Positions 1-64,000 of a DNA stretch of 64,000 nucleotides are shown piece after piece. A program made the position numbers and the translations under genes. The notes under the pieces were generated by a model that saw only the letters and a list, made by a program, of their open reading frames with translations, had not been told where the DNA came from and did no database searches. Each line of letters begins with the position of its first letter. Position 1 is the stretch's first letter. The DNA comes from Salipiger mangrovisoli (GTDB lineage: Bacteria > Pseudomonadota > Alphaproteobacteria > Rhodobacterales > Rhodobacteraceae): contig NZ_JADFFK010000011.1 in the NCBI RefSeq assembly GCF_015223355.1, positions 124,001 through 188,000 of the forward strand, given 5' to 3'.

Positions 1-123
1 ATACCATCCAAGGGGATTCACCCCTTAGTGATAAGCGCTTAGATGCCGACTCTCACGTCATATGTTGCTGTAATGTTCCGCTCGCGTTAGGAGGCGGAAA
101 ACAACGTACCGAGGCGGCAGCAG

Positions 124-936
124 ATGAGGAAAGAGTACGAAACGATCCTGGGCGCGGTGACCTTCTTGGCGCTGCTCTGCGCGGGGTATGCCTATTATGC
201 GCTGGAGGCGCATGTGGCCACGACGCGGGCGCTGCCGGTGATCGTCATGGGGTATGTCGCGGTGCTCGTGCTGGTGTTCAAGGCGCTCGGCCTGTCGCTC
301 ACCCGCGCGAAGCGGCAGGAGTTGACCCGTCACGTCGAGGCCCATGCCCCGGCGCTGTCACGCAACCTCCGGCTGGCGGTGAAGAAGAACGACTACAACC
401 GCGTGGTGGCCGACGAGCGGCAGGAAACGGTGCTCGAATTCCTCGACAGCGTCGATCTCTCCTTCGACTACCGCCGGATCGAGCCGGCGGTGGTCGACTA
501 CGTTCTGGCAGAGGTCGAGCGGGTCGAGGGCGAGGCGCGCGAGGGCGGTTTTGACGCCAATGACTATCCCAGCGACCCCACCGAGTTCGAGCATTGGTGC
601 GCCGCGCAGCTGCGTCATTTCGGATGGGATGCGGATGTCACCAAGCGCGGCTACGATCAGGGCATCGACATCGTGGCGCGCAAGGGCGCGCTGGTGATCG
701 GGCTCCAGGTGAAGCGCTACAATTCGCCCGTCGGCAACAAGGCGATCCAGGAGGCTTTCACCGGCAAGAACTACTACGGGCTTGCCGGGGCGGGGGTGCT
801 GGCCACCGCCGGGTTCACCCCGAGCGCGCGACGGCTGGCCGCGACGACAGGGGTGCTGCTGCTGAGCCCGCATGACCTGCCGAACATTGACCGCGAATTC
901 GGGGTCGAGAGTTTCACCGAAGCCTGGGCCATGTGA
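124..936 (+). CDS. membrane-anchored Mrr-like restriction endonuclease domain protein
   Basis: The 270-residue protein begins with two hydrophobic segments (about residues 8-28 and 36-58), followed by a charged helical linker. A C-terminal Mrr-type PD-(D/E)xK nuclease domain spans about residues 153-255. Candidate catalytic residues are D178 and D182 in 'GYDQGIDIVA' and Q195/K197 in 'LQVKRY'; Q in place of E in the last motif is common in Mrr-like enzymes. This domain usually cuts modified or foreign DNA. The membrane anchor and the absence of a methyltransferase neighbour leave its role open. The ATG at 124 is the first start after a stop-rich leader. The fold is fairly certain; the substrate is unknown. 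Confidence 0.8.
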   Translation: MRKEYETILGAVTFLALLCAGYAYYALEAHVATTRALPVIVMGYVAVLVLVFKALGLSLTRAKRQELTRHVEAHAPALSRNLRLAVKKNDYNRVVADERQETVLEFLDSVDLSFDYRRIEPAVVDYVLAEVERVEGEAREGGFDANDYPSDPTEFEHWCAAQLRHFGWDADVTKRGYDQGIDIVARKGALVIGLQVKRYNSPVGNKAIQEAFTGKNYYGLAGAGVLATAGFTPSARRLAATTGVLLLSPHDLPNIDREFGVESFTEAWAM

Positions 937-1020
937 TCGGCGCGCGCGCCCGGCGGGGGAACGCCGCGGGTCGCTCTGTTTGCGCTGGTCTTGGCGGACG
1001 GTGAGGGCGAAGCTGACCGC

Positions 1021-1332
1021 ATGAACCGCGAACACGCCTCTGCCATGTCCCCCGCCTGCTTCGAGCTGCACCGGCAGATCGATGGGCTGATCTATCGTTT
1101 CGAGCGCCACACCGGGCCGCATGGGCGTGTCGGTTTCAAGCGGACCGATGGCGAACACTGGATCTTCCGCCACGAGCGGCTCGGGTGGATCGCCGGTCAC
1201 TGGGACAGCGATGAGGTTTTCGGACGGCCCTGGGACCAGGCGCAGGTGCAGCCCGAGGCCGCCCCGCCCGAAGGCATCTGGGTCAGCCGCAAGGGTCCGA
1301 AGTCCTACGTCTACGAACTGATCTACCTCTGA
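1021..1332 (+). CDS. conserved hypothetical protein, 103 aa
   Basis: A small soluble protein rich in aromatic and charged residues, with no signal peptide or membrane segment. I recognise no family. I chose the ATG at 1021, which has an AGGG about 14 bases upstream. A TTG at 991 in the same frame would add ten residues with no better ribosome binding site. It lies 84 bases after the Mrr-like gene on the same strand and ends four bases before the convergent glycosyltransferase gene, so it could be co-transcribed with the nuclease. Confidence 0.6.
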   Translation: MNREHASAMSPACFELHRQIDGLIYRFERHTGPHGRVGFKRTDGEHWIFRHERLGWIAGHWDSDEVFGRPWDQAQVQPEAAPPEGIWVSRKGPKSYVYELIYL

Positions 1333-1336
1333 AGGC

Positions 1337-2425
1337 TCATTGCGGGCGGAAGTGGCGGTAGAAGTTGCGGAAGTAGCCGTCGGGCGAAAGCCACTCCTCC
1401 CAGATCTCGCGCATGCGCCGTTGCTGGTCGACGAATTGCTCGGGGCTGAGTGCGGCGTGGTGGTCCGCGAGGATCTGACCCGCGCGGTGATGGTCCTCCA
1501 GCGGCACCCAGACCAGTTCCTTCGGCCAGTCGAGCAGGAAGTCGTAGGGCAGGATGCAGGTCGTGTCGAGGAACAGCGGCGGGCGGCCCGCGGCCATGAT
1601 CTCGTAAAATCGCAGCGAGTAATTCCCGACACCCCGCACGCAGAGGCTGTAGTCGCTGTCCGCCAGATTGCCGAGAAACTCCTCGAGCGCGCTTTTCTTG
1701 GCCTCCATCTGCGCGGCTTCGGTCGCCTTCTTCGTGGCTCCGGCAAAGAAGTTGCCGCGCAGCACGAAGTTGGTGTCGATGCCGGGATGGTCGAGCAGGG
1801 TCTGCACCGCCTTGGCACGCAGAAACTTGTACTCGTAGCTTTTCTTCAGCGAGGCGGAATAGCCCGCCATGCGCCGCTCGGAAAAATAGGGCAGCTGCCT
1901 GCGGGCGAATTGCACCGCTCGGGATTTCGCGTTGGGCCTGAGAACCAACCCGCAGAAGCCGATCGACGGGCGCTCCTGCTTCTGGCGCAGCGGCGCGGGT
2001 CCGTTGGTGTGATCGGGCATCCAGGCGGGCAGGGCGTATTCGTGCGGTTGCCGGTCCTTTTCGATGGTCGGGGTGAACAGCAGCGCATTGGAGGCAGGGA
2101 ACTTGTAGTCGTGGTCCCGTTCGTGGAACACGATGATCCGCTTGCCGGCATCGGCGGCCTTCTGGGCGAAACGCAGGGCGACCTCGGTGGTGCCGTCGGC
2201 AAGATAGCGGTGCCAGGTGCTGGGCAACACCACGTATTCCGCTTCCTCCATCGTGTCGGTCAGCTCGAAATACCCCGCGCCGTTCTTCCTGTACTTGTCA
2301 AAGACATTGGTGCCGGCCGACCAGAAGGTGCTCTCCTCGTTGCCGTGAAACGGCAGGAGCATGGCGCAACGCATCGGGTTGACCGGGGAGGCGTAGGCAG
2401 GATCGGTGTAAATCTTCAAGCGCAT
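1337..2425 (-). CDS. exostosin family glycosyltransferase (GT47-like)
   Basis: A 362-residue cytosolic-type protein. The C-terminal half carries the exostosin signature: 'DSDYSLCVRGVGNYSLRFYE' followed by an IMAAGRPPLF segment, around residues 250-290. In bacteria this domain occurs in glycosyltransferases that build surface polysaccharide or modify cell-envelope glycans. I placed the start at the ATG at 2425 because GGAG lies about seven bases upstream on the minus strand. The longer open frame upstream has no binding site and codes for unlikely sequence. No other polysaccharide gene is adjacent, so donor and acceptor are unknown. Confidence 0.75.
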   Translation of the reverse strand: MRLKIYTDPAYASPVNPMRCAMLLPFHGNEESTFWSAGTNVFDKYRKNGAGYFELTDTMEEAEYVVLPSTWHRYLADGTTEVALRFAQKAADAGKRIIVFHERDHDYKFPASNALLFTPTIEKDRQPHEYALPAWMPDHTNGPAPLRQKQERPSIGFCGLVLRPNAKSRAVQFARRQLPYFSERRMAGYSASLKKSYEYKFLRAKAVQTLLDHPGIDTNFVLRGNFFAGATKKATEAAQMEAKKSALEEFLGNLADSDYSLCVRGVGNYSLRFYEIMAAGRPPLFLDTTCILPYDFLLDWPKELVWVPLEDHHRAGQILADHHAALSPEQFVDQQRRMREIWEEWLSPDGYFRNFYRHFRPQ

Positions 2426-2790
2426 CCAAGTGGCTCCAATCGTTATCATGGCGCCGGGGCAGGGCGCGCAGGCAAATGACTTGTGACAAAGTGTTTGAAG
2501 CGCGGAATTCGGCGAAAAGGCCGGCGCCTCGGCGAAGGTAGAAAGTGGCGCGCGGCTTGGCAAGCCGCACATGGCCGCGAAGCGGTTCCGGCTGCCCATG
2601 CAGGTGCGGACTGCCGCCGGACCGCGCCAATCCGGGCAGAAAGAGCGCGCCGCAGTAGCATGAGCGGATCGGAGCCACCGGATCTGATGCAACCACTGTT
2701 TGCTGTTCAGCTGCGCCGCCCTCTGTTACGGTTGAGTCGCATTTCGCCTGACGTACCAATACCTTTGCTTAACAAATTGGGAGCTCCGCT
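2426..2790 (+). other. intergenic promoter region between glycosyltransferase and nap operon
   Basis: About 365 bases without a convincing gene. It must hold the minus-strand promoter of the glycosyltransferase and the plus-strand promoter of the nap operon. A GGGAG ribosome binding site for napE is seen about eight bases before its ATG. I found no FNR-type site of the form TTG-N8-CAA and no clear sigma-70 promoter by eye. Confidence 0.5.
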
Positions 2791-2976
2791 ATGATCGATA
2801 GCGTGCGCCCACAGGATCCTCCGAAGCGGGAGCGTTCTTTCAAAGAGTGGTTCTATTTTCTGCTGCTCGCTTTCGGTGTCTGGCCCATTGCCGCGATCGC
2901 GGTGGTCGGCGGCTACGGGTTTCTTGTGTGGATGTTCCAGATTCTGACCGGGCCGCCAGGCCCGCCGGTTCACTAG
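2791..2976 (+). CDS. napE: periplasmic nitrate reductase subunit NapE
   Basis: A 61-residue protein with one or two hydrophobic segments (residues about 22-50) after a short basic N-terminus. Size and position at the head of napFDABC match NapE, a small inner-membrane protein of unknown function found in alphaproteobacterial nap operons such as those of Paracoccus and Rhodobacter. GGGAG lies just upstream of the ATG. The next gene, napF, begins 18 bases after the stop. Identification rests on size, topology and context more than on a motif. Confidence 0.85.
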   Translation: MIDSVRPQDPPKRERSFKEWFYFLLLAFGVWPIAAIAVVGGYGFLVWMFQILTGPPGPPVH

Positions 2977-2994
2977 CGCTGCCGGTGCCGTGTC

Positions 2995-3489
2995 GTGACT
3001 GCCAAAGCCAGCATATCCCGTCGCCAGCTTCTCCGGGGCAACCCTGTCCCACCCCCGTGGCACCCGCTGCCGCCAGCGGTGAGCCATGACGGCCTGAGCG
3101 CCTGCACCCGTTGCGGGCTTTGCGTCGAAGCCTGCCCGCAGCACGTGCTCGGGCTGGCGGTCGATGGGGTCATGCTGCTGCCCGGGGCGGGCGAATGCAG
3201 CTTTTGCGGCGCCTGCGCCGAGATCTGCCCCGAGCCGGTGTTCGATGCAATCCCCGTGATGGTGCATGTGGCGCAGATCGGTCCGGATTGCCTGGTGCGG
3301 GCGGGCATCACCTGCATGACCTGCCGCGATGCCTGCCCCGAAATGGCGATCACCCTGATCCCGCGCATCGGCGGGCCGTTCCTGCCCCACCTCGACGCGT
3401 CGGCCTGCACCGGGTGCAACGCCTGCATCGCGCCTTGTCCGGCGGATGCCATCGAAGCCGTTCCCATCAAGGCTCCCGCCGATGCCTGA
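2995..3489 (+). CDS. napF: ferredoxin-type protein NapF
   Basis: A 164-residue cytoplasmic iron-sulfur protein linked to maturation of NapA before Tat export. Four-cysteine [4Fe-4S] motifs are seen at residues 37-47, 68-78 and 138-148. A fourth, degenerate cluster ('CMTCRDAC', 107-114) may use C99. The N-terminus is basic with an SRRQLL stretch. The start is a GTG at 2995. Its last codons overlap the start of napD, indicating translational coupling. Confidence 0.9.
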   Translation: MTAKASISRRQLLRGNPVPPPWHPLPPAVSHDGLSACTRCGLCVEACPQHVLGLAVDGVMLLPGAGECSFCGACAEICPEPVFDAIPVMVHVAQIGPDCLVRAGITCMTCRDACPEMAITLIPRIGGPFLPHLDASACTGCNACIAPCPADAIEAVPIKAPADA

Positions 3490-3760
3490 CCCTCGTACCC
3501 CCGGGCCGCGCTGGCATGTCTCTTCTGCCGTCGTCACCGCCGCGCCGAGCGACATGGAGGCGGTGCGGGCGCAGGTGCTCGCGATCGATGGGGTCGAGGT
3601 GCACGGCGGCGATGCCACACGGCTCATTGTCACCATCGAAGGAACCAGCACCGGCCAGCTTGGCGACACGCTGACCCGTATCAACCTGATGCCGGGTGTC
3701 CTGGCAGCCAACATGGTCTTCGAGCACGCGGAAGACCGGGAGGACGACACATGCCCCTAG
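3482..3760 (+). CDS. napD: NapA signal-peptide-binding chaperone NapD
   Basis: A 92-residue cytoplasmic chaperone that binds the twin-arginine signal peptide of NapA and holds back export until the molybdenum cofactor is inserted. The sequence shows the compact ferredoxin-like NapD pattern: '[11 protein letters not shown]' near the start, then '[20 protein letters not shown]' and '[10 protein letters not shown]' near the end. The ATG at 3482 overlaps the napF stop by eight bases. The gene overlaps napA by ten bases, so napF, napD and napA form one coupled unit. Confidence 0.92.
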
Positions 3761-6258
3761 ACCTTACACGTCGACAACTTCTCAAGGCGCAGGCCGCCGC
3801 GCTGGCGGCCAGTGCCGCGGGCCTTCCGCAGGAGGCGCTGGCCCAGCCCGTGTCGGGCGGGGTCGAGGCGCTTCAGATCAAATGGTCCAAGGCCCCCTGC
3901 CGCTTCTGCGGTACCGGCTGCGGCGTCATGGTCGGGGTCAAGGAAGGCAAGGTCGTCGCCAGCCACGGCGACATGCAGCATGAGGTCAATCGCGGCCTCA
4001 ACTGCGTGAAGGGCTATTTCCTGTCCAAGATCATGTATGGCGAGGACCGGCTGACCACGCCGCTCATGCGCAAGTCGGGCGGCGTCTATGACAAGAACGG
4101 CGAGCTGGAGCCGGTGAGCTGGGACGAGGCCTTCGACACGATGGCGGAGCGGGTCAAGTCCCTGCTCAAGGAGAAGGGGCCGGAGGCCGTGGGCATGTTC
4201 GGCTCGGGGCAGTGGACGGTGCTCGAGGGCTACGCCGCGAGCAAGCTGATGCGCGGCGGCTTCCGGTCGAACAACCTCGATCCGAACGCGCGGCACTGCA
4301 TGGCCTCGGCCGCCGTCGCCTTCATGCGCAGCTTCGGGATCGACGAGCCCATGGGCTGTTACGACGATTTCGAACATGCCGATGCCTTCGTCCTCTGGGG
4401 CTCGAACATGGCCGAGATGCATCCGATCCTCTGGACCCGGCTGGCGGACCGGCGGCTCGGCACGCCGGGGGTGAAATGCGCGGTGCTGTCGACCTTCACC
4501 CACCGCTCGATGGACCTGGCCGACATTCCCATCGTCTTCAAGCCGGGCACCGACCTGGCGATCCTCAACTACATCGCGCATCACATCATCGAAACCGGCC
4601 GGGTGAACCAGGACTTCGTCGACAAGCACACGACCTTCATGAAGGGTCAGACCGACATCGGCTACGGGTTGCGCCCCGAGCACCCGCTGGAGCAGGCGGC
4701 GACGGGCAACCAGAACGCCGCGAAGATGGAGCCGACGGATTTCGACAGTTACAGGCAGCACCTCTCGACTTACACGCTCGACTATGTGAGCGAGCTGTCG
4801 GGGGTCGAGCCGGGGTTCCTCGAAGATCTGGCCGAGCTTTACGCAGACCCCGACAAGAAGGTCATGTCGCTCTGGACCATGGGTTTCAACCAGCATGTGC
4901 GGGGCGTCTGGGCCAACCAGCTTGTCTATAACATCCACCTGTTGACCGGGAAGATCTCGGAGCCGGGCAACTCGCCCTTCTCTCTGACCGGCCAGCCCTC
5001 GGCCTGCGGCACGGCGCGCGAGGTGGGCACCTTTGCCCACCGGCTGCCCGCCGACATGGTGGTGACCAACCCCGAGCATGTGGAACATGCCGAGGAGCTG
5101 TGGAAGCTGCCGCATGGGCTGCTCAACACCGTGCCGGGCTACCATGCTGTGCTGCAGGACCGGATGCTGAAGGACGGCAAGCTCAACTTCTACTGGGTAC
5201 AGGTGAACAACAACCTGCAGGCCGCGCCGAACTCGTCGAACGAGACCTATCTCGGCTACCGCAACCCCGACAATATGATCGTGGTCTCGGATGCCTATCC
5301 CACGGTCACCGCCATGGCGGCGGACATCGTGCTGCCCGCTGCCATGTGGGTCGAGAAAGAGGGTGTCTACGGCAATGCCGAGCGCCGCACCGCCGCCTGG
5401 CACCAGATGGTGAACGCGCCGGGGGAAGCGCGCTCGGACCTCTGGCAGCTGGTGGAGTTCTCGAAACGCTTCACCACCGACGAGGTCTGGCCGGCGGAGC
5501 TTCTCGAGGCCAACCCCGAGTACAAGGGCAAGACCCTTTTCGACGTGCTTTATGCCAACGGGCAGGTCGACCAGTTCCCATTGAGCGAACTGCGCGAGGA
5601 CTACGAGAACCAGGAGTCCAGGGATTTCGGCTTCTACCTGCAAAAGGGGCTTTTCGAGGAATACGCCGCCTTCGGACGCGGCCATGGCCATGACCTTGCG
5701 CCCTACGACGTCTACCAGGCCGACGAGACGCGGGGCCTGCGCTGGCCGGTGGTCGATGGCAAGGAGACGCTCTGGCGCTTCCGCGAAGGCTACGACCCCT
5801 ACGTGAAGGCGGGGGCCGACGTCGAGTTCTATGGCCGGCCGGACGGGCGCGCGGTGATCATCTCGGTGCCCTACGAGCCGCCCGCCGAAAGCCCTGACGA
5901 CGAGTTCGACATGTGGCTGGTCACCGGCCGGGTGCTGGAGCACTGGCACTCGGGCTCGATGACCCTGCGCGTCCCCGAGCTCTACAAGGCGTTTCCGGGG
6001 GCCAAGGTCTTCATGAACGCGGTGGACGCGCGCGAGCGCGGGCTCAATCAGGGCATGGAGGTACGGGTGATCTCGCGCCGCGGCGAAATCCGCAGCCGGA
6101 TCGAGACGCGCGGGCGCAACCGGATGCCGCCCGGCGTGATCTTCGTGCCGTGGTTCGACGCCAGCCAGCTGATCAACAAGGTGACGCTCGACGCCACCGA
6201 TCCGATCTCGAAACAGACCGACTTCAAGAAATGCGCGGTCCGGGTGGAGGCAGTGTGA
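3751..6258 (+). CDS. napA: periplasmic nitrate reductase catalytic subunit NapA
   Basis: An 835-residue molybdopterin enzyme that reduces nitrate to nitrite in the periplasm. A twin-arginine signal ('TRRQLLK', residues 6-12) precedes a cleavage region near 'ALAQP'. The [4Fe-4S] cluster ligands are C50, C53, C57 and C85. C183 in 'NARHCMASA' is the expected molybdenum ligand. Domain order is the 4Fe-4S Mop domain, the molybdopterin oxidoreductase core and the C-terminal dinucleotide-binding domain ('[18 protein letters not shown]'). Full length for the family. It overlaps napD at the start and shares the stop/start GTGATG junction with napB. Confidence 0.97.
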
Positions 6259-6728
6259 TGCGACAGTTGGCAACGACCCTCGGTCTCGTCGTCGCGCTTG
6301 TCGGCGGCATGGCCCTTGCTCAATCCGTCCGCGAGCCGGTCAGCGAATTGACCGGCCCCAGCCCCAACCCGATGGAGCCGGTCGCAGCGGCCCCGCTCGA
6401 ACGCATGGTGACCGACGACGTGCGGCTCATGCGGGCCTATCCCGAGCAGCCGCCGATCATCCCGCATTCGATCGAGGGCTACGAGCTTTCGGTCAATGCC
6501 AACCGCTGCCTGTCGTGCCACAAGCGCGAAACCTCGCTGGGCACCGGCGCACCGATGATCTCGATCACCCATTACATGACGCGCGACGCACAGATGCTCG
6601 CCGACGTCTCGCCCCGGCGCTACTTCTGCACCCAGTGCCACGTGCCGCAGGCCGACACCGCGGCGTTGATCGGCAACAGCTTCACCGACATGGCCGAGAT
6701 GGGCGCGACCGGCGCGGGGAGCGAATGA
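6258..6728 (+). CDS. napB: periplasmic nitrate reductase diheme cytochrome c subunit NapB
   Basis: A 156-residue electron-transfer subunit of NapAB. A Sec signal peptide covers about residues 1-21, ending 'GGMALAQ'. Two CXXCH heme c sites lie at 84-88 and 124-128, with 'ISITHY' histidines between them as likely distal ligands. It receives electrons from NapC and passes them to the NapA iron-sulfur cluster. The ATG overlaps the last base of the napA stop, and napC starts one base after its own stop. Confidence 0.95.
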
Positions 6729-6729
6729 C

Positions 6730-7416
6730 ATGCGCTTCATCACGGGAATATTCCGCTGGTTCTGGGGGGTGGTCACTACCCCCGCCACCACGCTCGGCCT
6801 AGGCTTTCTGGTGCTTGGCGGCTTCATCGGCGGGGTGCTGTTCTGGGGCGGCTTCAACACCGCGCTGGAGATCACCAACACCGAGGAGTTCTGCATCTCG
6901 TGCCACGAGATGAAGGACAACGTCTACGAAGAGCTCTCGCATACCGTGCACTTCTCGAACCGCTCGGGGGTGCGCGCCGAATGCCCGGCTTGCCACGTGC
7001 CGCACGAATGGACGCGCAAGATCGCCCGCAAGATGCAGGCCTCGAAGGAGGTTTGGGGGAAGATCTTCGGCACCATCGACACGCGCCAGAAGTTCCTCGA
7101 GCACCGGATCGTTCTTGCGAAGCGCGAATGGGCGCGGCTGAAGGCCAACGACAGCCTGGAATGCCGCAATTGTCACACCGCGGTGGCCATGGACCTGTCG
7201 AAACAGTCGCCGCGGGCGGCGAACATCCACAGCCAGTACATGCTGACCGGCCAGCGCACCTGCATCGACTGCCACAAGGGCATCGCCCACCAGCTTCCCG
7301 ACATGACCGGGGTGGAGCCGGGATGGATCGTGCCCGACGAGCTGCGCGGCAATCCCGGCGGCACCGATGGCGCGGAGATCCAGAGCTACCTTCTCGACCA
7401 GGCCAGCGAGGGCTAG
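6730..7416 (+). CDS. napC: membrane-anchored tetraheme cytochrome c NapC
   Basis: A 228-residue NapC/NirT-family quinol dehydrogenase. One N-terminal membrane anchor (about residues 18-42) holds a periplasmic domain with four CXXCH sites at 55-59, 85-89, 145-149 and 178-182. It takes electrons from ubiquinol and feeds NapB. With no napGH in the operon, NapC should be the main quinol route, as in Paracoccus-type nap systems. It is the last gene before a hairpin terminator. Confidence 0.95.
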
Positions 7417-7446
7417 GGGCGCAGCGGCTGCGGACCGGAGGCGCGG

Positions 7447-7475
7447 GGCGCGGGACAAATCCCGCGCCATTTCCG
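7447..7475 (+). terminator. putative terminator after nap operon
   Basis: A perfect 8-bp stem (GGCGCGGG / CCCGCGCC) with an ACAAAT loop, followed by ATTTCC, about 30 bases after the napC stop. The T tract is weak, but the position between the nap operon and trpB supports termination. Confidence 0.6.
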
Positions 7476-7551
7476 CTGGCCACGCGCGTGACCTCTGGTC
7501 ATTGGCCGCGCGCTTGCTTTAGAGAGGAGAAAATTCTGCGGGAGAGACGCG

Positions 7552-8772
7552 ATGGACGATCTGGTCAATTCCTTCATGACGGGCCCCGACGAGAAGGGCC
7601 GGTTCGGCATCTACGGCGGGCGCTTCGTGTCCGAGACGCTCATGCCGCTGATCCTCGAGCTCGAGGATCAGTACGAGCGCGCCAAGACCGACCAGAGCTT
7701 CTGGGACGAGATGGACTGGCTGTGGAAGCACTATGTCGGCCGCCCCTCGCCGCTCTACTACGCCGAGCGCCTGTCCGACCACCTCGGCGGTGCCAAGGTC
7801 TACTTCAAGCGCGACGAGCTGAACCACACCGGCGCGCATAAGATCAACAACGTGCTGGGCCAGATCATTCTCGCCAAGCGCATGGGCAAGACCCGCATCA
7901 TCGCCGAGACCGGTGCCGGCCAGCACGGCGTGGCGACGGCGACGGTCTGCGCCAAGTTCGGCCTGAAGTGCGTCGTCTACATGGGCGCGCATGACGTCGA
8001 GCGCCAGCAGCCCAACGTCTTCCGCATGCGCCTTCTGGGCGCCGAGGTGGTCCCGGTGACCTCCGGCCGCGGCACGCTGAAGGATGCGATGAACGACGCG
8101 CTGCGCGACTGGGTGACCAACGTGCGCGACACCTTCTACTGCATCGGCACGGTGGCGGGTCCGCACCCCTATCCGGCGATGGTCCGCGATTTCCAGTCGA
8201 TCATCGGCAAGGAAACCAAGGAGCAGATCCTCGAGCAGGAGGGCCGACTGCCCGACACGATCATCGCCGCGATCGGCGGTGGCTCGAACGCCATGGGCCT
8301 GTTCTACCCGTTCCTCGACGACAAGGACGTGCGCATCATCGGCGTCGAGGCCGGCGGCAAGGGCGTCAACGAGAAGATGGAGCATTGCGCCTCTCTCACC
8401 GGCGGCCGCCCCGGCGTGCTGCATGGCAACCGCACCTACCTGCTGCAGGACGACGACGGCCAGATCCTCGAGGGCTTCTCGATCTCGGCGGGTCTCGACT
8501 ATCCGGGCATCGGGCCGGAACACGCCTGGCTGCATGACACCGGCCGCGCCGAATACGTGGCGATCACCGACAAGGAGGCGCTCGAGGCGTTCCAGCTCTC
8601 CTGCGCGCTCGAGGGGATCATCCCGGCGCTCGAGCCGAGCCATGCGCTGGCCCACGTGATGAAGATCGCGCCCGATCTGCCGAAAGACCACATCATCGTC
8701 ATGAACATGTGCGGCCGCGGCGACAAGGACATCTTCGCCGTCGCCAAGCACCTCGGCGTCGAGATCGCCTGA
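7552..8772 (+). CDS. trpB: tryptophan synthase beta chain
   Basis: A 406-residue PLP enzyme joining indole and serine to make tryptophan, normally in an alpha2-beta2 complex with TrpA. The PLP lysine is K97 in 'HTGAHKINN', and the phosphate-binding loop is 'GGGSNAMG'. Length matches TrpB1-type enzymes. A GGGAGAGA ribosome binding site precedes the ATG. No trpF or trpA gene is nearby: upstream is the nap operon and downstream is a convergent gene, so it appears to be transcribed alone. Confidence 0.97.
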
Positions 8773-8793
8773 GGCTCCGGCCCACGCATCGGG

Positions 8794-8815
8794 TCCGGGC
8801 GGATCATCGCCCGGA
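8794..8815. terminator. hairpin between convergent trpB and GFA gene
   Basis: A perfect 8-bp inverted repeat (TCCGGGCG / CGCCCGGA) with a six-base loop, sitting between two convergent gene ends. It lacks a T tract on either strand, so it may act as a weak bidirectional terminator or 3'-end stabiliser. Confidence 0.45.
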
Positions 8816-8823
8816 TCACCAGC

Positions 8824-9216
8824 CTAATCCTCGCGCCGCCCCGTGCCCTCTCGGTTGCCCGTGTAGTGATGCGCCAGCGGGAACTCCGGCAGCCACGGCT
8901 CGCGCCGCACCGTCCAGTTCTCGTAGCTCGGAACCAGCTGTCCCGGCGCGTCGAGCGTGCCGAGATGCAGCTCGATCTCGTCCCCGTCCACCGCAAACAC
9001 GGATGAGCCGCAGAGCGGACAGAAGTGCCGCCCGTTGTAGCCGCGCGTCTCGCCGGTCACCGTGACCGCGTGGTCCGGGAACATCGCGGCGGCATAGAAC
9101 AGCGCGCCATGATGCTTGCGGCAGTCGAGACAATGGCAGAGGCCGACCCGGTAGGGTTCACCCTCTGCCCGGATCCGGACCGCGCCGCAGAGGCAGCCGC
9201 CTTCGTGGTGTTTCAT
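8824..9216 (-). CDS. GFA family (CENP-V/GFA domain) zinc-binding protein
   Basis: A 130-residue protein of the family named after glutathione-dependent formaldehyde-activating enzyme. Cysteine motifs that bind zinc are visible: 'GGCLCG' (residues 6-11), 'CHCLDCRK' near 30 and 'CPLCGS' near 64. Most members have no proven reaction, so only a small-thiol or aldehyde-related role can be suggested. I started at the ATG at 9216, which has GGAGG about ten bases upstream; the ATG further upstream lacks a site. It lies 68 bases downstream of btuD on the same strand and might be read through from the btu operon. Confidence 0.8.
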   Translation of the reverse strand: MKHHEGGCLCGAVRIRAEGEPYRVGLCHCLDCRKHHGALFYAAAMFPDHAVTVTGETRGYNGRHFCPLCGSSVFAVDGDEIELHLGTLDAPGQLVPSYENWTVRREPWLPEFPLAHHYTGNREGTGRRED

Positions 9217-9284
9217 CGCGCTGGTCCTCCGGTCTGGCCCTGCATGGAAGGTATCGCCCAAGGCGCACCCGGCAAGCCCTGCGC

Positions 9285-10022
9285 CTAGCGCGCCCGGTGC
9301 ATCGGCTGGAACACCGGCCCGTCGGGCGTCTGCGCGTGGTAGGCGGTGATCCCGAAGCCCCGTGCCAGCAGCTCATCGGTCAGCACCGCTTCCGGCGCGC
9401 CATCCGCCAGCAGCCGCCCCTCGGCCAGCAGCACCAGCCGTGTGCAATGCCGCGCCGCCAGGCCGATATCATGCAGCGAGAGCAGCACTCCGTGGCCCTC
9501 GGCCGCGAGGGTTCCAAAAACCTCCATCGTGGCGATCTGATGCGCCGGGTCGAGCCCCGCCGTCGGCTCGTCGGCCATCAGCAGCGGTGTCTCCTGCGCC
9601 AGCGCGCGGGCCAGCAGCGCCCGCGCCTGCTCGCCGCCCGAGAGGTTGGTGGAGCGCCGCTTGCGCAACCCCTCCAGCCCCATCTTGGCGATCGCCGCCT
9701 CGACCGGGGCCTGCGCGTGATCGCCATGCGGCAGACGGCCGAGCGACACCAGGTCCTCGACCTTCACCGGCCAGGCGATCTCGCGCGCCTGCGGCATCCA
9801 GGCGACGGCCTTGGCCCGCTGCTGCGGTGTCAGACCGGCCAGCGAGCTGCGACCGCCCGAGGGGATCAGCCCCAGCGCGGCGCGCATCAGGCTGGTCTTG
9901 CCCGCGCCATTGGGGCCGATGAGGCCGACCACTTCGCGGGGGCCGATGGTCAGCGAGATATCGGAGAACACCTTGCGCCCGCGCAGGGTTACCGAGAGGT
10001 TTTCGAGGGACAGAAGGCTCAT
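9285..10022 (-). CDS. btuD: cobalamin ABC transporter ATP-binding protein
   Basis: A 245-residue ATPase of the iron-siderophore/cobalamin importer family. Walker A is 'GPNGAGKT' (36-43), the signature is 'LSGGEQ', and Walker B is 'LLMADEPTAGLDP'. It powers vitamin B12 uptake with the BtuC-like permease encoded immediately upstream, whose stop overlaps this start by four bases. Sequence alone cannot separate B12 from heme or siderophore. The cobalamin riboswitch ahead of the operon and the BtuB-like receptor make B12 by far the best call. Confidence 0.88.
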   Translation of the reverse strand: MSLLSLENLSVTLRGRKVFSDISLTIGPREVVGLIGPNGAGKTSLMRAALGLIPSGGRSSLAGLTPQQRAKAVAWMPQAREIAWPVKVEDLVSLGRLPHGDHAQAPVEAAIAKMGLEGLRKRRSTNLSGGEQARALLARALAQETPLLMADEPTAGLDPAHQIATMEVFGTLAAEGHGVLLSLHDIGLAARHCTRLVLLAEGRLLADGAPEAVLTDELLARGFGITAYHAQTPDGPVFQPMHRAR

Positions 10023-11002
10023 GCCCGCTCTCCCCGGCTGCGCCAGACGAGGTGGAGGAAGAAGGGCGCGCCGACCAGCGCGGTCAGAACCCCGAGCTTC
10101 AGGTCGCGGTCCGGGGCCACCAGGCGCACCGCGATGTCGGCCGCCAGCAGCATCGCCGCTCCGCCCGCCGCCGAGACCCAGAGCAGCGGGCCGGGCCGCC
10201 CGCCCACCACGCCGCGCAGCAGGTGCGGCACGACCAGGCCGACGAAGCCGATCGCCCCCGCCACAGCGGTGCCCGCGCCGACCACGCAGGCGGTTCCCAG
10301 CACCACCCGCAGCCGCAGGCGCGCAAGGTCGATCCCCATCGACGAGGCCGCGTCCTCGCCCAGCGTCAGCGCGTCGAGCCCGCGCCCGACCCCGGCCAGC
10401 AGCAGCACGCCCACGGCCATGAAGGGCAAGGCCAGCCAGACGTGCAGCATCGAGCGGTCGGCGAGCGAGCCCATCATCCAGAACACGATCTCGCTGGCGG
10501 CGAACGGGTTGGGCGAGAGGTTCAGCACCAGCTGCGTGAGCGCCCCCGCGACCGCCGACAGGGCGACCCCTGCGAGGATCAGGGTCAGCGTCTCGGCGCG
10601 CGGCCCGGCAAGCACGATGAGGATCAGCACCGCCACCACCGCGCCGGCAAGGGCGCTCAGGGGCAGCGCGAGCGCAAAGGCGGCGGAAACCCCGGTCTGG
10701 ATCGCCAGCACCGCCCCCAGCGCCGCGCTGGCGCTGACGCCGAGCAGGCCGGGCTCGGCCAGCGGGTTGCGCAGGTAGCCCTGCATCGCCGCGCCCGCCA
10801 GCCCGAGTGTGCCGCCGATCATCAGCGCCAGCAGCACCCGCGGCAGGCGGATCTCGCGCATCACCAGCGGCAGGGGGCCGTCGCCGCCGAGAAGCAGCGC
10901 GCGCAGGCTTTCGGGCAGGCTCACGTCGGCCGGGCCAAGCGACAGCGACAGCGCCGAGAGCGCCAGCACCAGCGGCAGAAGAAACGCGAGGGCGCGGGTC
11001 AT
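10019..11002 (-). CDS. btuC: cobalamin ABC transporter permease (FecCD family)
   Basis: A 327-residue inner-membrane protein with about ten hydrophobic segments, typical for BtuC/FecCD permeases. Family motifs include 'LPRVLLALMIGGTLGLAGAA' near residue 53 and 'NPLAEPGLLGVSASAALGA' near 80. It forms the translocation path for cobalamin delivered by the periplasmic binding protein. It overlaps both neighbours by four bases (ATGA junctions), so its translation is coupled to theirs. Confidence 0.88.
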   Translation of the reverse strand: MTRALAFLLPLVLALSALSLSLGPADVSLPESLRALLLGGDGPLPLVMREIRLPRVLLALMIGGTLGLAGAAMQGYLRNPLAEPGLLGVSASAALGAVLAIQTGVSAAFALALPLSALAGAVVAVLILIVLAGPRAETLTLILAGVALSAVAGALTQLVLNLSPNPFAASEIVFWMMGSLADRSMLHVWLALPFMAVGVLLLAGVGRGLDALTLGEDAASSMGIDLARLRLRVVLGTACVVGAGTAVAGAIGFVGLVVPHLLRGVVGGRPGPLLWVSAAGGAAMLLAADIAVRLVAPDRDLKLGVLTALVGAPFFLHLVWRSRGERA

Positions 11003-11820
11003 TCGGTCTCCGTTTCAAGCTCCCGGCGGAACGCCGCGAGCTGGTCGATGGCCCCGAGCACATGCGGCGTGCCGCAGATCCAGTCGCTGCCGGTGGTCGC
11101 GCTGGCGGCATGGGCGGCGCGCAGGCGTCGAACCACGGGGTGCATCAGGATCTCTTCCGAGCGCGAGGCACCGGGATAGGGGCGGGCGGTGATCAGCGCC
11201 TCGGGTTCGGCCATGGCCAGCGCCTCGAGCGGCAGCTGCCCGCCGCCGCGGTCCCCCGCGATATTGTCGAAACCGGCGGCCAGCAGGATTTCCCCGGCGA
11301 GCGTCTGATCGCCGGTGGTGTAGCCGTTGGCATAGTAGAGCGCGGCGGAGGGGCGGCGCAGCAGCTCTTCGCGCAGCGCCGTCAGCCGGGTCTCGAAATC
11401 GGCGATCAGCGCCTCGGCGCGCGCCTGCCGGCCCATCGCCGCGCCCAGAGTGCGCAGCCGCGCTGGCACATCCGCCAGCCCGTAGGCCGGCTCAAGGCGC
11501 AGCACCGGAGTGCCGAGCCGTTCGAGCATCTGCGCCGCGGCCTGCGCGGTGAAGGCGCCGACCACCACGAGTTCGGGTTGCATCAGCCAGACTTCCTCGG
11601 CCTGGCCGTGGTTGACCGGGTAGGCCAGGGCCTCGCGCGCCATCGCGGAACTCATCGGGTCGCGCGCCAGGGTCGAGACCGAGACCAGCTGGCCGGGGGC
11701 GGCAAGCAGCATGGCCAACTGGTCGGTGCATAGGTTCATCGAGACGACGCGCGCCGGTGCGTCCTGCGCCGCGGCCGGAGCCGCGGCGAGCAGGAGGCCG
11801 ATCAGCGCGCGCCGCAGCAT
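10999..11820 (-). CDS. btuF: periplasmic cobalamin-binding protein of ABC transporter
   Basis: A 273-residue periplasmic substrate-binding protein of the BtuF/FecB class. A Sec signal covers about residues 1-18 ('LLLAAAPAAAQ'). The two-lobed class III fold is suggested by 'RVVSMNLCTDQLAMLL' at the start, 'PELVVVGAF' in the middle and a long connecting helix. It should carry B12 from the outer-membrane receptor to BtuC. Its ATG overlaps the btuB stop by one base (TGATG). Assignment to B12 rests on operon context. Confidence 0.85.
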   Translation of the reverse strand: MLRRALIGLLLAAAPAAAQDAPARVVSMNLCTDQLAMLLAAPGQLVSVSTLARDPMSSAMAREALAYPVNHGQAEEVWLMQPELVVVGAFTAQAAAQMLERLGTPVLRLEPAYGLADVPARLRTLGAAMGRQARAEALIADFETRLTALREELLRRPSAALYYANGYTTGDQTLAGEILLAAGFDNIAGDRGGGQLPLEALAMAEPEALITARPYPGASRSEEILMHPVVRRLRAAHAASATTGSDWICGTPHVLGAIDQLAAFRRELETETE

Positions 11821-13655
11821 CAGAAGCTCGCCCGGACGCCGAAGTAGGCGGCGCGGTCCGAGGTCCCGTAGCCGGTCACCACCTGGTAGTCCTCGTCGAA
11901 GAGGTTCTCGACCCGCAGGTAAAGCTCGGCGCTATCCGAGAGCTCGTAGCGCAGGTTCATGTTCGCGACGGTGTAGTCGTCCAGATCGCCCGTGGAGTCG
12001 GTCAACCCCGAGACATGCTGCACGGTGAACCCGGCGCGGAAGCCATCGGTCACCTCGGCATCGAGCGAGAGCGACAGGTCGCGCAGCGGCACGCGGATGA
12101 GCCGGTCCTTGGTCTGCGCATCCTCGCTGTCGGTCCAGGTGTAGGCCCCGGCAAGGTCGATCCGGTCGGTCAACTGCAGCCCGCCGGTCAGCTCGACGCC
12201 CTGCGTCCAGCTGTCGCCGTCGATCTGGACGTAGCCTGGATAGTTGTAGTCGATGAGGTCAGTGATCTCGGTGCGGAACAGGGTCGCCCCGACAAAGCCG
12301 GTGCCGAAGCGCTGCTCGACGCCGAGCTCGTAGCTCACCGAGGTCTCTGGCTCGAGGTCCGGGTCGCCCGAGCCGGTCGAGTAGAGCTCGTATGGAGAGG
12401 GCGCGCGGAAGCCGGTGCCGACGCTGGCACGCAGCGTGAGGTCGGGGTTCGGAAGATAGGCCAGCGAGATCCGCCCGGTGGTCTTGCCGCCGAATTCGGA
12501 GTGATCGTCATGGCGCAGGGCGGTGACCAGCTCCAGCTTGTCGCTCAGGTGCCAGTCGGCCTGTGCCCAGATGCCGAAAGTCTCGTAGTCGCCATCGCTG
12601 TCACCCCATGCGCTGAGAACCTCGAACTTCTCGCGCATGTAGTCGGCGCCGAAGGTGAGGGTTGCGGCGCCAAGTTCGGTCTGGCCCTCGTAGCCGAGCC
12701 CGCTGCGCTGGCCGAGATAGTCGGTATCCGAGCCCTCGTAGGTGTCGGTGCGGTCGTTCTCGAAGATCTGCGCCGAGAATTCGTGGCTGACGGCGCCGGT
12801 CTCCACGCGCGCGAAGGCCCGCGCGCCATATTGCTCGCCCTCGACCTTCTCGTCATGCGTGACGCCGTCCATCGGGCCGAACTCGTCGTAATCGTGGGTG
12901 CTCTCTTCCCAGAAGGCCGCGCCGCCCACGGTCACCGTGTCGGTCAGTGCGTAATCGCCCGAGAAGCTGAGGCGGGTAGCCTCGTGGCCGTCGGCCTCGT
13001 CGTTGCCGGCATCCTCGTCGGCGGCGGAATAGCCGTCGGTCTTGATGTAGCTCAGCGACGAGGCGAAGCTGCCGCGCGTGCCGAGGTAGCTGAGGTTGTA
13101 GCCCAGCTTGCGGGTGTCATAGCTGCCGTATTCGGCTTCGACGCTCTGCGTCAGCCCTTCTTCGGTTGCGCGGTTGGTGGTGATGTTCACCACGCCGCCG
13201 ATCGCCTCCGAGCCGTAGAGCGCCGACTGCGAGCCCTTCAGCACCTCGATGCGGCTGATGCCGGCGGTGGTCAGCGTGCCGAAGTCGTACTGGATCTGCG
13301 GTGCCGAGGTGTCGGTGACGTCGATGCCGTCGACATAGACGCCGACATAGCGGCTCGAGAGGCCGCGAATGCGCATGTAGGTGAGCCCGCCGATCCCGCC
13401 GTTGGTCGAAACGCTGACGCCGGGCAGCCGCGCGAGGTAGTCGGCGAGAAGCGTCTCGCCGCTCTGGTCGAGGTCTTCCTTGGTGACCACTTCCACCGTC
13501 ACGCCGCTGCGCGAAAGCTCGGTGCTCTCGCCCCGGTTGGCGCTGAGGGTGAGCGTGCCGAGGTCGTAGCCGTCCTGAGCGAAGGCCGCGCCGCACAGGC
13601 TGACTGCCGTTAGGGCAGTCGCGGCGCGCAGGCCCGAAAGATAAGGTTGCTTCAT
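11820..13655 (-). CDS. btuB: TonB-dependent cobalamin receptor BtuB
   Basis: A 611-residue outer-membrane receptor. After a signal peptide (about 1-26, ending 'AAFAQ') comes a likely TonB box in 'LGTLTLSANR', then the plug domain with 'RIEVLKGSQSALYGSEAIGG'. A 22-strand-type barrel follows and ends in the terminal phenylalanine of 'YFGVRASF'. Length and motifs match BtuB rather than the larger siderophore receptors. The start at 13655 has a GGAGAAGGG site. Expression should be off when cobalamin is plentiful, through the riboswitch in its leader. Confidence 0.9.
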   Translation of the reverse strand: MKQPYLSGLRAATALTAVSLCGAAFAQDGYDLGTLTLSANRGESTELSRSGVTVEVVTKEDLDQSGETLLADYLARLPGVSVSTNGGIGGLTYMRIRGLSSRYVGVYVDGIDVTDTSAPQIQYDFGTLTTAGISRIEVLKGSQSALYGSEAIGGVVNITTNRATEEGLTQSVEAEYGSYDTRKLGYNLSYLGTRGSFASSLSYIKTDGYSAADEDAGNDEADGHEATRLSFSGDYALTDTVTVGGAAFWEESTHDYDEFGPMDGVTHDEKVEGEQYGARAFARVETGAVSHEFSAQIFENDRTDTYEGSDTDYLGQRSGLGYEGQTELGAATLTFGADYMREKFEVLSAWGDSDGDYETFGIWAQADWHLSDKLELVTALRHDDHSEFGGKTTGRISLAYLPNPDLTLRASVGTGFRAPSPYELYSTGSGDPDLEPETSVSYELGVEQRFGTGFVGATLFRTEITDLIDYNYPGYVQIDGDSWTQGVELTGGLQLTDRIDLAGAYTWTDSEDAQTKDRLIRVPLRDLSLSLDAEVTDGFRAGFTVQHVSGLTDSTGDLDDYTVANMNLRYELSDSAELYLRVENLFDEDYQVVTGYGTSDRAAYFGVRASF

Positions 13656-13775
13656 TGTCCCTTCTCCGTTTTTTCTGTCGTCGGAAGGGAGTCCTCTCCC
13701 GCAGACGGTTAGCGCGATGCCACCTCTACGGAAGGTCCGTTGCCCGCGGCGCTCCCCGCACCGGGACTGGGTGAT

Positions 13776-13935
13776 CGGCTTCGGCAGGTCTCCTGACTCG
13801 CGGGTCATCGCTTGGCCGGGTCTTCCCGCCCGAAAAGGGCAGTGACTTGGGTCCGGCGTCGCTCTCCGCCTACAGTTGCGGGGGCAGTCGCGGAGTTGGG
13901 CCGGGGCCCGCACCGCATTCCCTATTCACCGGACG
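13776..13935 (-). ncRNA. cobalamin riboswitch upstream of btuB
   Basis: Read on the minus strand, the leader shows the ordered hallmarks of the AdoCbl riboswitch. These are GGGAATGCGGTG near the 5' side, then GCCCCCGCAACTGTA, then GTCACTG with GGGAAGAC, and finally the highly conserved AGTCAGGAGACCTGCC near 13780-13800. About 120 bases separate its 3' edge from the btuB ATG. The class is RF00174-like. Binding of cobalamin should repress the btuBFCD operon. Exact edges are estimates. Confidence 0.95.
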
Positions 13936-14050
13936 GCAGGCCGCCCGGAACCGAAGCAGAAACGGCATAGCCGCTCGCCGCGCAGGGCGCAACGTCCAGC
14001 TTCGGTCAGGGCGAAGGGAGCGGGGCACATAGGGCGGGGCGGAGGGGACG

Positions 14051-14076
14051 GCGCAGGGGTGCCGAGACCCCTGCGC
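14051..14076 (-). terminator. terminator after FtsX-type permease gene
   Basis: A perfect 10-bp stem (GCGCAGGGGT / ACCCCTGCGC) with a GCCGAG loop, 14 bases past the stop of the permease ending at 14091. It has no strong T tract. Its place between that operon and the btuB riboswitch suggests it insulates the two units. Confidence 0.6.
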
Positions 14077-14090
14077 GCGTGGCGGGTCTC

Positions 14091-15470
14091 CTAGCTGCGC
14101 AGCCCGTCGACCACCGGCTGGCGCAACACCACCGCGGCGGGCAGCAGCGAGAGCAGCATCGACAGGGACACGAAGCCGGCCAGCAGATGCAGCTCGGTCC
14201 AGCCGGGCAGCGCCGATATCGCGATATCCGTGCGCGCGCTGACCACACGGGACAGCAGCTCTGCGGCCCCCCAGCCGACCAGCAGCCCGAGCAGCGCGCC
14301 GCACAGCAGCAGCGCGGCGCAGAAGACCCAGACCGTGGCGAAGACGAAGCGCCGCGGCGCGCCGAGCGCGCGCAGCAAGGCGATCTGGCGGCGGAACAGT
14401 CGGGTGAGGATGAAGAGCCCGGTCAGAACGCTTGCCGCAACCAGACCCTGGGTGACCAGCGCCATCAGCGACATCGCCTGCCGCACGTCGCCCATCACGC
14501 GGTAGAGGCCGGAAAGCACCGCGCCGGGGAAGAAGGCCATGGTCTCGCCGTCGCGGGTGAACTCGGAGCGCAGGGCGTAATTTGCCCAGAGCGCGCGCGC
14601 GCGAACGACCACGGCGGGGGTGCCGGGGAAATATTCGGCGTCGAAGGGCGGGCCGATCTGCGCTTCGCGCTCCGGTGCGTGACCGTTTGCCAGCCCATGG
14701 ATTTCCCAGACGAATTCGACCGGGATCAGGATCGCGCGGTCCCAGGGCGAGCCGGTCGGTGCCATGCGGCCGACAACGGTGAGGGCGCCGCCATGGTCAT
14801 GGCTGTGCGCATGCGCATCGGTCTGGCCGTGATCCACCTCATCTCCGTCCGGTGCCCCGCCGTGTGCCTCGGGCTCGGCGGCATCGCCGATGCCATGTGC
14901 GGGGGTGAAGCCTTCGCCGATCTCCAGCGGTACAAGCGCGCCAATCACCGCCTCGGCATGATCGTGCCAGAGCCGTCCTTCGACGCGGTTTCCGGAGAGA
15001 TGGCGCAGGAACTCGGCCGTCGTGCCGACCACCGGTGCCGCGCCATGGCTGTCGCCGAAGGCCAGCGGCGCGGCAATCTCGACCTCTGAGTGCCCGGCGA
15101 TCTCGGCGAAGGCGTTGCCCGAGACCAGCCCCATGTCCGAGGGCTGCAGGAAGACCGAGGCAAAAAGCGCGGTCAACTCGCTTCCGGGCGCGGCGACGAT
15201 CAGGTCGAACTTGTCGGCGGCCTGCGCCGTGCCGCGGCGCAGGCCGCGTTCCTGCGCCAGAAGCCCGATGCCCATGCCGGTCGAGATGGCGATGAGCAGC
15301 ACGAAAAGCAGGGCGCTCCAGCGGAACCGCCCGAGAAAGCCGCGCAGCAGCGGCCAGGGGGCGTAGCCGCGCAGCACCAAAAGGCCGGTGATCAGCGCCG
15401 GCACCAGCAGGGCAATCAGCAACGCAAGGTCCTGCGCCGCACCGGGCAGGGAGTCCCAGATCACGCGCAT
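14091..15470 (-). CDS. FtsX/MacB-type ABC transporter permease with His-rich loop
   Basis: A 459-residue inner-membrane protein with FtsX-like topology: N-terminal membrane segments (about 15-35 and 52-70), a large periplasmic domain, and three C-terminal membrane segments after residue 340. A loop at about 192-227 is packed with His and Asp ('DAHAHSHDHGG'), a pattern typical of metal handling. With the adjacent ATPase and DUF3299-like protein it resembles zinc-starvation ABC systems such as Vibrio Zrg or Pseudomonas PA4063-PA4066. A strong GAGGGAGGG site precedes the ATG, and it overlaps the ATPase gene by ten bases. Confidence 0.75.
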   Translation of the reverse strand: MRVIWDSLPGAAQDLALLIALLVPALITGLLVLRGYAPWPLLRGFLGRFRWSALLFVLLIAISTGMGIGLLAQERGLRRGTAQAADKFDLIVAAPGSELTALFASVFLQPSDMGLVSGNAFAEIAGHSEVEIAAPLAFGDSHGAAPVVGTTAEFLRHLSGNRVEGRLWHDHAEAVIGALVPLEIGEGFTPAHGIGDAAEPEAHGGAPDGDEVDHGQTDAHAHSHDHGGALTVVGRMAPTGSPWDRAILIPVEFVWEIHGLANGHAPEREAQIGPPFDAEYFPGTPAVVVRARALWANYALRSEFTRDGETMAFFPGAVLSGLYRVMGDVRQAMSLMALVTQGLVAASVLTGLFILTRLFRRQIALLRALGAPRRFVFATVWVFCAALLLCGALLGLLVGWGAAELLSRVVSARTDIAISALPGWTELHLLAGFVSLSMLLSLLPAAVVLRQPVVDGLRS

Positions 15471-16147
15471 ATCCCTCCCTCGTCGGAGACCAGCCTGCCG
15501 CCTGCAATGGTCAGCACCCGGTCCATCCGCTCCAGCAGGGTCGCGTCATGGCTGACCGCAATCAGCGTGGTCCCCTGTGTGCGGACCAGCGCCACCAAGT
15601 CGTCGATCAGCCGGTCGGCGGTGCCGCGGTCGAGGCTTGCGGTAGGCTCGTCAGCCAGAAGCACCGGGGCCTCGGAGGCCATGGCGCGGGCAATGGCCAC
15701 GCGTTGGCGCTCGCCACCCGAAAAGCTGGTGACCCGATGTTCCGCTTCAGCCAGTCCGAGCAACGCCAGCCGGGCCTTGGCGCGGTCCCGCAGCGCGGCG
15801 CGCTCCGCGCGTGGGCGGAACAGCGCTGTCAGCGCCGCATTGTCCTGTGCGTTCAGCTCCTCGAAGAGCATGAAATCCTGAAAGATCATTCCGATATTCC
15901 CGGCGCGGAAGCGGGCGCGTCCCTCGGATCCCAGCGCCAGTACGTCGGTGCTGCCCCAGCGCACCGATCCCTCGGCGCGGTCGAGCAGTCCGGCGAGGGC
16001 ATAGAGCAGCGTGGTCTTGCCAGCGCCCGAGGCGCCGCGGATGCCGATCAACGCGCCGGGCGCGGCAGCGAGCGCGGGCAGCTCGAGCAGGATGCGGCCG
16101 CGCGGACTGCGCACGGCAAGGCCTGAAATCATCAGCGGAAGGGACAT
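15461..16147 (-). CDS. ABC transporter ATP-binding protein, MacB/LolD type
   Basis: A 228-residue ATPase with Walker A 'GASGAGKTT', signature 'FSGGERQRVAIARAMA' and Walker B 'VLLADEPTASLD', the pattern of the MacB/LolD/FtsE group. It pairs with the FtsX-type permease that overlaps its 3' end. I chose the ATG at 16147; a TTG at 16174 in frame would overlap the upstream gene. No ribosome binding site is visible before 16147, so coupling to the upstream gene, seven bases away, is likely. Confidence 0.82.
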   Translation of the reverse strand: MSLPLMISGLAVRSPRGRILLELPALAAAPGALIGIRGASGAGKTTLLYALAGLLDRAEGSVRWGSTDVLALGSEGRARFRAGNIGMIFQDFMLFEELNAQDNAALTALFRPRAERAALRDRAKARLALLGLAEAEHRVTSFSGGERQRVAIARAMASEAPVLLADEPTASLDRGTADRLIDDLVALVRTQGTTLIAVSHDATLLERMDRVLTIAGGRLVSDEGGICA

Positions 16148-16154
16148 GCGCAGG

Positions 16155-16574
16155 TCAGCCGTAGGTCGCGTCAACCAGCCGCAGCAGGCTGACGAAGCCG
16201 GTGTCGGGATCGGTGTAGGCGCCGACTTCGAGCACGCCGCTGGTGGTGATCTTCACGTTGAACGGCGTCACGTCGACGATGCGCTTGGTGTAGACGGCGA
16301 TGATGTCGTTCGGCCATTCCGCCTCGGTTTCGCAGAACGGGCAGACCGCCATCGGCATCTTGGTGAGCACGAAGAAACGGCTTTCGGCTTTCAGCGGCGG
16401 GGCCATGAAGCCTTCGATCTCGAGCCGTTGGCCGACACTCTGCTGCGCGAGATCGGACAGACCGCGCCCCTTGACCTGGTAGAGGTCGCGTACCTTCAGA
16501 AGATCGGCAGCGGCGGGCGCGGCGAGGCAGGGCGCGGCGAGCGCGGAGGCAAGGAAAGTGCGGCGGGTCAGCAT
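16155..16574 (-). CDS. exported DUF3299-like protein with CPFC motif
   Basis: A 139-residue secreted protein. The N-terminus 'MLTRRTFLASALAAPCLAAP' is an RR-containing signal, either Tat or Sec. The mature part has the DUF3299-like pattern 'IEGFMAPPL', then 'VLTKMPMAVCPFCE' with a CXXC pair, then a beta-rich end. In gammaproteobacteria, related proteins are encoded with FtsX-type ABC transporters induced by zinc shortage. The CPFC pair could bind a metal or act in redox. Family membership is my inference from pattern and context. Confidence 0.6.
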   Translation of the reverse strand: MLTRRTFLASALAAPCLAAPAAADLLKVRDLYQVKGRGLSDLAQQSVGQRLEIEGFMAPPLKAESRFFVLTKMPMAVCPFCETEAEWPNDIIAVYTKRIVDVTPFNVKITTSGVLEVGAYTDPDTGFVSLLRLVDATYG

Positions 16575-16602
16575 GGCAAGGGGCTTTCGGGCAGGAACGG
16601 CT

Positions 16603-16627
16603 GCGGGGGCGGTCAGCCCGCCCCCGC
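16603..16627 (-). terminator. strong hairpin after alkaline phosphatase gene
   Basis: A perfect 10-bp stem (GCGGGGGCGG / CCGCCCCCGC) with a five-base loop, about 20 bases after the phosphatase stop and 29 bases before the next start. There is no T tract, so it may be a terminator, or a processing or stability element that isolates the phosphatase message. Confidence 0.55.
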
Positions 16628-16646
16628 GAAGTCTATCAGGCAGGCA

Positions 16647-18149
16647 TCACTCGGCGGCGACGGCGTGGTTCATCACGTGGAAGATCACGTTCTGCTCGAT
16701 CGTGCCGTCGAAGAGATGTGCCCACGGACCCTTGGCGTAGACCGCGACATCCACGCCCGAGTGCATCTCGGAGGACGAGGGGATCAGCGCCTGCTGGATG
16801 TAGTCGAGGTCCTGTGCTTCGTCCTGGGTGAGCTCGTCGCGGCTGCCGGTGTAGTCGTTGCCTTCGCCCGCCTTCAGCACCGCGCCGGGGCCGTTGAGGA
16901 AGCCGACCACGGTGTAGGGCTTGCCATCATCGGCGAGCAGCAGCTCGTCGCTGTGCTTGTCGCCGGTCTGGGCGACGGCGTAGCACAGGCCATCGATCGG
17001 CGTGCCGCGGCCGCAGTAGCCGTTGAAGGCGATGCCGTGCTCATGGTCGGCGGTGACGATGATCAGCGTGTCGGCATCGTCGGTCAGTTCGTCGGCCATG
17101 GCGACGGCCTCGGCGAAGGCGACGCCGTCGATCATGGTGCGCTTGGCGTTGCCGGCGTGGTTGCCGTGATCGACGCGACCGGCCTCGATCTCGAGGTAGT
17201 AGCCGCTCTCGTTGTTCGACAGGTACTCGATCGCCGATTTGGTCATCTCGGCCAGCGAGGGCTCGTCGTCCTCGGCGCGGTCGGCCTCGTATTCCATGTG
17301 GCTGTCGTTGAACAGCGCCAGCACCGGTTTCGAGCCGTCGAGGTTCAGGCTGCTGAAGGTCTCGGTGTTCCAGGCGTATTGCGCGCCGAGGGTGGTGGCC
17401 TTCTCGATCAGGTTCTGGCCGTCGGGACGGTGGCCGGTGCCGCCCTCGTCCAGCGTCACGTCCTTGCCCGCGAAGTAGCGGCGGCCGCCGCCCATGGCGA
17501 GGTCGATGACCCCGGCGTCCATCTGGTCGATCAGCTGCGCGGCGATGTCCTTCTGCGCGGTGCAGCCCTCGGGGACCTCGTCTTCCCAGTCGCGGTTCGC
17601 GGTCTTGGCATAGACGGCGGCGGGGGTGGCGTGGGTGAGGCGCGCGGTCGAGATGATGCCGACCGACTTGTCCATGCCCGAGACGATCTCGGCGAAGGTG
17701 GTCAGCTCGTTGCCGGTCACGGTCGCGCAATCGTCGTGGATCGCGTCACCGCCGAGGTTGATCAGGTTGAAACGCTGCTTCACGCCGGTGTTCATCGCGC
17801 CCGCGGTCGGGGCCGAGTCCGGGGTCTGGGCGTTGATGTTGTAGGTTTTCACCAGCGCGCTGTGGAAGTCCGGGGTCTCGTAGGGCAGCACGTGCTCTTC
17901 GCCGAACTGGCCTTCCTGCTGACCGGCATAGAGGCGCGTGGCGTAGTTGGTGCCGACGCCATTGCCGTCTGCAACGAGCAGGATGACGTTCTTGGCGCGG
18001 CCGGTGTTGATCTCGCGGTCGATGATCGCCTGGATGGCGTCCTGACCAGCGGTGAACCAGGCGTCGTTCGCCTGCGGAAGCTCCTGCGCGCTGGCGGCCC
18101 CCGTGGCGAGGATCAGGGCGAGAGAGGTGGTGGAGAAGATCGTTTTCAC
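16647..18149 (-). CDS. phoA: periplasmic alkaline phosphatase, PhoA family
   Basis: A 500-residue secreted phosphomonoesterase that frees inorganic phosphate. A Sec signal covers about 1-22 ('ATGAASAQ'). The nucleophile is S112 in 'PDSAPTAG'. Metal ligands are expected at D61 ('VADGNG'), in 'GRVDHGNH' and in 'TADHEHG', so two zinc and one magnesium are likely. The start is a GTG at 18149 with GGAG about ten bases upstream; a longer frame to 18191 lacks a signal peptide at its N-terminus. Four PhoB-type repeats lie about 80 bases upstream, so it should be induced by phosphate starvation. Confidence 0.9.
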   Translation of the reverse strand: MKTIFSTTSLALILATGAASAQELPQANDAWFTAGQDAIQAIIDREINTGRAKNVILLVADGNGVGTNYATRLYAGQQEGQFGEEHVLPYETPDFHSALVKTYNINAQTPDSAPTAGAMNTGVKQRFNLINLGGDAIHDDCATVTGNELTTFAEIVSGMDKSVGIISTARLTHATPAAVYAKTANRDWEDEVPEGCTAQKDIAAQLIDQMDAGVIDLAMGGGRRYFAGKDVTLDEGGTGHRPDGQNLIEKATTLGAQYAWNTETFSSLNLDGSKPVLALFNDSHMEYEADRAEDDEPSLAEMTKSAIEYLSNNESGYYLEIEAGRVDHGNHAGNAKRTMIDGVAFAEAVAMADELTDDADTLIIVTADHEHGIAFNGYCGRGTPIDGLCYAVAQTGDKHSDELLLADDGKPYTVVGFLNGPGAVLKAGEGNDYTGSRDELTQDEAQDLDYIQQALIPSSSEMHSGVDVAVYAKGPWAHLFDGTIEQNVIFHVMNHAVAAE

Positions 18150-18227
18150 GACAGGAATGCTCCGAAGTCTGGAGGGCTTGGCCCGTTGCACGGTTTTGGG
18201 TGTCGGGCGCTTCAGACAGGAGGGTGA

Positions 18228-18265
18228 TCACAGCCACGTGACGCCTGCATGACAATCCTGCGACA
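18228..18265 (-). promoter_or_regulatory. four phased PhoB half-sites (Pho box array)
   Basis: On the minus strand, toward phoA, the sequence reads TGTCG-N6-TGTCA-N6-CGTCA-N6-TGTGA. Repeats start exactly every 11 bases (at plus positions 18261, 18250, 18239 and 18228). PhoB boxes are direct TGTCA-like repeats with 11-bp spacing, so this is two boxes in tandem. The array ends about 78 bases before the phoA start. Confidence 0.85.
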
Positions 18266-18336
18266 TATCGCGTCGCATCGCCGGCCCGCGCAGGTCCTGC
18301 CGTCGCTGCGGGGGGTTTGGGTGTGGAAACTAGCCC

Positions 18337-18370
18337 TTGACCCGACGTAGGTACTCAATAATAAAAAACC
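18337..18370 (+). promoter_or_regulatory. candidate promoter and operator half-site for UxaB-like operon
   Basis: TTGACC (18337-18342) and TAATAA (18359-18364) are separated by 16 bases, a plausible sigma-70 promoter about 45 bases before the start codon. The segment AATAATAAAAAACC (18357-18370) matches 11 of 14 bases of the inverted-repeat arm at 21507-21520 beside the GntR gene. This suggests shared control. Confidence 0.55.
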
Positions 18371-18410
18371 AAATGCGGGTGCGCCCCGCGGAGCAGGGAG
18401 GAGGAGAACC

Positions 18411-19535
18411 ATGCTCAGTACGCCGATCCTGCAATTCGGGACGAGCCGTTTTCTTCAGGCCCATGTCGATCTTTTCCTGTCCGAGGCGCTGGCGCATGGC
18501 GAGGCGCTGGGTCCGGTCACGGTGGTGCAATCTTCGGGGGACCCCGCGCGTGCCGCGCGGCTGGGTGGCCTGCTTCAGCCCGGCGGCTATCCGGTGCGCC
18601 TGAAGGGGCTGCGGGACGGTCGCACGGTGGACGAGGAGCGGCGCGTCACGAGCGTCGCCCGGACGCTCTCTACCGCCAGCGATATGGACCTGTTGCTGGA
18701 GATGATGGTGGATGAGGTGCAAATCATCCTGTCCAACACCGCCGACGCGGGTTTCCGCGCCCAGCCCGCCGATGCATCCGGCGAGACGCGCCCGCTTCAG
18801 GAGATGTCCTTTCCGGGCAAGCTGTCCCGGCTGCTGCTGGCGCGCCACGAGGCGGGCGGCACGCGGATCCAGGTGATGCCGACCGAGCTGGTGCAGAACA
18901 ACGGCGACGTGCTGCGCGAACTTGTGCTCGCCGCCTCGGCGCACCTGCCGCAGGCATTCCGTGACTGGCTCAGTACCGATGTGCTCTGGGTCAATTCCTT
19001 GGTGGACCGCATCGTCTCGGAGCCGCTGGAGCCCGCCGGGGCCGTGGCCGAGCCATATGCGCTCTGGGCGATCGAGGACCGCCCCGGCCTGATCCTGCCC
19101 TGCGCCCATCCCGATGTGCAGGTGGTTGGCGATCTGGACAAAGTGGCGCGGCTGAAGCTTTTCGTGCTCAACCTCGGTCACAGCTGGATGGTCTCGCGCT
19201 GGCTGGACGAGGGGTGCGACGGCCCGGCGCTGGTGCGCGACGTGCTGGCCGATCCCAGCCGCCGCGCGGCGCTCGAGGGACTCTATCAAGACGAGGTGCT
19301 GCCCGGTTTTGCCGCGGCGGGAGAGGGCGCGGCCGCGGCTGCCTATGTGGCCGAGACGCTGGACCGCTTCGCCAACCCTTTCCTCGACCACGCCTTGGCA
19401 GACATCGCGCAGAACCATTCCGAGAAACTTGATCGCCGGATCGCCGCCTTTGTCACTTGGGCGCGCGGGCAGGGGGATCGCACGGCAAAGCCGCGGCTCG
19501 AGGCCGCGCTGGCAGGCAGGGAGGAAACCGCATGA
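18411..19535 (+). CDS. UxaB-like mannitol dehydrogenase family oxidoreductase
   Basis: A 374-residue NAD-dependent polyol dehydrogenase family protein, with an N-terminal Rossmann domain and a C-terminal mannitol-dehydrogenase domain. Motifs are 'ILQFGTSRFLQAHVDLFL' at the start, 'PTELVQNNGD' near 163 and 'LNLGHSW' near 254. These resemble tagaturonate/fructuronate reductases (UxaB/UxuB), although the protein is about 100 residues shorter. Likely role: reduction of D-tagaturonate to D-altronate. GGAGGAGAA precedes the ATG. Its TGA overlaps the next ATG by four bases. Confidence 0.7.
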   Translation: MLSTPILQFGTSRFLQAHVDLFLSEALAHGEALGPVTVVQSSGDPARAARLGGLLQPGGYPVRLKGLRDGRTVDEERRVTSVARTLSTASDMDLLLEMMVDEVQIILSNTADAGFRAQPADASGETRPLQEMSFPGKLSRLLLARHEAGGTRIQVMPTELVQNNGDVLRELVLAASAHLPQAFRDWLSTDVLWVNSLVDRIVSEPLEPAGAVAEPYALWAIEDRPGLILPCAHPDVQVVGDLDKVARLKLFVLNLGHSWMVSRWLDEGCDGPALVRDVLADPSRRAALEGLYQDEVLPGFAAAGEGAAAAAYVAETLDRFANPFLDHALADIAQNHSEKLDRRIAAFVTWARGQGDRTAKPRLEAALAGREETA

Positions 19536-20503
19536 AGACCAGACAGATCGGCAAGACGGGCGTCGAGGTGACCGAAGTTTCCTTCGGCTGTGCCAGCATC
19601 GGCAATCTTTACCGGAAGGTGAGCGATGCCGAGGCCGAAGCGGTCCTGCAAACCGCCTGGGACGCGGGCATCCGGTATTTCGACACCGCACCGCACTACG
19701 GCCGGGGCCTGTCCGAGACCCGTCTCGGGCGCTTCCTGAAGGGGCGCGACCGGGACAGCTACGCGCTGTCGTCGAAACTTGGCCGGGTGCTCTCGCCCGC
19801 GCCCGAGCCCATCGCCGAGGCCGACAGCTACATCGAGCCGCTGCCCAACCTGATGCGCTACGACTACTCGGGCGACGGCATCCGTGAGAGCTTTGAACAG
19901 GCCTGCGGGCGGCTCGGGGTTACTCGGCTCGACATCGCCTACGTGCACGATATCGGGGCCTATACCCATGGCGAAGACACCAACGCGCGGCATATGGAGG
20001 CGTTTTTCGGGAGCGGTTACGAAGCGCTGGTCACGCTCAAGGAGGCGGGAAAGATCGGCGCCTTCGGACTGGGTGTCAACGAGTGCCAGGTCTGCCTCGA
20101 CGTGATGGATCACGGGCCGATCGACGCCATCCTGCTGGCCGGGCGGCTGACCCTGCTCGACCGCTCGGCCGAGGAGGCGCTGGTGCCGCGCTGCCGTGAA
20201 GCGGGCACGAGTCTTGTGCTGGGCGGGGTGTTCAACTCGGGGATCCTTGCGACGGGCCCGGTCGAGGGCGCGACCTACGACTACGGTCCCGCGCCGAAGG
20301 AGGTGCTAGACCGCGTCGCCGCACTGCAGGCCGAAGCCGAGAGCCACGGCATCCCGCTTGCCACCGCCGCCTTGCATTTCGCGCTGCGCCATCCGGCCAC
20401 CGCCTCGGTGCTGCTGGGCACGGCAAAAGCGTCGAGCCTGACGCGCAACCTCGATGCGATCCAGCGCGACTTGCCCGCGGGCGCAGAGGCGCTTTTCGTC
20501 TGA
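19532..20503 (+). CDS. aldo/keto reductase, L-fucose/L-galactose dehydrogenase-like
   Basis: A 323-residue TIM-barrel oxidoreductase. Family motifs are 'DTAPHYGRGLSETRLGRFL' (residues 51-69), 'RLDIAYVHDIG' and 'RHPATASVLLGTAK' near the C-terminus. This subgroup includes L-fucose and L-galactose 1-dehydrogenases and pyridoxal 4-dehydrogenase. They oxidise the aldose at C1 to a lactone with NAD(P). Next to a UxaB-like enzyme and near an LgoD-like dehydrogenase, a sugar C1 dehydrogenase fits best. It is translationally coupled to the preceding gene. Confidence 0.78.
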   Translation: MKTRQIGKTGVEVTEVSFGCASIGNLYRKVSDAEAEAVLQTAWDAGIRYFDTAPHYGRGLSETRLGRFLKGRDRDSYALSSKLGRVLSPAPEPIAEADSYIEPLPNLMRYDYSGDGIRESFEQACGRLGVTRLDIAYVHDIGAYTHGEDTNARHMEAFFGSGYEALVTLKEAGKIGAFGLGVNECQVCLDVMDHGPIDAILLAGRLTLLDRSAEEALVPRCREAGTSLVLGGVFNSGILATGPVEGATYDYGPAPKEVLDRVAALQAEAESHGIPLATAALHFALRHPATASVLLGTAKASSLTRNLDAIQRDLPAGAEALFV

Positions 20504-20506
20504 CCC

Positions 20507-21409
20507 TCAGCCGAGCCGGTGGTCTCGAAGCGAGGAGAGCAGCGTTGTCTTCGACGTCAGAAGATGCCGCCGCGCAGCCCGCTCCGAGGCCGCCGCGTCG
20601 CGCAGAAGCAGCGCGTCGAGCAGCGCCAGGTGTTCGCCGATCGCGGCTTGGTTCCTGTGTCTTTCCAATGTTTTGTCCCACATGTAGTGGTAGTGGAAAA
20701 TCAGCGCGATCACCTTCTGGAACTCGGCCACGAAGCGGTTCTGCACCACCGAGTTGATCGTTGCGTGAAAGCGTTCGTCGAGCGGCGAGAAGTCATGGAA
20801 GTCGGTCTCGATCCGGTCGAGCAGGGAAAGGTGGTCCTCGCGCAGCGCCTCCAACCTCGGCCAGATCGGGTGGCTGCCGGGCAGGGTGACGAGCTGTTGC
20901 ACCGCGTTCAGCTCCAGCAGGCTGCGGAACTCGGACAGCTCGACGGCGAAGCTGGCGGTGAAGCCGAGCAGCAGCCATCCGCCCTTCTTGCGCCGCTCGA
21001 CAAGACCGAAGCGGCTGAGTCCGGCAAGGAACTCCTGCAAGAGCTGCGGCGTCACGCCGAACTCGCGCGACAGGGCGGCAACGTTGAGCGGCGTTCCCGC
21101 CGGGACGTCGAAGCGCAGGATCCATTCGAGAAAGCGCTGCTCCAGCGTCTCGGGGTCTTCGGTCTGCATGTCGAGCGGCATCCGGTCGCCGGGCAGCGGC
21201 GCGCGCAGCAGGGTCTTGTCACGCCCGTCCCAGCGAATGAGCCGGTCGTCCGACGCCCGCTGAAGGCAAGCGCGTACCACCGTTCGGCTGACGCCGAGCC
21301 GGTCGCCGAGCAGGTTTTCCGACGGCAGAGTGTCCGTTGGCGACAGCTCGGCGCAGAAGTCGAGCAGGGCGTTGTAGGTCTCGCGGAAGCGGTTGTCACT
21401 GCGGGCCAT
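20507..21409 (-). CDS. GntR family regulator with two winged-helix domains and FCD-like domain
   Basis: A 300-residue DNA-binding protein. Residues about 8-70 form a GntR winged helix ('LPSENLLGDRLGVSRTVVRA'). Residues about 88-150 form a second winged-helix-like unit ('LSREFGVTPQLLQEFL' then 'FGLVERRKKGGWLL'). The remainder is helical and FCD-like ('LDERFHATI'). Two DNA-binding domains in one chain are unusual for GntR. It faces the ABC transporter operon across a 213-base region holding nested palindromes, so it very likely controls that operon and itself. Confidence 0.8.
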   Translation of the reverse strand: MARSDNRFRETYNALLDFCAELSPTDTLPSENLLGDRLGVSRTVVRACLQRASDDRLIRWDGRDKTLLRAPLPGDRMPLDMQTEDPETLEQRFLEWILRFDVPAGTPLNVAALSREFGVTPQLLQEFLAGLSRFGLVERRKKGGWLLLGFTASFAVELSEFRSLLELNAVQQLVTLPGSHPIWPRLEALREDHLSLLDRIETDFHDFSPLDERFHATINSVVQNRFVAEFQKVIALIFHYHYMWDKTLERHRNQAAIGEHLALLDALLLRDAAASERAARRHLLTSKTTLLSSLRDHRLG

Positions 21410-21505
21410 GCGTCAGCGGCCTGCAATGCGGTGTGGCGGAACGAATGTCATCTGGTCTTCCTCGGTGGCTGCCCGTCTTTCCGGTTGGTTTTTTACCGAT
21501 GAATT

Positions 21506-21564
21506 AAATTATTAAAAACACTTGACCGCGGTCAAGCATCGCGACACCCTGTTTTTAATAATTT
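21506..21564. promoter_or_regulatory. nested palindromic operator in divergent GntR/ABC promoter region
   Basis: A perfect 15-bp inverted repeat has arms at 21506-21520 (AAATTATTAAAAACA) and 21550-21564. Between them, next to the left arm, sits a perfect 16-bp palindrome, CTTGACCGCGGTCAAG (21521-21536). On the minus strand TTGACC (21536-21531) lies 16 bases from AATAAT, a fair promoter for the GntR gene. The symmetry and location point to the binding site of the adjacent regulator. Confidence 0.75.
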
Positions 21565-21622
21565 TGTGCCGAGCGGAGGAGGCGCCGCGGATCGGCACTG
21601 TCGGAAGACACCGGGAGGACCC

Positions 21623-22651
21623 ATGGCAAATATCTCGCAGCCGTCGCAAGGCGCCTGGAGCCGTCTGTTGCCCAGCAACTCGGCGACCGCCTTTCATCGC
21701 GTCTCGGCGCTGCTGACGCTGGCGATCCTGGTGATCGCCTTCGCCTTCGCCAGCCCCGCCTTCCTGTCAGTGAACAACACGCTGACGATCCTTCTGCAGA
21801 CCTCGGTGATCGGGCTGCTCGGCATCGGCATGACCATGGTGATCATCACCGGCGGGATCGACCTTTCCGTGGGGTCGGTGCTGGCGCTTTCGGGCACCGT
21901 CACCGGCATGATGGTCAAGGCGGGCGTGCCGGTGGTGCCCGCGATGATGCTCGGCGTCTGCATGGGCGCGGCCTGCGGTCTCTTCAACGGCTTCGTCGTC
22001 ACCAAGATGAAGATCACCCCCTTCGTGGCGACGCTCGGCATGATGCTGATCGCCCGCGGCGCGGCGCTTCAGCTGACCGGCGCGGCACCGATTTCGCAAC
22101 TGGGCGAGGCCTTTGGCGTGCTTGGCAACGGCGCGCTCTTCCGCGTGGTCGAGATGCAGCCCAATGGCTTTCCGAAGGTGATCTTCCCCGGCATCCCCTA
22201 TCCGGCGATCCTGCTGGTCATCGTCGCCATCGTGGCCTCCTACATGCTGCGCCGCCGGGCCATCGGCCGTCACATCTATGCCACCGGATCGAACGAGGAG
22301 GCGGCGCGGCTTTCGGGCGTGCTGGTCGACCGCACCAAGCTGATTGCCTACACGCTCTCGGGCGCCCTGGCAGGGGTGGCGGGCAACGTGCTGATGTCGC
22401 GGCTGATCACCGCCCAGCCAAGCGAGGGCGTGATGTACGAGCTCGACGCCATCGCCGCGGCGGTGATCGGGGGTGCCTCGCTGATGGGCGGCGTCGGCGG
22501 CATCTCGGGCACGATGATCGGCGCCTTCATCATCGGCGTGCTGCGGAACGGGCTGAACATGGGCGGCGTGTCGTCCTTCATCCAGCAGATTGTCATCGGT
22601 TTCGTCGTCATCGGCGCCGTCTACATCGACCAGCTGCGCAACCGCCGCTGA
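21623..22651 (+). CDS. sugar ABC transporter permease, RbsC type
   Basis: A 342-residue inner-membrane protein with about ten hydrophobic segments, of the ribose/xylose importer class. Motifs 'GIGMTMVIITGGIDLSVGS' near residue 70 and the EAA-type loop 'GSNEEAARLSGVLVD' near 217 are characteristic. It forms the sugar channel with the binding protein and ATPase encoded next. GGGAGG lies six bases before the ATG. It is the first gene of the operon facing the GntR regulator. Confidence 0.9.
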   Translation: MANISQPSQGAWSRLLPSNSATAFHRVSALLTLAILVIAFAFASPAFLSVNNTLTILLQTSVIGLLGIGMTMVIITGGIDLSVGSVLALSGTVTGMMVKAGVPVVPAMMLGVCMGAACGLFNGFVVTKMKITPFVATLGMMLIARGAALQLTGAAPISQLGEAFGVLGNGALFRVVEMQPNGFPKVIFPGIPYPAILLVIVAIVASYMLRRRAIGRHIYATGSNEEAARLSGVLVDRTKLIAYTLSGALAGVAGNVLMSRLITAQPSEGVMYELDAIAAAVIGGASLMGGVGGISGTMIGAFIIGVLRNGLNMGGVSSFIQQIVIGFVVIGAVYIDQLRNRR

Positions 22652-22719
22652 GGCGTGGCGCGGTGCTGAAGATCCCAGAATTTTCCAACGAAGACTGTCA
22701 TCTAGGGAGGAAAGACAGG

Positions 22720-23664
22720 ATGAACGGAAGACTGACCAAGCTCATGGCGGCAAGCGCGCTGGCGCTCACCGCGGCGGGCGCCGCCCAGGCGGGCGAGATC
22801 GCGGTGATCGTCAAGACCACCAGCTCGAACTTCTGGCAGAACGTGAACCTCGGCGCCACGGCGGCGATCGAGGGCCAGTCCGAGCACACGATGAGCTTCG
22901 ACGGCCCGGCCACCGAGAGCGCCATCGCCGATCAGGTGAACCTCGTCGAGAACGCCATCAACCGCGGCGTCGCGGGCATCGTGCTGGCCCCCTCGGACCC
23001 CGAGGCGCTGGCCCCGGCGGTGAAGCGCGCCTTTGAATCGGCGATCCCCGTGGTGATCATCGACTCTGCGCTGGCCGATAGCGCCAAGGGCACCTACCAG
23101 GCGTTCCTCTCGACCGACAATTGCGCCGCGGGCGAGCTGGTCGCCAGCGCGATGATCGACAAGGTCGGCACCGAGGGCAAGGTCGCGGTCATGTCCTATG
23201 TCGCGGGCGTCGGCTCAGAGATCGGGCGCGTCGGCTGCTTCAGCGACTACCTGAAGGCCAACTCCTCGCTGGAGATCGTCGGGCCGTACTACTCGCAGTC
23301 GCAGATGGCCAACGCGCTGAACCAGACCACCGACGTGCTGGCGGCGAACCCCGACCTCGTGGGCATCTTCGGCGCCAACGAGCCCACCGCCGTGGGCATG
23401 GGCCGCGCCATCGAGCAGGCGGGCAAGGCGGGTCAGATCGCCGCCTTCGGCTTCGACGGCAACGCCGACCTGCAGGAGTTCGTGCGCTCGGGCACGCTCG
23501 ACGCCATCGCGGTGCAGGGCTCGTTCCAGATGGGCGAGCTGGGCGTCAACGCGGTGATGGACGTGCTGGCGGGCAAGACCGTCGAGAGCTTCATCGACAC
23601 CGGCGTGGTGCTGGTCACCAAGGACAACATCGACGCCCCCGAGGCGCAGAACGTCCTTTACTGA
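22720..23664 (+). CDS. sugar ABC transporter periplasmic binding protein, RbsB type
   Basis: A 314-residue periplasmic protein with a Sec signal (about 1-23, ending 'AAQAG'). The family-1 sugar-binding fold is seen in 'EIAVIVKTTSSNFWQNV', 'GIVLAPSDPEALAPAVKRA', 'VVIIDS' and 'AAFGFDGN'. The ligand is unknown; neighbours suggest an L-sugar or sugar acid. I chose the ATG at 22720 because of the signal peptide and the GGGAGG site. A strong hairpin follows the stop. Confidence 0.9.
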   Translation: MNGRLTKLMAASALALTAAGAAQAGEIAVIVKTTSSNFWQNVNLGATAAIEGQSEHTMSFDGPATESAIADQVNLVENAINRGVAGIVLAPSDPEALAPAVKRAFESAIPVVIIDSALADSAKGTYQAFLSTDNCAAGELVASAMIDKVGTEGKVAVMSYVAGVGSEIGRVGCFSDYLKANSSLEIVGPYYSQSQMANALNQTTDVLAANPDLVGIFGANEPTAVGMGRAIEQAGKAGQIAAFGFDGNADLQEFVRSGTLDAIAVQGSFQMGELGVNAVMDVLAGKTVESFIDTGVVLVTKDNIDAPEAQNVLY

Positions 23665-23670
23665 GCCATC

Positions 23671-23697
23671 CGGCCGGGGCCCGCGCGGCCCCGGCCG
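23671..23697 (+). terminator. intercistronic hairpin after sugar-binding protein gene
   Basis: An 11-bp perfect stem (arms 23671-23681 and 23687-23697) with a CGCGC loop, seven bases past the binding-protein stop and before the ATPase gene. There is no T tract. In such operons a hairpin here usually raises binding-protein mRNA over transporter mRNA by partial termination or by blocking decay. Confidence 0.65.
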
Positions 23698-23732
23698 ATC
23701 CGTTTGAAGACCCCATTCGAGGACTGCCCAGC

Positions 23733-24533
23733 ATGAGCCAGACACAGCCCGCCCCCGGGGCTCCGGCCCCCCTTGTCGAGATGCGCGGCATCGAGAAGCA
23801 TTTCGGCGGCGTGGTGGCCGTCAACGGCGTCTCGCTCGATCTGATGCCCGGCGAGGTGGTCGGCGTGCTCGGCCACAACGGCGCGGGCAAGTCCTGCCTG
23901 ATGCGTATCCTGTCGGGGGCCATGGCGCCGAGCCACGGCGAGATCCGCATCGGCGGCGAGGTGGTCGAGATGGGCTCGCCGCAGGACGCGCGGGCGCATG
24001 GGGTCGAGACCATCTACCAGACGCTGGCGCTGGCCGATCACCTTGACGCACCGGCGAACCTGTTCCTTGGGCGCGAGCTGAAGACCCGCTTCGGCAACCT
24101 CGACGACAAGCGCATGCTGGCCGAGGCGCGCAAGGTGCTGGCGACGCTGAACCCGAATTTCACCAACCTCAAGGACCCGGTGTCGAGCCTCTCGGGCGGC
24201 CAGCGGCAGGTCATCGCGATTGCCCGCGCGATCTATTTCGACGTGAAGATCCTGATCATGGACGAGCCCACCGCGGCGCTCGGCCCGTCGGAGACGGCGA
24301 TGGTCGCCGATCTCATCCGCAAGCTGCGCGCGCAGGGGATCGGCATCTTCCTCGTCAGCCACGACATGCACGACGTCTTCGACCTCTGCGACCGGGTGGT
24401 GGTGATGAACAAGGGCAAGCTTGTCGGCGCCCACCCCATCGACGAGGTGCACAAGGATGATATCCTGTCGCTGATCATCAAGGGCGAGCTGCCGACCGAC
24501 TGGCGGCCGCGCAACCTGGAGGCGGCGCAATGA
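23733..24533 (+). CDS. sugar ABC transporter ATPase, single-domain (FrcA type)
   Basis: A 266-residue ATPase with Walker A 'GHNGAGKS' near residue 50, signature 'LSGGQRQVIAIARAIYF', Walker B 'ILIMDEPTAALG' and switch histidine in 'VSHDMHDVFD'. Most ribose-type systems use a double ATPase of about 500 residues; this one has a single domain, as in the fructose FrcBCA system. It is transcribed with the permease and binding protein and overlaps the dehydrogenase gene by four bases. Confidence 0.9.
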   Translation: MSQTQPAPGAPAPLVEMRGIEKHFGGVVAVNGVSLDLMPGEVVGVLGHNGAGKSCLMRILSGAMAPSHGEIRIGGEVVEMGSPQDARAHGVETIYQTLALADHLDAPANLFLGRELKTRFGNLDDKRMLAEARKVLATLNPNFTNLKDPVSSLSGGQRQVIAIARAIYFDVKILIMDEPTAALGPSETAMVADLIRKLRAQGIGIFLVSHDMHDVFDLCDRVVVMNKGKLVGAHPIDEVHKDDILSLIIKGELPTDWRPRNLEAAQ

Positions 24534-25552
24534 ACAGCCATACCGAGACCATGCTCTGCGGCACCTGCGTGGAGCCCGGAAAATTCGCGCTCGAGGCGCG
24601 GCCGAAGCCTGCCAGCGCGCCCGAGGGCTGGGTGCTGGTGGACATCGCGGCGGTGGGCCTCTGCGGTACCGACTATCACATCCTCGAGGGCAAGCACCCC
24701 TACCTGAACTATCCCCGGGTGATCGGTCACGAGCTTTCGGGCCATGTCGCCGAGGATGCGGCGGGCTGGTCGGCGGGCGATCTGGTGGTGATCAACCCCT
24801 ATCTTTCCTGCGGCGAGTGCCGGGCCTGCAAGCGTGGCAAGCCCAACTGCTGCATGTCCATCGAAGTTCTGGGCGTGCACCGCGACGGCGGGCTCTGTGC
24901 GCGCATCGCGGTGCCGGCGGGCAACCTCTATGCCGCCGAGGGGCTGCGGCCCGAGCAGGCGGCGATGGTCGAATTCCTCGCCATCGGCGCCCATGCGGTC
25001 AGCCGCTCGGGGATTCAGGCCGGGGATTGGGTGCTGGTCACCGGGGCGGGACCGATCGGTCTCGGCACCGCGCTCTTTGCCCGGCTCGAAGGGGCCGAGG
25101 TGCACCTGATGGACCTCAGCCCGGCGCGGCTCGAACAGGCGCAGCGGCTCTTCGGGTTCGAGCACCTGCATGTGGCGGGTGAGCCCATTCTGGAAGGAGA
25201 CCTGTCGGACGGCTTCGACCTGATCTTCGATGCCACCGGCAACGCCAGGGCCATCGAGGCGGGCTTCCCGCTTCTGGCGCATGGCTCGACCTACGTGCTG
25301 GTCAGCGTGGTGAAGGATCAGATCACCTTCGAGGACGCGGAGTTCCACAAGCGCGAGACCCGGATCATCGGCTCGCGCAACGCGCTGAAGTCCGATTTCG
25401 AGCGGGTGATGGCGGCGATCGCGGCGGGCGACATCGACACCGATGCGCTGCTTTCGGAGCGCATCGCGCTGGCCGATCTGCCGGAGCGCTTTCCGCTGCT
25501 GGCCAAGGACCGCGACGCGCTGATCAAGGCGGTGGTCACGCCTCTGGCGTGA
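24530..25552 (+). CDS. LgoD-like zinc alcohol dehydrogenase (L-galactonate 5-dehydrogenase)
   Basis: A 340-residue medium-chain dehydrogenase. Catalytic zinc ligands are expected in 'GLCGTDYH' and 'GHELSGH'. Structural zinc cysteines lie in 'CGECRACKRGKPNCC'. The NAD site is 'GAGPIGLG'. The segments 'VLGVHRDGG', 'FDATGNARAI' and 'EFHKRETRIIGSRNAL' closely recall E. coli LgoD (YjjN), which oxidises L-galactonate to D-tagaturonate. Coupling to the transporter by a four-base overlap says its substrate is, or derives from, the imported compound. The exact substrate is inferred. Confidence 0.72.
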   Translation: MNSHTETMLCGTCVEPGKFALEARPKPASAPEGWVLVDIAAVGLCGTDYHILEGKHPYLNYPRVIGHELSGHVAEDAAGWSAGDLVVINPYLSCGECRACKRGKPNCCMSIEVLGVHRDGGLCARIAVPAGNLYAAEGLRPEQAAMVEFLAIGAHAVSRSGIQAGDWVLVTGAGPIGLGTALFARLEGAEVHLMDLSPARLEQAQRLFGFEHLHVAGEPILEGDLSDGFDLIFDATGNARAIEAGFPLLAHGSTYVLVSVVKDQITFEDAEFHKRETRIIGSRNALKSDFERVMAAIAAGDIDTDALLSERIALADLPERFPLLAKDRDALIKAVVTPLA

Positions 25553-25650
25553 GCCGGGGTGCGCCCGGTCTTTCGCCTTGAAACCCGTCCCCGCGCCTGT
25601 CTAGCTGTCCGCGAGAACAGGCGCCCGTCGCGCCGCAGAGGAGACAGCCC

Positions 25651-25692
25651 ATGACCCGATCCGCGACCCCGATGCCCGCAGGACGCGCCTGA
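25651..25692 (+). CDS. 13-residue leader ORF coupled to idnD
   Basis: A short open frame, MTRSATPMPAGRA, starts at 25651 with a well-placed GAGGAGA site. Its TGA overlaps the ATG of idnD (TGATG). The good ribosome binding site therefore belongs to this mini-ORF and not to idnD, which seems to depend on coupled re-initiation. It could be a leader peptide or the scar of a deleted upstream gene. Confidence 0.45.
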   Translation: MTRSATPMPAGRA

Positions 25693-26735
25693 TGGAGGCC
25701 GTCGTCATCCACGCCCCGAAGGACCTGCGGCTCGACACCATGCAGGGCGCCCCGACCCCCGGACCGGGCGAGGTGCGTATCGCGGTCAGCCATGGCGGCA
25801 TCTGCGGCTCGGATCTGCACTACTACCTGCACGGTGGCTTCGGCACGATCCGCATCCGCGAGCCCATGGCGCTGGGGCACGAGGTCTCGGGGATCATTAC
25901 CGACGTTGGCGCCGGGGTCAGCGGGCTGTCGGAAGGCGACCGCGTGGCGATCAACCCCTCGCGCCCTTGCAATGATTGCGAGTACTGCCTGCGCGGTATG
26001 GCCAACCATTGCCTCGACATGCGTTTTGCCGGCTCGGCCATGCGCTTTCCGCACGAGCAGGGGTTCTTCCGCGCGCAGCTGACGCTGCCGGCGCGGCAGG
26101 CGGTGCGGCTGTCGCACAAGGCCGACCTTGCGCTCACCGCCATGTCCGAGCCGCTGGCGGTCTGCCTGCACGCGGTGGCGCAGGCGGGAAGCCTGATCGG
26201 CAAGCGCGTGGCGGTCTCGGGCTGCGGTCCCATCGGGTGCCTGACCATCGCGGCGGCGAAGCTCGCCGGAGCCGAGGAGATCGTGGCGACGGATATTTCC
26301 GCCTCTGCGCTCGAGGTGGCGAAGGTGATGGGCGCGGACCGGGTGATCAACCTTGCCGGGACTGACGGCGCTCTGGAGCCGTTGCAGGCGGGCAAGGGGC
26401 AGGTGGACGTGCTGTTCGAATGCTCGGGGGCACCGGCGGCGGTGGTCGCGGGCTGCGCGATCCTGCGCCCGCGGGGCAAGATGGTGACCGTGGGCCTCGG
26501 GCCGGAAACGCCGCTGCCGATGACGGTGATCGTCGCCAAGGAATTGCGGCTCATGGGGAGCTTCCGCTTCGATCCCGAGTTCGCCACGGCGGCGCGGCTG
26601 ATCGACAGCGGGCGGCTCGATCTCAAGCCGCTGCTCACCGGCGTGCTGCCGGTGGCGCAGGCACAGGAGGCCTTCGAACTGGCCGCCGACAAGAGCCGCG
26701 CGATGAAGGTGCAGATCGCCTTCCCGGCGCCCTGA
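25692..26735 (+). CDS. idnD: L-idonate 5-dehydrogenase
   Basis: A 347-residue zinc-dependent dehydrogenase that interconverts L-idonate and 5-keto-D-gluconate. The N-terminal block 'GGICGSDLHYYLHGGFGTIR' is close to diagnostic for IdnD. Structural zinc cysteines lie in 'CNDCEYCLRGMANHC', and the nucleotide site is 'GCGPIGC'. It lies 139 bases after the LgoD-like gene, so it may be a separate unit of the same sugar-acid region. Its stop abuts the stop of the convergent sitD (TGATCA). Confidence 0.88.
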   Translation: MEAVVIHAPKDLRLDTMQGAPTPGPGEVRIAVSHGGICGSDLHYYLHGGFGTIRIREPMALGHEVSGIITDVGAGVSGLSEGDRVAINPSRPCNDCEYCLRGMANHCLDMRFAGSAMRFPHEQGFFRAQLTLPARQAVRLSHKADLALTAMSEPLAVCLHAVAQAGSLIGKRVAVSGCGPIGCLTIAAAKLAGAEEIVATDISASALEVAKVMGADRVINLAGTDGALEPLQAGKGQVDVLFECSGAPAAVVAGCAILRPRGKMVTVGLGPETPLPMTVIVAKELRLMGSFRFDPEFATAARLIDSGRLDLKPLLTGVLPVAQAQEAFELAADKSRAMKVQIAFPAP

Positions 26736-27569
26736 TCAGATCTGGGCCGAGGCCCGGCGCGTGAGGATCGCGCGCCGGACCAGCGCCAGAAGGAAGAACG
26801 CCGTCAGGATCAGGATGATCGTCGGGGCCGGGGCGCTGTCGAGGAAGAAGCTGAGGTAGGTCCCCGCCAGCATCGCCGTCAGACAGGCCGCGCAGGACGC
26901 CGCCATCATCCTGCCAAAGCTGCGCGCGGTCAGGAAGCCGATGGCCCCCGGCGCGATCAGCAGCCCCACGGCGAGGATCAGCCCGGTCGCGGTCAGCGTC
27001 GCCACGATGGTCAGAGAGATCAGCGTCAAGAGCCCGTAGTGCAGCAGCCCCACACGCAGGCCGCTCGCCCGCGCCTGCGCCGGATCGAAGGCGTGCAGCA
27101 GCAGGTCCTTCCATTTCAGCAGCAGCACCCCCGCGACGAAGAGCGAGATCAGCCCCGCGGTCCAGAGGTCCCCGGTGCCGACGCCCAGCATGTTGCCGAA
27201 GAGGATGTGGTCGAGGTGCACGTTGGTGTGGACCTGCGTGTAGAGCACGATCCCCAGAGCGAACATGCCCGAGAAGACCACGCCCATCACCGTGTCCTGC
27301 TTGACCCGGCTGTTGCCCGCAAGGAACCCGGTGGCCAGCGCCGTGACCATGCCCGCGGCAAAGGCGCCGAGGATCAGCGGCAGGTTCAGCAGATAGGCCA
27401 GCACCACGCCGGGCAGGATCGCGTGGCTGATCGCGTCCCCCATCAGCGCCCAGCCCTTCAGCACGAGGAAGCACGACAGCAGCGCGCAGGGGATGGCGAC
27501 GATGGCGCAGATCAGAAAGGCGTTCTGCATGAAGGGAAACTGGAAGGGCAGGGTGAGGGTCTCGATCAT
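26736..27569 (-). CDS. sitD: manganese/iron ABC transporter permease SitD
   Basis: A 277-residue ABC-3 family permease with about eight hydrophobic segments. The conserved 'LKGWALMGDAISHAILPG' lies near residue 38. SitC and SitD together form the metal channel; this is the last gene of sitABCD. It overlaps sitC by four bases. Metal choice, manganese above iron, is inferred from the adjacent Mur-type regulator. Confidence 0.9.
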   Translation of the reverse strand: MIETLTLPFQFPFMQNAFLICAIVAIPCALLSCFLVLKGWALMGDAISHAILPGVVLAYLLNLPLILGAFAAGMVTALATGFLAGNSRVKQDTVMGVVFSGMFALGIVLYTQVHTNVHLDHILFGNMLGVGTGDLWTAGLISLFVAGVLLLKWKDLLLHAFDPAQARASGLRVGLLHYGLLTLISLTIVATLTATGLILAVGLLIAPGAIGFLTARSFGRMMAASCAACLTAMLAGTYLSFFLDSAPAPTIILILTAFFLLALVRRAILTRRASAQI

Positions 27570-28420
27570 GCGGCCTCCTCCAGCGCCGCGCGGGCCTTGC
27601 GGCGCGCGGCGAGCCGTCCGTGCTTGGGGGCGAAGGTGAAGGCCAGCAGGAAGATCGCCGTCTGCAAGAGCACGATGATCCCGCCGGTGGCACCGTCGAG
27701 GAAATAGCTGAGGTAGGCCCCCGCGAAGCTGGTCACCGTGCCGATCGCCACCGAGGTCAGGATCAGCCGCGGGAAGCGGTCGCAGAGCAGGTAGGCGGTG
27801 GCGCCGGGCGTCACCACCATGGCGATCACCAGAAAGGCCCCGACGGTCTGCATCGCCGCCACCACGCAGGCCGAGAGCAGGGTGAAGAAGAGCGCCTTCA
27901 GCAGCCCCGGCCGCAGCCCGATCGAGCGCGCGTGGCCCTCGTCGAAGAAGACCACCATGAGGTCCTTCCATTTCGCCAGCAGCACCGCGAGCGAAACGAC
28001 ACCGATGATCGCGAGCTGCAACGTGTCGGCGGGCGTGATCGCGAGGATATTGCCCATGGTGATGGTCTGGATCGAGATCGCCATCGGGTTCACCGAGGCC
28101 ATGAACAGCCCGAGCCCGAAGAAGGAGGTGAAGATGAGCCCGATGATCACGTCGCTCTTCAGCCCGGATCGGTCCGAGAGCAGCAGCATCGCCGCCGCCG
28201 CCAGCCCGCCGGAGATGAACGCGCCGAGCGCGAAGGGCAGGCCGAGCATGTAGGCCCCCGCGACGCCCGGCACCACCGAGTGCGAAAGCGCGTCGCCGAT
28301 CAGCGACCAGCCCTTGAGCATGAGGTAGCTCGACAGGAAGGCGCAGACCGCGCCCACCAGCGCCGAAACCCACATGGCATTGGTCATGTAGCCATAGGTG
28401 AAGGGCTCGAGCAGGCTCAT
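27566..28420 (-). CDS. sitC: manganese/iron ABC transporter permease SitC
   Basis: A 284-residue ABC-3 family permease paralogous to SitD, with '[20 protein letters not shown]' near residue 34 and about eight hydrophobic segments. The basic tail '[19 protein letters not shown]' is cytoplasmic. It overlaps its ATPase gene upstream and sitD downstream by four bases each. Confidence 0.9.
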
Positions 28421-29328
28421 TCCGTCTCCTCCCGGTCCCTTTCCTCCCGGCGGGCCCGCCGCATCTCGCCGCCGTAGCGCACCAGCGGGCGCTCGTCGTC
28501 GGTGAGGATCGACAGGCGGCGCGGGTCGGCGTCGTCGTGCAGGTCGGCGCCCTCGATGGTGAAATGCCGCAGCACCCCGCCAAAGGCCTCTTCCAGCGCG
28601 GCGCGGGTGAAGGTGGTCTCGGTCGGACCAAAGGCCAGCACCGTGCCCTTGACCAGCACCGTGCGGTCGCAGAACTCGGGCACCGTGCCGAGGTTGTGGG
28701 TCGAGACCAGCATGACCCGGCCCTCTTCCTTGAGCTCGCGCAGCAGCGCGATGATCTGCTCCTCGGTCTTCACGTCGACGCCGGTGAAGGGCTCGTCGAG
28801 CAGGATCACCTGCCCCTCCTGCGCCAGCGCGCGGGCAAGGAAGACGCGCTTCTTCTGCCCGCCCGAGAGCTCGCCGATCTGGCGCAAGCGGAAGTCGGTC
28901 ATGCCGACGCGGGCCAGCGCGGCGTCCACCGCGGCATGGTCGGCTTTTGCAGGACGGCGCAGGAAACCCATGTGGCCGTAGCGGCCCATCATCACCACGT
29001 CCTCGACCAGCACGGGGAAGCTCCAGTCGACCTCTTCTGACTGCGGCACGTAGGCGACGAGGTTGCGCTTCAGCGCCTCCTTGACCGAGAGGCCAAGCAG
29101 GGTGATCCCGCCCTGCGCCACCGGCACGAAGCCCATGATCGCCTTGAACAGCGTCGACTTGCCCGCGCCATTGACGCCGACCAGCGCGGTGATCGTGCCG
29201 CGCGGGATCTCGAAGCTGGCGCGGCGCAGCGCGGTGTGGCCGTTGCGGTAGGTGACGGTGACGTCGGAGACGCGGATGCCGTCCATCGTGGTGCCCGTGT
29301 TGGTTATTGCGCGCTCCGCCCCGGTCAT
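28417..29328 (-). CDS. sitB: manganese/iron ABC transporter ATPase SitB
   Basis: A 303-residue ATPase with Walker A 'GVNGAGKST', signature '[16 protein letters not shown]' and Walker B '[12 protein letters not shown]'. It has the '[14 protein letters not shown]' stretch typical of metal importers of the Sit/Mnt class. About 50 charged C-terminal residues extend past the usual domain end. The second methionine ('MDGIRVSDV', residue 15) is a possible alternative start. The annotated ATG overlaps the sitA stop by four bases. Confidence 0.9.
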
Positions 29329-30233
29329 TTCGCTGCGCGCCCGGCCTCGAGCCCCTCGGCGATGGTGCGCGCGGTGACGGCGAGCAGCTCGAGGTAGCTT
29401 GGCACCGGCCCGTCCGGCTCCGAGAGGCTGTCGACGTAGAGCACGCCGCCATAGGCCGCGCCGGTTTCGCGCGCCACCTGCTCGGCGGGGCGGGTGCTGA
29501 CGGTGCTCTCGCAGAAGACCACCGGGATATGGTTCTCTGTCACCCCGTCGATCACCGCGCGCACCTGCTGCGGCGTGCCCATCTGGTCGGCGTTCATCGG
29601 CCAGAGGTAGAGCTCCTTCATGCCGAAATCGCGGGCGAGGTAGCTGAATGCCCCCTCGCAGGTGACCAGCCAGCGGCTGTCCTCGGGGATGGCGGCGATG
29701 CGGTCGCGCAGCGGCTCGAGCGTGGTGCGCAGCTCGGCCTTGTAGGTCTCGGCGTTGGCCGCGTAGATCGCGGCGTTGTCGGGGTCATGCGCGGCGAAGG
29801 CGGCGGCGATGTTGTCGATATAGGTTTCCGCGTTGCCAAGCCCCATCCAGGCATGGGGGTTGGGCTTGCCTTCGTAGGCACCCGCCGAGATCGGGATGGT
29901 GTCGATCCCCTCGGACAGGGTCACCGAGGGCACATCCCGAAGGTTCGACAGGAATTGCTCGAACCACAGCTCGAGATTCAACCCGTTCCACAGGATGAGG
30001 TCGGCCCCCTGCGCCCGCACGATGTCGCGCGGGGTCGGCTCGTAGCCGTGGATCTCTGCCCCCGGCTTGGTGACCGAGACCACCTCGGCGGCGTCGCCGG
30101 CGACCTGCGCAGCCATGTCGGCCAGGACCGTGAAGGTGGTGACGACCTTCATCTTCGCCTCGGCGGCGACGGGCAGGGCAAGCAGCAGACCGAGGGTGGC
30201 ACATGCGGGAATGAACCGGGGCGTCGCGGGCAT
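29325..30233 (-). CDS. sitA: manganese/iron ABC transporter periplasmic binding protein SitA
   Basis: A 302-residue class A-I metal-binding protein. A signal peptide covers about 1-27 ('ALPVAAEAK'). Metal ligands are expected at the histidine in '[11 protein letters not shown]', the histidine in 'NPHAWMG', a glutamate and an aspartate near 'DSLSEPDG'. I started at the ATG at 30233; a TTG 60 bases upstream would add a non-signal stretch. Two palindromic Fur-type boxes lie 38-81 bases upstream. Confidence 0.92.
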
Positions 30234-30270
30234 CTGGGGTCTCCGTCGGGGAACTGTCTTCAAATGTAAA

Positions 30271-30314
30271 TGCGAGGCATTCGCAAAAGTCAAGGTAGTT
30301 GCGAGTCGTTCTCA
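30271..30314. promoter_or_regulatory. two Mur/Fur-type boxes between sitA and mur
   Basis: Two near-palindromes of the same 15-base form lie at 30271-30285 (TGCGAGGCATTCGCA) and 30300-30314 (TGCGAGTCGTTCTCA), 29 bases apart. They match one another at 12 of 15 positions and fit a 7-1-7 Fur-family site. Lying between divergent sitA and mur, they are likely Mur operators for manganese-dependent repression. Confidence 0.7.
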
Positions 30315-30404
30315 TTTATGTGCATGCTTGTGCCGCTCCCTTGGCGGCGTGGTTGCCTCGTGGCGGGTCCGGGGCTATCAAACTGCTCTGAACAGGAGTT
30401 GCCC

Positions 30405-30827
30405 ATGACCGCGGTCTCAACGGACTTTGCCCAGGCCTTGCGCGATGCGGGGCTGCGCGTGACGCAGCAGCGCATGATCGTGATGTCCGTGCTCATGGAG
30501 TCCGAGGACCACCCGAACGCCGACGAACTCTTCGCCCGCACCAAGGTCATCGACGGCTCGGTCTCCTTCGCCACGGTCTACCGCACGCTGGCGGCGCTGG
30601 AGGAGGCGGGGCTGATCCGCAAGCTCAGCTTCGAGCACGAGCCGGCGCGCTTCGAGGTGACCCCGGCGGCCGAACACGACCACCTTGTCGACGTGGACAC
30701 CGGCGAGGTGATCGAGATCGAGAGCGCCGAGATCGAGCAGCTCCGGCGCGAACTTGTCGAGCGGCTGGGCTACGAGATCATTAGCCACAATACTCTGATC
30801 CGCGCCCGCAAGAAGCCGCGGTCCTGA
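30405..30827 (+). CDS. mur: Fur family metalloregulator, Mur type
   Basis: A 140-residue winged-helix regulator ('LRVTQQRMIVMSVLM', then 'SFATVYRTLAALEEAG'). The metal site is 'AEHDHLVDVDTGEVIE'. The structural CXXC pair of classical Fur is missing, as in alphaproteobacterial Mur. Its position opposite sitABCD fits a manganese sensor that represses Mn import. The start at 30405 has AGGAG seven bases upstream. Confidence 0.88.
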   Translation: MTAVSTDFAQALRDAGLRVTQQRMIVMSVLMESEDHPNADELFARTKVIDGSVSFATVYRTLAALEEAGLIRKLSFEHEPARFEVTPAAEHDHLVDVDTGEVIEIESAEIEQLRRELVERLGYEIISHNTLIRARKKPRS

Positions 30828-30850
30828 GGCCGGCGCGCGGCCGCCCCGTT

Positions 30851-30919
30851 CATTGTCCCCCAAATACGCAGGGCGCCGCCCAGACCGCGGGGCGGGACAT
30901 GCGTATTTTCGGAACAATG
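30851..30919. repeat. intergenic inverted repeat, GC-rich core
   Basis: Two 19-base arms (30851-30869, CATTGTCCCCCAAATACGC, and 30901-30919) pair with few mismatches around a 31-base GC-rich core. The element lies between mur and the UDG gene and may double as a terminator. The AAATAC(G/T)C arm recalls the repeats near 39532 and 45549. Confidence 0.65.
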
Positions 30920-30967
30920 AAGCCAGAGGAGATTTGCTCTGCCGCCGCGCTCGGCTAGTGTCGGCGC

Positions 30968-31759
30968 ATGGATTCGGGGATCGACTGGCATTGGGCGCGC
31001 GCGGCGCTGGACTGGCAGCTTGAGCTGGGCGCCGACGAGGCGATCGGCGAAGCGCCGGTGGACCGTTTTGCGCTGGAGGCGGCGGAGCAGGCGGCGCGGG
31101 CTCGGCCCGTTGCGGCGACGCCCGAGAGATCCGCCGTGCCGCTGCCTCCGGCCGAACCCGCGGGTCCCGATCCCGTGATGGTGGCGCAGCAGGCCGCCAA
31201 GGCTGCCGGCAGCCTCGAAGCGCTGCGGGCGGCGATGGCGGATTTCGAGTTTTGCGAGCTGAAGCGCGGTGCGCGCAACCTGGTGTTCAGCGATGGTGTC
31301 GCGGGTGCGCGGGTGATGATCGTGGGCGAAGCGCCCGGCCGTGAAGAGGACCTTCAGGGCAAACCGTTCGTCGGTCGGGCCGGGCAGCTGCTCGACCGGA
31401 TGCTGGCGGCCATCGGCCTCGACCGCGCCGCGTCGGTCTATATCACCAACGTGCTGCCCTGGCGTCCGCCGCAGAACCGCGATCCGCGTCCCGACGAGAT
31501 TGCCATGATGACGCCCTTCCTGGCGCGGCACATCGAGCTGGCCGATCCCGACCTGCTGGTGGTCATGGGCAACATTTCCTGCGACGCGCTGCTTGGCCAA
31601 CGCGGCATCACGCGCCTGCGCGGCAAGTGGGCCGAGGCCGAGGGCCGCCCGGCGCTGCCGATGTTCCATCCGGCCTACCTGCTGCGCCAGCCGGCGGCAA
31701 AGCGCCAGGCCTGGGCCGACCTGCTGGAACTTCAGGCCAAGCTGAAGGCGCTGGGATGA
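30968..31759 (+). CDS. uracil-DNA glycosylase, family 4
   Basis: A 263-residue DNA repair enzyme that removes uracil. After a poorly conserved 80-residue N-terminal region comes the family 4 core: 'FEFCELKRGARNLVFSDG', 'VGEAPGREEDLQGKPFVGRA' (the active-site and uracil-binding block), 'VLPWRPPQNRDPRPDE' and 'MFHPAYLLRQP'. Family 4 enzymes carry an iron-sulfur cluster. Its stop overlaps the next start by four bases (ATGA). Confidence 0.9.
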   Translation: MDSGIDWHWARAALDWQLELGADEAIGEAPVDRFALEAAEQAARARPVAATPERSAVPLPPAEPAGPDPVMVAQQAAKAAGSLEALRAAMADFEFCELKRGARNLVFSDGVAGARVMIVGEAPGREEDLQGKPFVGRAGQLLDRMLAAIGLDRAASVYITNVLPWRPPQNRDPRPDEIAMMTPFLARHIELADPDLLVVMGNISCDALLGQRGITRLRGKWAEAEGRPALPMFHPAYLLRQPAAKRQAWADLLELQAKLKALG

Positions 31760-32346
31760 GACCGGTGCGGGCCGGGCGCAGGGGTGCCGGGGCCGCGATC
31801 AGCGCGCTGCTGCTGGCCATGGCGGGCCCCGCGGCCGCCGACGGTTTCACGCCAGATTACACCGCGCTCTTCCGCGACCACATGGATGATGTCGAGGAGC
31901 CGTCGCCGGGACTGGAGATCCTCGAACTGCCGGGGCCGGTCATCGTCACCCGCCGCGACGGCAGCGGCGTCCGGGCCGAGGATCAGAGCGGGCATGGCCC
32001 CGCCGGATGCGCGCTGGCCCGGCTGGTCGAGATCACCGCGGCGGTGCAGCTCTGTCCAGAGCTGTTGAGCTTGGCCGAGCGCGATCGGCTGGCCAGCCTG
32101 CTGCTGCGCGCGGCGGCCTTCGCCGGCGACAACACCTATCCGCCCCTGACGCTGGAAGAACGCGAGGATGCGCTCGCCGCGGCGCTCGCCAAGGCGCGGT
32201 TGGCGCAGGGCGGCAGCTGTCCGCTGCCCGAGACCGAGGCAGATTGGGTGCGCTTTGCCCGCAGCCTCGCCACCGACGAGGCCGCCCGCCGCTTCGCCCA
32301 TATCTTCGCCGTACCTCGGCTGCCTGTGGCGCAGCCCTGTCCCTGA
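31756..32346 (+). CDS. exported hypothetical protein, 196 aa
   Basis: An N-terminal signal peptide (about 1-29, ending 'MAGPAAADG') precedes a mature region with three or more cysteines and an acidic first half. I recognise no domain. It is translationally coupled to the uracil-DNA glycosylase gene and lies 48 bases ahead of moaB, so all three may share a transcript. The function is unknown; the coupling appears incidental to DNA repair. Confidence 0.6.
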   Translation: MRPVRAGRRGAGAAISALLLAMAGPAAADGFTPDYTALFRDHMDDVEEPSPGLEILELPGPVIVTRRDGSGVRAEDQSGHGPAGCALARLVEITAAVQLCPELLSLAERDRLASLLLRAAAFAGDNTYPPLTLEEREDALAAALAKARLAQGGSCPLPETEADWVRFARSLATDEAARRFAHIFAVPRLPVAQPCP

Positions 32347-32394
32347 CGCTATGGATGTCGGCAGACCTGCCCCCCCTGCCCAGAGAGAGCCCGC

Positions 32395-32937
32395 ATGAGC
32401 CGCATCGACGAAACCCGAGAGTTCATCCCCGTCCGCATCGCGGTGCTGACCGTGAGCGACACCCGTGGCCTCGATCAGGACCGATCAGGCGACACGCTGG
32501 TGCAGCGGCTGACCGATGCGGGGCATCTGCTGGCGGATCGCGCAATCGTGAAGGACGACCGCGCGGCGATCTCGGACCGGCTGCGCAGCTGGATCGCGAA
32601 CCCCGAGGTGGATGTTGTCATCTCGACCGGCGGTACGGGGCTGACCGGGCGCGACGTCACGGTCGAGGCGCATCGGGATGTCTACGAAAAGGAGATCGAC
32701 GCTTTCGGGACGGTCTTCACCATGGTTTCCATGCAGAAAATAGGCACTTCCGCGGTGCAGTCGCGGGCAACCGGAGGGGTCGCGGGGGGCACCTACCTCT
32801 TTGCGCTGCCGGGCAGCACCGGCGCCTGCAAGGACGCCTGGGACGAGATCCTGCGCTGGCAACTCGACTACCGGCACATGCCCTGCAACTTCGTCGAGAT
32901 TTTTCCGCGCCTCGAGGAGCACAAGCGACGGAAATGA
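32395..32937 (+). CDS. moaB: molybdenum cofactor biosynthesis protein MoaB
   Basis: A 180-residue MogA/MoaB-family protein that adenylylates molybdopterin before metal insertion. The fold is marked by 'VLTVSDTRGLDQDRSGD', 'VVISTGGTGLTGRDVTVEA' and 'YLFALPGSTGACKDAW'. The cofactor is needed by NapA, encoded in this window, among others. The ATG at 32395 follows GAGAGAGCCCGC. Confidence 0.93.
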   Translation: MSRIDETREFIPVRIAVLTVSDTRGLDQDRSGDTLVQRLTDAGHLLADRAIVKDDRAAISDRLRSWIANPEVDVVISTGGTGLTGRDVTVEAHRDVYEKEIDAFGTVFTMVSMQKIGTSAVQSRATGGVAGGTYLFALPGSTGACKDAWDEILRWQLDYRHMPCNFVEIFPRLEEHKRRK

Positions 32938-33045
32938 TACGGTCCCGCGTATCACAGTGACGGCTTGGATTGCGCCGGGCCGTGGGCGTAAAGTGAAGAC
33001 AGCCAGACAGGGGGGCAGTGCCTCTCCATTTCGCGGGACGATCAC

Positions 33046-34521
33046 ATGCGGTTTCTACGCCGGAGCCTCGTCGGGCTCTTTCTTCTTTCGCTGACGCTGG
33101 GCCTGCTGGCCTGGGCCGGAATACTGGTCCGCGATGCGGTGCAGGTCTATCTGACCGACGCCCCGCGCATTCCGCAGGCGCGCGAGCGGGTCTTCGCGGT
33201 CAATGCGGTTCCCGTGCGGCTGGAGAGCGTCGCGCCGGTGATGACCGCATTCGGCGAGATCCAGAGCCGGCGCACGCTCGAGCTGCGCAGCGCGGTGGGC
33301 GGCACGCTGATCGATCTCGCCCCCGAGTTCGTCGAGGGGGGGCGGGTCGAGGCGGGAACGCTGCTCGCGCGGATTGACCCGGCCGACATGCAGGCGGAAC
33401 TGGAGCGGGCGCAGAGCGCCTTGCAGGACTCCGAGGCCGAACGGCGCGAGGCGCTGCGCTCGGTCGAACTGGAAAAGGATGCGCTCGCCGCCGCCGAAGA
33501 GCAGGCCGAGCTGCGCCAGCGCGCCTACCAGCGGCAGGCCGATCTTCAGTCCCGCGGTGTCGGCACCTCGGCGCTGGTCGAAGAGGCCGAGCTCTCGGCC
33601 TCCTCGGCGCGGCAGGCGGTGGTCACGCGGCGGCAGGCGCTGGCGCAGGCCGAGGCGCGGGTGGACCAGAGCACGACCTCGCTGGCGCGTGCGCATATCG
33701 CGCTCGACGAGGCGCAGCGGCGGCTCGACGAGACCGAGATCCGCGCCGGCTTTGATGCCCAGCTCAAGGATGTCGCGGTGGTTGGCGGGCGGCGGGTCTC
33801 GGCCAACGAACAGCTGGCGACGCTGGTCGATCCCGCCGCGCTGGAAGTGGCCTTCCGCGTCTCGACCCAGCAATACCTGCAATTGCTCAACGCCTCGGAT
33901 CGCCCGCGCGAGCTGCCGGTGACGGTGACGCTGGATTTCTACGGTGCCTCGGTCAGCAGCGAGGGGACGCTGACGCGCGAGGGCGCGGCCGTCGGCGAGG
34001 GTCAGACGGGGCGGCTGCTGTTCGCCGCGCTGGACGCTCCGCGTGGCTTCAAGCCGGGGGATTTCGTCACGGTCAAGATCGCCGAGCCGGCGCTTGAGCA
34101 GGTCGCGCTGCTGCCCGCCACGGCGCTCGGCCCGACGGGCGACGTGCTTGTGCTGGACGGCGAGGACCGGCTGGAGGCGGTCCAAGTCGAACTGCTGCGG
34201 CGCCAGGGGGATGCGGTGATCATCCGCGCCGCCGGGCTGGGCGGGCGGCTGGTGGTGGCCGAGCGCTCACCGCTGCTCGGTGCCGGCATCAAGGTGCGCC
34301 CGCTCAACACCGATGCGCCGAGCGGGCCGACCGGCCCCGATGTGCAGGCCGAGGCAAGCATGCTCGAGCTGACCGAGGAACGCCGCGCGCGGCTGGTGGC
34401 CTTCATCGAGGGCAACGAGCGCATGCCCGCCGAGGCCAAGCAGCGCCTGCTGGCACAGATTTCCGAGCCGATGGTCCCCGCGCAGGTGATCGAACGGCTC
34501 GAAGCGCGCATGGGAGGCTGA
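33046..34521 (+). CDS. RND efflux periplasmic adaptor (membrane fusion) protein
   Basis: A 491-residue HlyD-family adaptor. One N-terminal membrane anchor (about 6-28) is followed by a biotinyl-lipoyl half, a long coiled-coil hairpin rich in Glu, Ala and Arg (about 110-215), the second lipoyl half and a beta-barrel. The C-terminal 70 residues ('EERRARLVAFIEGNERMPAE') form an additional charged helical tail. It links the inner-membrane pump encoded four bases downstream to an outer-membrane channel that is not in the window. Substrate unknown. Confidence 0.88.
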   Translation: MRFLRRSLVGLFLLSLTLGLLAWAGILVRDAVQVYLTDAPRIPQARERVFAVNAVPVRLESVAPVMTAFGEIQSRRTLELRSAVGGTLIDLAPEFVEGGRVEAGTLLARIDPADMQAELERAQSALQDSEAERREALRSVELEKDALAAAEEQAELRQRAYQRQADLQSRGVGTSALVEEAELSASSARQAVVTRRQALAQAEARVDQSTTSLARAHIALDEAQRRLDETEIRAGFDAQLKDVAVVGGRRVSANEQLATLVDPAALEVAFRVSTQQYLQLLNASDRPRELPVTVTLDFYGASVSSEGTLTREGAAVGEGQTGRLLFAALDAPRGFKPGDFVTVKIAEPALEQVALLPATALGPTGDVLVLDGEDRLEAVQVELLRRQGDAVIIRAAGLGGRLVVAERSPLLGAGIKVRPLNTDAPSGPTGPDVQAEASMLELTEERRARLVAFIEGNERMPAEAKQRLLAQISEPMVPAQVIERLEARMGG

Positions 34522-34525
34522 GCCG

Positions 34526-37500
34526 ATGCGGCACCTCCCCGGACCGATTGCCGGCCAAGCGAGCGGCATCCTGAGCTATTTCACCCGCCATCGGACGGTC
34601 GCCAACCTTCTGCTGGTGATCCTCATCGGGGCGGGGCTGCTGGCCGTGCCGAACATGCGGGCGCAGTATTTTCCCGACGTGATCGAGGACGAGGTCGATG
34701 TCCGCGTCGCCTGGGAGGGCGCCGGGGCGCAGGACATCGACAATGCCATCGTGCAGCTGCTGGAACCGGTGTTGCTGGCGGTCGAGGGCGTGGTGGCGAC
34801 CGAGAGCCTCTCGCGCGAGGGCTCGGCGCGGATCGAGCTGGAGTTCGAGCCCAACTACAACATGGCCAGGGCGCTGGACGATGTGCAGACGGCGGTGGAT
34901 TCCGTCGACAACCTGCCCGAGCAGGCCGACGATCCGCAGGTGACCTCGGGCGGCTGGCGCGACCGGGTGACCGATGTGGTGATCACCGGCCCGGTGGGGG
35001 TGGGCCAGCTCGGGCGTTTCGCCGACGAGTTCGTCGTCCGGCTCTTTGCCGAGGGGGTCACGCGCACCACCATCCGCGGCCTCGCGGCGCCGCAGATCGT
35101 GGTCGAGGTGCCCACCGCCAATCTGCTCGGCTACGACGTCACCATGCAGCAGATCGCCGAGGCGATCTCGGCCGAAGTGGATGCTGCCCCGGCGGGCGAC
35201 GTGAGCGGCGCCAATGCCCGCGTCCGCGCCGGTGTCGAGAAGCGCGCCCTGCGCGACATCTCTGCCATCGTGCTGCGCTCGGAGCCGGACGGCACGAAGC
35301 TGACCGTCGGCGACGTGGCGCTGTTGCGCGAGGAGGGGATCGACCGTGAACGCGCCTATTACGTCGGCGACCACCCGGCGATCTCGGTGCAGGTGGAGCG
35401 CTCGGCAGAGGGCGACGCGATCAAGATCCAGAATGCCGTGGCCAAGGTGGCGCGAGAGTTCCAGTCGGTGTTGCCCGAGGGAACCACGGTCGATCTGATC
35501 CGCACCCGCGCCGAGGCGATCACCAACCGGCTCGATCTGCTGTTGCACAACGGCCTGTCGGGTCTCGCGCTGGTGGTGGGGCTGCTGTTCCTCTTTCTCA
35601 ACGCGCGCACCGCACTTTGGGTGGCGGCGGGGATTCCGACCTCGATGCTGGCGGCGCTGGCGCTGATGTATGCCTCGGGCCTGACGCTCAACATGATCTC
35701 GCTCTTTGCGCTGATCATCACGCTGGGCATCGTGGTCGACGACGCCATCGTGGTGGGCGAGCACGCCGATCACCTGCACCGGCGGCGCGGGCTTGGCCCT
35801 GTCGAGGCCGCCGAGACCGCCGCGCGGCGCATGGCGCTGCCGGTGTTCAGCTCGACACTGACCACGGTCATCGCCTTTTTCGGCCTGACGGTGATCGGCG
35901 GACGCTTCGGCGAGATGATCTCGGACATTCCCTTCACGGTGATCGTCGTGCTGCTGGCGAGCTTGGTCGAATGCTTCCTGATCCTGCCCAACCACATGGC
36001 CCATGCCATCGCCAAGTCGACCGAGGAGCATTGGTACGACTGGCCCTCGCGCATGGTGAACCGCGGCTTCCGATGGATGCGCGAGACGCTGTTCCGCCCG
36101 CTGATGGCGGGGGTTATCGCAGCACGCTACGTGGTGCTTGCCGCGGCGGTGCTGCTGCTGGCGTCGCAGGCCGCGAGTTTCATCCGCGGCGATGTGGTCT
36201 GGCGCTTTTTCAACTCGCCCGAGCAGCCCTCGGTCAGCGGCAACTTCGCCATGGCACCGGGGGCCACGCGCGAGGACACGCTGGAACAGATGCGCGCCCT
36301 GCAACGCGCCACCGAGGCGCTGGGGGCCGAGTATGAAGAGCGATACGGCCGCAACCCGCTCGACTACGTGATCGCCGAGATCGGTGGCAACTCGGGCCGG
36401 GCCCTGGCCGAGGCCGAGAACAAGGAAGCCGACCAGCTCGGCGCGATCTCCATCGAGCTGATCGAGCCCGACTTCCGCCCCTACTCCAGCTTCCAGTTTG
36501 TCGCCGACCTGCAGGAGCGGGTCGAGCAGCACCCGCTGGTCGAGGTGATCAGCTTCCGCGGCTGGCGCTCGGGGCCGGGCGGAGATGCGCTTGACGTGCA
36601 GTTCTACGGTGCCGTTGCCGCGACGCTGAAACATGCCGCCGAGGATCTGAAGACCGCGGTGATGCGGTTCCCCGAGGTCTCGGCGGTCGAGGACAACCTG
36701 TCCTACGACAAGGATGAGCTGGTGCTCGAGCTGACGCCACAGGGACAGGCGCTGGGGCTGACGGTGGATGATCTGGGCCGGGTGCTGCGCAACCGCATCG
36801 GCGGCATCGAGGCGGCGACCTTCCCGGTCGGCCCGCGCAGCGCCGAGGTGCGGGTGGAGCTGCCCGAAAGCGAGCAGACCGCCGATTTCCTTGAACGCAC
36901 GCAGATCCGCACGCCCGAGGGGGCCTATGTGCAGCTTGCCGACATCGTGCGGGTTGACCGCTCGAGCGGGTTCTCCACCGTGCGCCGCGAAAACGGGCTG
37001 CGGACGGTTTCGGTCACCGGCGACATCTCCGAGGATGATGCCGAGCGCGCCGCCGAGATCATGAAAGCCCTGCAGGACGAGATCCTCCCCGCCATCGCTG
37101 CCGAGCGTCAGGTCGAGTACCACGTCGCGGGCCTGGCCGAGGATGAGCAGGATTTCCTCGCCGACGCGGGCACTGGGCTGGTGCTGGTGCTGCTGGGCAT
37201 CTACCTGGTGCTGGCGTGGGTCTTCGCCAGCTGGACGCGGCCCCTCGTGGTGATGGCGGTGATTCCCTTCGGCCTTGTCGGGGCGATCTACGGCCATGCG
37301 CATTGGGATGTGCCGCTGTCGATGTTCACCGTGGTCGGGCTGCTGGGCATGACCGGGATCATCATCAACGATTCGATCGTGCTGGTCAGCCAGATCGATG
37401 AATACGCGCCGGACCGCGGGATCTTCCAGGCGATCATCGACGGCGCGGCAGACCGGCTGCGCCCGGTCTTCCTGACCACCGCGACAACCGTCCTCGGCCT

Positions 37501-37927
37501 TGCGCCGCTGCTCTACGAGCGCAGCTCGGACGCGCAGTTCCTCAAGCCCACGGTGATCACGCTGGTCTACGGGCTGGGCTTCGGAATGCTGCTGGTGCTG
37601 CTGGTGGTGCCGGCGCTGCTGGCGGCGCAGCATGACATCGCCCGCCGCGTCGCCGCCGCCCGCCGCGGCGCGCGCCACCGTCACCGCCGCGTGCGGGCAC
37701 TGGTGCTGGGGCTTGGCCTGATCGTGCTGGGCTGGCTAGGGGCCACCATGGGCAGCCTGCTGGTTCATGGCGCGCTGCCCCAGGCGCTGCGCCTTCCGTT
37801 GCTTGCAGGGTTGCCCGAGCAGGTGGCTGGCTTTGCGCTCTTCGTCGGCGGTGTGGCGCTGCTGCTGGGGCTGGTATGGCTGGCGGTGCTGGCGATGGGG
37901 CTGCGCAGGCGCCGGGCCGAGGGCTGA
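34526..37927 (+). CDS. RND efflux transporter permease with extra C-terminal membrane helices
   Basis: A 1133-residue HAE1/AcrB-like proton-driven pump. Twelve-helix topology with two large periplasmic loops is apparent. The proton-relay aspartates lie in 'LGIVVDDAIVVGEHADH'. Unusually, about 98 residues follow the normal end, with an Arg/His-rich stretch ('RRGARHRHRRVRA') and two further hydrophobic segments. The ATG is four bases after the adaptor stop, so the pair is coupled. Substrate class cannot be told from sequence. Confidence 0.9.
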   Translation: MRHLPGPIAGQASGILSYFTRHRTVANLLLVILIGAGLLAVPNMRAQYFPDVIEDEVDVRVAWEGAGAQDIDNAIVQLLEPVLLAVEGVVATESLSREGSARIELEFEPNYNMARALDDVQTAVDSVDNLPEQADDPQVTSGGWRDRVTDVVITGPVGVGQLGRFADEFVVRLFAEGVTRTTIRGLAAPQIVVEVPTANLLGYDVTMQQIAEAISAEVDAAPAGDVSGANARVRAGVEKRALRDISAIVLRSEPDGTKLTVGDVALLREEGIDRERAYYVGDHPAISVQVERSAEGDAIKIQNAVAKVAREFQSVLPEGTTVDLIRTRAEAITNRLDLLLHNGLSGLALVVGLLFLFLNARTALWVAAGIPTSMLAALALMYASGLTLNMISLFALIITLGIVVDDAIVVGEHADHLHRRRGLGPVEAAETAARRMALPVFSSTLTTVIAFFGLTVIGGRFGEMISDIPFTVIVVLLASLVECFLILPNHMAHAIAKSTEEHWYDWPSRMVNRGFRWMRETLFRPLMAGVIAARYVVLAAAVLLLASQAASFIRGDVVWRFFNSPEQPSVSGNFAMAPGATREDTLEQMRALQRATEALGAEYEERYGRNPLDYVIAEIGGNSGRALAEAENKEADQLGAISIELIEPDFRPYSSFQFVADLQERVEQHPLVEVISFRGWRSGPGGDALDVQFYGAVAATLKHAAEDLKTAVMRFPEVSAVEDNLSYDKDELVLELTPQGQALGLTVDDLGRVLRNRIGGIEAATFPVGPRSAEVRVELPESEQTADFLERTQIRTPEGAYVQLADIVRVDRSSGFSTVRRENGLRTVSVTGDISEDDAERAAEIMKALQDEILPAIAAERQVEYHVAGLAEDEQDFLADAGTGLVLVLLGIYLVLAWVFASWTRPLVVMAVIPFGLVGAIYGHAHWDVPLSMFTVVGLLGMTGIIINDSIVLVSQIDEYAPDRGIFQAIIDGAADRLRPVFLTTATTVLGLAPLLYERSSDAQFLKPTVITLVYGLGFGMLLVLLVVPALLAAQHDIARRVAAARRGARHRHRRVRALVLGLGLIVLGWLGATMGSLLVHGALPQALRLPLLAGLPEQVAGFALFVGGVALLLGLVWLAVLAMGLRRRRAEG

Positions 37928-37958
37928 CGCGCCCTTAGTTTCCGCCGACGGAGCTTGC

Positions 37959-38759
37959 TCAGCCGCAGCCCTGGATATCGACCGCCTGGTCGTGGCCGAG
38001 CACTGTGAACCGCAGTTTCGAGCGGTCGAGCGCGAAGGGCTTGCCCTCCATGTGCATCAGCTTGGTCTCGCTGACCAGCGTGCCGCCGCTGCGCCGGGTC
38101 TTCGGCTCAGAGGCCCAGACCTCGGGGTGGCCGGCCTCGACCACGGTCTCTTCGGAGCCCGCGATGGCCGGCATGTCGATCTCGGCGCGCAGCTTGATGC
38201 CACCCTTGGCCGGGCTCACGGTGCAGCGCACGGCGCTCACCTTGGCTTCGCGGGCGGTGAAGGGCGCCTCTGCCAGCGCGGCGGCGATCATCGGATCAAC
38301 GCTGGTGCTGTCGGGCAGCACAGCTTCCACATGCAGCGTCTGCGGCACGCAGATGTCGCTGCACACGCCGATCATCATGTTGGCCTCAAGCGTCACCGGC
38401 CCGCCGTTTCCGGAGATCCGCAGCGGCAGCACCAGCTCGCCCTTGTAGCCGACGGAGCGCGCACCGGATTGGCGGAACACATGCGGCGTCGGCCAGAGCG
38501 CGGTGACCCGCGAGACATTGTCCGAGCCGCTCCAGTCGAAGACCGGCGGGATGCCGGCCTCGCCGGGCGCGCGCCAGTAGGTCTTCCAGCCGGGCGCAAG
38601 ACGCAGGTGCAGCGCCGCCATGTGGTCGCCATCGGGAAGGCGCCAGCCGGGACGCAGCTCGGCCACGACGGGCTCCTCGGCGCGCGCCGCCGGTGCGGCA
38701 AGCGGCACCATGCCGAGCACGCCAAGACAGGTCAGGACTCTGAAGATATTGCGGATCAT
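37959..38759 (-). CDS. DsbD N-terminal domain (thiol-disulfide) family periplasmic protein
   Basis: A 266-residue exported protein with a signal peptide (about 1-27, ending 'APAARAE'). Its mature part resembles the N-terminal domain of DsbD ('GDHMAALHLRLAPGWKTYWR' and 'MIGVCSDICVPQ'). The CXXXC pair is typical of this family and suggests disulfide exchange or metal handling in the periplasm. No membrane DsbD domain follows. The ATG at 38759 is chosen; a TTG nine bases upstream sits closer to AGGGA and could be the real start. Confidence 0.75.
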   Translation of the reverse strand: MIRNIFRVLTCLGVLGMVPLAAPAARAEEPVVAELRPGWRLPDGDHMAALHLRLAPGWKTYWRAPGEAGIPPVFDWSGSDNVSRVTALWPTPHVFRQSGARSVGYKGELVLPLRISGNGGPVTLEANMMIGVCSDICVPQTLHVEAVLPDSTSVDPMIAAALAEAPFTAREAKVSAVRCTVSPAKGGIKLRAEIDMPAIAGSEETVVEAGHPEVWASEPKTRRSGGTLVSETKLMHMEGKPFALDRSKLRFTVLGHDQAVDIQGCG

Positions 38760-38894
38760 AGATGTCAAATGGTCCCTCTCCGCGCTCCTGCCAAGTCACA
38801 TTGCAGCGAGAGCGCGGTGTTTCAAGCGGGATGTGTGCTTGCACCCTCAGTGCCGGAAGGTCACACTCGCTGGGCAGATCGCAGAAAGGTCCTC

Positions 38895-39479
38895 ATGACG
38901 CACGCCCAGATCGCCTCCGGCGCCACCGACCTCACCGGCTCCGTGCTGATCGCCATGCCCGGCATGGGCGATGAACGTTTCGAACATGCGGTGATCTACC
39001 TTTGCGCCCATTCCGACGAGGGCGCGATGGGGCTGATCCTGAACAAGCCCTCGGCCGACGTGACGCTGGAGGGGTTGTTCGAGCAGCTGGGAATCGAGGC
39101 AGAGCCGGGGTCCGGACAGGTGCCGGTACACTTCGGCGGCCCGGTCGAGATGGGCCGCGGCTTCGTGCTGCACAGCGACGACTACCGTTCGGAGCTGACC
39201 ACGCTTCAGGTCGACGACGGATTCTCGATGACCGGCACGCTCGACGTGCTCGAACATATCGCGCGCGGCGACGGCCCGCACGAGTGGATCGCCATGCTCG
39301 GCTATGCGGGTTGGGGACCGGGACAGCTCGAAGGCGAACTTGCCGACAACGCCTGGCTGGTCTGCCCGGCGAGCCGCGAGCTGGTCTTCGGCACGCCCGA
39401 CGCCGCCAAGTGGGGCGCTGCGTTGGACAGCCTTGGCATCGCGGCCCTGGCGCTCTCTGGCGAGGGCGGCCGGGCCTGA
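38895..39479 (+). CDS. YqgE/AlgH family protein
   Basis: A 194-residue protein of the UPF0301 family. The typical blocks are 'LTGSVLIAMPGMGDERFEHA', 'AMGLILNKPS', 'VHFGGPVEMGRGFVLH' and 'AMLGYAGWGPGQLEGEL'. The family is widespread, with no settled biochemical role; AlgH was named for an effect on alginate regulation. A weak AAGGT lies before the ATG. It is divergent from the DsbD-N gene. Confidence 0.9.
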   Translation: MTHAQIASGATDLTGSVLIAMPGMGDERFEHAVIYLCAHSDEGAMGLILNKPSADVTLEGLFEQLGIEAEPGSGQVPVHFGGPVEMGRGFVLHSDDYRSELTTLQVDDGFSMTGTLDVLEHIARGDGPHEWIAMLGYAGWGPGQLEGELADNAWLVCPASRELVFGTPDAAKWGAALDSLGIAALALSGEGGRA

Positions 39480-39531
39480 AAGCGCGCGGCCTCTTCGCTC
39501 GGGCGGGGCGCGCCCCTCGCCACCGACCTCA

Positions 39532-39605
39532 TTTCATCTTTCTGCAAAAGCTCCCGCCGGAGGCACTGGCCCGCGCGGCGCCCGAGTATTTGTCGAAAGT
39601 TGAAA
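39532..39605. repeat. intergenic palindromic repeat, Rhodobacteraceae type
   Basis: Outer arms at 39532-39553 and 39584-39605 pair at 18 of 22 positions. The core begins CTCCCGCCGGAGG and ends in GAGTATTT. I associate this arrangement with short intergenic repeats common in Rhodobacteraceae genomes. It sits between the convergent ends of yqgE and tsaC and may act as a bidirectional terminator. Confidence 0.65.
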
Positions 39606-39620
39606 GAGAGGCGCCGCGCC

Positions 39621-40568
39621 TCAGCGCGGCGCGGCGGCGCGGCTCAGCCGGTCGTTGATCGCCACGCCCGCGCCGACATGCGGGATCGGGGCTACGGCGA
39701 TCACCTCGGCCCCTTCCGCGTCAAGCGTGTGAAGATGCGCGAAGAGGTTCGAGGCCGCCTCGTCGAGGTCGCCGGCGACCGAGAGGTTCAGATCGCAGTC
39801 GATGTCACCGAAACCGAGCCGGGCCTCGCCCTCGCGCCAGTCGGCGGCGTTCAGCCGCAACCGCGCGCGCGGCGCGTAATGCGAGGCGGTCTGGCCGGGG
39901 GCCGAGATGGCCTCGCGCTCCTGCCGACGCATGACCGGGTGGCCGAGCGCCTCGGAGAGCTGCTCGGCGCTGATTCCGCCGGGGCGCAGCAGGGTCGGTC
40001 GGCCGGCGAGGCCGAGGATGGTGCTCTCGACGCCGACGGGGCAGGGGCCACCGTCGAGCACCGCCGAGATGCGCCCGTCGAGCGTGCCTAGGACGTGGTC
40101 GGCGGTGGTCGGGCTGATCAGCCCCGAGCGGTTGGCCGAGGGGCCGGCCAGCGGGCCGCCGAATTCAGTCAGCAACCGGCGCGCCAGCGGCGCGGCGGGC
40201 AGGCGCACGGCAAGCGTGCTGAGGCCCGCGGTCACGCGGTCGGCAATGCCGGCATCCTCGCGCAGGGGCAGCACCAGCGTCAGCGGGCCGGGCCAGAGGG
40301 CCTGCGCGATATTCTCGGCGGTACCGGACCAATGCACCAGCTGCTTGGCGTGCTCGATGCTGGGCACATGCACGATCAGCGGGTTGAAGCTGGGGCGCCC
40401 CTTGGCCTCGTAGATCGCTGCAACGGCCGCGTCGATCCGGGCATCCGCGCCGAGCCCGTAGACCGTCTCGGTCGGGAAGGCGACGAGCTCGCCGGCGCGC
40501 AGCAGGTCTGCGGCGCGGGCGATCCCCGCGTCATCGGCGGGCAGGCGCAGGGTGGAGGTATCGGGCAT
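39621..40568 (-). CDS. tsaC: L-threonylcarbamoyladenylate synthase (TsaC/Sua5)
   Basis: A 315-residue enzyme that makes threonylcarbamoyl-AMP for the t6A modification of ANN-decoding tRNAs. The YrdC domain (about 10-195) has 'FPTETVYGLGADA', the KxR-type motif in 'KGRPSFNPLIVHV', 'AGPSANRSG' and 'VESTILGLAGRPTLLRPGG'. A C-terminal Sua5 domain ('APGQTASHYAPRA' onward) makes it the long TsaC2/Sua5 form. It is divergent from the acyl-CoA dehydrogenase gene. Confidence 0.92.
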   Translation of the reverse strand: MPDTSTLRLPADDAGIARAADLLRAGELVAFPTETVYGLGADARIDAAVAAIYEAKGRPSFNPLIVHVPSIEHAKQLVHWSGTAENIAQALWPGPLTLVLPLREDAGIADRVTAGLSTLAVRLPAAPLARRLLTEFGGPLAGPSANRSGLISPTTADHVLGTLDGRISAVLDGGPCPVGVESTILGLAGRPTLLRPGGISAEQLSEALGHPVMRRQEREAISAPGQTASHYAPRARLRLNAADWREGEARLGFGDIDCDLNLSVAGDLDEAASNLFAHLHTLDAEGAEVIAVAPIPHVGAGVAINDRLSRAAAPR

Positions 40569-40695
40569 CGGGCTATCCGTGACGCTGCGTTCCGTTTGGT
40601 TCGGGGCGAGCCATAGTCTTAGGGTCGCACCGAAATCGTGGGATCCTCCCTACCCGAGGGGACCCGCCTTGCCAACTAGGATCGGAGGACCTGCC

Positions 40696-42396
40696 ATGCC
40701 CTATCGTGCGCCCGTCGCTGAGATGACCTTTCTTCTGAAGGAGGTGGTCGGCTACGACGAGGTGGCCGCGACGCCGCGCTACGAGGAGGCGAGCGCGGAT
40801 ATGGTAGAGGCCGTCCTGGGCGAGGCGGGGCGGATCTGCGACGCGGTGCTGGCCCCGCTCAACCGCGCGGGCGACCTGCAGGGCGCGGTGCTGGAGAACG
40901 GCGTGCTGCGCAGCTCGCCCGGCTTCGCCGAGGGGTATGCGGCACTGGCGGAGGGCGGCTGGGTCTCGGTCTCGGCGCCGCCCGAGTTCGGCGGCATGGG
41001 GCTGCCCGTGGCGGTGGGCGCGGCGGTCAACGAGATGATGTCGGGGGCCTGCCTGGCGTTGCATCTCAACCCGCTGCTGACGCAGGGCCAGATCGAGGCG
41101 CTCGAGCATCACGCCAGCGCGGAGATCAAGGCGCTCTACCTGCCACGGCTGATTTCCGGCGAATGGTCGGGCACGATGAACCTGACCGAGCCTCAGGCGG
41201 GCTCGGACGTCGGCGCGCTCTCAACCAAGGCGGTGCCGAGCGGCGATGGCACCTACGCGGTGTCCGGGCAGAAAATCTTCATCTCTTGGGGGGATTGCGA
41301 TTTCGTCGGCAACGTCTGCCACCTTGTGCTGGCGCGGCTGCCGGATGCGCCTGCGGGGACCAAGGGCATCAGCCTCTTCCTCGTGCCGAAGTACATCCCG
41401 GACGCAAATGGCGCGCCGGGTGTGGCGAACGCGCTGAAGGTGGTCAGCCTCGAGCACAAGATGGGCCTGCACGGCTCGCCGACCTGCGTGATGAGCTTCG
41501 AGGGCGCGACCGGCTGGCTGATCGGCGAGGCGGGCGATGGCATGCGCGCCATGTTCACCATGATGAACAACGCCCGGCTGGGCGTCGGCGGGCAGGGCAT
41601 CGGCGCGGCGGAAGGCGCCTATCAGCACGCGCTCGCCTACGCGATGGAGCGCAGACAGGGGCGCTCGCCCGACGGGACCATTGTCGGCCACGCGGATGTG
41701 CGGCGGATGCTGGCGGGGATGAAGGCGGATATCCTCGCGGCGCGGTCGATCGCGCTGGCCTGTGCCGTGGCCATCGACATGGGCCGCGCCACCGGCGAGG
41801 AGGAATGGATGGCGCGTGCGGCCTTCCTGACGCCCATCGCCAAGGCGTTCGGCACGGATGTCGGCTGCGAGGCGGCCGAGGCAGGCGTGCAGGTCTATGG
41901 CGGCATGGGCTACATCGAGGAAAGCGGCGCCGCGCAATTCTATCGCGACGTGAGGGTGACCGCGATCTACGAGGGCACCAATGGCATTCAGGCGATGGAT
42001 CTCGTGGGGCGCAAGCTGATGGACGGCGGCGAGGCGGCGGCGCGGCTGCTCGACGAGATCGAGGCGCAGGCCGAAGCGGCCAAGGTGGTGATGCCCGACC
42101 TTGCCGCCGCGGTCTGGGAGGCCGCCGAAAGCCTGCGCGAGGCCACCGAATCCCTGGTCGCCCGGCCGGCGGCGGAGCGCTTCGGCGTGGCGGTGCCCTA
42201 CCTGCGCGCCTTTGCCCGCGTACTCGGGGGGCATTTCCATCTGCGCGCTGCCATGGCAGACCCCTCGGGAGCCCATGCGCGTCTTGCGCTCTTCTACGTC
42301 ACGCGGCTCCTGCCCGAACACGCCAGCCTGTTGGCCCATGTCTCGCGGGGGGATGCCGAGCTGATGTCCATTACTGCCGAGGATCTTGCTGCCTGA
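40696..42396 (+). CDS. acyl-CoA dehydrogenase, DmdC-like
   Basis: A 566-residue FAD enzyme of the long acyl-CoA dehydrogenase group that includes DmdC, the methylmercaptopropionyl-CoA dehydrogenase of DMSP breakdown. Motifs: 'SGEWSGTMNLTEPQAGSDVG' (FAD/substrate), 'NNARLGVGGQGIG', and 'IYEGTNGIQAMDLVGRK', which holds the likely catalytic Glu. It has the C-terminal extension typical of this group. A GGAGGA site precedes the ATG at 40696. Several DmdC-like paralogs are usual per roseobacter genome, so the substrate is uncertain. It is coupled to the next gene (TGATG). Confidence 0.85.
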   Translation: MPYRAPVAEMTFLLKEVVGYDEVAATPRYEEASADMVEAVLGEAGRICDAVLAPLNRAGDLQGAVLENGVLRSSPGFAEGYAALAEGGWVSVSAPPEFGGMGLPVAVGAAVNEMMSGACLALHLNPLLTQGQIEALEHHASAEIKALYLPRLISGEWSGTMNLTEPQAGSDVGALSTKAVPSGDGTYAVSGQKIFISWGDCDFVGNVCHLVLARLPDAPAGTKGISLFLVPKYIPDANGAPGVANALKVVSLEHKMGLHGSPTCVMSFEGATGWLIGEAGDGMRAMFTMMNNARLGVGGQGIGAAEGAYQHALAYAMERRQGRSPDGTIVGHADVRRMLAGMKADILAARSIALACAVAIDMGRATGEEEWMARAAFLTPIAKAFGTDVGCEAAEAGVQVYGGMGYIEESGAAQFYRDVRVTAIYEGTNGIQAMDLVGRKLMDGGEAAARLLDEIEAQAEAAKVVMPDLAAAVWEAAESLREATESLVARPAAERFGVAVPYLRAFARVLGGHFHLRAAMADPSGAHARLALFYVTRLLPEHASLLAHVSRGDAELMSITAEDLAA

Positions 42397-43430
42397 TGAA
42401 GCCTGCGCTGCACTACCCCTACGACGCACCCCCCGCCTGGGGTGAGGCCCTGGAAGTTGCCGAGGGCGTGCTCTGGATGCGCCTGCCGCTGCCGATGAAG
42501 CTCGACCACGTCAATGTCTACGCGCTGGACGATGGCGATGGCTGGACGCTGGTCGACACCGGGATGCACACCCCGCGGGCGCTGCGGGTCTGGGAGACGC
42601 TGCTTGCCGGGCCGCTCGGTGGCAAGCCGGTGCGACGTGTGGTGGTGACCCATCACCATCCCGATCACATGGGGCTCGCGGGGTGGTTCCAGCAGCGCGG
42701 CGCAGAGCTCGTGACCACGCGCACCGCCTGGCTGTTCTCGCGCATGTTGCAGCTCGACGCGCAGGAGGCACCGCCACCCGAGCAGGTGACCTACTGGCAG
42801 CGCTGCGGCATGGAGCCGCAGGTGCTGGAGCGGCGCCGGACCGAACGGCCCTTCAACTTCGCCGATTGCGTCTGGCCGATGCCGCTTGGCTTCAGCCGCA
42901 TCCGGCAGGGCGACGCGCTGCGCATGGGGGGGCGCAACTGGCAGGTGCACATCGGCAATGGCCACGCCCCGGAACACGCGACCTTCTGGTCGATGGATGA
43001 CGACCTTGTGCTGGCGGGGGACCAGATCCTCTCGACCATCAGCTCCAACCTCGGCGTCTATGCAACCGAACCCGAGGCCGATCCCGTGGGCGAGTGGCTC
43101 GAGGCCTGCGAACGGCTTGCCACGCTGGCGCGCGAGGCGCATTTCGTGCTCGGCGGGCACAAGCTGCCCTTTACCGGGCTGCCCTTCCGCATGCGCCAGC
43201 TGATCGACAATCACCACGGTGCGCTGGAGCGGCTGGAGGCCTATCTGGACAGGCCGAAGAGTGCCGGAGACTGTTTTGCGCCGCTGTTCAAGCGCAGCAT
43301 CGGCGACGCGGAATACGGGCTCGCGCTGGTCGAGGCGATGGCGCATTGCCAGCATCTCTACCGCGAGGGGCGGGCCACGCGAACGCTGAGCGAGACCGGT
43401 GCCTGGCTGTGGCAGGCAGCACGCGGCTGA
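42396..43430 (+). CDS. metallo-beta-lactamase fold hydrolase
   Basis: A 344-residue protein with the MBL metal motif 'THHHPDHMG' near residue 85 and later ligands in 'GNGHAPEHATFW' and 'VLGGHKLPF'. A C-terminal helical domain of about 100 residues follows. The group includes thioesterase-like and glyoxalase II-like hydrolases. Translational coupling to an acyl-CoA dehydrogenase suggests a role on an acyl-CoA or thioester product of the same pathway; this is inference. Confidence 0.85.
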   Translation: MKPALHYPYDAPPAWGEALEVAEGVLWMRLPLPMKLDHVNVYALDDGDGWTLVDTGMHTPRALRVWETLLAGPLGGKPVRRVVVTHHHPDHMGLAGWFQQRGAELVTTRTAWLFSRMLQLDAQEAPPPEQVTYWQRCGMEPQVLERRRTERPFNFADCVWPMPLGFSRIRQGDALRMGGRNWQVHIGNGHAPEHATFWSMDDDLVLAGDQILSTISSNLGVYATEPEADPVGEWLEACERLATLAREAHFVLGGHKLPFTGLPFRMRQLIDNHHGALERLEAYLDRPKSAGDCFAPLFKRSIGDAEYGLALVEAMAHCQHLYREGRATRTLSETGAWLWQAARG

Positions 43431-43532
43431 GCCGGCGCGGGGGCTCACGGCGGCTCAAGAACAGGTGACAGGTGATGCAGAATCCGCTAAGCCTCTGAGC
43501 GGAGAAGAAACGCCCGAGGAATGGACGGACAC

Positions 43533-43667
43533 ATGGCAGACTACAAGCCTGGCAGCATGGACATCACCACGCAGGAACAGACCTTTAACGGCTTCATCAA
43601 GTTCGTGATCCGCACGGTCTATGTGATCATCGCGATCCTCCTGTTCCTGGCGGTCTTCAACTCCTGA
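43533..43667 (+). CDS. aa3-type cytochrome c oxidase subunit IV
   Basis: A 44-residue protein with a hydrophilic start 'MADYKPGSMDITTQEQTFNG' and one membrane helix near the C-terminus. This is the PF07835 pattern, seen as the small fourth subunit of alphaproteobacterial aa3 oxidase. I favour the ATG at 43533 because family members start M-A-(D/E)-Y-K; an in-frame ATG at 43521 would add four residues. No other oxidase subunit gene is adjacent, which is usual. Confidence 0.88.
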   Translation: MADYKPGSMDITTQEQTFNGFIKFVIRTVYVIIAILLFLAVFNS

Positions 43668-43749
43668 TCCCTCGGGATCGCGGGAGGAGAAATTCAGCCA
43701 CGGCCGGGCGGCGGAGGAGCCGCCCGCTGACCAGAGAGAGTCGGCTTCC

Positions 43750-44394
43750 ATGTACCATCGTGCCACGTTCCTGGCGGGCCTCGCAGCGTTGACGCTTGCG
43801 GGCTGCTCTACGCCGGCCATGCGTTATCCCAATGCCACGCCCGAAGAGGTGGCTGCAGCGCGCTACGTCGACAGCGGGCCAAGCAGGCTGACGCTCTACA
43901 CGATGATCAACAACCGCTCGGACAGCGGGGCGCATTCAAGCCTGATGATCAGCGCGCCCTCGCAGCGTGTGGTCTTCGATCCGGCAGGATCGGTGCGCGC
44001 GCGCAATGTCCCCGAGGTGGACGACGTGCTCTACGGCGTGACCCCAGAGGTCGCCGAGTTCTATGCCCGTGCCCACGCGCGCGAGACCTACCGCGTCCGC
44101 ATCCAGAGCGTCGAGGTCCCGCCCGAGGTCGCGGAGCAGGCGCTGCGCGCGGTGCAGGCCTATGGCCCGGTGTCGCAGACCCGCTGCACCCAGGCGACGT
44201 CCACGATTCTGAGCCAGTTGCCCGGCTTCGAGGGCATCAGCCGGACCTGGTTCCCCAACAGCCTTGCAGACCAGCTGGCGCAATTTCCCGGCGTCACCGA
44301 CCGGGTGCTGCGCGAAGAGGATTCGGACGACAAGCAGCTTGCCGTCGCCGCCTTCGAGCAGAGCGCCGGTCCGGACGGTCAGCCGAACCAGTAA
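43750..44394 (+). CDS. putative lipoprotein, unknown function
   Basis: A 214-residue protein with a lipoprotein signal: basic N-terminus, hydrophobic stretch and lipobox 'LTLAGC' with the acylated cysteine at residue 19. The mature region is mixed alpha/beta with a central 'QTRCTQATSTILSQLPGF'. I recognise no domain. Its end overlaps the convergent azlD gene by 16 bases. The start follows GAGAGAG. Confidence 0.7.
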   Translation: MYHRATFLAGLAALTLAGCSTPAMRYPNATPEEVAAARYVDSGPSRLTLYTMINNRSDSGAHSSLMISAPSQRVVFDPAGSVRARNVPEVDDVLYGVTPEVAEFYARAHARETYRVRIQSVEVPPEVAEQALRAVQAYGPVSQTRCTQATSTILSQLPGFEGISRTWFPNSLADQLAQFPGVTDRVLREEDSDDKQLAVAAFEQSAGPDGQPNQ

Positions 44395-44705
44395 CTGCCC
44401 GCCACAAGCGTCACCGCGCCGCTGAGGATCGACAGGATCACGTTCCTGCTGATCAGGCCGACGCCCAGCGTGGCCGCGGCGGCGAGCAGCCGCGCGGGGT
44501 CGGTCTGGCCGCCGGTTGCGGCTGGCCAGGCCACCAGCGGCGCCACCAGCGCCGGCATCATCGCCACGGCGGTGTAGCGCAGGTGCCGGGTCAGCCATTC
44601 GGGCAGCGGGCGGTTCCCGACCAGCCCGAGGAACAGGAAGCGCAGCGTGTAGCTGCCGAACCCCAGTCCGAGGATCACCAGCCAGAGGTCTGTGCGATCG
44701 ATCAT
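44379..44705 (-). CDS. azlD: branched-chain amino acid exporter small subunit AzlD
   Basis: A 108-residue membrane protein with four hydrophobic segments. The AzlD-type start 'LWLVILGLGFGSYTLRFLFL' and 'LRYTAVAMMPALVAPL' are visible. AzlC and AzlD together export branched-chain amino acids or analogues. Its ATG overlaps the azlC stop by four bases. Its 3' end overlaps the lipoprotein gene on the other strand. Confidence 0.85.
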   Translation of the reverse strand: MIDRTDLWLVILGLGFGSYTLRFLFLGLVGNRPLPEWLTRHLRYTAVAMMPALVAPLVAWPAATGGQTDPARLLAAAATLGVGLISRNVILSILSGAVTLVAGSYWFG

Positions 44706-45403
44706 TTCTGCATCCTCCGTTCGGTCTCGGCCCCGGCGATCATGCCGAGTGCGGCGGCGCAGAGCACCCCGAGGTTGTAGGGCATCCAGGCCAGAAGCAG
44801 CGCGCCAAGCGTGGCGGTGAAGGCCGCCACCACATGCGCGCCGGTGCGCAGTGCCGGGGCGATCATCGCGAGAAAGGCGATGGGCAGCGCGAAGTCCAGG
44901 CCGAAGTCGGCGGGCACCGCCTCGCCCAGCCAGGCGCCGAGCAGGGTGAACCCGTACCAAGGCGGGCAGGTCGGGGTCATCGTCCCCAGGAAGAAGGCGA
45001 ATTTCTGGGACAGGGTCTTCCCGGGGTGACGTTCGAAATGCAGCGCCGAGGCCGCGTAGGTCTGGTCGATGAGGAAATAGGCGCCGAGCGCCCGTTTCCA
45101 CAGCGGCAGCCCGCCGAGATGCGGTGTGATTGCGGCGGAATACATCGCCATGCGCAGGTTCACCGCAAGCGCCGAGGCCAGCACGATCAGCGCCGGCACA
45201 TGCTCCTGGAGCATCTGCAGCGAGACAAACTGCGCGGCCCCGGCGATCACCACCACCGAGAAGGTGAGCGTCTCGAAGAGATTGAGCCCGGCCTCCGTGG
45301 CCAGAACCCCGAAAAGCGTGCCGAACGGCGCGATCACCAGCAGGAAGGGGAGCCCGGCGCGCACGCCTTGCCAGTAGTCGGAACTTTGGGTGGGCGCGGC
45401 CAT
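44702..45403 (-). CDS. azlC: branched-chain amino acid exporter large subunit AzlC
   Basis: A 233-residue integral membrane protein with about seven hydrophobic segments. Family blocks are 'GVRAGLPFLLVIAPFGTLFG', 'FSVVVIAGAAQFVSLQML' and 'NLRMAMYSAAI'. I started at the ATG at 45403, where the conserved N-terminal region begins; the upstream frame adds 19 unlikely residues. It forms a two-gene operon with azlD. Confidence 0.88.
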   Translation of the reverse strand: MAAPTQSSDYWQGVRAGLPFLLVIAPFGTLFGVLATEAGLNLFETLTFSVVVIAGAAQFVSLQMLQEHVPALIVLASALAVNLRMAMYSAAITPHLGGLPLWKRALGAYFLIDQTYAASALHFERHPGKTLSQKFAFFLGTMTPTCPPWYGFTLLGAWLGEAVPADFGLDFALPIAFLAMIAPALRTGAHVVAAFTATLGALLLAWMPYNLGVLCAAALGMIAGAETERRMQK

Positions 45404-45548
45404 TGTGGTCTCCGGTCGATCTGCCGGGCAAGGCCTAGCCAAGGGCCGGGGGAGATGCAATCTGCGCTGATGCAGGTTCCGGTCTGCTGCGGCGCGGGAG
45501 GTGTCAGCGCCGCAAAGCTGCCGCGAGCACCCTGGTCAGGCGTGAAGC

Positions 45549-45614
45549 AGGGGGGGCGCTGCCCCCGCCCGCCTGCGGCGGTCTCCCCCGGGATATTTGG
45601 ACCTAGAAGAAAAC
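45549..45614. repeat. intergenic GC-rich repeat, Rhodobacteraceae type
   Basis: The segment contains a GGGGGC-GCT-GCCCCC hairpin, then a Pro/Gly-like GC stretch, then CTCCCCCGGGATATTTGGACC and AGAAGAAA. I associate the last part with a common Rhodobacteraceae intergenic element. It sits 24 bases before the 3' end of the minus-strand gene at 45638 and likely contributes to its termination. Confidence 0.6.
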
Positions 45615-45637
45615 GTGCAGGCGTGCGGGCGCAGGGA

Positions 45638-46651
45638 TCAGTCGAAGGCACCGGCGACGCGACCGAGCAGCATGAAGGCGCGGGCGGTGCGGGTGTTCGA
45701 AAGCTCTGCGATCTCGCTGTCCGAGGCGGTCTCGGCGAAGCGCACGAAGGCGCGGTCGTAGAGGCGCAGGAAGTGATGCGCGGCGTCGCGGAAGATCGCG
45801 TCCTGTTTCATCCGGCCCGAGCTGAGGGCCAGTGAACTGCGGTCGCGGACCCCGCCGAGCGCGGCCACGGCGCGGCCGCGGCTGCCCTTGGCGAAGTCGC
45901 GCCAGACCTCGGGGCGGGCAAGGTCGGGGCGCAGGTCGTCCATGTAGATGCCATCCTGCGACAGCAGCGTCAGCACGTCCTGCGAGGCCTGGATGAGCTG
46001 CGCCGCCTGCCGGTCCTTCAGCGCCCGGCGCAGGGCGGCGAATCCCTCGAGATCCTCGGCCGTGTCGGGAAAATTCAGCGCCCGGATGAAGTCGGCATTG
46101 ACCAGCGGCGGCTCCAGCGCCTCGGCCGGGGTGCCGAGCGAGAGCGCCGGCTGGTCATCGGCCGGAGCGGGCGCGGCCGCCGCCGGAGCCTGAACCTGCT
46201 GCAGCGCCGCCTGGGCGGCTCGGGTCGAGCCGAGCATGGCCAGCGTGGTCTCGATCTTGCGCTGCGCTGCGCCGATCTCGTCGAGCTTGCGCGCAAGCGT
46301 GCTGGCGGAGGGGTCGTTGCGCCCGGTCTGCGCCTGGGTCAGGTAGGACTTGCGGATCGCCTCGATGGCGGCCTGCAGGCGGGTGCTTTCCTCGCGCATG
46401 ATACGCGCCGCGCGGGCGGTCAGCGCCGCCACCCAGATCATCGCGACCGGCAGGAACACCACCATGACCGCCAGCACGAAGCCCAGCCCGCCCGGCACCT
46501 CGGTGCCGAGCACGAACACGTAGCCGCCCGAGAGCAGCAGCCAGAGCAGGCTGGCCAGGAGCGCGGCGATCTCGACCGCGCTCAGGCGGCGCTTGCCGGT
46601 GCCGTCGAGCATGCCGAGCGGCGCGGAACGGCTGTCGTTGCTGTCTGCCAT
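45638..46651 (-). CDS. conserved membrane protein of unknown function
   Basis: A 337-residue protein with two adjacent membrane segments (about 26-48 and 55-78). A likely coiled coil (about 80-140, 'TRLQAAIEAIRKSYLTQAQT') and an Ala/Pro-rich linker (150-170) follow, then a conserved helical C-terminal domain ('GIYMDDLRPDLARPEVWRDF'). The pattern is a membrane-anchored cytoplasmic protein. I do not recognise a named family. It lies 28 bases downstream of greA on the same strand and may be co-transcribed. Confidence 0.7.
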   Translation of the reverse strand: MADSNDSRSAPLGMLDGTGKRRLSAVEIAALLASLLWLLLSGGYVFVLGTEVPGGLGFVLAVMVVFLPVAMIWVAALTARAARIMREESTRLQAAIEAIRKSYLTQAQTGRNDPSASTLARKLDEIGAAQRKIETTLAMLGSTRAAQAALQQVQAPAAAAPAPADDQPALSLGTPAEALEPPLVNADFIRALNFPDTAEDLEGFAALRRALKDRQAAQLIQASQDVLTLLSQDGIYMDDLRPDLARPEVWRDFAKGSRGRAVAALGGVRDRSSLALSSGRMKQDAIFRDAAHHFLRLYDRAFVRFAETASDSEIAELSNTRTARAFMLLGRVAGAFD

Positions 46652-46679
46652 GATGGGGCGCGACCCTTAGCTGCGGAGG

Positions 46680-47150
46680 TTACTTGTAGGCGATCGAGAG
46701 GATCTCGTAGCTCTTTTCGCCGCCGGGCGTGCGGACCTCGACGCTGTCGCCTTCCTCCTTGCCGATCAGGGCGCGGGCGATGGGCGACTTGATGTTGAGC
46801 AGGCCCTTCTCGATGTTGGCCTCGTGCTCGCCGACGATCTGCCAGGTCTTCTCCTCGTCGGTGTCCTCGTCGACGACGGTGACCGTCGCGCCGAATTTCA
46901 CCGAGCCCGAGAGCTTGGTCGGGTCGATCACCTCGGCCAGCGAGATCACGCCCTCGATCTCCTTGATCCGGCCCTCGATGAAGCTCTGCTTTTCGCGGGC
47001 GGAATGGTACTCGGCGTTCTCTGACAGATCGCCGTGCTCGCGCGCCTCGGCAATGGCCTTGATGATGGCGGGACGCTCGACGGACTTGAGCGTTTTCAAT
47101 TCTGTTTCGAGCGCGGTGAAGCCCGCGCGGGTCATCAGTATCTTTTCCAT
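46680..47150 (-). CDS. greA: transcription elongation factor GreA
   Basis: A 156-residue factor that rescues backtracked RNA polymerase. The N-terminal coiled coil has the tip acidic residues in '[20 protein letters not shown]'. The C-terminal FKBP-like domain ends with '[20 protein letters not shown]'. Full length for the family. It starts at the ATG at 47150, divergent from the ETF-QO gene. Confidence 0.96.
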
Positions 47151-47446
47151 TGAGTCTTTCCGGAACTGTCCCGGGGGCCTGTCCCCGGCCCCTTTGCGTT
47201 TGCCGTCTAAAACCATGTGTGGTCGGTTCTGGCAAGAGTGGGGATTGTCCACGTCTTTGGCAAGGGCGGGCTGCGCCTGGGGCGTCACGGGCCTGCGGGT
47301 GGTTCGCCGGGGCGGCGCTGTCCACTATTATTTTCCGAAGGTCGCGACAGATACCTTTTATGCCGCCTTTAGATTGACCTGTGCCGCGGTGCCGCGCTAC
47401 GCCAATGCGCAAGATAATTACAGCAAGCAGCCAGCGGAGGATCGGC

Positions 47447-49093
47447 ATGGCCGAAGTCGAGCGCGAGTCGATGGAATATGATGTTGTGATCGTGGGGGCG
47501 GGGCCGGCGGGGCTCTCGGCCGCGATCCGGCTGAAGCAGCTCGATGCGGATCTCTCCGTCGTTGTGCTCGAGAAGGGCTCGGAAGTGGGCGCGCACATCC
47601 TGTCGGGCGCCGTTCTGGATCCCTGCGGGCTCGACGCCCTGATTCCCGACTGGAAGGAGAAGGGCGCGCCGATCACCGTGCCCGTCCGGGAAGACAAGTT
47701 CTACCTGCTGGGCGCGGCCGGCAAGGTCACCATCCCGCACTGGCCGATGCCGAAGTTCATGTCGAACGAGGGCAACTACATCGTCTCGATGGGCAACGTC
47801 TGCCGCTGGATGGCCGAACAGGCCGAGGCGCTCGGGGTCGAGATCTTCCCCGGCATGGCCTGCTCGGAGCTGGTCTACGGCGAGAAGGGCGAGATTCGCG
47901 GCGTGGTCGCGGGCGAGTTCGGCAAGGAAGCCGACGGCACCCCCGGGCCGGGCTACGAGCCGGGCATGGAACTGCTGGGCAAATATGTCTTCCTGTCGGA
48001 GGGTGTGCGCGGCTCGCTCTCGAAGGAGGTGATCGAGAAATACAACCTTTCCGACGGTCACTGCCCGCAGAAGTTCGGCCTCGGCATGAAGGAGATCTGG
48101 GAGATCGACCCCGCCAAGCACAGCGAGGGCCGGGTCGAGCACACCATGGGCTGGCCGCTCGGGGGCAATGCCGGGGGCGGGGCGTTCATCTACCACCTCG
48201 ACAACAACCAGGTCTACGTCGGCTTCGTGGTGCACCTGAACTACAAGAACCCGCACCTCTACCCCTACATGGAGTTCCAGCGCTTCAAGCATCACCCGCA
48301 TGTGGCGGCGCTGCTCGAGGGCGGCAAGCGCGTGGCCTATGGCGCGCGGGCGATCTCCGAGGGCGGCTTCCAGTCGATGCCGAAGATGGTGGCGCCCGGC
48401 GTCGCGTTGCTGGGCTGTTCGGTGGGCATGGTCAACGTGCCGCGGATCAAGGGCAACCACAACGCCATGCTCTCGGGCAAGGCGGCGGCCGAGGCGGCTT
48501 ATGCCGCGATCAGCGCGGGCCGCGCCTCGGACGAGCTGACGGCCTATGAGACCGAGGTGCGCGAGGGCGCGATCGGCAAGGACCTGTGGAAGGTGCGCAA
48601 CGTCAAGCCGCTGTGGTCGAAGACCGGGCTGCTGGGCTCGTTGACGCTGGGCGGGCTTGACATGTGGACCAACAGCTTCGGCTTCTCGCTGTTCGGCACG
48701 GTGAAGCATGGCAAGAGCGACGCCGCCTCGACCGAGATGGCGGCGGGCCACCAGCCCATCGACTACCCCAAGCCCGACGGCAAGCTGAGCTTCGACCGGC
48801 TGACCAACGTCGCCTTCTCCTTCACCAACCACGAGGAGAGCCAGCCGGCGCATCTGAAGCTGAAGGACGCGCGGGTGCCGGTGCTCGACAACCTGCCGAA
48901 ATACGCGGGTCCCTCGCAGCGCTACTGCCCGGCGGGGGTCTACGAGTTCGTCGAGAAGGACGGCAGGACGGAGTTCGTGATCAACTTCCAGAACTGCGTG
49001 CACTGCAAGACCTGCGACATCAAGGATCCCTCGCAGAACATCACCTGGACCGTTCCGCAGGGCGGTGACGGCCCGAACTATCCAAACATGTGA
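47447..49093 (+). CDS. electron transfer flavoprotein-ubiquinone oxidoreductase
   Basis: A 548-residue inner-membrane-associated enzyme that passes electrons from ETF to ubiquinone, draining acyl-CoA dehydrogenases. The FAD site is 'DVVIVGAGPAGLSAAIRLKQ' near residue 10. The C-terminal [4Fe-4S] site uses cysteines in 'RYCPAGVYEF' and 'NCVHCKTCDIKDP', and the protein ends with 'GGDGPNYPNM', typical of the family. The start at 47447 has GCGGAGG eleven bases upstream. It supports the acyl-CoA dehydrogenases in this window and elsewhere. Confidence 0.96.
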   Translation: MAEVERESMEYDVVIVGAGPAGLSAAIRLKQLDADLSVVVLEKGSEVGAHILSGAVLDPCGLDALIPDWKEKGAPITVPVREDKFYLLGAAGKVTIPHWPMPKFMSNEGNYIVSMGNVCRWMAEQAEALGVEIFPGMACSELVYGEKGEIRGVVAGEFGKEADGTPGPGYEPGMELLGKYVFLSEGVRGSLSKEVIEKYNLSDGHCPQKFGLGMKEIWEIDPAKHSEGRVEHTMGWPLGGNAGGGAFIYHLDNNQVYVGFVVHLNYKNPHLYPYMEFQRFKHHPHVAALLEGGKRVAYGARAISEGGFQSMPKMVAPGVALLGCSVGMVNVPRIKGNHNAMLSGKAAAEAAYAAISAGRASDELTAYETEVREGAIGKDLWKVRNVKPLWSKTGLLGSLTLGGLDMWTNSFGFSLFGTVKHGKSDAASTEMAAGHQPIDYPKPDGKLSFDRLTNVAFSFTNHEESQPAHLKLKDARVPVLDNLPKYAGPSQRYCPAGVYEFVEKDGRTEFVINFQNCVHCKTCDIKDPSQNITWTVPQGGDGPNYPNM

Positions 49094-49123
49094 TTTGGGT
49101 TGTAAGCGCTGACGTTACGGAAT

Positions 49124-49153
49124 GCCCCGGCCATGTGCCGGGGCAAATTTTTT
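49124..49153 (+). terminator. rho-independent terminator after ETF-QO gene
   Basis: A perfect 8-bp GC stem (GCCCCGGC / GCCGGGGC) with a CATGT loop is followed directly by AAATTTTTT. It lies about 30 bases past the ETF-QO stop and 50 bases before the tRNA. It is the clearest intrinsic terminator in the window. Confidence 0.93.
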
Positions 49154-49203
49154 CGGATTACGGCTCTTGCACCCGGTCGCGACTTTCCGGTAAAGCGGTC
49201 GGC

Positions 49204-49293
49204 GGAGAGGTGGCCGAGTGGTCGAAGGCGCACGCCTGGAAAGTGTGTAGGCGGGGAACCGTCTCGAGGGTTCGAATCCCTTCCTCTCCGCCA
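49204..49293 (+). tRNA. tRNA-Ser (anticodon GGA)
   Basis: A 90-base tRNA with encoded CCA. The acceptor arms GGAGAGG / CCTCTCC pair perfectly. The anticodon stem CACGC / GTGTG closes the loop CTGGAAA with anticodon GGA at 49238-49240, reading UCC and UCU codons. A long variable arm (GGCGGGGAACCGTC) and the T loop GGTTCGAATCC complete the serine-type structure. Confidence 0.97.
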
Positions 49294-49700
49294 TAAACCT
49301 TGCTCTAGGCAGTGGTTTATGCGTTTGAGCCGCGGGTATGGAATTTTCTGCCCGAGCGATGCTCTTCTAGATTTTTTCAATTCAAAACCACGATCCCGTG
49401 TCTCTCGGACCCGTTTCTGCGTCGATCTGGCGAGCCGCCAAGCCTTAGTATACGCGCCGTCACGTCTGCGGCCAGCGGCTCGTGCGTAGCGGGTTGCCGT
49501 GCCCTGCGGGCCGTTGGCACTCCGCGCGGGGAGAAGTCCGTCGTGGCTCATGCGAACACCGAGAGATCCGCAGGCACGGCTCACCGGCAGTCCAGGGCGG
49601 AAAGGGATTGTGAAAATAATGTTTACCTTACGGCAATGAAACCGCTGCGCTATCATGGGGCGATCAATTTGTGATCGCGGCAACCACAAGGACGAATTTC
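49294..49700 (+). other. gene-free region after tRNA-Ser, locally AT-richer
   Basis: About 400 bases with no credible coding region. The first 100 bases are clearly less GC-rich than the surroundings (for example the stretch near 49370-49390). I looked for a repeat of the tRNA 3' end that would mark an attachment site and saw none. The promoter of the downstream Gly-rich gene must lie in the last 100 bases, where AATAATGTTTACC is visible near 49618. Confidence 0.5.
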
Positions 49701-50009
49701 ATGGAAGGTATTGCAGCTCTTATTGTTCAGGCAATTGCAGGTATGGTCGGCGGCGGCGTTGCGGGCCAGCTGGTCAAGACCGTTGGCATGGCCGTCCTGC
49801 CCAAGCTTCTGTCGGGGGCCATCGGCGGCATTCTCGGTGGCTCGGCCATTGGCGCGATCCTGGGAGGTGGCGATCCAACGGCGGCGGCCGATGCGGCGAC
49901 TGCCGCCGGGGGCATGGATATCGGGGCGCTGATCGGCCAGCTGCTGGGCGGCGCGGCCGGCGGCGGCGTTCTGACCGCGATCGTCGGGCAGTTTCTCGGC
50001 AAGAAGTGA
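49701..50009 (+). CDS. small Gly/Ala-rich hydrophobic protein, unknown
   Basis: A 102-residue protein composed largely of Gly, Ala, Ile, Leu and Val, with repeated GxxxG-type spacing ('GGIGGILGGSAIGAILGGG' is typical). It has no cysteine, few charges and no cleavable signal. Such glycine-zipper proteins can insert in membranes or self-assemble; some are toxins or bacteriocin-like, and others are harmless conserved unknowns. A Lys-Lys C-terminus follows 'IVGQFLG'. It stands alone after a tRNA gene. Confidence 0.65.
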   Translation: MEGIAALIVQAIAGMVGGGVAGQLVKTVGMAVLPKLLSGAIGGILGGSAIGAILGGGDPTAAADAATAAGGMDIGALIGQLLGGAAGGGVLTAIVGQFLGKK

Positions 50010-50280
50010 CGACGCCGGGGTAAGCCGCCTTCTGGATTGTCTGCGGGCAAAGTGCCGGAGGGCTTGTGTCCTCGGGTCCGTCTTCCCGCGGCCGCCAATG
50101 GGCGCGCCCGTGAGGCCCCTCAGGGGGCACCCACAGGTGGCCGGGCCGCGTCGATCGCTTGGCCGCGCGGCACGGGCTTGCGCCGTGGCGTGGCTTGAAC
50201 ACCGCTCGGACGGGCCGCTCCAAAACAGGCTCCTCCGTCCAGGAGGGGCAAGATCGCAGTAGTGGCGTTCGGGCGCCGGC

Positions 50281-51459
50281 TCAGGTGTCCCAGGGGCGCG
50301 GCAGCACGGCGCGGAGGGCCGTTCTGACCACGGCGATATCCTCGTTTCGCAGGCAGACCGGGTTCAAGACGAGGGAGGAGGGCGCGCGAGGGGTCTTGGC
50401 AAGATGGACCGGCGGGGACAGGGTCCGCAGCCTGCAGTCCATTTCGCAGGCCTTCGCGGGACTGGAAAAATCGATCTCAAGCAAGGGGATACGGTCAGGG
50501 TTGTCGCGATTCACGACACGGATGCGGGGCTCTGGAAGCGCGTCGGCGATCCGGTCGCAGACGCTCAGCCAGTGCGCGTGGCGCTGTGCGTCCGAAACCG
50601 AGAGGAAGTGATCGAGCGCGGCCATTAATCCGGCGATCTCATGCTTTCCCAGCTTGGCGGCGCGGCCAACCCCATGCCGGGGCAGCCCCCGGTAGCGGGA
50701 CATGTCGATGAAGCCCGCCGGGGGCGAGAACTCGGAGATCGGCAGGTCGAGGTCCAGGCATTGCAGCGCGGCTGAGGCGACAAGATCGCGTCGACCGGCC
50801 AGCATTCCGGTCCCGGCGGGCCCGCCAAGAAGCTTGCCGCCGGAGAAGACGACGAGGTCGGCCCCATCTGCAAGAAAGCGGCGCAGGTTCGCGGCGGGAG
50901 GGAGTTCCGCGGCAGCATCGACGATGATCGGCACGGCGTGCGCGCGGGCGACCGCCGCGACCTCGGCGAGCGCATCGTGATTGCCGGGCCGCGCGACGAA
51001 GAGCAGGGCGGCGCTGCGCGGGCCAAGCGCGGCGGCGTATTCCCAAGGCTCCGCATCGCGTGTGCCTGCCCCGGCCGCGGGGTCGGGCAAGCCGACCTCG
51101 ACAAGGCGCGCTCCGGCGGTGCGCAGCGCGTGGTCGTAGCCATTGCGCTGCGAGCGGGCGACGACGATCTCGCGCAGAGGGCCGGTGCGGGGCAGGGCGT
51201 TCATCCGCGCCACGTCGTCGCGCGCCAGGCAGGCGGCTGCGGCAAGCAGTAGCCCGGCGGATGCCCCGGCGGTGACAAGGCCGGATTCGGCCCCGGTCGC
51301 CCCGGCGATGCGGGCGCCGGCATCGGCGTGCAGTTCGACCATGTCGACGGCAAAGCGTTCCGCCGCGATCATCGCTTCGAGCACTCCGGGTGCAAGCGGC
51401 GCGCCGGAGAGCCGCGTCAGGGTGCCCGCCGCGTTGATGAGCCGCGCAGCGGGGCTCAT
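50281..51459 (-). CDS. SelA/DgaE-like PLP-dependent enzyme
   Basis: A 392-residue fold-type I PLP enzyme of the selenocysteine synthase-like group that includes D-glucosaminate-6-phosphate ammonia-lyase. The N-terminal 'LINAAGTLTRLSGAPLAPGV' and 'TGAESGLVTAGASAGLLLA' are characteristic. 'IIVDAAAELPP' supplies the PLP-binding aspartate and 'VVFSGGKLLGGPAGTG' the PLP lysine. It is the last gene of an ABC-transporter operon and overlaps the SDR gene by four bases. An ammonia-lyase or dehydratase acting on an amino-sugar acid is my inference. Confidence 0.75.
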   Translation of the reverse strand: MSPAARLINAAGTLTRLSGAPLAPGVLEAMIAAERFAVDMVELHADAGARIAGATGAESGLVTAGASAGLLLAAAACLARDDVARMNALPRTGPLREIVVARSQRNGYDHALRTAGARLVEVGLPDPAAGAGTRDAEPWEYAAALGPRSAALLFVARPGNHDALAEVAAVARAHAVPIIVDAAAELPPAANLRRFLADGADLVVFSGGKLLGGPAGTGMLAGRRDLVASAALQCLDLDLPISEFSPPAGFIDMSRYRGLPRHGVGRAAKLGKHEIAGLMAALDHFLSVSDAQRHAHWLSVCDRIADALPEPRIRVVNRDNPDRIPLLEIDFSSPAKACEMDCRLRTLSPPVHLAKTPRAPSSLVLNPVCLRNEDIAVVRTALRAVLPRPWDT

Positions 51460-52226
51460 CCCACGGTCAGCCGGAAATCGTTGCCCTCTGGGAGAAGCTG
51501 GCCGCCATCGACCACGATGGTGGTGCCGGTGACAAAGGCCGCCTCTTCCGAGGCGAGGTAGGTCGCGGCGGCGGCGATGTCTTTCGGCGTTCCCATGCGG
51601 CCCACGGGGATGGCGCTTTCCATGTCGCGGATGAAAGCGGCCGAGCGGTGCGCCTGCATCCCCTCTGTCAGGATATTGCCAGGCTCGATGCCGTTCACGG
51701 TGATGCCGCAGCCGGCAAATTCCAGCGCCGCGGCGCGGATGAAGCCGTTGATCCCCGCCTTGGAGGCCGAGTAGTGACCGTGCCCCGGCGAGGTCACGCG
51801 CGGTCCGGTGATCGAGGACGTCAGGACGATCCGGCCGTAGCCCTGCGCCTTCATCGGTTTCACCGCCGCCTTCGTGGCCAGGAAGCACCCGCCGAGGTTG
51901 ACGCCGAGCACGCGGTTCCACTCCTCGGGGCTGGTGTCCTCGATCAGCGTCCAGGGGTAGATGCCGGCGTTCTGCACGAGGATGTCGAGCCTGCCGTGCA
52001 GGTCGAGCGCAGCGGCGACGATGGCCTCGGCCTGCGCCGGGTCAGAAACATCCGCGTGATGATAGGACGCCCCCAGCTTCGCGGCCAGCGCCATGCCGTC
52101 CGCATCCTCCAGATCGGCGATGACGATCCTAGCGCCCTCGGCGGCGAAGCGCGTGGCGATGCCTCCGCCGATCCCCCTTGCGCCGCCGATGATGAGGGCC
52201 ACGCGCCCGTCGAGCCGACCTGTCAC
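51456..52226 (-). CDS. short-chain dehydrogenase/reductase
   Basis: A 256-residue classical SDR. The cofactor motif is 'GGARGIGGGIA' near residue 15, 'NAG' lies near 90, and the catalytic Ser/Tyr/Lys are in 'VLTSSITG' and 'HYSASKAG'. Asp in 'VIADLEDAD' suggests NAD preference. The start is a GTG at 52226 with an AGGGAG site. It is coupled on both sides by four-base overlaps within the ABC operon, so it probably oxidises or reduces the imported substrate. Confidence 0.88.
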   Translation of the reverse strand: MTGRLDGRVALIIGGARGIGGGIATRFAAEGARIVIADLEDADGMALAAKLGASYHHADVSDPAQAEAIVAAALDLHGRLDILVQNAGIYPWTLIEDTSPEEWNRVLGVNLGGCFLATKAAVKPMKAQGYGRIVLTSSITGPRVTSPGHGHYSASKAGINGFIRAAALEFAGCGITVNGIEPGNILTEGMQAHRSAAFIRDMESAIPVGRMGTPKDIAAAATYLASEEAAFVTGTTIVVDGGQLLPEGNDFRLTVG

Positions 52227-53218
52227 AGCAGTTTCTCCCTCAGTCGCAGTTTCAGCGTGTCGAGCAGCACCGCCGCCAGCACCAGCAGACCGAGGATGAC
52301 CTGGGTCCAATGCGCGGGCAGCCGCATCAGGTTGATCGCGGTGTGGATGGAATAGATCAGCAGCACGCCGGCATAGACGCCCGGCAGTTTGCCGATGCCG
52401 CCCTTCAGCGACACGCCGCCGATCACCACAGCGGCGAAGGCATTGAACAGCATGCCGGTCCCAAGGTTCGCCGTGGCCCCCGAGGTGCGGATCGCGAGCA
52501 GCCATCCGGCCAGGCCCGCGAGCGCCCCGGCGAGGATGAACGAGCTCCACAGGATTTTCGGGGCAGCAATGCCGGCGCGGTAGGTGGCTGTCTCGTTGCC
52601 GCCGACCAGCGTGACGTAGCGGCCGAACGGGGTCTTCGCCATGATGAAGGAAAAGACCACGAAGCAGAGCATCGAGATCCAGGCGAGCAGCGGGATACCG
52701 AAGATGCGCTCGACGCCGATGATGCGGATCGCGCTGTCCAGGCTCTGGGCTGACCGCCCGCCCGAGATCGCGACCACCAGCCCGCGCACCCAGATGAAGG
52801 AGGCGAGCGTGACGATGAAGGCGGACATGCCGACCTTGATCACGAAGAAGCCGTTGATGAAGCCGATGACGACGCCGACGGCGACGGCGATGGCCATCGA
52901 GACAGGGATCATCACGATGGGTGGCCCCAAGGACAGGCCAAGCCCGATGCCGGAGGAGGCGAAGAGCAGCCCGGTGACCATTGCAGCGAGCGCGGCGGTC
53001 GATTCCACCGACAGATCGAGGTGCCCGGCAATGATCACGATGGCCAGGCCGATCGCCATCACGCCGACGTAGGTGGATTGTTCGAGGATGTTGGCAAAGA
53101 TGCCGAACTGGAAGTAGTGCGGGATCGTCAGCGAGAAGATCACCAGCACGGTGATCAGCATGAGCCAGACGAGATTGTCGAGCAGGAACTCGAAGGTGCG
53201 GCGGCGCGCGGGCGTCAT
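52223..53218 (-). CDS. sugar ABC transporter permease, RbsC type (second system)
   Basis: A 331-residue membrane protein with about ten hydrophobic segments, of the ribose/xylose permease family. Motifs are 'GLAIVIIAGHLDLSVESTAA' near residue 56 and 'GGNETATYRAGI' near 197. It partners with the binding protein and ATPase encoded upstream. The ATG at 53218 lies 82 bases after the binding-protein stop, with a hairpin in between. Confidence 0.9.
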   Translation of the reverse strand: MTPARRRTFEFLLDNLVWLMLITVLVIFSLTIPHYFQFGIFANILEQSTYVGVMAIGLAIVIIAGHLDLSVESTAALAAMVTGLLFASSGIGLGLSLGPPIVMIPVSMAIAVAVGVVIGFINGFFVIKVGMSAFIVTLASFIWVRGLVVAISGGRSAQSLDSAIRIIGVERIFGIPLLAWISMLCFVVFSFIMAKTPFGRYVTLVGGNETATYRAGIAAPKILWSSFILAGALAGLAGWLLAIRTSGATANLGTGMLFNAFAAVVIGGVSLKGGIGKLPGVYAGVLLIYSIHTAINLMRLPAHWTQVILGLLVLAAVLLDTLKLRLREKLL

Positions 53219-53256
53219 CGGGGGCCTTTCGCAGAGATCAGCAAGGGGAGAGAGGC

Positions 53257-53277
53257 GCCGGACCAACGCTGGTCGGC
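53257..53277 (-). terminator. intercistronic hairpin after second binding-protein gene
   Basis: An inverted repeat of about eight pairs (GCCG-GACCA / TGGTC-GGC, one bulged base) lies between the binding-protein stop and the permease start. It lacks a T tract and may limit read-through so that binding protein is made in excess. Confidence 0.45.
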
Positions 53278-53300
53278 CCGGCACCCTGCGCAAGCGCCTT

Positions 53301-54335
53301 TCACTCGACGGGCGAAATCGGATCGCTTGGGGCCTGCAGGTTGCCCCAGAACCTGGAGTCGTCGACATTCCCGGCGGTGATCGCGGCGCCGGGGATCTTG
53401 ATGTTCGGACCCCAGTCCTCGATCGTCACCACCGACTCCAGCCCCAGCACGTCATAGGTGCCCGGCGCGATCTCCTCGCCGTTCACCACCTTGTCGGCGA
53501 ACATCGCCAGCGCCGCGGCCTGTGCGAAGAGCGGCTGCTCGACCTCGACCTGCTCCCAGCCCTGCCTGATCAGGTCGAGCCCGACCGGCGCGCCGTTCGA
53601 CGAGACCAGCATGACGTCTCCCGGCTGCTTGCCCGCCGCCTCGAGCGAGGCCACGGCCGCCACCGCAAGATGCGCTGCATGGACGAAGATCAGGTCGATG
53701 TCGGGCGTCGCCAACAGCTCATCGGCAACGATGGAGCCAGCGTTGGACGCCTCCCATTGCATGGCGGGATGGGTGATGATCTCGACGTCGGTGCCGTCCA
53801 TCATCTCCTCGAAGCCCTTCTGGATATCCAATGTGTAGGGGTCGCCCGGATCGCCCAGCACCTGAAGGATCTTGCCCGAGACCGCTCCCTTCTTCTCGGT
53901 CAGCAGCCGCTTGATCTCATCGGCGGCCACATGGCCGATCTCGATGGTGCCGGCGACCGAGGTCAGGTCCGAGACGGTCGAGGTGATCTGCCGGTCGAAC
54001 TGCATCACCGGGATGCCCGCCGCTCGTGCCTCCTCGATCGAGGGGGTGAGCGCATTGAAGTCCACCGCGGCGAGGACGATCGCCGCCGGCTTGAGAAGGA
54101 TCGTGTCGGCCATCTGGCTTTGCTGCACGTCGGTCTTGTTGTCGGCGTTCAGCGTTACCACCTCGTAGCCGACATCCTTGAAGAAGCTCTCGATCGCGTC
54201 GACCGAAGTGGTCTGGAACTCGTCCAGCAGTGTCGGGACCATATAGTAGACGGTCCCCTTGTCCTGGGCCTGGGCGGATGATGCCAACGCGACGGCTGCC
54301 GCCGCGCCCATGAGATATCGTCGTGTCATCTTCAT
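53301..54335 (-). CDS. sugar ABC transporter periplasmic binding protein (second system)
   Basis: A 344-residue periplasmic protein with a signal peptide (about 1-24, '[20 protein letters not shown]' then AQAQ). The RR could make it a Tat substrate. Family-1 sugar-binding features are '[18 protein letters not shown]', 'VMQFDRQI' and '[19 protein letters not shown]'. It differs clearly from the first system's binding protein, so the ligand is probably different. Confidence 0.88.
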
Positions 54336-54340
54336 CGTCG

Positions 54341-55144
54341 TCAGTCCTCTTCCTGTTGGACCGGGATATGATCCAGCTTGGCCGTGTCCCTCCCGGCTAG
54401 GGACAAGGTTCCCCCGGTGATCAGCTCGACGGCGTGATCCGGGGTTGTCTTTGCGGTTTCGATGTCGCCGGCGACCCGGCCGTGACGGATCACGACGATC
54501 CGGTCGGCGACCTGGAAGGCCTGCGCCATGATGTGGGTGATGACGATCACGCCGACGCCGCGGGCCGCAACGTCGCGGATCATCTTCAGCCCGCGCGCGG
54601 TCTGTTCGACCCCCAGCGCGGCGAAGGGCTCGTCGAGCAGCACCAGCTTGCCGCCGAAATGCACGAAACGGTTCAGCTCGATCGCCTGGCGCTGCCCGCC
54701 CGACAGATGCTCGACGTTGGTGCGCAGCGAGGGGATGCGCGTGCCCGCGTCCGAGATCGCCTTGCCGGTGACGCGCTCCATTTCCTTTTCCTGGAGGATC
54801 GGGATGCCGCAGACCTTGCGGGTGATTTCGCGACCCATGAAGAAATTCGCCACGACATCGACGTTCAGGCACAGCGAAAGGTCCTGGTAGACGGTTTCGA
54901 TTCCGGCCGCCTTGGCCTCGGAAGGGTCGGTGAAATGACGCTCCTGGCCGTCGAAGCGTATGCTGCCCGAGGTGGGTTTCAGCCCGCCCGAGATGATCTT
55001 GACCAGGGTGGACTTGCCCGCGCCATTGTCGCCGAGCAGCGCCACGACCTCGCCCGCGCGCACATCCATGTCGATGCCGCGCAACGCCTGCACGGCACCG
55101 TAGTTGCGGGTGATGGCGCTCAGGCTGAGAAGCGGCTCGGTCAT
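54341..55144 (-). CDS. sugar ABC transporter ATPase, single-domain (second system)
   Basis: A 267-residue ATPase with Walker A 'GDNGAGKST', signature '[17 protein letters not shown]' and Walker B '[12 protein letters not shown]'. It is single-domain like the first system's ATPase. The second part of the signature helix (IELNRF in place of IAIARA) is unusual but keeps LSGGQ intact. It overlaps the ROK regulator gene by four bases and lies five bases before the binding-protein gene. Confidence 0.88.
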
Positions 55145-56319
55145 CGGGTCTCTCTTTCCATCCGGCTGGAGAACAGGTCGGGCGCGGCGTCCCTGCCGCT
55201 GCGGTCGGGCGGGGTTTCGCCCGGTGCGAAGACGCGGTTGACGGCGAGCGAGGCGGCCCCCCGGATGACCGCGTCGGACCCCGCCAGTGAGGGGACGATC
55301 CGCGGCACCTTGCGGTCCGAGCGCGCGCCCAGCGACACGGGAAGATCGTCCGCGAGCGCGAGCAGGCGGGCGAGCAGCCCGTCGGGAGCCTGTCCGCCCA
55401 GCACGATGGTTTCGGGCTCGTACATGTTCTCTATCGTGACGATGGCGGCGCAGAAGATCGGGCGGATTTCGTCGAGCCAGGCGGCTTCGCCGATCTCGGG
55501 CACGCGGCGGTCGTAGGCCTCCAGCGAGAAGTAGCGCTCGAGACAGCCGCGGTTGCCGCAGGAGCAAGGCTCGCCGTTCAGCACGATCGGGATGTGACCG
55601 ATTTCCGAGGCATTGCCATGCGCGCCCCGCATGACCTGGTTGTTGTAGATCATCGCGCCACCAAGTCCGACGCCCATGTAGAGATAGAAGAAATCGCGAA
55701 ACTCCGTGCCCCGGCCGAACAGCCGCTCGCCATGGGCGGCGGCCGACATGTCGCCATCTACGAAGGTCGGGTAGGGCAGTGTGTCGTGCAGCCCCTCGCG
55801 GATGTCGGCCTCGCTCCAACCCTCCATGGTGGTCGAGCCGACGAAGCTCATCGCCTCGATCCCGAAGGGACCTGGCAGCGAGATGCCGACGCCGAGGATC
55901 CGCTCCTCTGCATGGCCCGATGCCAGGTCATCGACCAGTTCGCGGATCGCTCCGAAGGCCTGTTTCGCCGAGAGACGCGAGGCCGCCACCCGGCGACCCG
56001 AGACCAGGTTGCCTGCCAGGTCCATCAAGCCGGCCTCGAGCCCGCGCGGCGAGATCGAGACCCCGATCGCAAAGGCACCTTCGGGGGCAATCTCGAAGCA
56101 GGGGGCCGGGAAGCCGCGGCCCTTGCGCGCGCCTGGCCGCAGGCTGAGAAAGCCGTGATCGAGCAGTTCTGAGGTGATCGTCGAGACCGTCTGGGTCGTC
56201 AGTCCGACGCGCCGTGCAATGTCCGCGCGCGAAATTGGTCCATGCTGCCGGATTGCCTCGAGCACCGTCCGGCGGTTGTGCGGCCGTGCCTGCCCCTGGT
56301 TCGTGCCCGATAGCGCCAA
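55141..56319 (-). CDS. ROK family transcriptional regulator
   Basis: A 392-residue NagC/XylR-type regulator. The N-terminal winged helix (about 15-60) contains '[20 protein letters not shown]'. The sugar-kinase-like ROK domain follows, with '[12 protein letters not shown]', '[11 protein letters not shown]' and the zinc cysteine cluster '[12 protein letters not shown]'. It heads the operon ahead of its transporter and should respond to the transported sugar or its phosphate. An AT-rich palindrome lies 37 bases upstream. Confidence 0.9.
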
Positions 56320-56355
56320 GTGCTCCCCTTTCGGGATCGGAAAGTTAAGTCATGT

Positions 56356-56377
56356 AAATTGAATGGTCATTTGATTT
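56356..56377. promoter_or_regulatory. candidate operator upstream of ROK regulator operon
   Basis: An imperfect palindrome, AAATTGAATG-GT-CATTTGATTT (8 of 10 pairs), stands out as an AT-rich patch between the hydrolase stop and the ROK start. AT-rich palindromes of this size are usual for ROK regulators, so autoregulation is likely. Confidence 0.5.
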
Positions 56378-56380
56378 GAT

Positions 56381-57268
56381 CTAATGGCGCGCATTCAGGG
56401 GGATTCTGTCAACTGTAAAGTTGCGCCGCCGGGCATGCGCACGCCGAACCGTACGAAATCGGGCGAATTTGATGCGCCGTTTCGAACCAGCCTGAGCCAC
56501 TGCCAGCAGCCCACCGCGCTTTTCACCTCGCGTCTGCCCCGTTCCAGCGCCTTGCTGCCGCGGGCTTCCGTCCGGCAGGCGGGCCTCGATCCAACCCACG
56601 ATGTCTCCCAGCACCTGTTCCTTGCCGATGTCGTTCAGCAAGTCGTGGAAATGCCCGTCGTAGAGCTTCAGGGTCTTGTCCTTCGAGCCTGCATTGGTGA
56701 GGAAAAACTCGCTGCCCCGGCAGACCGTCGCGCGATCCTCGGTGCCATGCAGGATGAGCACCGGCAGGGCGATCCGCGCGAAACTGTCATGCAGCCTCTC
56801 GCCCGAGAGAACCAGCGCGGCCACCGTCGCGGCGGGCTGGCGCTCGTCCTTGGTCAGCGGGTCCGCTTCGAGTACGTGGAGGGCCTCGGGATCGCAGGTG
56901 AAATCCTTCCTCTTCAGCGTTAGGACGCCAAGCTTTCGTGCCAGATGACTGAGCCCCCTGACCGCTGAAAGCACGACTCCGGGGGCGGGCACCTGAAACG
57001 CGAAGCTCTCGCGGATAAATCCGTCGATCTCGTCCGGGTGGTCGAGCGCGTAGGTGCAGCAGATGACGCCGCCGGCGCTGTGGCCAAGCACAAAGAGCGG
57101 CACATCCGGGTGACGCGAGCGCGCGATCTGGAGCAGCCCGCGCAGGTCTGCCACAGAGTCCGCGATGTCCTCGACGTAGAACCTCTCACTGTCGGACAGG
57201 TCGCGTCCACGCAGGTCAAGCGCAAGCCGTGAACCCAAGCCCGGCGAGCCGATCCCCGGTCCAGCCAT
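56381..57268 (-). pseudogene. alpha/beta hydrolase (monoacylglycerol lipase-like), N-terminally truncated
   Basis: The 295-residue frame has the nucleophile elbow 'LGHSAGG', a late 'LILHGTEDRATVC' strand with the acid, and 'LYDGHFHDLLND' with the histidine. The normal first 60 or so residues, with the HG oxyanion motif, are missing: homology begins abruptly at 'LALDLRGRDLSDSERFYVED'. About 65 basic residues past the domain look like read-through of an ancestral stop. Next to other damaged genes, it is probably a pseudogene, though an expressed fragment cannot be excluded. Confidence 0.6.
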
Positions 57269-57426
57269 ATTGCCCGCCGTGCGAGTTTACCCCGCGAGAC
57301 ATCGCGACAACCGCCCTCGGCTCGCCCGAAGCGGGCCACCTCCGCATGTGGATGCGCGTACTCCCTGCAGAGATGAAGTCTCCTCAGGTCATCCGGTCCG
57401 CTCCCGAGCTGTCGCATCCCTCGGAT

Positions 57427-57648
57427 GCGGTGACCGCCAAGTCCTTCCGCGAGACCGTTGGCCTGTCACCCTATCAATGGGTACTCCGGCCGCGGGTGGC
57501 GCAGGCGCGGCAACTGCTGCTGATGACAAAGCTGCCGCTGGTCGAGATCGCGCTGAGCTGCGGGTTTTCGGACCACAACCATTTTACCCGCATCTTCATA
57601 AGGCTGGAGGGAATATCTCCGGGACGCTTGCGGCGGCGCGGGCAATGA
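57427..57648 (+). pseudogene. AraC family regulator, C-terminal fragment
   Basis: Only the second half of an AraC DNA-binding domain is present: 'KSFRETVGLSPYQWVLRPRV', 'LPLVEIALSCGFSDHNHFTR' and 'LEGISPGRLRR'. The first helix-turn-helix and the effector domain are absent. The frame upstream (to 57229) shows no regulator-like sequence. It looks like the remnant of a deletion whose other edge also removed the start of the divergent hydrolase gene. Confidence 0.7.
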
Positions 57649-57827
57649 GCGGGCGCGTGCCACGATGTGCGCAGCGGGAACAGCGCAACAGCCGAGACAG
57701 GTCGGCCAACCGCCTTTCGCGGCATCGGACAGCGACGGGCCATTCGGTGCGCCGCTCGCTCGACGCGGACGAGCGCCGGTTACGGCGCGATGTCGACGAT
57801 CTGCCTGCCTGTTCCTGGAGGTGCGTG

Positions 57828-59243
57828 ATGGACAGTCTTGGCCCTGACCTGCGGCAGATGCAGCGCACCCCGCTGCATCCCGAGCCTATCGCGGCGCTGC
57901 GCGCGCCGGGCGCGGAGGTGCGTTTTGAAGCTGGAGCGCGGATCGCACGGCTCGTCGATCCTGCCGACCGGTTTCTGTTCGTGCTCGAGGACGAGGTCGA
58001 GATGCTGCATCCCTACGCCGGGACGCCGCTGACGCTGATCGGCGCGGATCAGGACGAGGCGCTGCGCCGGATCGAGGAGTTCGCCGGACGCAATCGCATC
58101 CCGCTGCGCTCGTTCAACCTTGCCGGTACCCAGTCCAAGGCGATTGCCCGCGACTGCGGGATCGCGCCCGGTGTGCCGGCCGTTGTCTTCGGCGAAGGGG
58201 ACATGATCGAGGTGCCAAAGCCGCTCAAGGTGGCGCAGCGCCTCGGGCTCGATCTCCGGGCCGATCCGGGCCAGGTCTTCGATGCGCTGATCGTCGGTGG
58301 CGGTCCCGCCGGGGTTGCGGTCGCCGTCGATGCGGGGGCCGAGCGCCTGCGCGCGCTGGTCATCGAGGAACTGGCCATCGGCGGGCAGGCGGGCACTTCC
58401 AGCCGGATCGAGAACTACATGGGGGTCCCCACCGGCATCAGCGGTGCCGACCTGATCTGGCGCGGCGAGGTGCAGGCGCTGAAGTTCGGCACCCGCTTTG
58501 CCTGGCCGCGGTGGGTCACGCGGCTTGAGCGGCAGAAGGACGGCCTGTTCTGCGCCACGCTCGACTGCCGGACCCGTGTCTGCGCGCGCGCGGTGGTCGT
58601 GGCTCGTGGCCACCGGCGTGCAGTATCGCCAGATTGCGGGGCCGGGGATGACGCGCTTCGCGGGCAGGGGCGTCTACCATGCCGTGACCGAGATCGGGGC
58701 CCGCCATTGCCGCGATGCACAGGCGGTGGTGGTCGGCGGCGGCAATTCCGCCGGACAGGCGGCGATGTTCCTGACGCGCGGCGAGCCACCTTCACCTGCT
58801 GGCGCGCGGGACCTCTCTGGCCGTGTCGATGTCCCACCACCTCTCCAGCAGACTTGCAGCAGATCCCCGCGTCAGCGTCCATCTGGAAAGCCGGACTTGC
58901 GGCGTTGCCGGTAAGGACCGGCTCGAGGAGGTCACGATTGAAACCCGTGGTGCCGGGGCGCTGGCGCATTCCGGCCTGCGCGGTCTTCGTCACGGCCGGG
59001 GCCGCGCCGAACTGCCGCTGGCTCGGCGATTTGGTCACGCTGGACGCGGGCGGGTACATTGTGACGGGTGCTGCCGCCCGGCGCGACCTGTCGTTCGAGA
59101 CGACGCAGCCGGGCATCTTCGCCGTCGGCGACATCCGTGCAGGATCGGTCAAGCGCGTGGCCTCGACGGTGGGCGAGCGATCGGTGGTGGTGCCCGAGGT
59201 CTGGCGTCACCTCGCCGAACCACCTGCGCGGGGGCGGTCCTGA
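57828..59243 (+). pseudogene. cNMP-binding/thioredoxin-reductase-like FAD oxidoreductase, multiply frameshifted
   Basis: Homology runs through three frames. Frame one (ATG 57828, GGAGG site) gives part of a cyclic-nucleotide-binding domain, a thioredoxin-like segment and the FAD site 'DALIVGGGPAGVAVA'. A 7-bp tandem duplication (CGTGGCT/CGTGGCC, 58598-58611) shifts it to frame two ('GVQYRQIAGPGMTRF', 'VVVGGGNSAGQAAMFL'). A 2-bp loss near 58781 shifts it to frame three ('SMSHHLSSRLAADPRVSV'). A third shift near 58945-58963 restores frame one to the end ('GIFAVGDIRAGSVKRVA'). About 90 residues between the first two domains also seem deleted. Confidence 0.82.
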
Positions 59244-59521
59244 CGGTGCGGCCGCTGCGCCGCGCCGCCGGTGGTGGCCCCGCTGCGCCGCCCGCGTCGG
59301 CGCTCACGTCCGGTGGATCGCCGAGCCGGGCCGATGGCAGTTTTTTTCGCCGGGTGCGCATGGTCTGGAACAGACCGATCGCGGGCGGGTCCGGCAAAAT
59401 TCGCCGGAATTCGCCGGAATTCGTCTCCGGCAGCCACGCAATGCGTCGACCGAAGACGCGCGGGCTGCTACCTCTTCGGCGGCGGGCGCGTTCCGCGCCA
59501 AGCGAGGACAGGAGGCGAGCC
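59244..59521 (+). other. non-coding gap with short tandem repeat
   Basis: About 278 bases between the oxidoreductase pseudogene and the dioxygenase gene. I see no gene. Two and a third copies of the 10-base unit TCGCCGGAAT lie at 59401-59423. The promoter of the downstream pair should be here, but no clear box stands out. Confidence 0.4.
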
Positions 59522-60442
59522 ATGCCCCAAGGTGCGATACCCGGACTTCACCATGTCACGTCCATCTGCAGCGACCCGCAGGCAAATCTCGATTTCTATG
59601 CGGGATGCCTCGGCCAGCGGCTGGTCAAGAAGACCGTCAATTTCGACGCGCCGGACACCTATCATCTCTACTACGGTGACACGGCGGGGAGCCCAGGCAC
59701 GCTGATGACCTTCTTTCCCTTCACCGATGCGGGACCCGGCCGGGCCGGTCCCGGCATGGCCAGCGCCGTGGCCTATGCGGTGCCGGGGCAGAGTTTCGAG
59801 GGATGGATGGAGCGGCTCGCGCTTGCCGCGGTGGATTTCGACGGGCCGGTCGAGCGCTTCGGCGCGCGGATGCTCCTGCTGCGCGACGCCGATGGCGCGC
59901 CGGTCGAGTTGATCGAAACGGAGGCCTCCGGCGAGGCGCTGGCGGGGCTTCACTCGGTGACGCTCTGGGAGGCTGATCCCGATGTCACGGCACGCGTGCT
60001 GACCGAGCACTTCGGCTACAGTGCCGCGGGTGGCGAGACGACCGGCGGTGTCGAACGGCTGCGCTTCGTCGCGCAGGGGGCGGGGCGCGGATCGGTGATC
60101 GACATTATCCGCTCTGACGCGCCGACATTGCCCCGCAGCGGCGCGGGCACCATTCACCAAGTCGCCTTCCGCGCCGAAAGCGACGAGGTCCAGCTGGACT
60201 GGCACGACCGCCTCGCCAGCGCCGGTTTCGACGTGACCCCGGTGATCGACCGGCAATATTTCAACGCGGTCTACTTCCGCGAGCCGGGCGGCGTGCTGTT
60301 CGAGATCGCCACCGATCCGCCGGGCTTTGCGGTGGACGAGGCTCCCGAGGCCCTTGGCAGCGGGCTCAAGCTGCCGGCGCAATACGAGCCGATCCGCGAT
60401 CGGCTCGAGCGCGTCCTGCCCGAGCTGAGGCCGGTGCGATGA
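59522..60442 (+). CDS. ring-cleaving dioxygenase / VOC family protein, MhqO-like
   Basis: A 306-residue protein of two vicinal-oxygen-chelate repeats. The start 'GLHHVTSICSDPQANLDFYA' and the second-module 'TIHQVAFRAE' and 'YFREPGGVLFEIATDPPGF' supply His and Glu metal ligands. MhqO-type proteins are linked to quinone/hydroquinone detoxification. The ATG has GAGGACAGGAGG upstream. Coupling to an MhqD-like hydrolase by a four-base overlap strengthens the assignment. Confidence 0.82.
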   Translation: MPQGAIPGLHHVTSICSDPQANLDFYAGCLGQRLVKKTVNFDAPDTYHLYYGDTAGSPGTLMTFFPFTDAGPGRAGPGMASAVAYAVPGQSFEGWMERLALAAVDFDGPVERFGARMLLLRDADGAPVELIETEASGEALAGLHSVTLWEADPDVTARVLTEHFGYSAAGGETTGGVERLRFVAQGAGRGSVIDIIRSDAPTLPRSGAGTIHQVAFRAESDEVQLDWHDRLASAGFDVTPVIDRQYFNAVYFREPGGVLFEIATDPPGFAVDEAPEALGSGLKLPAQYEPIRDRLERVLPELRPVR

Positions 60443-61098
60443 GGCGCGCGGGTGCTCCGGCCAGCAAGGCCAGCGCCGGGCTGGTGCTGGTGCACGGTCG
60501 CGGCAGTTCAGCAGCGGACATGCTGGGGCTGGGCGAGGCATTGGCGCTGCCGCAGGTGGCGCTTCTGGCACCAGAGGCACCGGGGCGCTCCTGGTGGCCG
60601 ACAAGTTTCCTGGCTCCCAGTGCAGAGATCGCGCCCTGGCTCGACCGCGGCCTTGCCGCCGTCCGGAACAGCATCGCCGCACTCGAGGAGGAAGGGCTGG
60701 CGCGCAGCGCGATCTGCCTGCTCGGCTTCAGCCAAGGCGGCTGTCTGGCGCTGGAGTTCGCAGCACGCGAAGGGCAGGGTCTTTCCGCGGTTTTCTGCCA
60801 TTCCGGCGCGTTGGTCGGCACCGGTGACGACGCGGGCCCGCCGAGCGAAGCGCTCTACGGCTTTGCGCCCAAGCGCTTCGACTACCCGGACCACGTGGAT
60901 GGCCTGCGGATCGACATGAGTTGCCACGAGCGCGATCCGCATATCCCGCTGGCCCGTTTTGCCCAAAGCACGGCGCGCTTGCAGGAATTGGGGGCCGATG
61001 TGACGCAAAGGGTTTACCCCGGAGCCGGGCATTCGCTGCGGCAGGAAGACGTGAACGCGCTGCGTGGCTGGCTCAACCGCGCAGCGCCGCAGGTCTGA
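60439..61098 (+). CDS. MhqD-like alpha/beta hydrolase (phospholipase/carboxylesterase family)
   Basis: A 219-residue serine hydrolase. 'LVLVHGRGSSAADML' holds the oxyanion HG, 'LLGFSQGGCLALEFA' the nucleophile, and 'PGAGHSLRQEDV' the catalytic histidine. In Bacillus, mhqO and mhqD are induced by methylhydroquinone and electrophile stress; the gene pair here matches that arrangement. The substrate is unproven. Confidence 0.82.
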   Translation: MRRAGAPASKASAGLVLVHGRGSSAADMLGLGEALALPQVALLAPEAPGRSWWPTSFLAPSAEIAPWLDRGLAAVRNSIAALEEEGLARSAICLLGFSQGGCLALEFAAREGQGLSAVFCHSGALVGTGDDAGPPSEALYGFAPKRFDYPDHVDGLRIDMSCHERDPHIPLARFAQSTARLQELGADVTQRVYPGAGHSLRQEDVNALRGWLNRAAPQV

Positions 61099-61204
61099 TC
61101 CAAGCGCCGGGCAATGTGGGCGCGCCCGCAGTTGCGGAAAGCTTGACTCTCGGCCTTGCGCGCGTCCCTGTCGGCTCCGAAGACATCACCAGGCAGGAGC
61201 GCAG

Positions 61205-62442
61205 ATGCCACAGGATTTCGACCGGGAGCTCGAGGGCGGCTGGTCCGCTACGCGGCCATCGACAGCCAGAGCGACGAGGATTCCCCCAGCTCTCCCAGCA
61301 CCGCGATCCAACTCGACCTTCTTCGGCTGCTCGAAACCGAACTTGCCGCCATGGGCGCGCAGGACGTGCGGCTGACCGATTACGGTGTGGTGCTGGCGAC
61401 CATCCCCGGCACGGTGCCCGGCCCTACGATCGGCTTTCTGGCGCATGTGGACACCGCGCCGCAGTTCAACGCCAGCGGCGTGAAACCGCGGGTGATCCGG
61501 GGCTACAACGGCGGCGAGATCACCTTCCCCGACGATCCTGCGCTGCGGCTCTCGCCCGAGGATTTCCCCTATCTGGCGGAAAAGCAGGGCCATGACATCA
61601 TCACCGCGTCGGGCACCACGCTGCTGGGCGCCGATGACAAGGCCGGTGTCGCGATCATCATGACTGCCGTGCGCCACCTGCTGTCCACCCCCGATATTCC
61701 GCACGGCCCGATCCGCATCGCCTTCACCCCCGACGAGGAAATCGGCCGCGGCGTTTCACCGGCGCTGCCGGAGGATCTGGGGGCGGAGTTCGCCTATACG
61801 TTCGACGGTGGCCGCGTCGGCGAGATCGAGGAAGAGACCTTTTCGGCCGATGCCGCCGAGGTCACGGTCACCGGCGTGTCGATCCACCCCGGCTTCGCCA
61901 AGGACAAGATGGTGAATGCCACGCATCTGGCCGCGAAGATCGTCCAGACGCTGCCGCAGGCGGTGATGACCCCCGAAACCACCAGCGGTCGCGAGGGCTT
62001 CGTGCATGTCACCGACATGACCGGCGGCTCGTCGGAGATGAAAATCCGGCTGATCCTGCGCGACTTCGAGCGCGACGGTCTCGCGGCCAAGGGCGCGCTG
62101 CTGCGTCAGGTCTGCGAGGCGGTGCAGGCCACCGAGCCGCGCGCCACGATCACCTGCGAGATCCGGCCGCAGTACCGCAACATGCGCTACTGGCTGGAGG
62201 ACGACACGCGGCCGATCGATCTAGCGCGCGCGGCCTGCCGGGCGCTCGACCTCGAGCCGGTGTCGATCCCCATCCGCGGCGGCACCGACGGCTCGCGGCT
62301 GACCGAGATGGGCGTGCCGACGCCGAACCTATTCACCGGCATGCAGAACATCCACGGACCGCTGGAATGGATCTCTGTACAGGACATGGCTGTCGCCACC
62401 GAGTTGTGCCTGACGCTCTGCCAGCTGGCGGCAGGCGACTGA
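61205..62442 (+). pseudogene. pepT: peptidase T (aminotripeptidase), frameshift near codon 11
   Basis: From about 61240 onward the frame encodes a complete M20B peptidase: 'AHVDTAP', 'GADDKAGVAIIM', 'FTPDEEIGRGV', 'VTGVSIHPG' and 'GGTDGSRLTEMG', with all expected zinc-site regions. The natural start (ATG 61205, AGGAG site, 'MPQDFDRELE') is one frame away; one base appears lost at 61234-61240. The only in-frame alternative start is a TTG at 61156 without a binding site. It may be a true pseudogene, a sequencing error or a weakly expressed variant. Confidence 0.75.
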
Positions 62443-62627
62443 GCCGACCGGGGGCTGCGCGCGTCTTGAAGGTGCGCAGCCCCGTCGCGCAGGCCGGACC
62501 AAAGGCCGGGGATCTCGGAGGTCGCGCGGCGCGTACTGAATTTCCGCGCAGCGGGTGCGATATATTCTATTCCTGTCAGGGCACCGCGATGCGCTAGGGC
62601 TCGCACGATCCAGAGACAGGAGTGGTC

Positions 62628-63104
62628 ATGAAAGACGACGATCTAAGGCATTTGCGCGAAACGATCCGCATCGCGCACCAAAGCCGCGAAGCCGGAAATC
62701 ACCCCTTTGGCGCGATGCTTGTCGGGCCGGACGGTGCGGTGCTGATCCGGCGGGGCAATGCCTACGGCGAAGACCGGGGCGTGGGGCACGCCGAATTGCT
62801 GGTCGCGCAGGAGGCCAGCCGGCTCTATGCGCCAGAGGTCCTCGAAGGCTGCACGCTTTACACCTCGGTCGAACCTTGCTGCATGTGCGCCGGGGCCTGC
62901 TACTGGGCGGGGATCGGCACGGTTGTCTACGGCATGACCGAAAAGCGCCTGGCGGTTCTGACCGGCGACAACCCCGAGAACCTCACGCTCGATCTGTCCT
63001 GCGAGACGGTTTTCGCGGCGGGGCAGCGCAGGGTCGAGACGCGCGGCCCCTTTCCAGAGATCGAGGAAGAGGTCGCCGAGGGGCATCGCGGGTTCTGGCA
63101 ATAG
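62628..63104 (+). CDS. nucleoside/guanine deaminase family protein
   Basis: A 158-residue zinc deaminase of the cytidine/deoxycytidylate deaminase superfamily. 'HAELLVAQEA' supplies the zinc histidine and proton-shuttle glutamate, and 'SVEPCCMCAGACYW' the cysteines. The 'FGAMLVGPDGAVLIRRGNAY' N-terminus and overall length fit guanine deaminase or related base deaminases more than tRNA adenosine deaminase. I prefer the ATG at 62628, five bases after AGGAG, over the GTG at 62622, which overlaps that site. Confidence 0.85.
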   Translation: MKDDDLRHLRETIRIAHQSREAGNHPFGAMLVGPDGAVLIRRGNAYGEDRGVGHAELLVAQEASRLYAPEVLEGCTLYTSVEPCCMCAGACYWAGIGTVVYGMTEKRLAVLTGDNPENLTLDLSCETVFAAGQRRVETRGPFPEIEEEVAEGHRGFWQ

Positions 63105-63167
63105 TGGCCCGGCCCAGTGATCGGGCCAGGCCGGTCGCTGTGCACCCCGCTCGACCGCGCCGGGTGC

Positions 63168-64000
63168 CTAGAAGATGCTCTCGACGGGGTGACCGAGCGC
63201 AAGTGCGCCGACAAACTCCGCCTGTATCTCCTTTTGCAGAGGGTGGTAGCGGGCGGCCTGGATGTCGCGGAACAACCGTTCAAGCTCGGCCTTGCGGTAG
63301 AAGCCTGCGCCACCGGCAAGTTCCATCGCCAACTCGACCGTGCGGATCGCGTTTTCCTCGACCAGCCGCCGCCCGGTCATCACCTGCGCGACGGTGTCGG
63401 CCGAGGGCGCGTTCAGCTCGCTGGTCGCCACCATGTGGGCATGGGCCAGCCGCGCCGTAATGAGCGCCGTCTCCATCCGCCCGGCCCGGTCGCGCAGCAG
63501 CGCGGTCGCGGGGCGCCGCGCGGCGATCTCCACCGCAAGGTCGCGCGCCCGCTCGGCAACGCCGAGATAGACCGCGTAGATCAGCGGGAAGGCGATGGTG
63601 CCGAGCATGAAGAAGAGCGGATGCCATTTGCCCCGCGGCCGTTTCACGGCCACCTTGTCTTCCGGGACGAAAAGCCCCTCGATCATCACGTCGTGGCTGC
63701 CCGTGCCGCGCATCCCCAGCGTGTGCCAGGTGTCGAGCACCGTGACCTCTGGCGCGGCCATCGGGCAGCCGAAGTGGAGGATGGTTCCGCCGTTCTCGGG
63801 CGAGATCGCGCTGGTCATCAGCAGATCGCCCGCGGGCGCGCCCGAGACGAACATCTTCCGCGCGGTGATCCGGTATCCGCCCGGGACCGGCTCGGCCTTG
63901 CCCGACCCTCCGATCCAGTCGCCGCCCCCCGAGGAGAGCAGCACCAGCTTTTCGGCCGCCACCCGCTTCAGCAGGGGTTCGGTCTTGTCCCGCGTGGCCT
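63168..64000 (-). CDS. acyl-CoA dehydrogenase family protein (partial, runs off window)
   Basis: The C-terminal 277 or so residues of an acyl-CoA dehydrogenase-like flavoprotein; the frame stays open to the window edge, so the start lies beyond 64000. Visible features are 'ITARKMFVSGAPAGDLLMTS', 'TWHTLGMRGTGSHDVMIEG' (middle domain) and the C-terminal helical domain with 'MELAGGAGFYRKAELERLF'. The type-2 C-terminal domain is shared with DszC/hydroxylase-like members, so it may be a monooxygenase component and not a beta-oxidation enzyme. Confidence 0.8.
   Translation of the reverse strand, partial: ATRDKTEPLLKRVAAEKLVLLSSGGGDWIGGSGKAEPVPGGYRITARKMFVSGAPAGDLLMTSAISPENGGTILHFGCPMAAPEVTVLDTWHTLGMRGTGSHDVMIEGLFVPEDKVAVKRPRGKWHPLFFMLGTIAFPLIYAVYLGVAERARDLAVEIAARRPATALLRDRAGRMETALITARLAHAHMVATSELNAPSADTVAQVMTGRRLVEENAIRTVELAMELAGGAGFYRKAELERLFRDIQAARYHPLQKEIQAEFVGALALGHPVESIF

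Follow-up and report, generated by a model that had tools for sequence, protein, structure and literature searches.

Two adjacent operons in the 64-kb window (the whole stretch of DNA analyzed here) share copies of the same site at their promoters, and together they probably form a local LgoR-type regulon for the uptake of L-galactose by an ABC transporter and its oxidation via L-galactonate, tagaturonate and altronate. The genes, their homologies, the copies of the site with their conservation in relatives, and the gene linkage are direct observations. The pathway is already known; as far as the literature was searched, its ABC-linked version and the operator are new.

Operator Sites in the Window

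Three exact copies of GTTTTTWATWATT were detected in the 6.35-Mb genome by a genome-wide word search, all at promoters of this cluster. Site a (GTTTTTAATAATTTAAT; 21503..21519, minus strand) overlaps the promoter of the regulator gene and contains the second hexamer of its consensus promoter (TTGACC-16-AATAAT, 21535-21508, minus strand); site b (GTTTTTAATAATTTTGT; 21551..21567, plus strand) is located between a -35-like TTGAC (21522) and the start of the permease gene; and site c (GTTTTTTATTATTGAGT; 18353..18369, minus strand) lies in the promoter of the operon that consists of the uxaB-like and aldo/keto reductase (AKR) genes. The 14-base motif of the original prediction, which was proposed to tie the two operons together through the segments 18357-18370 and 21507-21520, is one copy of this site, and the common motif is borne out by the three exact copies and their conservation. 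Within the window, AATTATTAAAAACA is found exactly at 21507-21520 (plus) and 21550-21563 (minus), and with three mismatches (11 of 14 bases) at 18357-18370; these three matches in 64 kb, one of which is present by construction because the word was drawn from the window, compare with a mean of 0.11 and a largest value of 2 in 100 shuffles. With one mismatch, GTTTTTWATWATT occurs at two further places in the genome (such a copy is found at C12 74851), whereas the control, the same word read backwards, matches three places with at most one mismatch. At most two mismatches to TTTTTAATAATTT are found at 15 places in the genome, namely sites a and b and 13 others.

At the uxaB-like promoter, both here and in relatives, only a single copy is present; the 14-mers therefore look like complete sites rather than the half-sites originally proposed, and a long inverted repeat with the 14-mers as its arms was dropped as an interpretation. 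At the sequence level, the data support one kind of operator site serving both operons.

Transporter and Regulator

The transporter operon encodes an RbsC-type permease of the CUT2 type (21623..22651, plus), a sugar-binding protein of the Peripla_BP_4 family (22720..23664, plus) and an RbsA-like ATPase of 266 aa (23733..24533, plus). All three proteins fit the CUT2 kind but score below the equivalog cut-offs, and the ATPase contains a single domain, compared to about 500 aa in the models. The closest solved relative of the binding protein in a fold search is PDB 4WUT (Avi_5133 of Agrobacterium vitis; 73% identity), which we take to be a D-fucose-bound structure. Database records name such proteins only "ribose" or general substrate-binding protein; the literature search yielded no papers naming 4WUT, and no bacterial ABC importer for L-galactose was found in the literature searched. 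In an alignment, the binding protein of Allorhizobium pseudoryzae is nearly identical to 4WUT; in the stretch from this species, the ATPase has two domains and an LgoR-like gene was not detected.

The 300-aa GntR/FCD regulator is encoded on the opposite strand (20507..21409, minus). It aligns over its full length with Escherichia coli LgoR (30% identity over 299 aa, 156 bits, two gap positions; 32 bits for the control, ExuR), and the GntR and FCD domains were found in both proteins, so by these comparisons it is a homolog of LgoR. No paper on the LgoR regulator was found in the literature searched, apart from E. coli-wide works.

Enzymes of the Cluster

The first gene of the second operon encodes a Mannitol_dh family reductase of 374 aa (18411..19535, plus), compared to 483 aa in E. 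coli UxaB. This protein scores 188.7 bits with the tagaturonate reductase model versus 50.7 bits with the fructuronate reductase model, both below the curated cut-offs; because the cut-off of NCBIfam NF002969 (359 bits) is missed, we denote the protein "UxaB-like" only. It contains the K-x4-N-x2-H signature (KLFVLNLGH, residues 249-257), presumably the catalytic motif of UxaB tagaturonate reductase, and such proteins are recorded in databases as "D-mannonate oxidoreductase". The start of the AKR gene (19532..20503, plus) overlaps the uxaB-like gene (ATGA). The five best solved relatives of the AKR (distinct chains) are L-galactose dehydrogenases, and D51, Y56, K82 and H139, which we assume to be the AKR tetrad, are present in matching motifs; this protein is a candidate L-galactose (L-fucose) 1-dehydrogenase. 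The LgoD-like zinc MDR dehydrogenase (24530..25552, plus), a candidate L-galactonate 5-dehydrogenase whose gene overlaps that of the ATPase (ATGA), shows 40% identity to E. coli LgoD (237 bits over 339 aa), compared to 29% and 107 bits for a neighboring MDR used as a control. Its best NCBIfam match is PRK10083 (167 bits, under the cut-off of 376), and it retains GLCGTD, GHE and four-Cys motifs, presumably the zinc ligands. The IdnD-like zinc dehydrogenase encoded downstream (25692..26735, plus) is probably not a core member, as no counterpart was detected in the locus of Alloyangia pacifica T6124.

Judging by homology and context, the enzyme part of the original prediction, which identified an AKR of the L-fucose/L-galactose dehydrogenase type, an LgoD-like dehydrogenase and a UxaB-like reductase, appears to be largely right. 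For the pathway as a whole, these three identities stand on homology and context, the half-site wording does not, and the gene content of relatives leaves room for L-fucose.

Proposed Pathway and Downstream Steps

From these genes and sites we infer the substrates, binding of the regulator to the sites, repression and its effector, and transcription as operons. The CUT2-type transporter would import L-galactose, and the AKR would convert it to L-galactono-lactone, which could open spontaneously or through an unlinked lactonase. Oxidation of L-galactonate at C5 by the LgoD-like enzyme is predicted to yield D-tagaturonate, which the UxaB-like enzyme would reduce to D-altronate, so that the pair would invert C5; a UxaA-family dehydratase would then yield KDG. 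The two operons would be controlled locally by the LgoR-type repressor, which is expected to sit on the three GTTTTTWATWATT copies, two at the divergent transporter and regulator promoters and one at the uxaB-like promoter, until released by a pathway metabolite. The importer and the AKR may additionally serve L-fucose.

In this genome, the UxaA-family genes are located on contigs C44 and C13 rather than at the cluster, and the search for the operator arm near uxaA that was suggested with the original prediction was negative, both in C44 1-16000 and C13 104000-123000 and by exact word genome-wide. Neither a dehydratase gene nor a lactonase gene preceded by the operator was detected in this genome, and the complete path from L-galactose to KDG was not found within one regulon here. 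Queried with a lactonase, this genome yields a best match of 31% identity that spans most of the query, and another of 36% over 80 residues. An unlinked fuconate-type module comprises a mutarotase-like ORF, a two-part UxaA-family dehydratase, an SDR and an FAH; C13 encodes the closest FAH (73%) as well as an SDR. An L-fucose Route III cluster, in which SDR and FAH would accompany the AKR, was not found in this genome.

Gene Neighborhoods and Operator Conservation in Relatives

The cluster is present in many named genera. Among 32 non-duplicate loci that encode the binding protein, with presence thresholds set by us, the AKR was identified in 29, the LgoD-like enzyme in 29, the UxaB-like enzyme in 20, the UxaA-family dehydratase, which is on another contig here, in 19, and the lactonase in 16. 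Because 18 of these loci were retrieved with the AKR as the query, part of the AKR linkage reflects query choice; among the 14 other loci, the AKR is present in 11, the LgoD-like gene in all 14 and the UxaB-like gene in 10. Some of the 12 loci that have no UxaB-like gene in range are at contig ends. Mutarotase genes adjoin the cluster in many relatives, as do UxaB-like, UxaA-family and lactonase genes. Two loci (L043 and L115) encode the importer, the LgoD-like enzyme and the lactonase, and the AKR was not found in them. All four TRAP-linked loci, which were fetched with the regulator as the query and three of which come from congeners, contain LgoD-, UxaB- and UxaA-like genes and none encodes the AKR, a distribution that would follow from uptake of the acid by TRAP and of the sugar by ABC.

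With a matrix built from the three sites of the window only (threshold of 16 bits or more), 25 of the 26 related loci counted have sites between the regulator and permease genes, the sole miss being L086, and 23 of the 24 loci with a second operon have sites ahead of it, the sole miss being L069; no second operon was found in L043 and L115, hence the smaller number. Altogether, the 11.9 kb of target sequence in the counted loci yielded 69 sites and the 443 kb outside yielded 5, an approximately 500-fold difference in density. Two of the five outside sites are located about 40-60 bases upstream of a lactonase gene (site at 9062 and lactonase match ending at 9002 in L043; site at 6546 and gene ending at 6504 in L115), which would tie the lactonase step to the regulon. 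Twenty-two of the 26 loci had been inspected before the count, and four (L110, L111, L114 and L115) were new; one (L039) comes from a genome assigned to the same genus as the window. The count left out the close Alloyangia loci (L035-L038, L066, L067 and L116), duplicates (L074 and L082) and loci in which the permease gene has no close regulator next to it (L042, L044-L051, L068, L085, L089, L091-L097, L098, L099, L112 and L113), although L042, L068 and L089 do show sites.

Three genomes (G005, G011 and G015) carry exactly three exact GTTTTTWATWATT copies each, all at the same cluster, and G010 carries two exact copies at the cluster and one with a single mismatch at the uxaB-like promoter. 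The one-mismatch site GTTTTTTCTTATT is present in all five Alloyangia-group genomes; it sits in the same conserved stretch in G005, G010, G011 and G015 and was not adopted as a regulon member. Among the distant loci, no convincing site was seen in L044, L045, L046, L091 and L092; L047 has a different AT-rich stretch, and the gap preceding the regulator contains GTTTTTTATAAAT as part of an AT-rich palindrome (TTTTATTTATAAAA) in L048, L049 and L050 and a similar palindrome in L051.

Alternative Substrates

The most serious alternative, to which we assign somewhat less than an even chance, extends the L-galactose pathway, and its probability overlaps with that of the latter: the importer and the AKR would take both L-fucose and L-galactose, with L-fuconate processed by the dehydratase, SDR and FAH, here an unlinked module, and L-galactonate by LgoD/UxaB/UxaA. 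The two sugars have the same C2-C4 configuration, and an AKR of Paraburkholderia is reported to oxidize D-arabinose, L-fucose and L-galactose (PMC6336799). Both SDR and FAH are encoded within the stretch in 8 of the 32 loci, and in Allorhizobium pseudoryzae a single run contains the permease (60% identity to that of the window), binding protein (71%), AKR (43%), lactonase, mutarotase, SDR, FAH, an enolase-family dehydratase, and UxaB-, LgoD- and UxaA-like genes. The fuconate-type module of this genome, with no dehydrogenase or transporter among the recognized ORFs around it, could use L-fuconate made by the AKR; against such a role, its stretch contains no operator site above 14.7 bits, and the congener G010 retains the cluster of the window but not the two-part dehydratase. 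If both sugars are indeed taken up, a single transporter would supply two pathways that run parallel in stereochemistry.

Use of L-fucose (or D-arabinose) only, with the LgoD-like and UxaB-like genes unrelated in role, is unlikely. Two loci (L070 and L073) encode the importer, the AKR and an L-fucose-type SDR, L073 additionally an FAH hydrolase, but not the LgoD-like and UxaB-like enzymes, and the lactonase of relatives best fits the L-fuconolactonase model (209 bits, cut-off 400). However, it is not evident what a 6-deoxy or pentonic acid would require oxidation and reduction at C5 for; the gene of the LgoD-like enzyme, which in the window overlaps that of the ATPase, is linked in 29 of the 32 loci; the TRAP loci retain all three acid-pathway genes without the AKR; and the regulator is of the LgoR type. 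A route from L-gulonate via fructuronate to mannonate seems less likely still: the title of Kuivanen and Richard (2014) links E. coli LgoD to the quantification of L-galactonate and L-gulonate, and an LgoR paralog elsewhere in this genome adjoins uxuA, but the reductase is closer to the tagaturonate than to the fructuronate model, and the linked dehydratase in relatives belongs to the UxaA family, with no UxuA among the neighboring genes in the scanned subset. Least likely is a route for L-glucose/L-gluconate of the kind known from Paracoccus 43P and Luteolibacter LG18. The Luteolibacter enzymes accept both the L-glucose and L-galactose series, but this route requires either a C4 epimerase, none of which was recognized among the scanned cluster genes, or reduction at C5 to give D-idonate, which would then need a dehydratase of its own.

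Relation to Known Systems

L-galactose is found in polysaccharides of red algae, animals and plants, and the cluster, hosted by a marine bacterium, appears suited to taking up this rare sugar, perhaps along with L-fucose, and converting it to ordinary fuel. At close to even probability, we propose that this is the first recognized bacterial ABC importer for free L-galactose, that the importer, AKR and lactonase are common to the L-fucose branch, that control is exerted by a repressor of the LgoR family through an AT-rich operator, and that a TRAP/ABC swap extends an acid pathway to the sugar. If so, TRAP (acid, without AKR) and ABC (sugar, with AKR) versions exist under related regulators even within one genus, and a substrate would be assigned to proteins recorded as "ribose"/general substrate-binding or "D-mannonate oxidoreductase". 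The cluster supplies a candidate importer, regulator, operator and enzyme set across its many genera.

The E. coli lgoR-lgoT-lgoD genes with uxaB/uxaA similarly combine an LgoR-type regulator (30%) and an LgoD-type enzyme (40%), encoded by divergent neighbors in E. coli, with UxaB-type (29%) and, in relatives, UxaA-type (34%) partners; unlike here, the acid is imported by LgoT, no aldose dehydrogenase is annotated alongside, and no clear operator copy is visible by eye in the lgoR-lgoD gap. In Luteolibacter, the L-galactose route through an AKR and L-galactonate and tagaturonate enzymes was demonstrated by assays and gene disruption (PMC12632266). The lguABCDEF cluster of strain LG18, which serves L-glucose and L-galactose, also groups an AKR with an altronate dehydratase, a tagaturonate reductase and an L-galactonate dehydrogenase but, compared by description, differs in its Btr-type regulator, in having no ABC transporter named in the cluster, and in belonging to Verrucomicrobiota (PMC12632266). 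The Halomonas and Chromohalobacter loci, as far as part of the report describes them, join lgoD, uxaA and uxaB with TRAP sugar-acid importers, that of Chromohalobacter reportedly specific to L-fuconate and L-galactonate, and mix L-fucose and L-galactonate genes; in contrast to the present cluster, this description includes no ABC and AKR front end for free L-galactose (PMC5507952). Finally, although the part of the report considered describes no LgoD/UxaB pair, the D-arabinose and L-fucose oxidative pathways of Paraburkholderia and Herbaspirillum resemble the loci of relatives in their AKR, UxaA-family dehydratase, SDR and hydrolase (PMC6336799).

Organization of the cluster and homologies of its enzymes

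The cluster appears to belong to an already known type of pathway, and its substrate is putative. E. coli has the L-galactonate route, as do Halomonas and Chromohalobacter, where it is combined with TRAP importers (PMC5507952), and the full L-galactose route has been shown in Luteolibacter (PMC12632266). In searches of literature outside subscription papers, the listings contained neither an ABC importer for L-galactose nor an operator for LgoR. The host genome (6.35 Mb) is close to Alloyangia pacifica (AKR identity of 91% and 89% to two records so named). A divergent regulator gene is flanked by two operons, one with a uxaB-like gene and the gene for an aldo/keto reductase (AKR; 19532-20503), which overlap by ATGA, and the other encoding a permease, a binding protein, an ATPase and an LgoD-like zinc dehydrogenase (24530-25552), of which the final two genes also overlap by ATGA. 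The importer ATPase (23733-24533) is a single-domain protein of 266 aa, against some 500 aa in the models of CUT2 ATPases. Approximately 140 bases past the LgoD-like gene, on the plus strand, is a gene for an IdnD-like zinc dehydrogenase (25692-26735), in the position held by a UxaA-family gene in relatives. It is present in three fetched loci (L035-L037) and is counted as non-core because none was found at the plasmid locus of A. pacifica T6124.

The assignment of the LgoD-like enzyme in the original prediction is supported by 40% identity to LgoD (42% for the homologs from a TRAP locus and Allorhizobium). The UxaB-like protein fits the tagaturonate reductase model better than the fructuronate one, but its score is under the cut-off; it is about 110 residues short at the C-terminal end. 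The five best solved relatives of the AKR are L-galactose dehydrogenases, but this does not fix the sugar because such an AKR is also active on L-fucose and D-arabinose (PMC6336799).

Genomic neighborhoods of the importer

With duplicates excluded, 32 loci encode the binding protein; under thresholds set by us, the AKR and the LgoD-like gene are each found in 29 of them and both in 26, the AKR itself having been the query for 18 of the loci; the 14 loci fetched otherwise contain AKR (11), LgoD-like (14), UxaB-like (10), UxaA-family (5) and lactonase (5) genes. Across all 32, there are UxaB-like genes in 20, UxaA-family genes in 19, Amidohydro_2 lactonases in 16, mutarotases in 13, and SDR together with FAH in 8. 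In Paracoccus seriniphilus, genes for mutarotase, lactonase, UxaB-like protein, AKR, regulator, ABC importer, LgoD-like protein and altronate dehydratase family form a single row. A sulfatase gene near this cluster (L111, 229-1737) may hint at sulfated L-galactans as a source. The row of Allorhizobium pseudoryzae also includes genes for SDR, FAH and a dehydratase of the enolase family, likely an L-fucose branch. Two loci (L070 and L073) have importer, AKR, UxaA-family and SDR genes and lack LgoD-like and UxaB-like ones.

In our view, the strongest argument from gene context for an aldose as the cargo of the ABC importer comes from the TRAP version of the system. Four TRAP loci, three of them in genomes of the same genus, retain LgoD-, UxaB- and UxaA-like genes, and none of the four contains an AKR; acid importers need no aldose dehydrogenase.

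Candidates for the missing dehydratase lie elsewhere in the genome, where one UxaA-family gene is found on contig C44 (a 57% relative, TRAP operon). The other, on contig C13, encodes a two-part protein within an unlinked module (L065, 7461-11036) with a mutarotase-like ORF, SDR and FAH hydrolase, which looks like an L-fuconate route with no dehydrogenase or importer of its own nearby. Five of the 20 genus-level genomes (our genome, G005, G010, G011 and G015) have the cluster with no linked UxaA-family gene, and all five encode a C44-like gene, as grouped by score by us; this gene is also present in three genomes without the cluster (G008, G009 and G014), and G016 has it in addition to a linked UxaA-family gene.

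Regulator and putative operator sites

The regulator aligns with E. coli LgoR over the whole length (30% identity, 156 bits) and hardly matches ExuR (32 bits). The predicted 11-of-14 base match between the two operons is exact. The regulon looks local because the word GTTTTTWATWATT has three exact matches in the genome, all at the cluster; with at most one mismatch, there are five matches against three for the backward control. The proposed check for the site near UxaA-family genes was negative: in the stretches read on C44 and C13, no score exceeds 14.7 bits with a 17-position matrix that gives the cluster's own sites 29.6 to 32.9 bits. The second hexamer of the consensus promoter of the regulator gene falls within one site (21503-21519, minus strand), which suggests self-repression. 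A second LgoR-like gene (L052, 8298-9170, on contig C27; 28% identity to LgoR) adjoins TRAP, uxuA, pfkB and transaldolase-family genes and is directly preceded by a related palindromic site, GTCTTTAATGATTAAGA (20.2 bits). A 16-base perfect palindrome, CTTGACCGCGGTCAAG (21521-21536), surrounds a -35-like box; it is also perfect in L036 and L037 and imperfect in L035, and only its TTGAC is retained in L039-L041 and L043.

Similar words occupy matching positions in the promoters of seven relatives: one adjoins the permease gene's -35-like TTGAC, another is nearer the permease, and the third precedes the uxaB-like or AKR gene. The cluster's three sites alone were used to build a 13-position matrix, which was scanned at a threshold of at least 16 bits over 26 loci, all outside the close Alloyangia group. 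The regulator-permease gap contains at least one site in 25 of these loci and at least two in 21; of the 24 loci with a second operon to scan, 23 have a site ahead of it. L043 and L115 combine the importer and LgoD-like gene with a lactonase gene that has its own operator-like site; no AKR was found in either. Non-target sequence yielded five sites in 443 kb: two upstream of a lactonase gene, one preceding an additional LgoR-like gene (41% identity), another within a lacI gene, and one (L110, 2763) about 30 bases 5' of a GDSL hydrolase gene of Roseibium algicola, a possible extra member of the regulon.
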